Shown here piece by piece: positions 1 through 32,804 of a stretch of DNA of 32,804 nt. Every line of letters starts with the position of its first letter. The stretch's first letter is position 1. The stretch is from Candidatus Aenigmarchaeota archaeon CG_4_9_14_3_um_filter_37_18. Its GTDB lineage: Archaea > Aenigmatarchaeota > Aenigmatarchaeia > CG10238-14. Location of the stretch: positions 1-32,804 of the forward strand of contig PFTQ01000061.1 of assembly GCA_002789635.1 (NCBI GenBank), read 5' to 3'. The position numbers and the translations under genes are program-made. A model generated the notes under the pieces. The model ran no database searches. It saw nothing but the letters and a program-made list of their open reading frames with translations, and had not been told where the DNA came from.

Positions 1-264
1 CAAAAACATTTTTGGGAAACGACGATGGAGGAGTTTCATATTTTCGAGAATTGTTTCTTTGACTTGTTTTTCCATTGAATAGAAGACAAATTTTCCATTG
101 TCAGAATACGCACCACCGACGTTTATTGCTTTCTTTGAGCCATTTTTGTAGACGATAGGTGTTTCTCCAATGAATGACCAGCATCGTCGTGCATCCGCAT
201 CGATATTGAAATGAGCTTGGTCGTAGGTGACGGTGCTTATGTCAGAATCCAAAAGTGAACGTTT
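1..264 (-). CDS. IS630 transposase, DDE catalytic part in the -1 frame (partial at window edge)
   Basis: In the frame one base back from the upstream ORF, the minus strand is open from the poly-A slip site to the left edge. It reads STVTYDQAHFNIDADARRCW and then GETPIVYKNGSKKAINVGGA. The D of YDQAHF fits the first catalytic aspartate of the IS630/Tc1 DDE domain, and the following W/G pattern is typical of the family. There is no independent start codon or ribosome binding site, so expression probably depends on -1 frameshifting at 262-269. The second and third acidic residues lie outside the window. Confidence 0.65.
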
Positions 265-749
265 TTTTTAAACTCATTCTTGAATTCGTCAACGGCTGCT
301 TGGTTTCTACTCTTGTTGCGTGGACGAGGTACTTGCATAGAGCAGCCAATCTTTTTGAGCAATCCACGGCAATGTCGTGGGGTGTATTCTTGCTTGAATT
401 CTTGTTGAATGAATCCTCTGACATCTTTCGTGATGAATCCTCGACGATAACCATCATCGAGCAGTACGCCATCGTTGAGTGCTGATCCTAGCATGCTGAA
501 TTGTTCTTCTGTGAGTCCTGCCTTCCTTCCACGGCCTTCTTTATCTTGCAACCCAATAAATCCTTCTTGTTCAAAGCGTTTTTTCCAAAACGCTACAATG
601 CCGTTGCTGATGCTCAACATCTTAGCAACTTCTCGCTGCGTATATCTTTGGCGAAGATGCCAGAGAATCTGCAATCGCTCACGAACTTTCACATTCCTCT
701 CTGCTTTGAATTTCTTCTCAAAAACACTTGTCTTGACATCAAGAATCAT
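237..749 (-). CDS. IS630 transposase, N-terminal part (helix-turn-helix ORF)
   Basis: This reading frame gives the DNA-binding half of an IS630 transposase. It has two HTH-like segments, one around RYTQREVAKMLSISNGIVAF and a second around residues 90-130 with the typical GFIGLQDKEGRGRK linker of the family. The ATG at 749 is chosen because GAGGTG lies 8 bases upstream; a longer frame reaching 803 has no such site. The frame ends at TAA 237-239, just past a run of eight A (minus strand, 262-269). A -1 slip at A-AAA-AAA joins it to the catalytic frame, so this is probably the first half of one frameshifted protein rather than a finished gene. Confidence 0.75.
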   Translation of the reverse strand: MILDVKTSVFEKKFKAERNVKVRERLQILWHLRQRYTQREVAKMLSISNGIVAFWKKRFEQEGFIGLQDKEGRGRKAGLTEEQFSMLGSALNDGVLLDDGYRRGFITKDVRGFIQQEFKQEYTPRHCRGLLKKIGCSMQVPRPRNKSRNQAAVDEFKNEFKKNVHFWILT

Positions 750-820
750 TATTTGACACCTCACACACAGCAATAGAACTTCCACTATATAAACTTTGCT
801 CAATTATTTAATTCCTACAC

Positions 821-837
821 TATAAAAGCCGAAAAAC
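821..837 (+). repeat. Direct repeat copy 1 (TATAAAAGCCG-type promoter sequence)
   Basis: TATAAAAGCCGAAAAAC at 821-837 recurs at 915-931 with one mismatch. The two copies are 94 bp apart, and the first abuts the presumed IS630 end. Both look like archaeal TATA boxes facing the nuclease gene at 975. Confidence 0.6.
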
Positions 838-914
838 TAGAATTGAAGACCAGAAAAAAACCAAGCCCCCCCAACCTATTAGTCTATTGCCAATCCGCCG
901 GTAATTTTGTTAAT

Positions 915-931
915 TATAAAAGCCGCAAAAC
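915..931 (+). promoter_or_regulatory. TATA box / direct repeat copy 2 upstream of the nuclease gene
   Basis: The TTATAAAAG core (about 914-922) would place a transcription start near 942, some 33 bases before the ATG at 975. It repeats the sequence at 821-837, so the gene may have two promoters, one of them next to the IS630 end. Confidence 0.5.
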
Positions 932-974
932 CAACTATAATTGTGAAAGAATTCAAAACCAAAAGCGGAGAAAA

Positions 975-2048
975 ATGAAAACAGGCGAACAAATAAAAAA
1001 ACTGAAGCCAATGCCAGAATCAAAACCGTGCCCATGCTGCCAATCAGATTTGACAATAAAGCACGGAAAAAGAAAAATCAAGCGCACTATTGTGCAGGTA
1101 TACAAGTGCATGTCATGCGGCAAGTTCTTTTCTGACAGGAAACTGAAGCACAAAAGCTACGACGCAAAAACAATCCTTCGCGCTATCACCCAATACAATA
1201 AAGGGTTCACTCTTGAGCAGGCGTCAAAGGAAATGTCAAAGCGCTTCCATCAACAAATCCCATTGTCCACGCTCCGCTCCTGGATAAAAGAATATTCAAG
1301 CATATGCACCTTCAGAAAATTAAGGGATAAGGCAATCAAGCTCTATCCAGACAGGGATATGATATTCTCCCACAGCCTTCAGCACAATCAGGTATATGAA
1401 TTCCAGCTGCATAAAGCCAAGCTTGAGCTGCAGGCAAAAGAGCTGCCGGAGCAGAAGTTCTCTTTATTGAAAAAATATTTGGAAGAGGTCTCCACTCAGT
1501 CATTTCCCCATCATATATTCCAGCCCAAGCAGGATGCGGAAGAGCTGTCAAGATCATCGCAGATGAAATTTCATACGCTCGATTTTGTCAAGTCAGAAAA
1601 ACAGAGCCTAGCAAGTGAATTAGCATCTTTGGGGCTGCATCTGGCAGGGACAAACAAAGAAAGGCATGAAGCCGTCCAAAACTTTATGATAGCCAATGAC
1701 AGCGCGACAGTATCATGCGAAGTCCCTGTATACCTGACAAATGATGACATCAGTTATTTCAAAGGCAAAGGCTTTCTAGTCGATTTCGAAAACTGCAAAA
1801 CACCTATAACCGGGCATATAGATATACTTCAGATTCGCAATGGCTCTATTCATATCTTAGACTACAAGCCAGGCGCAAGAAAAGTGAATGCTGCAAGCCA
1901 GCTGACAATGTATGCCTTGGCTCTGGCAAGCAGAACAAAACTAGCAGTCAAGGACTTCAGGTGCGCATGGTTCGATGACAGGAATTACTACGAATTCTTT
2001 CCTTTGCATGCCGTCTACAAGCTGAGAAAAGCAGAAAAACTTCCGTAA
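975..2048 (+). CDS. Zinc-ribbon/HTH protein fused to a PD-(D/E)XK nuclease
   Basis: The 357-residue product starts with a transposase-type zinc ribbon (C19-x2-C22 and C45-x2-C48) and an HTH segment (about residues 77-108) resembling the InsA-like domains of IS1-type transposases. A helical linker follows (120-245). The C-terminal third looks like a RecB/Cas4-type PD-(D/E)XK nuclease: E249, GHIDIL with D283, ILDYKP with D296 and K298, and QLTMYALAL with Q309. No DDE domain is present, so it is not a transposase. The start at 975 is chosen for the GCGGAG site at 965-970; an upstream in-frame ATG at 843 has no such site and would add a poor-quality tail. Target and role are unknown; a DNA-repair, defence or element-associated nuclease are all possible. 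Confidence 0.7.
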   Translation: MKTGEQIKKLKPMPESKPCPCCQSDLTIKHGKRKIKRTIVQVYKCMSCGKFFSDRKLKHKSYDAKTILRAITQYNKGFTLEQASKEMSKRFHQQIPLSTLRSWIKEYSSICTFRKLRDKAIKLYPDRDMIFSHSLQHNQVYEFQLHKAKLELQAKELPEQKFSLLKKYLEEVSTQSFPHHIFQPKQDAEELSRSSQMKFHTLDFVKSEKQSLASELASLGLHLAGTNKERHEAVQNFMIANDSATVSCEVPVYLTNDDISYFKGKGFLVDFENCKTPITGHIDILQIRNGSIHILDYKPGARKVNAASQLTMYALALASRTKLAVKDFRCAWFDDRNYYEFFPLHAVYKLRKAEKLP

Positions 2049-2059
2049 CATATACGGCT

Positions 2060-2089
2060 CCCGAAATTTCAGAAGAGATTGATTTCGGG
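2060..2089. terminator. Stem-loop between convergent genes
   Basis: CCCGAAAT (2060-2067) pairs perfectly with ATTTCGGG (2082-2089) around a 14-base loop. It lies just after the nuclease stop codon and before the convergent rps27e stop. The position fits a transcription barrier or RNA 3'-end structure; archaeal termination usually depends on T-tracts, so function is inferred. Confidence 0.45.
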
Positions 2090-2131
2090 TTAAAATATAC
2101 CATGAAAAAAATACCGGCATTTATTTCCAAG

Positions 2132-2314
2132 TTATCCATAAACCTTAACAATCTTAGCCTTAACAATACTCATCCCACCGGTAGTCTCAGACAGAATATT
2201 GCCGCAAACTAAGCATGCTACAGGCCTTGACGCTTTGTTGAAGATGGTCTGCTCATTCTTGCACTTGGGGCAAACTACTTCCAAAAACTTGCTGGTCGGT
2301 TGTTTTGTTATCAT
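2132..2314 (-). CDS. rps27e: 30S ribosomal protein eS27
   Basis: The 60-residue product is a small zinc-finger protein of the small ribosomal subunit. It has the family signature FLEVVCPKCKNEQTIF followed by a second pair in VACLVCGNIL, giving the four zinc-binding cysteines, and it ends in the usual short basic tail. Length and motif order match archaeal eS27. It follows rpl44e by 8 bases on the same strand, third in a gins51-rpl44e-rps27e operon, an information-processing grouping common in archaea. Confidence 0.95.
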   Translation of the reverse strand: MITKQPTSKFLEVVCPKCKNEQTIFNKASRPVACLVCGNILSETTGGMSIVKAKIVKVYG

Positions 2315-2322
2315 AAATACAC

Positions 2323-2604
2323 CTACTTTTTGACAAGCTTAAACTTCTTGTTTCTGAAGCCCTGACCCTTAGTATGCTTTTTACCGCATTCTGAGCATTT
2401 ATACCTCAAATCAGTCTTCTTCACGGTTTTTTCGTGGTCGGGCTTGGGTCTCGGGAAGCTTGTGTACCCCTTCAATTTCCTCAAGTATCTCCTCTGGCCC
2501 TGAGCCATTTTCCTTCTTTGCTTTTTCTTGGCTGCGTCTATAGTATGCTCAGTGTGCTTCCTGCAAATAGGGCAGAACCCTCTTTGATTTTTTGGAAAAT
2601 CCAT
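2323..2604 (-). CDS. rpl44e: 50S ribosomal protein eL44
   Basis: The 93-residue product binds the E-site region of the large subunit. It shows the CPICRKHTEHTI motif near the N terminus, the central basic GQRRYLRKLKGY segment, and the second cysteine pair YKCSECGKKHTKGQG, all typical of archaeal eL44 (L36a/L42). A good ribosome binding site (AGGTGG) lies just upstream of the ATG, within the end of gins51. The start is one base past the gins51 stop, so translation is probably coupled. Confidence 0.95.
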   Translation of the reverse strand: MDFPKNQRGFCPICRKHTEHTIDAAKKKQRRKMAQGQRRYLRKLKGYTSFPRPKPDHEKTVKKTDLRYKCSECGKKHTKGQGFRNKKFKLVKK

Positions 2605-2605
2605 T

Positions 2606-3148
2606 TTATTCCACCTTTTTTGCGTTCTCTGACTTGATCATTAATTCAGCATTCTCCACCGGGATTTCTCCCTCTCCCTCTGCTTTGAATGGGCCGTATT
2701 TTTTAAGGTCCGAGCCGATAAACTCAGGTATATCTTGTGTGAATTTAAGCTTTTCTAATTTTGCTTCTTCTTTAGTTTTTTTAGTAAATATATTTAAAGT
2801 CTTTTCCCTTTGGAACTTTAGCAGTTCCACAAGCTGCCTGAAGAACTTTTCCTCGACTTTTGTCAGGTTCTGGATAGGGATGCCTGTTCTAGAGGCGAAG
2901 ACGGCCTGCTGCAATATCTTGGTCTCCCTCCTGTTGTAAATGTCCTCGAGGAGCTTTTGCAAATTCTCTGCTTCTATTTCACTGGACCTGTCTTTCTTCT
3001 TCCCAAGCCTCATTTTTTGTTCCAGATACTTTTCGGCTTTGTCATAAAAATCATCTGTGATTTTTGTCAGCCTGACTTCAGCCAACTCTTCCCTTTGGAC
3101 TTTCCGGATGTACTCGTAGGTTATAGCTTCTTTCTGTTCTTCGGGCAT
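2606..3148 (-). CDS. gins51: GINS replication complex subunit, Gins51-type
   Basis: The 180-residue product resembles the archaeal Gins51 (Gins15) subunit, which with MCM and the RecJ-like GAN/Cdc45 protein forms the replicative helicase. The N-terminal helical A domain (about 1-115) includes YEYIRKVQREELAEVRLTKI and the helix FFRQLVELLKFQREKTLNIF. A short C-terminal B domain follows (PEFIGSDLKKYGPFKAEGEG). It heads an operon with rpl44e and rps27e, and the primase gene lies 1 kb away on the same strand. No clear ribosome binding site precedes the ATG; instead the sequence TTCATTCCCA stands 10 bases upstream, exactly as in front of the primase gene. Confidence 0.8.
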   Translation of the reverse strand: MPEEQKEAITYEYIRKVQREELAEVRLTKITDDFYDKAEKYLEQKMRLGKKKDRSSEIEAENLQKLLEDIYNRRETKILQQAVFASRTGIPIQNLTKVEEKFFRQLVELLKFQREKTLNIFTKKTKEEAKLEKLKFTQDIPEFIGSDLKKYGPFKAEGEGEIPVENAELMIKSENAKKVE

Positions 3149-3158
3149 ATATTAGAAA

Positions 3159-3168
3159 TGGGAATGAA
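3159..3168 (-). promoter_or_regulatory. TTCATTCCCA motif 10 bases before gins51
   Basis: On the minus strand TTCATTCCCA is followed by exactly 10 bases and then the gins51 ATG. The same decamer at the same spacing precedes the primase ATG. Neither gene shows a GGTG-type ribosome binding site, unlike most neighbours. It may be a shared control element or 5'UTR signal; this is inference from two cases. Confidence 0.4.
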
Positions 3169-3228
3169 AGTTGAAATAAGTGATTAATTTTATTAGAAGG
3201 AATATTCAAATAATCTTCAGTGAAAAAA

Positions 3229-3300
3229 ATGGATATAGCTACCATTATTATAATTTTGGTCATAATCCTTCTGGCTTTGGTAATTGTTTCCAGCAAGTGA
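3229..3300 (+). CDS. Single-pass membrane micro-protein 1 (23 aa)
   Basis: This 24-codon gene encodes MDIATIIII... ending LALVIVSSK: one acidic residue near the N terminus, about 17 consecutive hydrophobic residues, then a lysine end. That is one membrane helix with the positive end predicted inside. It opens the micro-protein run and is followed after 5 bases by the next gene; its end (GTGA) may serve as that gene's ribosome binding site. Its own site is weak. It matches no family I know, and it is supported by three similar genes downstream. Confidence 0.5.
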   Translation: MDIATIIIILVIILLALVIVSSK

Positions 3301-3305
3301 GATAA

Positions 3306-3533
3306 ATGAGAAATGGATTTTCAAGATTATTCGAATTTAAAATTCTACTGCTAATTCTGGATATAATAGGATCTGGTTTTCTATTTTTGACGATATTCCT
3401 TGGGTTTAGTATAGAAGATAATTTAACAGACTTTCAGAGGGGCTTAATTACAGGTGCAATCTCCCTCTATACATTTTTTGTAACTCTAAATTTGTTGAAT
3501 AAAAAAATGAATCGAAGAAGAGGTGAAATTTGA
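3306..3533 (+). CDS. Small two-helix membrane protein
   Basis: The 75-residue product has two predicted membrane helices, about residues 12-34 (ILLLILDIIGSGFLFLTIFL) and 45-62 (GLITGAISLYTFFVTLNLL), with a basic C-terminal tail NKKMNRRRGEI. This is a helical hairpin with both ends probably inside. The stop codon TGA overlaps the ATG of the next micro-gene (TGATG). The tail codons also contain a strong GAGGTGA ribosome binding site for that next gene, so the two are coupled. No recognised family. Confidence 0.6.
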   Translation: MRNGFSRLFEFKILLLILDIIGSGFLFLTIFLGFSIEDNLTDFQRGLITGAISLYTFFVTLNLLNKKMNRRRGEI

Positions 3534-3613
3534 TGAATCAAAGGGCAATATTAGAAATAATATCAGTAATAATTGGAATTCTTGTTATCCTGAAATTAAT
3601 AGGGGTTTTTTAG
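3533..3613 (+). CDS. Single-pass membrane micro-protein 2 (26 aa)
   Basis: This 27-codon gene starts at ATG 3533 within TGATG, with GAGGTGA at 3520-3526, six bases upstream. That near-perfect ribosome binding site is the best evidence that these tiny frames are genes. The product starts MNQRAILEIISVIIGILVIL and ends KLIGVF: one membrane helix with a polar N terminus. No recognised family. Confidence 0.6.
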   Translation: MNQRAILEIISVIIGILVILKLIGVF

Positions 3614-3704
3614 TTGTTAATTTTTATGGAATTATGAATGGCTATCAATGTTTTTGGCCGTTTCGAACAGATAACAATATAAGAAATCTTAATAAAATCT
3701 ATTC
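3614..3704 (+). other. Non-coding gap within the micro-protein cluster
   Basis: This 91-base stretch between two micro-genes holds only short frames that read as polar, non-membrane peptides (for example from ATG 3634) and lack ribosome binding sites. It may be decayed sequence or untranslated RNA. Confidence 0.4.
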
Positions 3705-3791
3705 ATGGAGCTGAATCTTTTAACTACAATAATAATAGCAGTTTTACTCATCATACTGATGGCAATTCTAATTATGCCAAAAAGACGATGA
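3705..3791 (+). CDS. Single-pass membrane micro-protein 3 (28 aa)
   Basis: This 29-codon gene encodes a peptide starting MELNLLTTIIIAVLLII and ending LIMPKRR: an acidic/polar start, a long hydrophobic helix and a strongly basic end, the same plan as micro-proteins 1 and 4. Its TGA is followed after 4 bases by the next start codon. No clear ribosome binding site is seen. No recognised family. Confidence 0.5.
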   Translation: MELNLLTTIIIAVLLIILMAILIMPKRR

Positions 3792-3795
3792 TTTA

Positions 3796-4041
3796 ATGAA
3801 AAGAGATCCAATAATTTGGGTTACAAGTCTAATTCTTACTGCAATATTGGGTTGGATAATAAAATGGTTGTTGGATAGTTTGTTAAAGACATGCGAACCA
3901 AATATGGGATGCGCATATGGATCGGTCTTGCTTGGACTCGCTATAGGTGTGTGTATGACAATTATATTGATAAATCCTCTTGTCTATAATAGATATAAAA
4001 GGAGCCGTGAGGAAGTATGGCAGACCCAATTGTGGTTATAA
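3796..4041 (+). CDS. Small two-helix membrane protein
   Basis: The 81-residue product has two predicted membrane helices, about residues 6-30 (IIWVTSLILTAILGWIIKWL) and 41-62 (YGSVLLGLAIGVCMTIILIN), joined by a short loop with two cysteines (C33 and C39 in KTCEPNMGCAYG). The tail is basic (YNRYKRSREEVW). The loop cysteines could form a disulfide or bind metal outside the membrane. The 3' end contains the GAGG ribosome binding site and the start codon of the next micro-gene, which overlaps it in another frame. No recognised family. Confidence 0.6.
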   Translation: MKRDPIIWVTSLILTAILGWIIKWLLDSLLKTCEPNMGCAYGSVLLGLAIGVCMTIILINPLVYNRYKRSREEVWQTQLWL

Positions 4042-4094
4042 TCTTGCTGATAATAGCAATTATACTTGCACTTATTCTGAGGTCAAGAATTTAA
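4017..4094 (+). CDS. Single-pass membrane micro-protein 4 (25 aa)
   Basis: This 26-codon gene overlaps the end of the preceding gene by 25 bases in another frame. GAGG (4009-4012) stands 4 bases before its ATG. The product starts MADPIVVIILLIIAIILALI and ends LRSRI: an acidic start, one membrane helix and a basic end. It is the last plus-strand gene before the convergent primase gene. Confidence 0.55.
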   Translation: MADPIVVIILLIIAIILALILRSRI

Positions 4095-4104
4095 AAGGAG
4101 TCGA

Positions 4105-5376
4105 TCATTTCTTCTTCATCTTTCTGAACACATAATTAACAGGGTTCTTTAAGCCTTCACACCGATCATCTTTAGTCTCGCCTAGTACGCTTTTGTAGTA
4201 ATTGTCATTGTCGCAGTTTGGCGGAAGCAGATTTCTAGGCTGCCTCTTATGCCATCTTAATTGAGTCGTGATATAGTTCTTTGGCAGAGGCCTGGGATTT
4301 CTCTGGTTCCATTCTTCCATTTCCTTTTCGATCTTTTCCCATGGCCACCCCATGTTTTGGAGGAATGTTGCCAGCACAAACACAGACCTTTTTCTTCCGT
4401 CTGGAATGCCTTGAAGGATTTTGAGAATGCACGGGGGGAAGTATTTTTCAGGCACTTCTTTCAGTTGCCTCCTCGGGCCTTTGTACTCTTCCTTTTCTTC
4501 TTGCCTGCCATACTTTTTACTCCAATCCAATGCCTCAACCAACAGCCCGCCAGCTTCTGCCAGCTTTATCTCACCTGATAGAAATTTTTTTTCTACTTTT
4601 ATTTTCCAAGAGCTTGCGTCTTCTTTCTGGAACTTATCTAACTGGGATAATAGAATAGGCAAACTGACAAGCAGGGATTTTTCATGCAGGCTATAAGGAA
4701 GGCGGAACATATGCCTAGAAGAGGCAACCATGCTGTCGATCTCAACCAACTTTAATGGGTTAATACCTTCCTCATCTATGCAATCATCTATATTCTTTCC
4801 AACCCTTTCTGCAAGCTTAAGCGGGTTATCCAATTCAAGAAATCTTTCTCTAAGCGTGTCTTTAACATAATCCTTCAGGTATTCAATCACAGCTTTTGGA
4901 GCTTCAGGGTACATCTTCTCTATTTTTTTATCGTCTATCCTCTTTGGGAAAAATTCGAATGGTATTCCTATGTGAAAGCCTTTGCCGCCAGTGCTTTTAA
5001 TAGAATAATTTTTTATTCCATGGTCTTCAAGAGCTTCGCAGAGTGTTTTAACAGTTATTTTTGAAAGCTGAAAATCCGGGCAGTCTGGATCTATTATTAG
5101 GTCCCAACCCACTCTTAGGCTGTCGAGCTGCTGAGGAGCCATCCCAGTTTCCAAAGACATAGGATTAGACCATCTCTCGACTGAGCCATGAAAACTGACC
5201 ACTCCTTTCTTGACCATCTCTACGATATCATCTGGGTAGGCAAGGATGTTAGGCCTTTTGTCAAAGCTGCCATTTTCGTAGACTCCTACTACTTCCCGTT
5301 TTTTTGATTCTTCTAGCAATGCATCCTGCACATCTTTTTTTGAGTAGTACCTCAACACTTTCGAGAAGTTGTTCAT
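4105..5376 (-). CDS. priS: Fused DNA primase: PriS catalytic domain plus PriL C-terminal region
   Basis: The 423-residue protein makes primers for replication. The N-terminal part is an archaeal/eukaryal primase catalytic domain: FHGSVERWSNP (about 62-72), the metal-binding D96-x-D98 in WDLIIDPD, the STGGKGFHIGIP motif (128-139), and the third aspartate D214 followed by SSRHMFRLPYSLH. From about residue 308, KYFPPCILKILQGIPDGRKR and PPNCDN...DDRC...NPVNYV resemble the Fe-S domain at the end of PriL, so the gene appears to be a PriS-PriL fusion lacking the PriL N-terminal domain. Only three of the expected four cluster cysteines are visible (C316, C388, C406). It shares its promoter region with the divergent mntA gene, and TTCATTCCCA lies 10 bases before the ATG. 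Confidence 0.8.
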   Translation of the reverse strand: MNNFSKVLRYYSKKDVQDALLEESKKREVVGVYENGSFDKRPNILAYPDDIVEMVKKGVVSFHGSVERWSNPMSLETGMAPQQLDSLRVGWDLIIDPDCPDFQLSKITVKTLCEALEDHGIKNYSIKSTGGKGFHIGIPFEFFPKRIDDKKIEKMYPEAPKAVIEYLKDYVKDTLRERFLELDNPLKLAERVGKNIDDCIDEEGINPLKLVEIDSMVASSRHMFRLPYSLHEKSLLVSLPILLSQLDKFQKEDASSWKIKVEKKFLSGEIKLAEAGGLLVEALDWSKKYGRQEEKEEYKGPRRQLKEVPEKYFPPCILKILQGIPDGRKRSVFVLATFLQNMGWPWEKIEKEMEEWNQRNPRPLPKNYITTQLRWHKRQPRNLLPPNCDNDNYYKSVLGETKDDRCEGLKNPVNYVFRKMKKK

Positions 5377-5386
5377 GAATTAATAT

Positions 5387-5396
5387 TGGGAATGAA
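5387..5396 (-). promoter_or_regulatory. TTCATTCCCA motif 10 bases before the primase gene
   Basis: The same decamer, strand and 10-base spacing occur upstream of gins51 at 3159-3168. It lies downstream of the primase TATA box, so it would be in the 5' untranslated RNA or near the transcription start. Confidence 0.4.
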
Positions 5397-5427
5397 GGAA
5401 TAAATTGGTTAGATGCTCAAATAGAAT

Positions 5428-5440
5428 CCTTTTATATATC
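5428..5440. promoter_or_regulatory. Two-way TATA element between primase and mntA
   Basis: Read on the minus strand this is TATATAAAAGG, a strong archaeal TATA box facing the primase gene. Read on the plus strand it is CTTTTATATATC facing mntA. The spacing gives a primase transcription start near 5405 and an mntA start near 5460, making the mntA leader very short or absent. The two genes may compete for this element. Confidence 0.5.
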
Positions 5441-5473
5441 ATTACTAAATAGAATTATATCTAGGTGTTGAAG

Positions 5474-5767
5474 TTGACAAAAAAGGGCAATATTGATAGA
5501 TTGACAAAAAAAATAATTCCAATACTTAGGCAGCACGGTGTAGTCAAAGCTGGGGTTTTTGGCTCAATTGTCAGGGGCGAAGCTACAAAAAAAAGTGATA
5601 TAGACATTTTGATTCAATTTAAAGGAAGAAAGAGCCTATTGGACCTTATAGGCTTGGAATTAGAGCTAGAAAAATCATTAAGAAGGGACGTAGATCTTTT
5701 GACTTATAATTCTATTCATCCGTTATTGAGGGACAGGATCTTGAACGAAGAGGTAAGGATCATATGA
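5474..5767 (+). CDS. mntA: MntA-type nucleotidyltransferase antitoxin
   Basis: The product is a minimal nucleotidyltransferase. It has the signature GVFGSIVRGEATKKSDIDIL, i.e. GS followed by D-x-D, and the third acidic position in RRDVDLLT. In MntA/HepT systems this enzyme adds AMP to the HEPN toxin and silences it. The start is uncertain: TTG at 5474 has AGGTG 6 bases upstream, while GTG at 5465 would suit an almost leaderless transcript from the TATA box at 5428-5440. The stop overlaps the hepT start (ATGA). Confidence 0.85.
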   Translation: MTKKGNIDRLTKKIIPILRQHGVVKAGVFGSIVRGEATKKSDIDILIQFKGRKSLLDLIGLELELEKSLRRDVDLLTYNSIHPLLRDRILNEEVRII

Positions 5768-6120
5768 AGAAAGATTCTGAAATTTTTATTAGGCATATTC
5801 TTGAGAATATAGAGAAAATAGAAAAACATACAAAAGAAGTCGAGAAAAAGAAATTTTTCGAAAAAGAAGAAATTCAAGATCTGGTGATAAGAAAATTAGA
5901 GATTATTGGCGAGGCAAGCAAAAACCTGCCAAAAGAATTTAGAAATCACCACAAAGAAGTCGAATGGAATAAAATAGGGGGGTTAAGAGACAAATTAATT
6001 CATCACTATTTTGGCGTTGATCTGGATCTAATATTTGATATTGTGAAAAAAGATTTGCCAGAGCTTAAAAAGAAAGTTAAAGATATCTTAAAAGAAATAG
6101 AAGAGAGTAAAAAAACCTGA
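5764..6120 (+). CDS. hepT: HepT-type HEPN ribonuclease toxin
   Basis: The 118-residue all-helical product belongs to the HEPN/DUF86 toxin family. The R-x4-H active-site motif is intact in RDKLIHHYFGVD (about residues 75-86), followed by the family tail WDIVKKDLPELKK-like helix. HepT proteins cut RNA and are kept inactive by the neighbouring MntA through AMP addition at the tyrosine of the HxY motif, here HHYFG. The start overlaps the mntA stop by 4 bases, so both are made together. The downstream 160 bases up to rps17e contain only its promoter region. Confidence 0.85.
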   Translation: MKKDSEIFIRHILENIEKIEKHTKEVEKKKFFEKEEIQDLVIRKLEIIGEASKNLPKEFRNHHKEVEWNKIGGLRDKLIHHYFGVDLDLIFDIVKKDLPELKKKVKDILKEIEESKKT

Positions 6121-6279
6121 ATTTTTTCCCATGGGCTTGATTAGACATTTTCTTGCTTTAAAAAAAACTTTGGAATATTAAAGCCAAAAACTCTTGCCTA
6201 ATGGAGATCAAATCCGTAATTCAGGAAACCTTTAAATTCTTAAACTACAAACCCTAATAAATCATAATCAGGTGAATTA

Positions 6280-6537
6280 ATGGGAAATGTAAGGACAACT
6301 CATATCAAGCAGCTTTCAGAAAAGCTCATAGAAGCTTATCCTGATAAATTCTCAATTGAATTTGGCAAGAACAAACAATCGCTTGACGGATTAATGTGCT
6401 TTGACTCTAAGATAACGAGAAACAAGGTTGCTGGATACATTTCACATAATTTGGGAAAAATACAAAAATTAAAAACCTTAAAGATATCATACCAAAACCC
6501 TAATCTAGATAAAAGAAAAAAAAGAAGAAGGTATTAG
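6280..6537 (+). CDS. rps17e: 30S ribosomal protein eS17
   Basis: The 85-residue product opens MGNVRTTHIKQLSEKLIEAY and has SKITRNKVAGYISH, the two conserved blocks of archaeal/eukaryal eS17, a small-subunit protein. The tail KRKKRRRY is basic, as expected for rRNA contact. AGGTGA lies 5 bases before the ATG. A CCTTTAAATTCTTAAAC stretch upstream (about 6227-6243) could be the promoter. It is transcribed alone; its stop overlaps the stop of a tiny convergent ORF. Confidence 0.9.
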   Translation: MGNVRTTHIKQLSEKLIEAYPDKFSIEFGKNKQSLDGLMCFDSKITRNKVAGYISHNLGKIQKLKTLKISYQNPNLDKRKKRRRY

Positions 6538-6617
6538 CCAAACTCATAAGTCACGCTTACTTGAATCATTCCTAGGCTGATTTCTGTTGTTGATTCAATT
6601 GATCCACCGGACGACAT
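6534..6617 (-). CDS. Tiny ORF (27 aa), possibly the 3' part of a broken gene
   Basis: The frame starts MSSGGSIESTTEISLGMIQ and ends SVTYEFG. The same frame is open upstream to about 6693 without a start codon (LLEIERYYQPVYRNYDL precedes the Met), so it may be the C-terminal half of the gene whose acidic N-terminal half lies at 6662-6742. No good ribosome binding site precedes the ATG at 6617. No family recognised. Confidence 0.3.
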   Translation of the reverse strand: MSSGGSIESTTEISLGMIQVSVTYEFG

Positions 6618-6661
6618 TAAGTCATAATTCCTGTAGACAGGCTGATAGTAGCGTTCTATTT

Positions 6662-6742
6662 CTAGTAATCGTCTCCTTCATTGTCCATATCTGGGTCTTC
6701 ATCGTTTGTTTCTTCTTCATCATCTTCCCAACTTTTTGGCAT
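6662..6742 (-). CDS. Very acidic micro-protein (26 aa), possibly frameshifted
   Basis: The ATG at 6742 has GGGGGGTG seven bases upstream, a strong version of the local ribosome binding site. The product starts MPKSWEDDEEETNDEDPDMD and carries 13 Asp/Glu in 26 residues. It ends at TAG 6662-6664, but a one-base shift near the end would continue it in the frame of the neighbouring ORF to give about 70 residues. Either a real micro-protein or a gene broken by a recent frameshift. Confidence 0.45.
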   Translation of the reverse strand: MPKSWEDDEEETNDEDPDMDNEGDDY

Positions 6743-6954
6743 TTTTAACACCCCCCAACTAAACTGATTGAAAGTTTCGCTGGGATATAAACTTGATTCA
6801 ATGAGAATATGATTTCGTTCTTCTTCCATATTGACCTTCTCAATTTCTGAATTTGAATGAATGAGTATTTATTCTTTCATGAGGCCTTGAATAAAGATTG
6901 TGAATTAAATCAATTTTCAAATCAACTTATAAACTTTCTTTTCCTAATAACTTT
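6743..6954. other. Intergenic region with promoter of the small RNA
   Basis: AT-rich; I see no coding frame with a start and ribosome binding site. Near the right end ACTTATAAAC (about 6926-6935) is a TATA box placed 25 bases before the GGGCC start of the structured RNA candidate. Confidence 0.4.
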
Positions 6955-7024
6955 GGGCCACGATGAAGAGACCATCCCAGAATGACCGAAAGGTATGAAT
7001 GTCGAGGTAGCTCATGAGCGGCCC
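6955..7024 (+). ncRNA. Candidate small structured RNA, box C/D sRNA-like
   Basis: The 70-base segment is closed by GGGCC (6955-6959) pairing with GGCCC (7020-7024). Just inside the 5' stem is ACGATGA, one base from the box C consensus RTGATGA. A central D'/C'-like pair follows (CCGA then GTATGAA), with a GAAA tetraloop option (ACCGAAAGGT). The box D candidate is weak (CATGA rather than CTGA). A TATA box at the right distance and the local GC-rich content against an AT-rich background support an RNA gene. The C/D assignment is tentative; another structured RNA class is possible. Confidence 0.4.
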
Positions 7025-7033
7025 GATTAATGA

Positions 7034-7516
7034 TTAAAAAAATTTCTTAGGAAACCACCTAGGAACACGTTTCATATATTCAATATAATCTTTTCCAAAT
7101 CTTCTCTTAAGTAAAGGCTCCTCTCGGCAAACAACATAAAAATGAATTAATGAAATAGATAATATAAAATATACAAGCAAAAGAAATTGGCCGAAAATAA
7201 AAAACTCCCCGAAGAAGATAGACATATAACCCAGATATATTGGATTTCTAGTAAATTTGTATAAGCCTTTGATAACTAATTTTTTAGGCGGCTCGATAGG
7301 AGCTGGCGTGCCTTTTCCGATCTTAATAAATAAACCGGAACAATAAAGGAAGACAGCTGTTCCAATAAAAATCAGAAACAAACCAACTATCGTAAAAAAC
7401 AAGTTGCTGAAAACTGGCAGATTTATCCTGGCATTAAGATAAATGAGTAAGAAAGGTATTATTAACATAAAAAAAGAGCCAACTAATATTGCAAGCAGAA
7501 TAGAATTAATTTTCAT
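7034..7516 (-). CDS. Membrane methyltransferase of the isoprenylcysteine carboxyl methyltransferase/PEMT type
   Basis: The 160-residue product has four to five membrane helices and the ICMT/PEMT signature: KGTPAPIEPPKKLVIKGLY then FTRNPIYLGY, and near the C terminus EEPLLKRRFGKDYIEYMKRV followed by PRWFPK. These blocks bind S-adenosylmethionine and the C-terminal EE/RFG motif forms part of the active site. The substrate (isoprenoid-like, lipid or small molecule) cannot be told. The ATG at 7516 is preferred; an in-frame TTG at 7528 lies inside a duplicated porA tail. Only one base separates it from the stop codon of that duplicated tail, implying it once followed porA directly. Confidence 0.75.
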   Translation of the reverse strand: MKINSILLAILVGSFFMLIIPFLLIYLNARINLPVFSNLFFTIVGLFLIFIGTAVFLYCSGLFIKIGKGTPAPIEPPKKLVIKGLYKFTRNPIYLGYMSIFFGEFFIFGQFLLLVYFILSISLIHFYVVCREEPLLKRRFGKDYIEYMKRVPRWFPKKFF

Positions 7517-7519
7517 GTC

Positions 7520-7550
7520 AATCAACAATATACTTAACCTTCCCGCTTTC
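7520..7550 (-). repeat. Direct repeat: duplicated porA 3' end (distal copy)
   Basis: These 31 bases match 8118-8148 (end of porA) at 30 of 31 positions. In frame they encode ESGKVKYIVD, the porA C terminus, here closed by TGA 7520-7518. An ATG at 7562 would make a 14-codon relic reading into it. The two copies enclose the two-gene cassette. Confidence 0.8.
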
Positions 7551-7562
7551 TCTGATGATCAT

Positions 7563-7748
7563 TTAAATCATGATAATATTTTTCATTTCTTTTTTTGGGA
7601 CAAGAAGTATTTTACCATCTTTTCTTTTAATTAATTCACTTTCTTTTGATAATCTATGTAATTTTCTAGGGTTTCTTTCTAACTCTAAAAGAACATATCT
7701 TATATCTTCTAAACCATCAATAACATCGCTTTTTTTTAAGGTTTCCAT
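7563..7748 (-). CDS. Small protein paired with the DUF7718-like protein, possible antitoxin
   Basis: The 61-residue product (METLKKSDVIDGLEDIRYVL, then LELERNPRKLHRLSKESELI) is helical and charged, with a lysine-rich end. It overlaps the end of the upstream 126-residue gene by 13 bases, the usual coupling of toxin-antitoxin pairs. I do not recognise the family. Together the two genes make up the cassette bounded by the porA-tail repeats. Confidence 0.55.
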   Translation of the reverse strand: METLKKSDVIDGLEDIRYVLLELERNPRKLHRLSKESELIKRKDGKILLVPKKEMKNIIMI

Positions 7749-8116
7749 TTTTTATCACTTTTAAATTTCTCAATATATATTTCCCAGTTAGATTTTATAT
7801 CCTTAATGCCATAGTCAATAGCATGCTTCAAATCCTTAAAAAAACCCAAATTTTCTTTAATTTTATCCCCTTTTAAATTGTAAATATCCCTATGAGAGAT
7901 CTCGTGCGAGTAATTATAGCGGATAACTGGTTTCCATTCTTTTTTCAATAGTCTCTTTGTTTTAACTTCAAGTTGTATCACATAATTTATTGGCTGGCCT
8001 TTTTCAGTATAAATTTCTGTTCTGAATCTAGAAATAGGGTCTCCATTTTCATCTGTTTCCAGAACCCTAATAATCCTCTTTCCATGTTCACTTTTGGTTT
8101 TCATAATAAACCACAT
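7736..8116 (-). CDS. DUF7718-like protein, probable toxin component of a two-gene cassette
   Basis: The 126-residue product has a beta-rich N-terminal half (RFRTEIYTEKGQPINYVIQL) and the block KPVIRYNYSHEISHRDIYNL, followed by a helical DLKHAIDYGIKDIKSNWEIY. I recall small bacterial/archaeal proteins with this pattern (RY-x-x-x-H-x-x-x-H-R-D and a final NW) that occur as two-gene pairs; the family name is from memory and should be checked. The ATG at 8116 overlaps the porA stop (TAATG), so it is translated by coupling to porA; ATG at 8104 is an alternative. Active-site guess: the two His and Asp of SHEISHRD. Confidence 0.6.
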   Translation of the reverse strand: MWFIMKTKSEHGKRIIRVLETDENGDPISRFRTEIYTEKGQPINYVIQLEVKTKRLLKKEWKPVIRYNYSHEISHRDIYNLKGDKIKENLGFFKDLKHAIDYGIKDIKSNWEIYIEKFKSDKKWKP

Positions 8117-9267
8117 TAATCAACAATATACTTAACCTTTCCGCTTTCACCTTTGCCAGTGCATTCAAGAAGATCCTCGATTATTTCAACATACTTTTCC
8201 TTCGGGGCTTGCTGCCCCCCGAGGCCAAGAATATAGTCGTTTATAACCCGCTTATAGCCGTACATCAGCGATCGAATATCATGATAAAGAATGCCGCCAT
8301 AACCCGGAGCAAGATTCTGGTCGCACACACCTATTCCCACAACATCATTCAACGCATCTTCCAGCTCCTTGAATGGAAATGGCCTATAGACAATTATCTT
8401 AACTAATCCAGCCTTTATCCCTTTCTTCCTCGCTTCAACTACAGCTGCTTTTGCAGTAGATGTCATCGCTCCAACCGAGACTAAGGCAATAACAGCGTCA
8501 TCCATCATAAACCTTTCAATAACATCATACTTCCTTCCGAATTTCTTTTCCCATTCTTTGAATGTTTTTTTGATGACTTCTCTTGCATTCTCCATTGCTG
8601 CCTGCTGCTGCAGGCGGAATTCCATATAGCCTTCCATCACTGGCACCCCCAGATTCATTGGCTTCTTTGGGTCGAGATATGTCAGCGGCTTATATTTTGG
8701 CAGAAATTTATCGACTTGTTTTTGATTAGGGGCTTCGACTGGCTCTTTTGTATAGCTTAGAATAAACCCATCCAGATTAACAATGCATGGAAGCAGTACC
8801 TTATGGTTCTCTGAAATCTTGAAAGCTTGCAGTGTTAAGTCAATAACTTCTTGATTGTTCTCTGTAAAGAATATCATCCATCCCGAATCCCGCTGATCTA
8901 AAATATCATTGTGGTCAGACCAGAGTGTGATTGGGGCAGACAATCCGCGGGAAACATTTATCATAACAACAGGCAGCCTCATTCCAGATGCTATATACAG
9001 GATTTCATGCATGAGCAACAATCCTTGAGATGATGTTGCGGTGAATGTTCTGACGCCAGTCGCCTCGGAAGCTACAGCAGCAGACATAACCGAGTGTTCA
9101 GACTCAACATCGAGAAAATCCCCTTTAAACAAGCCATCAGCTTTCCATTGGGCTAATGTTTCGATTAGTTCTGTCTGCGGGGTGACTGGGAAATTAGGAA
9201 AAACTTTCACATCTGCCAACCGAGCTGCCCATGCGCCTGCTTCATTCCCATCCATTAATTTTTTCAT
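8116..9267 (-). CDS. porA: Pyruvate:ferredoxin oxidoreductase, alpha subunit
   Basis: The 383-residue subunit takes part in oxidising pyruvate to acetyl-CoA and CO2 with ferredoxin as acceptor. Typical PorA blocks are present: MDGNEAGAWAARLADVKVFP, FPVTPQTE, the VESEHSVMSAAVASEATGVR then FTATSSQGLLLMHE motif, the LWSDHNDILDQRDSGWMIFF block, and GIGVCDQNLAPGYGG near the end. The ATG at 9267 is chosen because GGTGA lies just upstream and it overlaps the preceding stop (ATGA); a longer frame to 9303 has no such site. The thiamine-diphosphate-binding beta subunit (porB), usually next to porA, is not found in the window. Confidence 0.93.
   Translation of the reverse strand: MKKLMDGNEAGAWAARLADVKVFPNFPVTPQTELIETLAQWKADGLFKGDFLDVESEHSVMSAAVASEATGVRTFTATSSQGLLLMHEILYIASGMRLPVVMINVSRGLSAPITLWSDHNDILDQRDSGWMIFFTENNQEVIDLTLQAFKISENHKVLLPCIVNLDGFILSYTKEPVEAPNQKQVDKFLPKYKPLTYLDPKKPMNLGVPVMEGYMEFRLQQQAAMENAREVIKKTFKEWEKKFGRKYDVIERFMMDDAVIALVSVGAMTSTAKAAVVEARKKGIKAGLVKIIVYRPFPFKELEDALNDVVGIGVCDQNLAPGYGGILYHDIRSLMYGYKRVINDYILGLGGQQAPKEKYVEIIEDLLECTGKGESGKVKYIVD
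8118..8148 (-). repeat. Direct repeat: authentic porA 3' end (proximal copy)
   Basis: Partner of 7520-7550. The offset between copies is 598 bp, the size of the inserted toxin-antitoxin-like cassette. Here the frame is closed by TAA, whose last A begins the cassette's first ATG (TAATG). Confidence 0.8.
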
Positions 9268-9578
9268 TTCTTCACCTTCTTGTAAACCCAAAATATTAAA
9301 CATGAAATTAAATACCAGAATAAGATGTCAATAATTAAAAATTCATATCTTAAATTAACAAATCCCCTACCAGAAAAACCCCCACTTCCCTCTGCATAAA
9401 ATCCCATTGGTAAACCTATTAAAATTTCCGTACAAAAAGCGTCTGGATACATTGGACACATATCTTTAGTAATTGGATGAAAGACTGGTAAAGAGCTCAT
9501 GATAGTAAATATTACAAGTAGTATTATTTTTCCTAAAGTCGGTTTTAAAAATTTCTTTAAATCAAATTTCTTCTTCAT
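9264..9578 (-). CDS. Small membrane protein inserted in the por operon
   Basis: The 104-residue product has two predicted membrane helices (KIILLVIFTIMSSLPVF near residue 18-34 and FLIIDILFWYLISCLIFWVY near 79-98) with a loop between that holds cysteines (DMCPMYPDAFCTEI) and a Gly-rich stretch. The N and C termini are lysine-rich and predicted inside. Its stop overlaps the porA start by 4 bases and it begins 1 base after the secreted-protein gene. I do not recognise a family. Confidence 0.6.
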   Translation of the reverse strand: MKKKFDLKKFLKPTLGKIILLVIFTIMSSLPVFHPITKDMCPMYPDAFCTEILIGLPMGFYAEGSGGFSGRGFVNLRYEFLIIDILFWYLISCLIFWVYKKVKK

Positions 9579-9579
9579 C

Positions 9580-10095
9580 CTATTCCAACCCCGCGCATTC
9601 TTCGCTCATATGCTCTTGCAATGAACACCAATCCCCAGAGCATTCCTGCACAACTTCATAATGCGTGCAGAATATCTTCCCTATGAATTCAAGAAATTTA
9701 GCTTTGATCTTAACGCCAATCAAGCTTTTCTTCGGTATATCCTTGATAATGACATTAGGCTGATACAAGCCGGCTATCGAATCCTTCTCCTCTTTTGAAA
9801 GGTCATAAGCCCCTTCCTTCTCCATATCATCCAACACTTTCCTGAATTCAGCCTTATCCAAACATTCAGTTCCAACCTGGTTGCAGGTTATGATTAACCC
9901 GTTTTCATTTATCCCGACAGTGTAATCGTCGTATTTCTTCTCCAGTTCTTTGCTGCTCAGTTTCACAAAATTCCCGCTGATCTTCAATGGATCCAAATCA
10001 ATCGGATAATGCAGCTGAACAGTATCTGGCAATACCCTCGCATCAGCAATGCCAAAAGACAGCAAAACCAATCCAATTATCATCCACTTAATCAT
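9580..10095 (-). CDS. Secreted or membrane-anchored protein inserted in the por operon
   Basis: The product starts with a signal-peptide-like segment (MIKWMIIGLVLLSFGIADA), followed by about 150 mostly polar residues. A C-terminal cysteine group (FCTHYEVVQECSGDWCSLQE then EEC) probably forms disulfides outside the cell. ATG 10095 is chosen because GAGG lies 7 bases upstream; ATG 10101 is in frame but abuts that site. The gene overlaps the porD end. No family recognised, and why it sits between porD and porA is unclear. Confidence 0.6.
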   Translation of the reverse strand: MIKWMIIGLVLLSFGIADARVLPDTVQLHYPIDLDPLKISGNFVKLSSKELEKKYDDYTVGINENGLIITCNQVGTECLDKAEFRKVLDDMEKEGAYDLSKEEKDSIAGLYQPNVIIKDIPKKSLIGVKIKAKFLEFIGKIFCTHYEVVQECSGDWCSLQEHMSEECAGLE

Positions 10096-10396
10096 GTACA
10101 TCCCTCACTTTTTTTATGCATTTGACCGGGCAAACATTTGCGCAGACCAAACAACCCTTGCATATAGTATAATCAACATGCGGATAATCATTCTTGTCAA
10201 GGTTTATTGCGGCTTCCGGGCATGATATCCAACATTGCCTGCATTTAATGCATTTGTTCCTGTTGATAATAGGCTTGAAGACTCTCCAGTTGCCTACATT
10301 CCTCTTTACACTATTGCCTTTTGCTTCTATGTACGGAATACCTTTCTTCCCTAGATATTCTATCTTCTCTATACCCACGGGTTTCTTCTTGATCAT
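10088..10396 (-). CDS. porD: Pyruvate:ferredoxin oxidoreductase, delta (ferredoxin) subunit
   Basis: The 102-residue subunit carries two [4Fe-4S] clusters: CIKCRQCWISCPEAAI and CKGCLVCANVCPVKCI, both C-x2-C-x2-C-x3-C-P. It relays electrons from the enzyme to soluble ferredoxin. The N-terminal 45 residues (WRVFKPIINRNKCI) match other archaeal PorD proteins. Its start overlaps the porG stop by 4 bases, giving porG-porD coupling. Confidence 0.93.
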   Translation of the reverse strand: MIKKKPVGIEKIEYLGKKGIPYIEAKGNSVKRNVGNWRVFKPIINRNKCIKCRQCWISCPEAAINLDKNDYPHVDYTICKGCLVCANVCPVKCIKKVRDVHD

Positions 10397-10935
10397 ATGA
10401 ACCTACCATATCCTATTTTTGCGGCCTGTTTGTTTGCCTGTATGACTTTTTCAGGGTATTTTTCAAGCTTTTCTTCTATGGCTTTCTCGAGGTTCTCGAG
10501 TGTTATTTTGTCTTTCAGCCTCTTCACTAACAAGCCAAGCATGACTGTATTTGGAATCGGTTTTCCTATGGTTTCCAGGGCTATTGAGGTTGCGTCAACG
10601 CAGATGAAATTCTTACTGTTCTTTAGCTTTAATTTATCTCGACGAGACGTGTTAATCAATACTAGAGTATGTTCTGTCGAGCCATTGAGCATGTGCTTAA
10701 AGTCAAGCGAGTCATCCAATACTATAATAATGTCTGGCCTGGTTACATAGCCTCTTTCGAGAATGGGTTCCTTGTCTATCCTGACGAAACTGACTAATGG
10801 CGCCCCTCTTCTTTCAGCCCCATACAAGCTAAAGTCCTGAGTTTTAAATCCCGAGAGAAATGCTGCTTTTCCAAATATCTCCGCGCAAGATTTTACCCCT
10901 GCTCCACCCCTGCCATGCACCCTGATTTCAAGCAT
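10393..10935 (-). CDS. porG: Pyruvate:ferredoxin oxidoreductase, gamma subunit
   Basis: The 180-residue subunit shows the family opening VHGRGGAGVKSCAEIFGKAA, the block FSLYGAERRGAPLVSFVRID, and IIIVLDDSLDF. It is the first gene of the operon porG-porD-(secreted)-(membrane)-porA. A GTGAG element stands before the ATG. Products of the operon plus AcdB (14273-14965) would turn pyruvate into acetate with ATP formation. Confidence 0.92.
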   Translation of the reverse strand: MLEIRVHGRGGAGVKSCAEIFGKAAFLSGFKTQDFSLYGAERRGAPLVSFVRIDKEPILERGYVTRPDIIIVLDDSLDFKHMLNGSTEHTLVLINTSRRDKLKLKNSKNFICVDATSIALETIGKPIPNTVMLGLLVKRLKDKITLENLEKAIEEKLEKYPEKVIQANKQAAKIGYGRFI

Positions 10936-11130
10936 CTACTCACTGTTATTATTTGGATTGAATTAATATTAAGTTTATCCAAGGCACAACTCGGCATAAT
11001 TTCTATCAGCCCGAATTTATTTAACATAAATAAGATATTCCGATAATACATATATTATTCGATAGATAAAATTTTAAATATACTGTAACAATATATTAAC
11101 TATAAGTAACATTTTGTAATGGGTGTAAAA
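10936..11130. promoter_or_regulatory. Divergent promoter region of porG and the RHH regulator
   Basis: On the plus strand TTTTAAATAT (about 11072-11081) is a TATA box for the RHH gene, with GGGTG at 11121-11125 as ribosome binding site. Upstream, ATTCCGATAATA (11037-11048) and TATTATTCGATA (about 11053-11064) form an imperfect inverted repeat that could be the operator bound by the RHH protein. Confidence 0.4.
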
Positions 11131-11280
11131 ATGGGTGTAGTAAGAATAGATGATAAATTAATAAAAGATGTCCAAGAATGGCTGAATGAGAATGGCAATA
11201 AATATAAGCACCCAACCCTCTCATCATTTGTTAATAATGCAGTTTATGAAAAATTAAAAGAGGCTAAATCAAAAAAATAG
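11131..11280 (+). CDS. Ribbon-helix-helix DNA-binding regulator (49 aa)
   Basis: The product begins with the short beta strand MGVVRIDDKLIKDVQEWL, then two helices (SSFVNNAVYEKLKEAK) as in MetJ/Arc repressors. GGGTG lies 5 bases before the ATG at 11131. It ends 8 bases before the cytosine methyltransferase gene, so it probably controls the modification operon and itself. Small size and spacing fit RHH controllers of R-M or toxin-antitoxin operons. Confidence 0.7.
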   Translation: MGVVRIDDKLIKDVQEWLNENGNKYKHPTLSSFVNNAVYEKLKEAKSKK

Positions 11281-11288
11281 GTGTTAAA

Positions 11289-12305
11289 ATGAAAAAGAAA
11301 TTTAAAATAATGTCTTTATTCGCAGGCTACGGGGGGATGGATTTAGGCTTTATTATGGCTGAACATCCGGAATCAGCATACGAGATAGTATGGGCTAATG
11401 ATTTTGATAAAACTGCCTGCGAAACGTATCGGAAAAATTTTAAGCATGATATAGTCTGCGGGGATATCTGGGATATTGATTTAGATAAAACCCCAAACTG
11501 CGATGTAATAGTCGGCGGTTTTCCATGCCAGGATTTCTCAATTTTAAGAGGCGACAATCGAGATGGTTTTAAGTCAAAAAGAGGGCTTTTATATACTCGA
11601 TTTGTTGAAGCAGTTTCAAAAAAATCGCCTTTATTTTTTGTGGCTGAAAATGTCAAGGGGCTTTTAACAACTCATAATGGCTGGGCGATAAAGAAAATAA
11701 AAGAAGATTTTGAGAAAGTTGATCATGCCAGCTATGATGTAAAATATAAATTAATTAACTTTGCCGACTATGGAGTTCCGCAGAATAGGGAAAGAGTTAT
11801 TATTGTTGGAGTGAGAAGAGACTTGAAATTAAACTTTGTATTTCCAGAACCGACTCACAAAAATAAGCCTGTTCCAGCAAAAGTTGCATTGGCAGGTGTT
11901 GAAAATGCAAAATTCAACAATGAAAAGATACATATTCAGCCGTCAACAAAGAAAAAACTTGAATTTATTCCTGCAGGCGGCAATTATAAAAATTTGCCTG
12001 GTTATGAAAATAAAAATTGGATGAGTTTAATTTACAAGAGGCTCCATCCAAACCTGCCTTCTCCAACTATTGTCGCCAATGGCGGCGGAGGAACATGGGG
12101 CTATCATTTTTCAGAACCAAGACCTTTAACCAATAGGGAAAGAGCAAGAATACAGACCTTTCCAGATAATTTTGAGTTTGTCGGCAATATCCCCGAAGTT
12201 AGAAAACAATTAGGCAATGCTGTTCCGCCTTTAGGTATAAAACCAATCGCAGAGCAAATTTTAAAGATGGCAAATAAAGAGATAGGGTTAAACAAGTTTT
12301 TTTAA
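11289..12305 (+). CDS. C5-cytosine DNA methyltransferase
   Basis: The 338-residue enzyme methylates cytosine at C5. Conserved motifs: I (MSLFAGYGGMDLGF), IV with the catalytic Cys (VGGFPCQDFS, around residue 80), VI (AENVKGL), VIII (YGVPQNRERVIIVGVRR), IX (LTNRERARIQTFPDNFEF) and X (GNAVPP). The target-recognition region (about 190-270) does not reveal the sequence read. GGTG precedes the start. The adjacent convergent restriction-enzyme-like frame and vsr are broken, so this may now be an orphan methyltransferase. It differs from the second methyltransferase at 32401. Confidence 0.9.
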   Translation: MKKKFKIMSLFAGYGGMDLGFIMAEHPESAYEIVWANDFDKTACETYRKNFKHDIVCGDIWDIDLDKTPNCDVIVGGFPCQDFSILRGDNRDGFKSKRGLLYTRFVEAVSKKSPLFFVAENVKGLLTTHNGWAIKKIKEDFEKVDHASYDVKYKLINFADYGVPQNRERVIIVGVRRDLKLNFVFPEPTHKNKPVPAKVALAGVENAKFNNEKIHIQPSTKKKLEFIPAGGNYKNLPGYENKNWMSLIYKRLHPNLPSPTIVANGGGGTWGYHFSEPRPLTNRERARIQTFPDNFEFVGNIPEVRKQLGNAVPPLGIKPIAEQILKMANKEIGLNKFF

Positions 12306-12734
12306 AAATTCTTTCCAAGTTTCATCTCTATTTGGAATACTTCTTAGTGGATAGCCTCTATTTGCTATTCTCAGCGGAGATAAATTTTTGTCAATAATCA
12401 AAAAGATTTTTCCTTTGTTCAGCTTATACTTTCCCAACATTTTATGAGAAATGGATAAATCTGATATTGCTTTGATATATTTTGTTTCCGTACCTCTTGA
12501 TGATGTCTTGATATAAAATTCATACTTCCCCATTATTTTGAATGGCTGCAGAACTTTTTTCAATGTAAATTCATTATTTTTTAGCTGTGAGGCTTCGGGA
12601 TTTCCTATTATTCTCAGTTTTTCCTCAAAGATTTCAGTCTCAAAAATGCTGTCTCCTGCATTGAATTTTACTGTATTGCTCTCGAATTCATCTCTCCAGA
12701 CTATGCCTTTTATTTCTGCGTCTATCGTAAATAA
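12288..12734 (-). pseudogene. Restriction-endonuclease-like C-terminal fragment
   Basis: The minus strand is open for 149 codons without a good start (TTG 12563 or an internal Met are the only options). It reads GIVWRDEFESNTVKFNAG, then FYIKTSSRGTETKYIKAISD and ends RDETWKEFLKKLV. Its place, tail to tail with the methyltransferase (18-base overlap) and just downstream of a vsr start, suggests what is left of the partner restriction enzyme. No catalytic motif can be named with confidence. The upstream edge meets the truncated vsr, so a deletion probably removed the vsr 3' end and the endonuclease 5' end. Confidence 0.45.
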
Positions 12735-12823
12735 TTATGAATATTCTTTTCTTGATTAGTCCATTTGCTTCTAATGCTGGACATTGTTTTGCTCCGCTGT
12801 TCTTTCGTTAAATTGTCAGCCAT
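12722..12823 (-). pseudogene. vsr: Truncated vsr (very-short-patch repair endonuclease)
   Basis: A 33-residue frame reads MADNLTKEQRSKTMSSIRSK and WTNQEKNIHNYL before a stop. This is the N terminus of Vsr, the endonuclease that repairs T:G mismatches made by deamination of 5-methylcytosine, and Vsr genes travel with C5 methyltransferases. Normal Vsr is about 140 residues; everything with the catalytic Asp/His residues is missing. Confidence 0.65.
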
Positions 12824-12888
12824 AATACAAAGATATTCACAGCAATATATTAATTTAATCTATCCCGCCTATAAAAGATGATTTTTGA

Positions 12889-12987
12889 TTAGGCAGGCAT
12901 GATCTGGATCTTGATAGATTTAATGAAGACAGCCTGCTTATTGAAATGCTGGGTTGTGAATTTGAAGAAATTGATATGAAAGGCTAA
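12889..12987 (+). pseudogene. Possible C-terminal gene fragment (32 codons)
   Basis: A plus-strand frame without start codon reads HDLDLDRFNEDSLLIEML then GCEFEEIDMKG before TAA. Protein-like composition and absence of a start suggest a remnant of a lost gene near the decayed R-M locus. Weak evidence. Confidence 0.25.
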
Positions 12988-12988
12988 T

Positions 12989-13459
12989 CTAAGTAATTTT
13001 ATCGAGTATTATATGGCTTAGATAACCCCATAGGATGATGAGGTAGTATAAGCAGAATTCAAATCCCGGAAATCTAAAAATCAGCCAAAAAACAAAAGTT
13101 AAGGCAAAAGAAAAAATAAAAGAAAACCAGAGTGTGTGCGTGGCTCCTCTATGCTCTGTCGGGAAGAATCTTATCGCCAAGTAGATTAGTGCGAAGCCAA
13201 TGACTCCAGAAATAACAGAATCAACTGAAAAATTAACAGCTAAAAAACCAGTTACGGCTGATGCTAGGATCAATGAAACATATGCACGTATCCTGCTCTT
13301 GGGTGTGTCAATGTCTGGGAAAAGGGCTGCTGTCAGGTTCAATAAAACTAGAAAAAATATTGTTATTAAATTATTGATTAAGCCCAAGCTAAAAATAAGG
13401 CCTAGAAAAACGGCCACGAAGATCAGGTCGAATATCAAATGAATTTTCCATGAAGGCAT
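12989..13459 (-). CDS. DUF457/YdjM-type membrane-bound metal-dependent hydrolase
   Basis: The 156-residue product has about four membrane helices and the metal-ligand pattern of the family: H near the N terminus (MPSWKIHLIFDL), FPDIDTPKSR, HRGATHTLW, and GYLSHIILDKIT at the C terminus. Such proteins are predicted inner-membrane hydrolases acting on lipid-like substrates; the substrate is unknown. Last gene of the acdB-nucleotidyltransferase-65aa-DUF457 minus-strand run. Confidence 0.75.
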   Translation of the reverse strand: MPSWKIHLIFDLIFVAVFLGLIFSLGLINNLITIFFLVLLNLTAALFPDIDTPKSRIRAYVSLILASAVTGFLAVNFSVDSVISGVIGFALIYLAIRFFPTEHRGATHTLWFSFIFSFALTFVFWLIFRFPGFEFCLYYLIILWGYLSHIILDKIT

Positions 13460-13472
13460 CGCAAAAACCTTA

Positions 13473-13670
13473 CTATATCAATCCCCTTGCTCTCAGGTAT
13501 TTCCTGGCATCAGCCTTAAAATTTTTGCCAGAAAACATATTGGAGAACAGAGATGAACTCCCTTTCAGTTGGGATTCAATCAATTTTTTCTGCTGCTTAA
13601 ACAAACTGTTATCGCTCTTGAGCTTTTCAGCGTACAATTCGATGTAGTCCATATCTGTTTTTGGTTTCAT
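13473..13670 (-). CDS. Small helical protein paired with a nucleotidyltransferase
   Basis: The 65-residue product (MKPKTDMDYIELYAEKLKSD, later ADARKYLRARGLI) is charged and helical. It starts 1 base after the nucleotidyltransferase stop and has a GGGG-type ribosome binding site, so the two are coupled. By analogy with other nucleotidyltransferase pairs it could be the partner of a toxin-antitoxin system; I recognise no family. Confidence 0.6.
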   Translation of the reverse strand: MKPKTDMDYIELYAEKLKSDNSLFKQQKKLIESQLKGSSSLFSNMFSGKNFKADARKYLRARGLI

Positions 13671-13671
13671 T

Positions 13672-14259
13672 TCAGTTCCCCCGTATTATTTTTTCATACT
13701 TATCAAATTTATCCTTGCTCAAAATGTTAGAAAAGAATATCCTTAAGTGTTTGGCATCTTCTTTATCCTTTTTGCTGCCCAAGATTTTCTCCTTATATAG
13801 AATCTCAAATTCGAGAGGGGGGATTTTGAATTCAAAGTCTTTGACCCTTACTTTCTGAGGGTGAGTAAATTCAAAGAACTGGATTTTCTTTTTTTCATTT
13901 ATCGGCACGAATTCCACGTTCGGGAAAATCTCATTCTTTCTTGCGAATCTTATGTTTTGCATATCTTTGATATACTGATAAACTTCTCTTGGATCATCAC
14001 TCTGGTAACACCAAAAATTATTTTTCTGCAGATCATTAAACAGCTCTTCAAAATCATGCTCCTCCATTTTTGGAACAAGAATATCTACATCTTCTGTCCC
14101 CCTCGCCCTCCCGGTAGAAATGCTGACAAAACCGCTTACGATCAAATAATCCGAATATCTTTTAAGAATATTTAGGAAGTCCTTGACAAACAGGTCTAAT
14201 TCCGTCAAATCCCTATCTATCACTATAATATCTTCCTGTAAACAATAGCCTTTAGCCAT
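13672..14259 (-). CDS. Nucleotidyltransferase of the DUF6036/AbiEii-like type
   Basis: The 195-residue product has a Pol-beta-type nucleotidyltransferase core: VSGFVSISTGRARGTEDVDI followed by LVP, where G-F/S...GR-R-T-x-D-V-D provides the metal-binding aspartates. Later NVEFVPINEKKKIQFFEF gives the third acidic strand, and the helical end KEKILGSKKDKEDAKHL is typical of the group. Probably an antitoxin- or toxin-type transferase acting with the downstream 65-residue protein. ATG 14259 is preferred because AAGGTC lies 7 bases upstream; an in-frame TTG at 14280 overlaps acdB. Confidence 0.7.
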   Translation of the reverse strand: MAKGYCLQEDIIVIDRDLTELDLFVKDFLNILKRYSDYLIVSGFVSISTGRARGTEDVDILVPKMEEHDFEELFNDLQKNNFWCYQSDDPREVYQYIKDMQNIRFARKNEIFPNVEFVPINEKKKIQFFEFTHPQKVRVKDFEFKIPPLEFEILYKEKILGSKKDKEDAKHLRIFFSNILSKDKFDKYEKIIRGN

Positions 14260-14272
14260 ATATCTGACCTTT

Positions 14273-14965
14273 TCAATCAATTATTATCCTTGCATCAACA
14301 GCAACTGCTCCTTCAGTCAAAGCAAACACAGGATTAATATCCAGCTCGACAATATCATCATTCTCCTCAAGCATGCGGGAAGTCCTAATAAGAATGTCCA
14401 CTAAAGCCTTAAAGTCAACTGGCTTTTGCCCCCTCGCTCCCCGAAGAACTTTCACTCCTTTAATCTCGCTGATCATATTCACAGCATCTTTCTCGTTAAT
14501 AGGAACCACACGAAAGCTGACATCATTAAACACCTCGACAAACACTCCGCCTAAACCGAACAGCAAAACCTGACCGAATGTTGGGTCTTTTTTCCCGCCG
14601 ACAATAACCTCAGCAGCTTTCGGCAGCATCTTTTGAACAAATATTCCGTCTATCCTAGCTTCAGGCTTATTCTTTTTAATATTTTTTATCAATTCTATCA
14701 ACCCATCCCTCAATTCCTTTTCATTCTTTACCCCGGTTATTACCCCGCCGGCATCTGTCTTGTGAATTATGTCTTTGCTGACTACTTTTAGAACAAGCGG
14801 ATATCCACGCTTGTCTGCGAAAGCTAAAGCGTCTTCTATTTGCTGGACAACTAAACCGTCAACAACAGGTATCCGATAATGCTTAAGGATTTCTCTGGAT
14901 TCCAATTCTGTCAGGTTTTTTCTGTTTTCTTTTCTGGCTTGGTCAAAGATAGGCTCGGGCTTCAT
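14273..14965 (-). CDS. acdB: ADP-forming acetyl-CoA synthetase, beta subunit
   Basis: The 230-residue product is an ATP-grasp subunit of the archaeal enzyme that turns acetyl-CoA, ADP and phosphate into acetate, ATP and CoA. Motifs: SREILKHYRIPV, GYPLVLKVVSKDIIHKTDAG then GVITGV, VQKMLPKAAEVIVGGKKDPT, FGLGGVFVEV and VELDINPVFA. Size equals separate beta subunits. The alpha subunit is not in the window. With the por operon it completes the pyruvate-to-acetate route that yields ATP. An AT-rich stretch with TATA character precedes the start; no ribosome binding site is visible. Confidence 0.92.
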   Translation of the reverse strand: MKPEPIFDQARKENRKNLTELESREILKHYRIPVVDGLVVQQIEDALAFADKRGYPLVLKVVSKDIIHKTDAGGVITGVKNEKELRDGLIELIKNIKKNKPEARIDGIFVQKMLPKAAEVIVGGKKDPTFGQVLLFGLGGVFVEVFNDVSFRVVPINEKDAVNMISEIKGVKVLRGARGQKPVDFKALVDILIRTSRMLEENDDIVELDINPVFALTEGAVAVDARIIID

Positions 14966-15001
14966 GATATATATTATGTTTTTGTTAATTAAAAATTAGG
15001 G

Positions 15002-15133
15002 GGTTTTTTCGCAACTGATTTTAAATGGAGGAACTAGGCAAGAAGCTTTAAAGAATATAATGGATGCCTACAAGGTTATCTGATCAGCCTTAGAAAACAC
15101 AATGAGCCTATTCCGCTTCCTATTCGCGGGTGA
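15002..15133 (+). pseudogene. hicB: hicB antitoxin remnant
   Basis: Pieces of a HicB-type antitoxin are spread over two frames: GFFATDF in the first, TRQEALKNIMDAYKVI in a second, and GYLISLRKHNEPIPLPIRG back in the first, ending at TGA 15131-15133. Together they match the HicB pattern (FAT..., T-x-EEAL-NI-DAI, Y--SL-K--EPIP) interrupted by frameshifts and an in-frame stop. No hicA is seen. Confidence 0.55.
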
Positions 15134-15271
15134 ACACTCTGCCTTTCATTAATTAAACTAATCTATTTGATAAAATCTGTATTTTTTGGCAATAGATATA
15201 ATTTGATGGCAATTTTACTCGACAATCTTAAAGGTTTTTATTGATAAACACAGAAGATATTAAGGATTATA

Positions 15272-15904
15272 ATGAATCTAATTGAATTTTTTATCGGCTT
15301 TATTTTTCATCTGGATAAAAACCTCAGCCTGATTATTCAGGCATTCGGCCATTGGTCTTATCTTATCCTATTCCTCATCATATTCTGTGAGACAGGGCTA
15401 GTAATAACGCCTTTTCTCCCAGGGGATTCATTGATATTTCTCTGCGGGGCATTTGCCAGCAGTGGGGCATTCAGCCTCTGGATATTATTTTTTGTTCTTT
15501 CTTTGGCCACAATAATCGGGGACACCGTGAATTATTGGGCTGGGCATTTTTTTGGCCCTAGAATATTCCGCAAAGATACGCGCATCCTTAAGAAAGAATA
15601 CTTGGACGAAACATACAAATTCTATGAAAAACACGGGGGAAAAACAATAATATTGGCAAGGTTTATTCCGATTATCCGCACTTTCGCTCCATTTGTCGCT
15701 GGTATTGGGAAGATGTCTTACTCGAGATTTATCATTTATAATATAATAGGCGGAATTTCTTGGATATCGCTTTTTCTTTTTGGCGGGTATTATTTAGGCA
15801 ACATTCCTATAGTAAAAGAGAACTTATCTTTGGTTATTTTATTGATTATATTTGTTTCTTTGCTGCCGTCTGCAGTTAAATTCTTCTTCAGGAAAAAGAA
15901 GTAA
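15272..15904 (+). CDS. DedA/VTT-family membrane protein
   Basis: The 210-residue product has about five membrane helices and the DedA signature: FLPGDSLIFLCGAFASSGAF, GDTVNYWAGHFFG, and ARFIPIIRTFAPFVAGIGKM followed by the GGISW segment. DedA proteins are linked to flipping of lipid carriers or membrane homeostasis; the acidic and Arg residues in these motifs (E40 in FCETGLV, R in FIPIIR) are kept. Transcribed alone, with AT-rich promoter sequence before the ATG. Confidence 0.88.
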   Translation: MNLIEFFIGFIFHLDKNLSLIIQAFGHWSYLILFLIIFCETGLVITPFLPGDSLIFLCGAFASSGAFSLWILFFVLSLATIIGDTVNYWAGHFFGPRIFRKDTRILKKEYLDETYKFYEKHGGKTIILARFIPIIRTFAPFVAGIGKMSYSRFIIYNIIGGISWISLFLFGGYYLGNIPIVKENLSLVILLIIFVSLLPSAVKFFFRKKK

Positions 15905-16002
15905 GTTCTCCATGGAATATCGATTGCTTTGATTATATCTTTGCCCTTCCAGCCTTCAAGAAGTTTTACTCTAATAAAAACGATTTTGTTGCTCCTATCC
16001 AC
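15790..16002 (-). CDS. Uncertain small ORF overlapping dedA
   Basis: A GTG start at 16002 with GGGTGAT just upstream opens a frame reading MDRSNKIVFIRVKLLEGWKG and KDIIKAIDIPWRTYFF. The remaining 30 codons are antisense to dedA and look arbitrary. Either a real short gene or a 5' remnant that runs into dedA. Confidence 0.25.
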   Translation of the reverse strand: MDRSNKIVFIRVKLLEGWKGKDIIKAIDIPWRTYFFFLKKNLTADGSKETNIINKITKDKFSFTIGMLPK

Positions 16003-16082
16003 CTTATCACCCTTTATTTATTGTGTGAGTGCAATTAATTGGGATAGTACATACTTTCTCATCAGCTTTCTAAAAACAAACT

Positions 16083-16340
16083 TTATTTTTTTCTAAGTTT
16101 TTTGTAAATCTTATCCCGATGGTTAAAATCTAAAAGATAAATTTTATTGTTTTTATAAGAATAGAGCAATCTAAAAGGTTTAATATATATTTTTCTCATT
16201 CCCTTTTCGTAACTAAGGAATTTGCCTCTTTCTGGATCTTTAATTATTTTCTTTATTTGTTTCAACATCTTTTCTTTAGTTTTTTTATCCTTGATTTTCT
16301 TTATTTGTTCAATAAATTCTTTCGATCGAATGATCTCCAT
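16083..16340 (-). CDS. RelE/ParE-type toxin
   Basis: The 85-residue product has the RelE/ParE fold pattern: two N-terminal helices (EFIEQIKKIKDKKTKEKMLK), then basic strands (GMRKIYIKPFRLLYSYKNNK, IYLLDFNHRDKIYKKL). RelE-type toxins cut mRNA on the ribosome and use basic residues as seen here. It lies 12 bases after the AbrB-type antitoxin in the usual antitoxin-toxin order. Confidence 0.8.
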   Translation of the reverse strand: MEIIRSKEFIEQIKKIKDKKTKEKMLKQIKKIIKDPERGKFLSYEKGMRKIYIKPFRLLYSYKNNKIYLLDFNHRDKIYKKLRKK

Positions 16341-16352
16341 CAGAAAGCCCCT

Positions 16353-16646
16353 TTATTCTTTAACCCATTCTTCCATTTCTTTTAGAAATTCTTCTTTTGT
16401 TTGTATAACACATTTTCCCCTTTCAATTTCCTTTAGTCTGTCTTCAGCTATTTTTATATCTATTAAATCTTCTTTAAGTTGCTCTAAAGTCTCGGATTTC
16501 AGTTTTTTCATTTGTTGAAAAATAAGTTTATTATCAATTTTGACAACTAGAAATTTCTCTCCCTTCCTAATATTCATTTCTTCTCTGAACTCTTGTGGTA
16601 TTACGATTTGACCCCTTTCTCCAACTTTAGATATTTCTATATCCAT
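16353..16646 (-). CDS. AbrB/SpoVT-type antitoxin
   Basis: The 97-residue product starts with a swapped-hairpin AbrB domain (MDIEISKVGERGQIVIPQEF then REEMNIRKGEKFLVVKID), which binds DNA, followed by a charged helical tail (IKIAEDRLKEIERGKC) that should wrap the toxin. ATG 16646 is chosen for GGTG six bases upstream; GTG 16655 is part of that site. An 18-bp palindrome upstream is the likely operator for self-repression. Confidence 0.85.
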   Translation of the reverse strand: MDIEISKVGERGQIVIPQEFREEMNIRKGEKFLVVKIDNKLIFQQMKKLKSETLEQLKEDLIDIKIAEDRLKEIERGKCVIQTKEEFLKEMEEWVKE

Positions 16647-16665
16647 TTTTAACACCAGTATGAAT

Positions 16666-16683
16666 AATATGATTAATCATATT
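16666..16683. promoter_or_regulatory. Palindromic operator of the AbrB/RelE pair
   Basis: AATATGATTAATCATATT is a perfect 18-bp palindrome 20 bases before the antitoxin ATG, overlapping the edge of a minus-strand TATA box (TTTAAATATG). Position and symmetry fit the site where the AbrB-type antitoxin represses its own operon. Confidence 0.65.
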
Positions 16684-16768
16684 TAAATGTTTCATTTCTA
16701 TTAAAAAATGAGGATTTGCTCTAGCATTTAAAAAAATTTGCTTTTAAAGTTTAAAAAAGGCAATTTAA

Positions 16769-16876
16769 CTTCAACAGAACGTTCAATATTCAATCATTAG
16801 AGAGGAAAAGATAGTTGACCATAACTTTGACTTATTACTGAAAGACGTGGAATTACTGAAGGGGTATATCTCTTAA
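16769..16876 (+). pseudogene. Possible C-terminal gene fragment (35 codons)
   Basis: A start-less plus-strand frame reads IIREEKIVDHNFDLLLKDVE then LLKGYIS before TAA. Composition is protein-like and it overlaps the end of the opposing ORF at 16853. Probably debris beside the tRNA gene. The rest of 16684-16852 is AT-rich with nothing recognisable. Confidence 0.25.
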
Positions 16877-17098
16877 AGTATCTAAAGCTTCTGGAGTTAG
16901 TTCATTTCCTGAAAAGAGACAGCCATGGCAAAAACCATTTCTAGTTAAATATTCAGCAATTGTATTTTCGGTTCCATCAGGTCTGGCTTCAATGAATATC
17001 TCTAAAGCAGCTCCATGAATAAGACGACCAAAATATAAATTTTCCCTTAAATTTGAATATTGTGCTAAAGAACCTAAACCACATCTGACTCTATGCAA
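16853..17098 (-). CDS. Start-less ORF downstream of the tRNA gene, likely 5'-truncated
   Basis: The frame is open from inside the tRNA gene to 16853 but has no ATG or GTG outside the tRNA; TTG 17098 is the only plausible start. It reads ENLYFGRLIHGAALEIFIEA and RPDGTENTIAEYLTRNGFCH, with two cysteines in CHGCLF and a final ELTPEALDTLRDIPLQ. Composition looks genuine. It may be a gene whose 5' end was lost when an element integrated at the tRNA 3' end. No family recognised. Confidence 0.35.
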   Translation of the reverse strand: MHRVRCGLGSLAQYSNLRENLYFGRLIHGAALEIFIEARPDGTENTIAEYLTRNGFCHGCLFSGNELTPEALDTLRDIPLQ

Positions 17099-17147
17099 AT
17101 CATCATTAGCATCCCTGATGGTATCTTGTTGACCATATATATTTGAG

Positions 17148-17255
17148 TAGTCCCGGCAGGATTCGAACCTGCGTCTAGAGGTTACTCCCAATTCACGTCC
17201 AGAGCCTCGTATTCAAGGGTTTAAATACCTTGCTTGACCGCTACACCACGGGACT
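17148..17255 (-). tRNA. tRNA-Gln (CUG anticodon) with two introns
   Basis: Minus strand, 108 bases; mature length 73. The acceptor is AGTCCCG pairing with CGGGACT (discriminator A), D arm GTGTAGCGGTCAAGCAT, T arm GCAGG-TTCGAAT-CCTGC. A1:U72 and the D arm resemble archaeal tRNA-Gln. The anticodon loop CTCTGGA has CTG at 17202-17200. A 16-base intron (17183-17198) lies at canonical 37/38: central helix CTCT/GGAG, bulges GG|A and TA|A. A second, 19-base intron (17212-17230) lies at the end of the D arm: central helix CAAG/CTTG, bulges CA|A and AA|T. Both have the 3-base bulges and 4-bp helix needed by the archaeal splicing endonuclease. Position 27 and 43 are mismatched (C-U). No CCA is encoded. 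Confidence 0.85.
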
Positions 17256-17310
17256 ATAAGAAATAATTGGAATATTAACATTAATTAACTTTTTTTCCTA
17301 TATCAATGAA

Positions 17311-18498
17311 ATGAATGGCATGGAATTTTTGCTCAATGAGGTTAAAAAGGAGAAAGAATTAGTCAAGGACAGCTTAATTATTTTTATAGCAAACGGGGGT
17401 CCGGCAATAATAAACTTTGCTGTCAACCTCATGCTGGCGAAAATATTTATTCCTGAATCTTTCGGGATTTTTAAAAATATAACATATCTGCTTACATTCT
17501 TTTCTTCCCTCATGGATTTTGGGTCCGGAGTCACACTGACAAAGTATATTGCCCAATTCAGGGTCAAAGGAAAAGAAAAAATAGGCTATATGAGCAGATG
17601 GTTTTTAAAATTAAGGCTTATTGTCTATTCTGTTTTGTTCATTGGCTTGTTCATTTTTATTAAGCCGATTGCTGTTTATTTCTTGCATGATGCGTCTCTA
17701 AGCTATCTGGTAATTTTTGGGCTTTCAATAGTTTTTGCAAATATCTTTTCAATTTTACCTTCAATGGTCATCGGCTATGAAAATTTCAAGCTCTTTTTGG
17801 TTTCAAGAATGACAGCAAGCTTTGGCTCCCTGATTTTTGGAGTGGGGCTAGGATACTTCTTTGGATTGCCTTATGCTATTATTGGTTTTGGCTTTTCTAA
17901 TCTTTTAGCCAACATAATCTGCCTCAAATTCCTGTCTGAGAAGAAAAGCTTCAGCAAAGATGGGGGGAGTTTCAACCTTAAGAAAATATTTTTAAAATTT
18001 TCCCTTCCTATGTATATTTTCAGCCTCCCGAGCTCTTTCGGAAGTGCGATTGTCCCGTTATTGAGCCTGTTCTTTTCAATGGACCTGATAGGACAATATT
18101 CATTCTCTTTCCTGTTTTATGCTGCGGGCTTAGTCATACCTGGAGCTTTAGCAACAATTCTGCTTCCGAAGTTTTCCAGGTTAAATGCCTTAAAAAATGA
18201 TAAAAAAATCAGGGGAATTTTAATGAAGGTTTTTTTTGTTTATACTGTTATTGTTATTGGAGGCATAGCCGGGACTTTATTGTTTGGCGAAGCTATTATA
18301 TCAATAATCGCCCCGCAATACTTGCCTGGAATTTTGTTTTTTAAAGCCTTAATTTCGCTTGGGTTGGTTTCAGGTTACCTTTCAATATTCGAGTCCTACC
18401 TGACATCAAAGGAAATGATAAAAGAAGTTGCATTGGTTGTGTTGGCCCAGAATATTTTGCTGTTTTTAGTAAGTTACATTCTATTGAAAAACTTTTAG
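17311..18498 (+). CDS. Wzx-like polysaccharide/lipid-linked oligosaccharide flippase
   Basis: The 395-residue product has about 12 membrane helices in the pattern of the MATE-like Wzx family. It begins with the usual amphipathic segment and IFIANGGPAIINFAVNLML, then PESFGIFKNITYLLTFFSSL with MDFGSG, and IIGFGFSNLLANIICL. Such proteins move lipid-linked sugars across the membrane, which fits the very sequon-rich surface protein encoded nearby. ATG 17311 is used; ATG 17320 is an alternative. The gene ends 4 bases into the convergent neighbour. Confidence 0.85.
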   Translation: MNGMEFLLNEVKKEKELVKDSLIIFIANGGPAIINFAVNLMLAKIFIPESFGIFKNITYLLTFFSSLMDFGSGVTLTKYIAQFRVKGKEKIGYMSRWFLKLRLIVYSVLFIGLFIFIKPIAVYFLHDASLSYLVIFGLSIVFANIFSILPSMVIGYENFKLFLVSRMTASFGSLIFGVGLGYFFGLPYAIIGFGFSNLLANIICLKFLSEKKSFSKDGGSFNLKKIFLKFSLPMYIFSLPSSFGSAIVPLLSLFFSMDLIGQYSFSFLFYAAGLVIPGALATILLPKFSRLNALKNDKKIRGILMKVFFVYTVIVIGGIAGTLLFGEAIISIIAPQYLPGILFFKALISLGLVSGYLSIFESYLTSKEMIKEVALVVLAQNILLFLVSYILLKNF

Positions 18499-19226
18499 GC
18501 TTTTGGCATATATCCCTGCTGCCTTTCATATCTAATGAGCTTCATTCTTTTTACCCATTCAAAATAGATATTTGCAGTTTCAAGGTCATCTGCCTCTTTC
18601 CAGGTCTGCATTATATGAACTATCGACTTCAGCAGAAAATCCTCTTTTTTATCATCCCAGAAGCCAATCATCTTCAGCCTTTTCAAATTATTTTCCAGTG
18701 AGAATAATTCCTTTATGATTTCTTTTTTGTCTGAGAGGATTGACAGCAGGCTTAGGCTCTGGTAGAACTTATCGTTGACTTGAACCATGACTGTTAATTG
18801 GGTGAATGAATTTTCAATTGATTTTTTAATATCTTCGATTCTTGCCTCAGCTTCAGAATTTTTGGAAGAATTATCTGGCTGAAAATCAATGTTTTTCTTA
18901 TTGTTCTCCAGAAGATTTTTAACTCCTTTTAACTCAAGGTTGAATTTGTCTAGTCTGCTTAGGATTTCTTCTTTGTTACCCGACTCTGCGAGATCAGGTT
19001 TTTGATTTATTTCAGCATGTGCATTAGCTGGAATAATATTTGGCGGTTTTTCTCTGTTCATGGATTGAATTTCATCATCGATATTTTCTATTCTTTTTCT
19101 GTTGCTTTTTATTATTTCTTCATACTCCTCTTTGCTGATGAACCCATTTTCATACCCTTTCTGTATCTGAGAGAGAGTATTCATAATATCTCTTTTCTTT
19201 TCTTCCATTTTTTTTATTTCATTCAT
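18495..19226 (-). CDS. Cytoplasmic coiled-coil protein of the surface operon (SHOCT-like motif)
   Basis: The 243-residue product has an N-terminal helical hairpin, KKRDIMNTLSQIQKGYENGF then ISKEEYEEI...RIENIDDEI (about 9-55), resembling SHOCT-type motifs and recurring in both upstream proteins. A variable polar linker, a coiled coil (about 85-150) and a C-terminal helical domain (EDFLLKSIVHIMQTWKEADD then LETANIYFEWVKRMKLIRYE) follow. No signal peptide, so it acts inside. It lies 18 bases after the giant surface protein gene, third in the operon. Likely an adaptor docking on the cytoplasmic tail; inference from the shared motif. Confidence 0.6.
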   Translation of the reverse strand: MNEIKKMEEKKRDIMNTLSQIQKGYENGFISKEEYEEIIKSNRKRIENIDDEIQSMNREKPPNIIPANAHAEINQKPDLAESGNKEEILSRLDKFNLELKGVKNLLENNKKNIDFQPDNSSKNSEAEARIEDIKKSIENSFTQLTVMVQVNDKFYQSLSLLSILSDKKEIIKELFSLENNLKRLKMIGFWDDKKEDFLLKSIVHIMQTWKEADDLETANIYFEWVKRMKLIRYERQQGYMPKA

Positions 19227-19244
19227 GCAATCTACAAATATAAT

Positions 19245-22200
19245 TTATATTAACCTTTTAATTAACTTTTCCATTAATTCCTTGTTTATAAGCCCGTTTT
19301 CATATTGCTTGTTTATAGCTGACATAAGCTGGTTCTTTTCATTGCCTAGGCTTGGCTCTATTGCGGCTTTTCCAATGCTTAAGTCATTGATTTTTTCTTC
19401 TATAATCTTCAATAATCCTTGATTTTTTTCCTTCAATTCATCATAGGTTTTTTTAGTTATTATTTTTTCTTTGTGCTGCTCATCAAGGGCTCCAATTATA
19501 TCTTTTATGTTTGACCTTTCTTTTTCAAGCTGCTCCAACATCTCCTGTGTTTTTTCAGCTTCTGCTTCATCTTTTTTTGATTCTTCCTTTTCAATGGAGA
19601 TATTCCTTAATTCTTCAACTGAATTTCTAAGATCGTCAACCAAAAACTTTATAGAATCGATTTCAACTCCGGCTTGATTTTGTATGTACGGCTTTTGTTT
19701 TTGAATAGGCAATTTTTGCATTGCAGGATATATATTTTCTACTCTTTTTTTCTCTTCCTTTTGTTTAAACAAGAAGAAACCAACAATAAAAACAGACACT
19801 ATTAGTGTCATTCCAAAGAATGTTATCAGGATCTGTTTTGTGCTGAAGTCAAGGAAAACTCTTCCAGCTCTTGTCAGTATTGACAATTCATAAATTGCTT
19901 TATTTAATGTGTTCCTTCCGAGATTTATTTGCTCGCTTGATTTCATATAATCTTCAAGCGTGTAATAATTTTCTGCTTCTGTGATTTGTTTATTGACTTC
20001 CTCTAAAAGGCTGATTACGCTGTCTACATTCTGGCCTTTCAATTTCAGCTCCATTGTCTGCAGCTGCATTTTCAAAAGGTCGCTCTTAAGCTGTTCAATT
20101 TGCGGGAGTATAAGCTCTTTCTTTGATTGGTATACCCTTAGGGTTATTGGCTGGGAGTCAGTTGCTCCTTCTTTGGATGACATTTTTATGGAAAGCTGGT
20201 AATCTTTTGATTCTGATGATGGGGGAACTGTTATTTTTTTGATTATGCTTGAGCTTTCTCCTGGTTTAAGGGTAGGGATTTTTTGAATGGTTTGCACCCA
20301 AGTTGAATCTATTCCTTCTATAATCCCATCAATATCATTAAGGTCATTGCCTCCATCATTTTCCACAAATATTATAAGATATTCTGCTGCCCCCCTTTCC
20401 ATTTGGATTAATGAGGGGTATATTTTTGATATTTTCAAAGAGGTTTTGGCTGATGGCTTTATACCTACTCCTGATACTCCTCCAGATGGGGCCCCAGCTG
20501 CTGCTGGTCCAGTTGGTGCCGCAGGCGCTGAAACTTCTGCCAGGAAAGTGTCCTGCGAGAAAACATCTCCCATAGATCCATTTACAACATGCAGCTGACA
20601 ATAAAGACTGTAAGCGCCTTCAGACAGGCTGGACGGCAATAGGATGGTTTTCTGTTCATAGTACTCTTCACCGGAAGATATCAATTTGCTCCAGCTTATC
20701 TGTGAATGATTAGTTATCCCATCATCTATCCAGCAGGTGAATTGGGATTCTGCAGGCCCGTCTCCTTCGTTTGTTGCGTTGACTGTGAAAGCCATTGACT
20801 CTCCAATATATCCGGTAGTTGGTGCGTCTATCTCAAACCTGAAAGGGCCTCCCTGCAATATTCTGAAAGTAGTTATATCTTGTGCATAGCTTCCGTTGAC
20901 AGATGCATTCACCTTTATCATATACTGGCCGTTTATCGGGCTTGATGGGATTGTCCAGCTTGCATAATATATTCCAGTTGAGAATTGGTTGATTGTAAAA
21001 GTGACTGACAATGGGTTAAGGTCAGGGTCATATACGGTAAGATTGACTGATTCTGCATCGACTAGCTTGTTGTTATCATCATAAACTGTTACAAAGAATT
21101 TTGCTGCGTTTGTTGCATACCATAAAGGAACGGTATCAACTTCTACCCTGACTTTGCTTTTTGTGACTGAGAAGACCGATGTTGCAGTTGCAGATGATTG
21201 TGATTTTGTTGCATTTAGCACAACCAGATAGACCCCTTCCTGAGTGCTTGATGAAATATTATAAGAGTAGTAATATAAGCCAGTTGCGTTTGAAAGTTTT
21301 ATCATCTGTGATATGTTGGCAGAATGCTCAACTCCTTTGGATGGATTGTATATTGTCAGGTTCAATGAGTCAGGATCGAGCGGCTGTTTGTTGTTGTCAC
21401 GAATAGTTATCAGGAAATCTAATGTAGAGTTTGGATAAGCAGATGAATCAGAATAAATGGCTGCTTCTATTGGCGTGAGAACAGTGAAGTTGTAGATGTT
21501 TGTCCTGTTTAAGGTTATGTTTGTTGTGCTGTCAAAGTATGTTGAGTTGGAATACAGCTTATATGTCCCCTCAAGGTCGTCGCATGTTATTGTAAATGTT
21601 GGGAACGGCTCTATTGTCCCGTTCGAGTTTGTTGTTGATGTTTGGTTTTGGTTGTTCCATATTAATCTTTCACTCGGGTCTTTCAACTCGAAAGTCACAT
21701 TTGTGTTTTGCAGGGAAATATTTTCCAGGTCTTTGATGAAATAGTATATCCTCCCGCTTCCGCATTTATAATATTGTGTGGATAAAGCGGACATGTTGAT
21801 TACAAGGTTCTTGTATATTGTGAAGTTGCTTGTGTCTAGATTAGAAGCGCTCAGCACATCTATAGATTTTACTGTGAAATTATAAAAGCCTGTTTTTAAT
21901 GTAGATCCCCATGTTGACGGATAATAAGCAGAATAGTAGCTTGTCCAGCTGTCATTCCTTAGGAATTGCATTGATGTAGTATTTACATTCCCATCAGGGT
22001 CTGTCACATTTATTGTCACAGATGAAAGACCGGACTGCGTCCTATCTGTGATGGTTGCATTTATTAGGATGCTGCTGCCTTGCTCTGCTCTTTCTGGTGA
22101 GACTGAAGTTATTGCCACTAATGGACCATATGTCACTGTTATTGCCGTTCGAATAGTCTGAGTTCCGTTGTCTGATGATATCGTATAGTTCCTGTAGAAT

Positions 22201-24938
22201 ATTCCTTGGGTATCATTTGTCTCATAAAGAATAGAAAAGTTGTGCTGGGATGTCTTGCTGAGGGTAAAGTTCAGTTCATTCAAGCTTGTAAAATTTTCCC
22301 ATCCTGATGGAGTTAATGTAAAGTTGAGGATTTGGTTGCCTGTGTTTGCGACTAGTATATCGCACAGAGTGCCGGCTGCATTTTTCATAATCACTTCCTG
22401 GCATAAAGTCTGATTGGTTGACCATGTCTGAGCGACTGGCACTGTTATTGTTATGTTTATTGATGTGTTTTCCACGTTTGTATTGTTTACATTGAAGAAC
22501 CCTGTATAAGTCCCGTTAGTATAGCCCTCTGGAATTGAAAAATTAGCAGATATATTCTGCCATGATCCTGATGACAGGGATGTTATGTTTGATGGAAAGG
22601 CTACATTCCATTCGCTTGGAAACCCATAGGATGAGATGTTTAAATCGTGAATGATGTCGTTGCCTGTTGCGTTTATTAGAAAGTAAACTGACTTGTCAGT
22701 GCCTTCATTTATTGTATCAGTAATATTGCCGGGGGTTATTGCTAAAATAGGGTTGGAGCTTATATTCACATAGCTTGTGTTGGTGGAGTTTGAAGTGGAA
22801 TAGTCTAGGTTGTTCCAGTAAACTGTCGCGTTTATTGTATAGTTGGATGGGTTAGCGCCGGCTGATGTGTTTATTATCACATAGCTTATGAATTCAGCAT
22901 TCGGCAGCATGTCTTCGCATGAAATGGTTGTTGAGTTTGAAGTCCAGCTGCTTGGCTTGGAGATATTGATTTCCGCTGAATGCGCAACGCCCTCCCCTGG
23001 ATTTGTTACATTAACTTTGAATAGCAGCGATGGGTAATAATCTTGTGTTATATTGCTGAAGTCGAATGAGTATGGGGTGATGGTTATATTAAGGGAAGTC
23101 TTCGCAGACTCTGAATAAAAGTAATCATCCCCTGTTGCATTGTTGCCCGACTTTGTGGCGTTGCATTGCAGAATATATTTTCCTAGTTGAGTAGGGGCTG
23201 TGAAGTTTATATAGTATGTTCCGTTCCCGCTATCGGTTTTGTTTGTGACTAATGTCCCATTAAAGGAACAGTCTATTGCTGCGGATGATATATATGTATC
23301 ATTCCTGTAATTCCTGACGGTAACTTCAGCAAGCACTTGCCTGCTGGCATAGCCAAACCTGTTGGATATGGATGAGTTTACATTATAGGCATATGTGACA
23401 TTGAATGCTATTGTTGTCTGGTTGATTTCCTGGTTATATACATCATAAATCTTTGCTGTAAAGTTCCAACTGCCTGTGTTTGAGGAAGCAGGGAGCGTAT
23501 AATTGCCCCCAAAAATTTTATCCCCTGCCGAGGAATCATTGTGAAACCCGTCATCAAATAGTTGAATGGTCACATCATCTGAAGTTCCTGATGTTGCATT
23601 GTTTAATACAGCATAAACAGAGCTTGATGTGTTGAACGGATCTTGGGTTATATTAACTCTTAATACCATAGTCTCATTCCTGTTGTAGATTGCCTGGCCG
23701 GTTGTGATGTTTACTATCACATAATGGAATTCAGCAGATCCCAGATTTTTTTGGGCGGGTGAAACAGTCCTGTTTCTGAAATTTTCAAAACTAGTCAATG
23801 AATCGCTCTCGCTAAAAAATAATAAAGCAGCCTGCCTTATCCAGGATGATATAGTGGTTGATGCTGTCAGCTTGATATTCAAAGCGTCATTTATAATATC
23901 TATGCTTGACTTGAAATTGTCAGTGTTGTTCTCCATATAATTGATAATACCCAGCCCCCCATTCCCGCTCAAAGAATAAGCAAACGCTGATGAGAATGGG
24001 TCTATACTCCAAGAAGTTGGCTGGGTATATCCGGCACCACCTGATAATATTCTACCTGAATCTAAAGTCAACGGATAAGGATAATCAGAGCTCCTGCTGA
24101 TGCTTGAGCCGCTCGTGTTTGTCAGGTTTTGGTCTATCTTCACCCAGGAATTATTCTCATAAAAAACATAGTTTTTCCTGATCTGTGATTGGTATGTCTG
24201 CTCATTTGACCCGAAGACAGTTTCATTTCCAACCTGCTGAAAAGTAAGCCTGACAGGGCCCCTATAGACTAGAGTCATATTACCATATAAGTTAAAGCCA
24301 GTGTCTGTTCCATTATTGTAGCCTGAATACTCAGCTGTTTTAGCGCTTGACCCAGCGTTGAAAATAGTTATCCCGTTTTTGATTTTAGCATAATAAAAAC
24401 CAGAAGTCATTGAAGACCTGTTTGTGTCTATCTTCCATTCCATATTTGAGTTGTTGACTTCCAATTCCTCCTCATCCCATGAATAATTCAGGTCTGTCGG
24501 ATAGGTTGGCACTTCTTTTGTTCCATCTTCTTCCTTTGAAAAGTATATATAATAATATCTGGTTGTGCTTGCGTTGGTTGTTCCATTCATTATCCACACA
24601 ACTTCGCCTATTGCATTGTTTGATTTGTTGAAGGATGTGTACTGGTCGAATTGGCTCGGGGCTTCCCTTTTTATATAGCCTGAGGAATTATACTCAATAA
24701 CCCTGACAGAATTGTTGTCGAAATTGCCTCCATCTAAAAGCGAGGTGAAGTTTACTTCCATTTCTATTGGGAGGCTTGTTCTGTTGTAGCTTCCTGTGCT
24801 TATATTGGCAGATGCCCTATAGTTGTAGGTTGAATTCCACCATTGGAATGAACTGTCTTCCCCAAATGCAAGAACTTTAGGGCTAAATAATCCTAAAAAT
24901 AGCATTAGAGCTAAGCAAATTAACGCCCTTTTCTTCAT
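19245..24938 (-). CDS. Giant sequon-rich cell-surface protein with C-terminal membrane anchor
   Basis: The 1897-residue protein starts with a clear signal peptide (KKRALICLALMLFLGLFSPK then VLA). The first 250 residues resemble DUF2341-type lectin-like domains (FQWWNSTYNYRASANIS). There follow many Ig-like/CARDB/NEW3-type repeats, e.g. ESVNLTVYDPDLNPLSVTFT and the related DSLNLTIYNPSKGVEHSANI. Dozens of N-x-S/T sequons imply heavy N-glycosylation. A Pro/Ala/Gly hinge (APAAPTGPAAAGAPSGG) precedes the last extracellular domains and a helical stalk. One membrane helix (about 1702-1724, ILITFFGMTLIVSVFIVGFF) leads to a 173-residue cytoplasmic tail with a coiled coil and two copies of the motif shared with its neighbours: EKIITKKTYDELKEKNQG and INKQYENGLINKELMEKL. 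It is probably a surface adhesin or sensor tied to a cytoplasmic complex. Confidence 0.8.
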   Translation of the reverse strand: MKKRALICLALMLFLGLFSPKVLAFGEDSSFQWWNSTYNYRASANISTGSYNRTSLPIEMEVNFTSLLDGGNFDNNSVRVIEYNSSGYIKREAPSQFDQYTSFNKSNNAIGEVVWIMNGTTNASTTRYYYIYFSKEEDGTKEVPTYPTDLNYSWDEEELEVNNSNMEWKIDTNRSSMTSGFYYAKIKNGITIFNAGSSAKTAEYSGYNNGTDTGFNLYGNMTLVYRGPVRLTFQQVGNETVFGSNEQTYQSQIRKNYVFYENNSWVKIDQNLTNTSGSSISRSSDYPYPLTLDSGRILSGGAGYTQPTSWSIDPFSSAFAYSLSGNGGLGIINYMENNTDNFKSSIDIINDALNIKLTASTTISSWIRQAALLFFSESDSLTSFENFRNRTVSPAQKNLGSAEFHYVIVNITTGQAIYNRNETMVLRVNITQDPFNTSSSVYAVLNNATSGTSDDVTIQLFDDGFHNDSSAGDKIFGGNYTLPASSNTGSWNFTAKIYDVYNQEINQTTIAFNVTYAYNVNSSISNRFGYASRQVLAEVTVRNYRNDTYISSAAIDCSFNGTLVTNKTDSGNGTYYINFTAPTQLGKYILQCNATKSGNNATGDDYFYSESAKTSLNITITPYSFDFSNITQDYYPSLLFKVNVTNPGEGVAHSAEINISKPSSWTSNSTTISCEDMLPNAEFISYVIINTSAGANPSNYTINATVYWNNLDYSTSNSTNTSYVNISSNPILAITPGNITDTINEGTDKSVYFLINATGNDIIHDLNISSYGFPSEWNVAFPSNITSLSSGSWQNISANFSIPEGYTNGTYTGFFNVNNTNVENTSINITITVPVAQTWSTNQTLCQEVIMKNAAGTLCDILVANTGNQILNFTLTPSGWENFTSLNELNFTLSKTSQHNFSILYETNDTQGIFYRNYTISSDNGTQTIRTAITVTYGPLVAITSVSPERAEQGSSILINATITDRTQSGLSSVTINVTDPDGNVNTTSMQFLRNDSWTSYYSAYYPSTWGSTLKTGFYNFTVKSIDVLSASNLDTSNFTIYKNLVINMSALSTQYYKCGSGRIYYFIKDLENISLQNTNVTFELKDPSERLIWNNQNQTSTTNSNGTIEPFPTFTITCDDLEGTYKLYSNSTYFDSTTNITLNRTNIYNFTVLTPIEAAIYSDSSAYPNSTLDFLITIRDNNKQPLDPDSLNLTIYNPSKGVEHSANISQMIKLSNATGLYYYSYNISSSTQEGVYLVVLNATKSQSSATATSVFSVTKSKVRVEVDTVPLWYATNAAKFFVTVYDDNNKLVDAESVNLTVYDPDLNPLSVTFTINQFSTGIYYASWTIPSSPINGQYMIKVNASVNGSYAQDITTFRILQGGPFRFEIDAPTTGYIGESMAFTVNATNEGDGPAESQFTCWIDDGITNHSQISWSKLISSGEEYYEQKTILLPSSLSEGAYSLYCQLHVVNGSMGDVFSQDTFLAEVSAPAAPTGPAAAGAPSGGVSGVGIKPSAKTSLKISKIYPSLIQMERGAAEYLIIFVENDGGNDLNDIDGIIEGIDSTWVQTIQKIPTLKPGESSSIIKKITVPPSSESKDYQLSIKMSSKEGATDSQPITLRVYQSKKELILPQIEQLKSDLLKMQLQTMELKLKGQNVDSVISLLEEVNKQITEAENYYTLEDYMKSSEQINLGRNTLNKAIYELSILTRAGRVFLDFSTKQILITFFGMTLIVSVFIVGFFLFKQKEEKKRVENIYPAMQKLPIQKQKPYIQNQAGVEIDSIKFLVDDLRNSVEELRNISIEKEESKKDEAEAEKTQEMLEQLEKERSNIKDIIGALDEQHKEKIITKKTYDELKEKNQGLLKIIEEKINDLSIGKAAIEPSLGNEKNQLMSAINKQYENGLINKELMEKLIKRLI

Positions 24939-24949
24939 TCAATCATCTA

Positions 24950-26944
24950 TCAGGTTGGTACCGGTACTTTTTCCTTTGTAATTTCTTCATCCAGATTGTT
25001 TTCTTGAGGGTTTTTCTTTAATTCAGCCGGCTTTTCTGGTTCAGGCTCTTCCTTGGCTTCAGGCTTCTCTTCTTTTTGGGCTTCAGTTTTGGGAGTTTCT
25101 TGCCCTGTTAATTCTTTTGTTTCAGTTTGTTTTGGCTCTTCTTTTGGTTTAGAATTTTCTTCAGCCGATTTCTTCTGCTCTTCTCCGTTGATTTCTGTTT
25201 TTTCTTCAACTAGTTTTTCTAGCTCAGGCTTCTCTTCTTTTGTTTCATCTTGCGTTGGCTCTTCTTTTCCTTCTATTTTTGGCAGGTTCAGATGAATAAG
25301 GCTTTCTCTTCCTTTTGAAACCTTCACTACATAACCCTCTTTTTCAAGATTTCCAATTAATCTGGAAATATAACTCAATTTATCATGATCATAATTTTCC
25401 CTGTAGATAGTTTTGGCTAAATTTTTGATGGGAATGCTGTTCTTTTCCTCGGTAGCTTCAGAGCTGTAAAGCACTGACAGCAATTGCTTCTCTCTTTTTG
25501 ATAAGTTTTCGAATTTCTTATCCTCTGATAATTTCTCCCATATTTCGATGAACTTCGAGCCTTCATGTGATTTTTCTTCTTCCGGCTCTGGAGTTTCTTG
25601 CTCTTGGCCAGCCTTCTGGACTACCCCAGGATTTTCAGGCTCTTTAACTTTCTTCTGTTCGGTTATTTTTTTTGCTTGTTCGCCGATCAGCTTATTCTCT
25701 TCGTTTGTTTTATCTTTCTTTTCTTCTTTTACTTCAGGCGGCTTATTAAAGTCCTCGAATGGGATAATTATTTCCTCTGGATTAAGTAGTGAATCGATCC
25801 TTTCAATCTCGGCAAGATTCTTTTTCCTAACATCCTTGAAAGTTTTGTCGTTTATCAAATTGGATTTGTACTGCTTCTCAATCTCATCCAAAAACCACAT
25901 AATTTTTTCTTTTTTTGCCTCAAGATCTTTCTTCTCATCTTCTTTTGAAGCAAGCTTAGAAGATAGTTTTTGGAGCTGCTCATAAGACCATTCTTTCAAT
26001 AGTTCTGCATTGTCACTGACAGGCTTCAAGGATTCATTAATCTTTCTTTTCATATCTTCCTCAATATCAGATTTAAATTCAGTGAATTTCTTGTCGAACT
26101 CCCTTTGATCCACGAAAGACTCCATCTTTATCTTTAAGAGGTCTATTTCTTTTAGTGAATCTTTGCTCATGTCTTCCAGTTTTTCCAGGGTGTTTACGTA
26201 ATCTCTGATTTCATTTACCCTCTTTTCCATCTCAAAATAAGCATTTTCAGCCTTTGAGGAGAGCACCTCAACCTTCTTTTCTCTTTCATTCATGATTGAT
26301 AGCTTGTCGTTCATCAGGTTGTGAATTTTTATTATATTTTCAAAGTTCCCTATCTTGTCAAGGAGCCTCTGGACTTTCTCAGATTTTTCCCGTATGTCAT
26401 TGATATGGGCTTCATTTTTTTCAAGCCTCCCGTCTTTTTCTAGGGAGCCCTTCTCTATTTTCTGGAGTTTCAGCGTCATTTTTTCAGGCTCTAGAACCTC
26501 CATCACAGATTTAATTTTTTCATATTCAAGGATTACATCTTTTACTTCTTTTTCCCTCTGAAGGAACATAGCCCTCAGCTCCCCTAACTCACCAGACAAT
26601 TTATCTATTCTTTCATCGGTTTTCATTTTAAGGTCTTTTATAAAGTCTATCTGCTGGTTGAATTTCTCAAACATGAACATTATTTTTTCTTTGTCGACTT
26701 CGCCAACAGAAGAGCTTATCTGAGATGTGTCCATGCTTACTTCAGCCTTTGGGGGTTCGGGTTTTTTATTTTCTGGCTGTTCTTCTTCTAATATAAAGTC
26801 AGGAGCCACCCCAGCTGACTGTATCTGGTCCAAAGTTAGAACAGAGCGCTTCTCTAGAGGTGCGCCTACAATCTTTTTTATCTTATTCCCAAATTTTGAG
26901 AATAGTCCATTCCCCTTTCCAGGATTTTCGATATCATCAGGCAT
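24950..26944 (-). CDS. Coiled-coil and winged-helix scaffold protein of the surface operon
   Basis: The 664-residue cytoplasmic protein begins with a basic segment (FSKFGNKIKKIVGAPLEKRS), then a long coiled coil (about 75-345) including GELRAMFLQREKEVKDVILE. The motif KKEKIMWFLDEIEKQYKSNL then INDKTFKDVRKKN (about 343-380) matches the hairpins in the two downstream proteins. After a Glu/Lys-rich linker comes a winged-helix-like domain (about 475-560: LSKREKQLLSVLYSSEATEE, then LSYISRLIGNLEKEGYVVKV). The tail is highly acidic/lysine-rich low complexity. First gene of the operon, 11 bases before the giant gene. The coiled-coil layout recalls archaellum accessory proteins ArlC/D/E, but their conserved C-terminal domain is missing. 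Role inferred as a scaffold linking surface protein and signalling. Confidence 0.6.
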   Translation of the reverse strand: MPDDIENPGKGNGLFSKFGNKIKKIVGAPLEKRSVLTLDQIQSAGVAPDFILEEEQPENKKPEPPKAEVSMDTSQISSSVGEVDKEKIMFMFEKFNQQIDFIKDLKMKTDERIDKLSGELGELRAMFLQREKEVKDVILEYEKIKSVMEVLEPEKMTLKLQKIEKGSLEKDGRLEKNEAHINDIREKSEKVQRLLDKIGNFENIIKIHNLMNDKLSIMNEREKKVEVLSSKAENAYFEMEKRVNEIRDYVNTLEKLEDMSKDSLKEIDLLKIKMESFVDQREFDKKFTEFKSDIEEDMKRKINESLKPVSDNAELLKEWSYEQLQKLSSKLASKEDEKKDLEAKKEKIMWFLDEIEKQYKSNLINDKTFKDVRKKNLAEIERIDSLLNPEEIIIPFEDFNKPPEVKEEKKDKTNEENKLIGEQAKKITEQKKVKEPENPGVVQKAGQEQETPEPEEEKSHEGSKFIEIWEKLSEDKKFENLSKREKQLLSVLYSSEATEEKNSIPIKNLAKTIYRENYDHDKLSYISRLIGNLEKEGYVVKVSKGRESLIHLNLPKIEGKEEPTQDETKEEKPELEKLVEEKTEINGEEQKKSAEENSKPKEEPKQTETKELTGQETPKTEAQKEEKPEAKEEPEPEKPAELKKNPQENNLDEEITKEKVPVPT

Positions 26945-27120
26945 ATGTAATTAATTTATTTTTAGGCGATATAAAACTTTTTTGGCCTGTTTTAACCGAC
27001 AATTAATGGCTAAAAAAGCAAATATGATAGAATAAAAAGCTAATCAATGCTTATGCATAACTTTTTCTTTTCACCCAACAAATTATAATTCATTCATTTT
27101 TATTAAATAAAGGGGTAAAA
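26945..27120. promoter_or_regulatory. Divergent promoter region between surface operon and histidine kinase
   Basis: AT-rich. On the plus strand AATTATAATTC (about 27079-27089) is a TATA candidate for the kinase gene, with GGGG just before its start. On the minus strand, TTTATATCGCC (about 26975-26965) is a TATA candidate for the surface operon. Shared control of both sides is possible. Confidence 0.4.
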
Positions 27121-27999
27121 ATGGGAATAATAATCCAAAAAATGATGGGATGGGTTTTTATAGTAGGTCTCCTAATCTTTTTTTCCGGCTTAAGTAGCTT
27201 AAATTTAGCTGAAAAATTACTTGCTTTTTTTGTGATAATTTCAATAGGCTTATTCGCTCTTCGATTAATCACAAAGGATCTCATACCAAGGGATAAGCTG
27301 GAAATGGAAATTAAGAAAGTTGACGAGCTTAAATCAGATGCTATAAGGGATGTCTCACATGAATTCAGAAACAATATCTCTTTCATTTTCAATGCTGTCG
27401 GCTTGCTAAAAGATGAAGTTGAAAAATCCAGTCCTGACAAAAGAAGAATAAGAGAACTCTTTAACACGATATCCATGTATTCCAGAAGGTTTGAAAGCCA
27501 AATATCCTCTATCCTGCAGTTCGGGATGCTTGAAAGAATGGAAGATACAGAAAAGGAGAAAGTGGATGTCCCAGCTATTATTAATAATGTTGTGAAGGAG
27601 CACGGGGAAGTTGCCAAAGAAAAAGGATTGAAGATAATAACTAAAATCGAAAAGGTTCCTTACATGCTTGGAAATTCTGAATTAATAAGGACACTAGTCA
27701 GGAACTTGGTGAGCAATGCAGTTAAATTCACTGATAAAGGCTGTGTCAGGATCGCCTGCAAAAAACAGGATAATGATATGATGATATTGGTTGAAGATAC
27801 TGGGGTGGGAATAAAGAAAGAGAATATTGAAAAATTATTCAGGCCATACTCAAAGCTTGACCCGCTCAAGGATGGGATTGGCGTCGGCTTGGTGATATGC
27901 AAAAAGATTGTTAACCTCCATAAAGGAACGATTAAGGTTGAATCAAAACTTGGAAAGGGGACTAAGTTTACCATTCTAATACCGATTAGGGCTTGCTGA
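27121..27999 (+). CDS. Membrane-bound sensor histidine kinase
   Basis: The 292-residue kinase has two N-terminal membrane helices (about 9-28 and 30-50) with almost no outside loop, so it probably senses within the membrane or through a partner. The HisKA region has the phospho-acceptor H80 in IRDVSHEFRNNISFIFNAVG. The ATPase domain has the N box LVRNLVSNAVKFTDKG, G1 VEDTGVGIKKENIEKLF and G2 DGIGVGLVICKKIVNLHKG. It heads a run with two CheY-like receivers, CheC-like and CheD-like genes, transcribed away from the surface operon. No CheA-type P1/P5 domains. Confidence 0.88.
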   Translation: MGIIIQKMMGWVFIVGLLIFFSGLSSLNLAEKLLAFFVIISIGLFALRLITKDLIPRDKLEMEIKKVDELKSDAIRDVSHEFRNNISFIFNAVGLLKDEVEKSSPDKRRIRELFNTISMYSRRFESQISSILQFGMLERMEDTEKEKVDVPAIINNVVKEHGEVAKEKGLKIITKIEKVPYMLGNSELIRTLVRNLVSNAVKFTDKGCVRIACKKQDNDMMILVEDTGVGIKKENIEKLFRPYSKLDPLKDGIGVGLVICKKIVNLHKGTIKVESKLGKGTKFTILIPIRAC

Positions 28000-28044
28000 A
28001 TAGGATAATAGATATTTATTTTAAGAATCCCAATATTCTAAAAT

Positions 28045-28410
28045 ATGGTAAAAATACTGATGGTAGAGGACTCTGCTTTTGAGAGGGAGGGAATCAAAAA
28101 TTTCCTGAGGAAATATAATTATATAGACGTAATTGAAGCAGTTGACGGGTATGAAGGGGTCAAAAAATACAAGGAGCAAAAGCCTGATTTAGTTTTATTG
28201 GATTTGAAGCTTCCTGGAATGATGAATGGCTTTGATGTTTTCAGGGAGATCAGAAAAATAAACCCTTCTGCTAAATGCATAGTTGTGAGCATCAACAGGT
28301 CAGACGATATAATAAAGAAAGCCATGGAGATGGGGATAAATTATTACATTGACAAGCCAGTCACAGAATCGAAGCTTATACCTGTTATAAAAGAGGTGCT
28401 TGGGAAATGA
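28045..28410 (+). CDS. Stand-alone CheY-like response regulator 1
   Basis: The 121-residue receiver domain has the acidic pair in MVEDSAFERE, the phospho-acceptor aspartate in LVLLDLKLPG (about D53), the switch Ser in CIVVSI and the conserved Lys in YIDKPVTE. There is no output domain, so it acts by docking to another protein. A TATA-like stretch stands about 25-30 bases before the ATG, so a leaderless transcript is possible. Its stop overlaps the next receiver start (ATGA). Confidence 0.9.
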   Translation: MVKILMVEDSAFEREGIKNFLRKYNYIDVIEAVDGYEGVKKYKEQKPDLVLLDLKLPGMMNGFDVFREIRKINPSAKCIVVSINRSDDIIKKAMEMGINYYIDKPVTESKLIPVIKEVLGK

Positions 28411-28766
28411 AAAAAATACTGATTGCCGACGACTCCTTTTTTGTAAAGAAATCCTTGACAGATATTTTAAACCATGCCGGCTATAAAAATATAATCACGG
28501 CTTCTGACGGAGCTGAGGCGATTGAAAAATACATAAAAGAAAAGCCTGACCTTATTTTTTTGGATATTATAATGGATAAAAAAAATGGGATTGAAGTCCT
28601 TGAAGAAATCAGGGAAGAAGACACTGAAACCCGTGTGGTGATGCTGACAATAATTGGGCAGAGGGAAATTTTAAGCAGGGTCTTAGCTCTTGGAGTTTCA
28701 GAATATATTGTGAAGCCTTTCAACGAGGAGAGAATCCTGTCTGTCGTAAAAAAAATTCTTGAATAA
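28407..28766 (+). CDS. Stand-alone CheY-like response regulator 2
   Basis: The 119-residue receiver domain has the acidic pair in ILIADDSFFVKKSL, phospho-acceptor aspartate in LIFLDIIMDKKNG (about D53), the switch Thr in VVMLTIIGQ and the Lys in YIVKPFNEER. It overlaps the first receiver gene by 4 bases. The two receivers differ in the alpha4/beta5 docking face, so they probably bind different partners, or one acts as phosphate sink. Confidence 0.9.
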   Translation: MKKILIADDSFFVKKSLTDILNHAGYKNIITASDGAEAIEKYIKEKPDLIFLDIIMDKKNGIEVLEEIREEDTETRVVMLTIIGQREILSRVLALGVSEYIVKPFNEERILSVVKKILE

Positions 28767-28767
28767 A

Positions 28768-29421
28768 GTGGTATTTTTGGCTGAGATAAACAAGCAATTC
28801 CTTGAAGAAAGCAAAATGAAAGAAATCATCACCAAGAGCGCAGAAGATATGATAGAATCATTGTCAACAATCATGAACAAAAAACTGAATATAATTAGCG
28901 TGGATATTCTTGACTTGAGATTGGAAGATGTAATTCAAAAAATTGGAAAGCCTGATGATATGCATGGATGCATTCAGGTGGAAATCTTCGGAAAATCTGA
29001 GATAAAGAATTCAATGCTGGGTCATTTCCTGCTGCTTATGGATCATGAAAGCATGAAAAAATTCATATCTCTTGCCGGAAGAGAAGAATCTGATGGGTTT
29101 AAAAAACACCTAGACTTTTTCAGGGAGGTTGGGAATATAACCTCCGGATCTTTTTTGAGATTAATTTCTGAGTCGCTTAAATTCGAGTTCAGGGAGTCGC
29201 TGCCAGATTTTTGCTATGACATGCTTGGATCTTGCATGGACTCAGTCTTATGCTCGATTGCTGCTACATCAGAGAAAAGCCTGATTTTTAAAGCTGTTAT
29301 AGGAATGGATGGCTTGAAAATGAATGCAATGCTGCTGTTTTATCCGGATATTTATAATTTGATTGATTTAGTGAGGGAGTCAAGTAAACAACCCACGTTT
29401 AAAAACGGAGGCTTTCCATAG
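28768..29421 (+). CDS. cheC: CheC/CheX-like phosphatase, C-terminus altered by a tnpB element
   Basis: The product of about 217 residues belongs to the CheC/CheX/FliY type, which dephosphorylates CheY-P. One catalytic motif is clear: FFREVGNITSGSFLRLISES with E-x2-N. A second motif is absent or degenerate (MLGSCMDSVL), so it is nearer CheX in having a single site. The start is uncertain: GTG 28768 is used, TTG 28759 overlaps the receiver stop, and ATG 28816 has an AAGAAAG site. The last ten codons after RESS come from the inserted element; without it the frame would end at TGA right there. Confidence 0.75.
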   Translation: MVFLAEINKQFLEESKMKEIITKSAEDMIESLSTIMNKKLNIISVDILDLRLEDVIQKIGKPDDMHGCIQVEIFGKSEIKNSMLGHFLLLMDHESMKKFISLAGREESDGFKKHLDFFREVGNITSGSFLRLISESLKFEFRESLPDFCYDMLGSCMDSVLCSIAATSEKSLIFKAVIGMDGLKMNAMLLFYPDIYNLIDLVRESSKQPTFKNGGFP

Positions 29422-30738
29422 GTGATTCAAAATGTTGCACAGCAATTTTAAAACCAACCGCATCTGGACGGAAGAGCAAGTTTACTTTTGCTCCAGTCTT
29501 GGAACCCTGGATAGAACTCAAGTTAGTGAGACTGTGAGTAATGTTCCGCTCCAAGACAGATTTTATAGCAATAGCCAAAGAGGCTTTTCTGTCGCTATTC
29601 ACGACCTGACCACACTTCCTGCATTTATACAAAACATAATTCACCGAACTATGCCCATTATTGATTTCACCGCATTTGTAGCACCACTTGGAAGTGTGAT
29701 AAGGATCAACCTCGTGAACAGGAACTTGAAACATTTCAGAATTAGATTTAAGGAATTCTGTGAATTTACCATAAGGAATTATGTTGATTTTTTTGTTAGC
29801 TTTTTTGTTGAATTGGCCTCTTCTGCCTTTCAAATTCTTAAGCTTTTCAACAGAAATATAGGCGTTGTAAGATTTGGCAAGATTAATAATTTCTTTTGCA
29901 ATTTGACCGCTTCTTGTTTTAACAAAATTAAATTGTTTGTGTTTAAGCCTTCTCAAACTCTTTTTGGCTCTATCAGAACCCTTATCAGCAAGGCTTTTGA
30001 GATAATCTCTCCTTTTTGTATATTTTCTTTGCCTAAAAGCAACATCACGACCAAAATAGAGCTGTTTAACTACTTTGGAGTTTTCAATGTCAAAAACAGA
30101 AACAGCAGCAAGAGTAGAAGAGCCAATATCAACACCTACAACATATTTTTGGTCGATTGTTTTTTTAGCAAATTCTTTTTCGAGAACTACAGAAATTCTA
30201 CCATCCATCAAAAGAGAAATGTTGTCAAAACTCCAGCCATCTTTAAGAAACATTTGAAATCTTTGAAATTGCTTGTCAGTCTTGACAGGAAGAACAAAAG
30301 TCTTTTTAGGGGAATAAGTAACCTTAAAGCATGGATTTCCTCTTTCAGTCTCAATAAACTTAAACCATCTTTTGTTAAGCCTGATAGAGCATTTAGTGAA
30401 TTTACAACCTTTACTAAGAATATCTTTTCTGCTTTTCCAGATATCTTTTCTAGCTTCTTGAACAATATCGCTTGGAAGGAAGGAGGTTTGTCTTATGTTT
30501 GAATATGTCAGATGGTGTAGATGCGTAGCTGAAAGTGCTAAAGGCAAATCTAAACAGTGCTGGTCAAGAACTTTCAAATATTCGGAAAAGAAACTGTTAA
30601 ATATATTAGACTTATTTCTTGTTAATTCTAAATTATTTAAAACTATGCACTTTCTCACAATCTCACTACTATTGATTAGGAGCAGGCATTCTAATAGTTT
30701 GCCGCAATTCCTCCCATGCCTAAAGAACATGGGTTTCC
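29385..30738 (-). mobile_element. IS200/IS605-type element carrying only tnpB
   Basis: The element holds a tnpB gene and no tnpA. Near its left end (tnpB sense) CCCATG/CATGGG (30713-30718 with 30728-30733) forms a terminal hairpin; the other end has CGTGGGTTGTTTA just after the tnpB stop. Boundaries are inferred by rejoining the flanks: ...GAGTCAAG (to 29384) plus TTGAGGCGG (from 30739) restores a cheC stop and the cheD ribosome binding site. No target-site duplication is seen, as expected for this family. Confidence 0.7.
29399..30658 (-). CDS. tnpB: TnpB RNA-guided nuclease of an IS200/IS605-type element
   Basis: The 419-residue protein has the RuvC-like triad in KYVVGVDIGSSTLAAVSVFD (first Asp), ISVEKLKNLKG (Glu) and VNSDRKASLAIA (last Asp), and a zinc ribbon WCYKCGE...YKCRKCG between the last two. 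TnpB proteins cut DNA guided by an RNA made from the element's right end, protecting the element or aiding its spread. GTG 30658 is the probable start (RKCIVLNNLELTRNK); the frame continues upstream into the terminal hairpin and is unlikely to be translated there. All catalytic residues are kept, so it may be active. The RNA guide should start at the TTTA end near 29385 and read into cheC. Confidence 0.9.
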   Translation of the reverse strand: MRKCIVLNNLELTRNKSNIFNSFFSEYLKVLDQHCLDLPLALSATHLHHLTYSNIRQTSFLPSDIVQEARKDIWKSRKDILSKGCKFTKCSIRLNKRWFKFIETERGNPCFKVTYSPKKTFVLPVKTDKQFQRFQMFLKDGWSFDNISLLMDGRISVVLEKEFAKKTIDQKYVVGVDIGSSTLAAVSVFDIENSKVVKQLYFGRDVAFRQRKYTKRRDYLKSLADKGSDRAKKSLRRLKHKQFNFVKTRSGQIAKEIINLAKSYNAYISVEKLKNLKGRRGQFNKKANKKINIIPYGKFTEFLKSNSEMFQVPVHEVDPYHTSKWCYKCGEINNGHSSVNYVLYKCRKCGQVVNSDRKASLAIAIKSVLERNITHSLTNLSSIQGSKTGAKVNLLFRPDAVGFKIAVQHFESPMESLRF

Positions 30739-30751
30739 TTGAGGCGGTTCT

Positions 30752-31225
30752 ATGAATAAAATAGAGTTAAAGATGGGGGAATCAGTGGTTGTGAAGGAGC
30801 CCTCGGATATTGAGTTCAAGGGGTTGGGAAATTCCATAATTGTCTGCATGTTCGAGGATTACTCGAGAATAGGGGCTATGGGCCATATAATGATTCCCAC
30901 TCAGAGTTCTGCTTATAAGGAAGCCCCTTTCAGGCATGGCAGCAAGGCTATACAATATATGGTTGATAAAATAGAAAATTTAGGCGGGATCAGGCGGAGA
31001 ATTCAAGCCAAGATAATCGGGGGCGCTGTTTTATTCAAGAGATTCCCAGAAGCCGGCAGCAATGGAGAAAAAATAATTGCATTTGTTAAAAAAAGGCTGG
31101 CGGAGAAGAAGATATCTGTGGCTGCTGCGGATGTGGGCGGGGATTGCGGCAGGTCTGTGAAATTTGACAGCGAGACCGGCAAGGTTACTGTTAAAAAGAG
31201 CAATGGCGAGGTATTAGAGATTTAG
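30752..31225 (+). CDS. cheD: CheD-like protein with Ser at the catalytic Cys position
   Basis: The 157-residue product matches CheD (receptor glutamine deamidase, CheC partner): KGLGNSIIVCMFEDYSRIGA then MGHIMIP, the KIIGGAVLF block, and AADVGGDCGRSVKFDSETGK. In active CheD the first block is GLGSC with the catalytic Cys; here the position is Ser28 (GLGNS), while His45 is kept and another Cys32 follows. Deamidase activity is therefore doubtful, and binding to CheC may be what is left. GAGGCGG (30741-30747) is the ribosome binding site, just outside the tnpB element. No chemoreceptor gene is nearby. Confidence 0.85.
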   Translation: MNKIELKMGESVVVKEPSDIEFKGLGNSIIVCMFEDYSRIGAMGHIMIPTQSSAYKEAPFRHGSKAIQYMVDKIENLGGIRRRIQAKIIGGAVLFKRFPEAGSNGEKIIAFVKKRLAEKKISVAAADVGGDCGRSVKFDSETGKVTVKKSNGEVLEI

Positions 31226-31277
31226 CCTATTTTTCCTATAAGCAACTGGTATAAATCAAAAACATGGCTTGACAGCT

Positions 31278-31342
31278 TTGTAGAAAAAGTAGATTTTTAG
31301 GGTCATTTTTTCTACAACCGACAGACTTTTTCTGTCTTGGTT
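31278..31342 (+). ncRNA. Two consecutive stem-loops after cheD
   Basis: TTGTAGAAAAA (31278-31288) pairs perfectly with TTTTTCTACAA (31307-31317). It is followed at once by AACC-GACAGA (31316-31325) pairing with TCTGTC-TT-GGTT (31331-31342) around a CTTTT loop. This could be the 3' end structure of the cheD transcript, a small RNA, or the leader of the zinc-ribbon gene. No known RNA family recognised. Confidence 0.4.
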
Positions 31343-31365
31343 ATATGGCTTGTCTTGGCAATTTC

Positions 31366-31503
31366 ATGGCTGAAATAATAATCAAGAAAAAAGGCTTCAA
31401 ATGCGAAAGATGCGGGCATGAGTGGCTTCCCAGAAACGATGAAAAGCCGACAGTATGCCCTAAATGCAAAAGCCCTTATTGGAATAAACCTAAAAGTAAA
31501 TAG
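31366..31503 (+). CDS. Zinc-ribbon mini-protein (45 aa)
   Basis: The product is basic and has two cysteine pairs, KCERCGHEW and VCPKCKSPYWNKP, which form a rubredoxin-like zinc ribbon. The CPKCKSPYWNKP ending is common in small archaeal proteins of unknown role, probably nucleic-acid binding. Start is ATG 31366 (MAEIIIKKKGF); ATG 31345 is in frame but adds an unlike segment. It lies 34 bases before the restriction endonuclease gene and may belong to that operon. Confidence 0.65.
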   Translation: MAEIIIKKKGFKCERCGHEWLPRNDEKPTVCPKCKSPYWNKPKSK

Positions 31504-31537
31504 ATAAAAAACCAATTAAAATATAAGGGGATTTATC

Positions 31538-32398
31538 ATGGCTAAAAATATCTTAAGTCCAATTAATAATATTGTTTCATTTGGGTCTTTTGATCTAAAA
31601 AATTATGCATCAACATATCTAATACGAATAAATGCTGTTGGCGAGCAGCTAGAGTTTTTTGTGAAGGATGCTATTGCAGACTCGTTAAAACTACCCCAAG
31701 ATAAAAAAGAAGATGCTTATTCAAAGGCATTTTCTTATTTAGGAAATCAAAATAACCCGCCAGATATGATTATTAAAGGCAGCGATGCTTTTGAAATAAA
31801 GAAAATAGAAAATCAAAAATCTTCACTGGCATTAAATAGTTCCCCACCGAAAAATAAGCTTTTATTTAGCGATGCTAGGATAACAAATGCTTGCAGGGAT
31901 TGTGAGCCTGATAAATGGGAAGAGAAAGACTTATTTTATGTTATTGGTCATGTTGTAGGAGGGAAGATAAAACACTTGTTTTTCATGCAAGGGACATGTT
32001 ATGCAGCAGACCATAATATTTACGATAAAGTCCACAGCCCTATAAAGAAAAAAGTCGATTCCATTATAGGCTTTCTTGGCTTAGAAAAAGGAGAAACTGT
32101 TGAAATTGGAAAAGTCAAAAGAGTAGACCCTTTAGGAATTACAGAACTGAGGATAAGAGGCATGTGGCAAATACAAAACCCGCTAAAAGTATATGGAGAT
32201 CTCTGTAAGGTGGAAGATAATGATAAATTCCATTTGTTCGCATTGATGAGAAAAGAGAAATACGACTCATTTTCAAAAGAAGATAGCAACAAACTGGAAG
32301 CAAATAAAGACATCTCTATTAAAGACGTAAAAATAAAAGACCCAAACAATCCTTCAAAACTCGCCGAGGCAAAGCTAATATCATTTAAGGGGAGGTAA
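31538..32398 (+). CDS. Type II restriction endonuclease, NgoPII-like
   Basis: The 286-residue product matches the NgoPII family, whose known members cut GGCC: NAVGEQLEFFVKDAIADSL, then GNQNNPPDMIIKGSDAFEIK with KIENQKSSLALNSSPPKN. The D and E-x-K in PDMIIKGSDAFEIKK give the PD-(D/E)XK active site. A cysteine pair (CRDCE) and YVIGHVVGG follow. A GGGG site precedes the ATG. The cognate methyltransferase begins 2 bases after its stop, so the pair is translated together. GGCC specificity is inferred from family membership. Confidence 0.88.
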   Translation: MAKNILSPINNIVSFGSFDLKNYASTYLIRINAVGEQLEFFVKDAIADSLKLPQDKKEDAYSKAFSYLGNQNNPPDMIIKGSDAFEIKKIENQKSSLALNSSPPKNKLLFSDARITNACRDCEPDKWEEKDLFYVIGHVVGGKIKHLFFMQGTCYAADHNIYDKVHSPIKKKVDSIIGFLGLEKGETVEIGKVKRVDPLGITELRIRGMWQIQNPLKVYGDLCKVEDNDKFHLFALMRKEKYDSFSKEDSNKLEANKDISIKDVKIKDPNNPSKLAEAKLISFKGR

Positions 32399-32400
32399 AT

Positions 32401-32804
32401 ATGAAAATAGCGTCATTTTTTTCTGGGGCTGGTGGGCTAGACTTAGGGTTTACTAATGCTGGCTTTGAGATAGCATACGCTAATGATAATTGGGAAAGCT
32501 GTTGGGAGACATTTGAAAAAAACCATGGGATAAAAATAGACAAAAGGTCTATTGTAGATGTTAAACCAGAAGAAATTCCAGATGCTGTAGGATTCGTGGG
32601 AGGTCCGCCATGCCAAAGCTGGAGCTTAGCTGGAGCGATGAAAGGAATCAATGACCCAAGAGGGAAGCTTTTTTGGAATTATGTTGAAATGATAGAAAAA
32701 AAACAGCCATTGTTTTTTTTAGCTGAAAATGTGCCAGGCATACTTTCCCCAAAACATAAGCCAGAATTTATGAAATTGGTAAAAAAATTCTGGAATATTG
32801 GATA
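32401..32804 (+). CDS. C5-cytosine methyltransferase of the NgoPII/HaeIII type (partial, cut by window edge)
   Basis: The first 134 residues are present. Motif I (SFFSGAGGLDLGFTNAGF), motif IV with catalytic Cys (GFVGGPPCQSWSLAGAMKGI then NDPRGKLFWNY) and motif VI (FFLAENVPGIL) match HaeIII/NgoPII-type methyltransferases that modify GGCC. GGAGGT lies 5 bases before the ATG. It protects host DNA against the endonuclease upstream. It is clearly distinct from the methyltransferase at 11289, whose motif IV is GGFPCQDFS. Confidence 0.92.
   Translation, partial: MKIASFFSGAGGLDLGFTNAGFEIAYANDNWESCWETFEKNHGIKIDKRSIVDVKPEEIPDAVGFVGGPPCQSWSLAGAMKGINDPRGKLFWNYVEMIEKKQPLFFLAENVPGILSPKHKPEFMKLVKKFWNIG

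Follow-up and report, generated by a model that had tools for sequence, protein, structure and literature searches.

The gene at positions 975..2048 (+ strand) of the window, as we call the whole analysed stretch of 32,804 nucleotides from an Aenigmatarchaeota contig, encodes a protein of 357 amino acids in which a transposase-type zinc ribbon and helix-turn-helix (ZnR-HTH) is joined to a PD-(D/E)XK nuclease. We suggest, with a probability of roughly 0.45, that this fusion protein is a sequence-targeted DNA endonuclease of mobile toxin-antitoxin (TA)/defence islands. The ZnR-HTH half would select a DNA site, the RecB/Cas4-type PD-(D/E)XK domain, to judge from its invariant catalytic residues, would cut it, and the endonuclease would most likely act against competing or invading DNA. 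The pattern in the loci described below is that TA modules accumulate at the 3′ end of the gene, each insertion duplicating a stretch of this end that differs in length. No family or description was found for this combination of domains, which is apparently intact catalytically and is spread among DPANN archaea. The loci record the one-by-one addition of TA modules, with direct-duplication footprints and a comparison of filled and unfilled sites, and a long-standing question, the movement of TA modules without transposases, is made directly testable.

The frame, read from the sequence, begins with the ATG at 975, is open throughout and ends with the stop codon at 2046–2048; it has a second copy in the host as well as relatives elsewhere. 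The preliminary description of this DNA had likened the N-terminal half to the DNA-binding part of an IS1/InsA-type transposase, and the profile searches agree. The zinc ribbon (1029..1118, +) has the cysteines C19-P-C-C22 and C45-M-S-C48, and residues 19–54 matched NCBIfam IS1_IS1595_Zn (NF050000) with 28.3 bits (E = 1.9e-6), above the curated cut-off of 28. It is followed by a helix-turn-helix region (residues 64–107; 1164..1295, +), for which a low-confidence model gave three helices. The transpos_IS1 profile covers residues 19–109 only (E = 4.8e-5; 23.4 bits, cut-off 100), and its alignment takes in the DNA-binding part and leaves out the catalytic one.

The C-terminal half was matched by Pfam PDDEXK_1 at residues 220–328 (E = 2.6e-7; 31.3 bits, gathering score 22), within the region (residues 220–345) where a nuclease had been proposed, and 10 of the 11 aligned relatives matched the same profile independently. 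This match, together with the invariant residues and the order of secondary-structure elements, delimits a PD-(D/E)XK core at residues 227–333 (1653..1973, +). Its motifs run in the order H231, E249, GHxD283, D296-x-K298 and Q309, with the key codons at 1719–1721 (E249), 1821–1823 (D283), 1860–1862 (D296), 1866–1868 (K298) and 1899–1901 (Q309). R230, H231, E249, G280, H281, D283, D296 and K298 are invariant in the nine-member family alignment. When the family was aligned with stand-alone nuclease relatives (alignment A3, 11 members), H231, E249, D283, D296, K298, Q309 and Y313 were invariant, among them all five residues that had been named beforehand as the active site. Since the catalytic residues are invariant over divergent members, selection for activity is indicated, and the nuclease is apparently catalytically intact, as far as conservation can tell. 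AlphaFold models of three sequences were of low confidence (mean pLDDT 48 and 50), too low for the models to be relied on; the C-terminal half in such a model showed the alpha-beta-beta-beta-alpha-beta order of the PD-(D/E)XK fold. A Foldseek search with it gave no significant match, with AddAB and Hjc nucleases among the top hits, and a sequence search of the PDB returned zinc-ribbon proteins only.

The host genome carries a second copy of the gene that is 44% identical to the window copy. The nuclease half was found in 11 of 156 Aenigmatarchaeota genomes, and it is rare outside the phylum, where G302 has a full-length relative and G393 a broken one. Two of the records with relatives bear the name Candidatus Aenigmatarchaeota, and the supposed DPANN origin of the DNA was borne out. 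The two host copies fall in separate clades of the tree, while G054 and G302 are sisters with 100/99 support. Because the tree splits the two copies of the host and unites copies of different phyla, the gene has been transferred horizontally between lineages. Searches of viral_contigs and of plasmids gave no relative, and among phages the sole match was to the ZnR-HTH part, in one archaeal virus record.

Stand-alone nucleases of 200–250 amino acids occur in several other archaeal genomes (G358, G341, G288 and G372) and in most genomes of one family (f124). They are homologous to the fusion protein over residues ~110–343 and have the same invariant residues, but lack the ZnR-HTH half. That half alone matches transposase-like ORFs and ~100-aa ORFs of Aenigmatarchaeota; the latter, found in several genomes (L013, L014, L016, L018, L021, L023 and L029), consist of the zinc ribbon and HTH only. 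It had been proposed that the nuclease replaced the DDE domain of a transposase. The profile searches found no DDE catalytic domain in the frame. Given that the nuclease half has stand-alone archaeal relatives, loss of the DDE domain from a transposase seems a less likely origin than a fusion in which an archaeal nuclease that already existed gained a ZnR-HTH of the transposase type.

Upstream of the window copy lies the N-terminal part of an IS630-like transposase (237..803, −), identified by HTH Pfam matches, and the contig starts inside this element. An IS neighbour had been noted before and is indeed present, but none was seen beside the relatives; the IS is probably incidental, and the TA modules and 3′-end fragments described below are the more telling context. 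Between the element and the gene there are two copies of a TATA-containing 17-mer (821..837 and 915..931, both +), a possible promoter or operator with zero further exact copies in the host genome; the earlier proposal of an own promoter is no more than suggestive. A role of the 17-mer as a genome-wide operator was rejected, with total matches equal to those of a reversed-pattern control (3 vs 3). On the other side, a convergent gene named from its sequence as that of ribosomal protein S27e (2132..2314, −) marks one edge of the inserted region. The S27e gene and glyS are adjacent in two sister species but not in the host, where the order is S27e, fusion gene and IS630-like element, and where glyS is at the end of another contig beside ORFs that read as HEPN, as a nucleotidyltransferase and as the beginning of a surface protein. 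The simplest reading is that an island was inserted between S27e and glyS, a reading in which the link between the two contigs is inferred. No TA gene lies within 2 kb of the window copy, but only 975 bp of contig are available upstream of it.

Several other genes of the window were also noted. A nucleotidyltransferase/HepT-like TA pair (5465–6120, +) was named by its similarity to Pfam-confirmed pairs in relatives. A C5-cytosine methyltransferase gene (11289–12305, +; Pfam E = 1.3e-77) lies ~19 kb from the gene of an NgoPII-type restriction enzyme (31538–32398, +; E = 8.6e-90) on the contig; the two are possibly a split restriction-modification system. There is also a TnpB/OrfB-type protein (29399–30730, −) with a Cas12f1-like TNB match (E = 1.5e-13) and an OrfB_IS605 match below the cut-off.

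The gene resides in TA/defence-type islands of Aenigmatarchaeota. A profile search found a TA gene within 2 kb at 7 of 11 gene loci and at 1 of 73 control loci; the single positive control is a remnant locus of the fusion gene, which leaves 0 of 72 true controls. The TA profiles were made from proteins of these same gene loci, which overstates the contrast somewhat, and its background is other loci rather than genome-wide density. The TA neighbours assigned by Pfam include MNT with HEPN/HepT, PIN, HicAB and UPF0175, and RelE-like toxins were identified near relatives by inspection. AAA-DUF4143 ATPases are further neighbours named by Pfam, and the ATPase of L058 matches the candidate-defence models PDC-S01, whereas the fusion protein itself gave only weak Cas4-like matches with PADLOC. 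A Dam-like methyltransferase gene, named from its sequence, lies near the relative in L052, and large surface-protein-like ORFs are directly upstream of the gene in L050, L051, L053 and L056. This survey of copies and neighbours, which had been recommended, yielded two host copies, a patchy distribution and TA genes as the usual neighbours. The earlier proposal that the domain swap could make a sequence-targeted nuclease, with a role in defence, in the control of elements or in recombination, fits both the invariant active site and this setting.

Repeats were observed just upstream of the nuclease gene in L051 (1669–1772; four copies of AAACYCGTTTG), L053 (8498–8567) and L056 (9024–9098), the last two with the inverted repeat TATCACGAAT. 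They differ between lineages and may be operators. Downstream of the second nuclease copy of the host (L060), the TA modules are separated by a short repeat, CCGCAGAATCCGTTTG (3430–3480, 4778–4828 and 5662–5687), which is unlike the nuclease-end fragments.

In four genomes, 5′-truncated copies of the 3′ end of the gene lie between TA or ATPase modules, next to the gene or at its former site. L050 and L054 have a single fragment each (that of L054 with 87% identical DNA), L059 has four, of which one is weak, and L058 has seven, all in one genome and accompanied by the decayed gene. The motif YEFFPLHAVY (1989..2018, +, in the window copy) is the end point of these truncated copies in other genomes. 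All fragments have the orientation of the gene, and 12 of 13 include its 3′ terminus, the exception being the outermost in L058 (residues 202–267). On the profile, the right ends of the fragments scatter with an sd of 7 nt and the left ends with an sd of 66 nt, although the agreement of the right ends is partly forced, since the profile itself extends little beyond the gene. The informative feature is that nearly all fragments reach the gene end while their starts are scattered. L058 has an array, spanning from the decayed gene to an ORF reading as MCM, in which fragments and single modules (MNT-HEPN pairs and AAA-DUF4143 ATPases) take turns; whether the decay of the fragments strictly follows their distance from the gene was examined there, and the result was not clean. 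At many junctions the module and the fragment meet tail to tail, with the stop codon of the module 2–30 bases from the fragment 3′ end (L050 3132/3135; L058 13994/14003, 9832/9844, 8384/8387 and 6671/6673; L059 8625/8596, 9826/9812 and 11911/11908). The fragment motif was found in 8 of 156 genomes, always alongside the gene or its remnants, and no stray 3′-end copies were found in the host genome.

The ends of other genes are likewise duplicated beside TA modules in L053 and L059. In L059, composite intergenic repeats between TA modules (7563–7814, 9616–9726, 10830–10963 and 11747–11856) are the 3′ ends of other ORFs, one sulfatase-like and one surface-protein-like, and gene-end duplication therefore extends beyond the nuclease gene. 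A comparison of L055 with L056, from the same genus, shows that L055 has gained an MNT-HEPN operon together with a direct duplication, ~55 bp long, of the start of the following gene; the second duplicate sits at a contig end. Insertion with a long, variable target duplication is a footprint described for restriction-modification genes (PMC3031569), and repeated insertions of this type at the 3′ end of the fusion gene would yield nested fragments like those observed, whichever enzyme acts. A mini-repeat was also observed within the coding frame of the nuclease in L056, where an in-frame linker inserted between residues 263 and 277 resembles the C-terminal tail of the same protein (10004–10099 and 10421–10510; 73% identical DNA). 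This linker is in G087, and also in G143 with a frame break.

It might be supposed that the nuclease builds the islands itself: it would recognise and cut its own gene, or alleles of this gene, at the 3′ end, and repair of the break would capture TA modules into arrays. The common 3′ terminus and orientation of the fragments with their scattered 5′ ends, the alternation of fragments with single modules in L058, the many junctions a few bases from a module stop codon and the restriction of the motif to genomes with the gene or its remnants all speak for this idea, which is attractive because the site and the gene travel together. However, the ends of other genes are duplicated alike in L053 and L059, the TA insertion of L055/L056 took place at a different gene and the host genome has zero fragments. 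Since duplications occur at other genes, a nuclease-independent process suffices, and we consider the island-building role doubtful. The specific form in which a transposase-guided PD-(D/E)XK nuclease opens its gene at the 3′ end, so that TA modules are captured serially and each leaves a 5′-truncated copy of the gene end, seems distinctly improbable; it would, if true, amount to integron-like accretion that needs no recombinase.

It is also unlikely that the protein is an ordinary archaeal repair or replication nuclease to which the fusion only adds a new docking domain. As stand-alone proteins, such nucleases are frequent in one family of archaea, and judging from gene names given by sequence, L107 and L108 lie near FEN1-like genes and L107 also near DNA polymerase B; the stand-alone loci L107–L109 have no TA gene within 2 kb. 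The fused form, in contrast, is patchy, horizontally transferred and located in TA islands, unlike a housekeeping gene. We give still less credence to a DNA-binding regulator of its own island whose nuclease half has another role or is rarely used: the lineage-specific repeats upstream of several copies (window, L051, L053 and L056) would suit such a protein, but they vary among lineages, and invariant metal-site residues would not persist in a pure regulator. Integrons have been reported in Aenigmatarchaeota (PMC9668308), and the alternation of repeats and modules resembles an integron cassette array, which would include attC-like sites and depend on a tyrosine integrase. However, IntI was above the cut-off in 0 of 12 genomes, with no match at all in G097, which has the longest array; the fragments fold no better than shuffles, and the repeats derive from the ends of coding genes and vary in where they start on the 5′ side. 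An integron is therefore largely excluded and can be given next to no weight beside the targeted endonuclease that we prefer.

Compared with known systems, the fusion protein has in common with IS1/IS1595 transposases an N-terminal zinc ribbon above the curated cut-off and an HTH alignable to residue 109, but the DDE domain is theirs alone. A search for terminal inverted repeats gave no pair around the gene in the window, in L051 or in L060, and in L050 a weak one (79%); insertion-sequence termini were rejected, none being consistent around the gene. The motif order and the Pfam match are shared with the PD-(D/E)XK superfamily of the PDDEXK_1 (RecB/AddB/Cas4-like) type. With the Cas4 profile, the fusion protein scored 17.1 bits, far below the curated cut-off of 65. 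Cas4 proteins contain an iron-sulphur cluster, of which there is no sign here because C330 is the only invariant cysteine in the 11-member alignment. Integron cassette arrays resemble the islands in that modules in a single orientation are separated by related sequences, but they differ in their integrase and attC folding, whereas the repeats here are coding ends. There is a likeness to insertion with long target duplication, in which a module is flanked by a direct duplication of part of a neighbouring gene and filled and unfilled sites exist in related genomes; that system concerns restriction-modification genes, whereas here archaeal TA/ATPase modules and many repeats at the 3′ end of one gene are involved. 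The accretion pattern belongs to a known class of events and is unusual in being repeated. A search for the full architecture, as had been advised, matched both domains with curated profiles, and the combination was found as a family in none of the searched libraries and in none of the open-access papers; what is new is the variant, in which a PD-(D/E)XK nuclease of TA islands has a targeting module of the transposase type.
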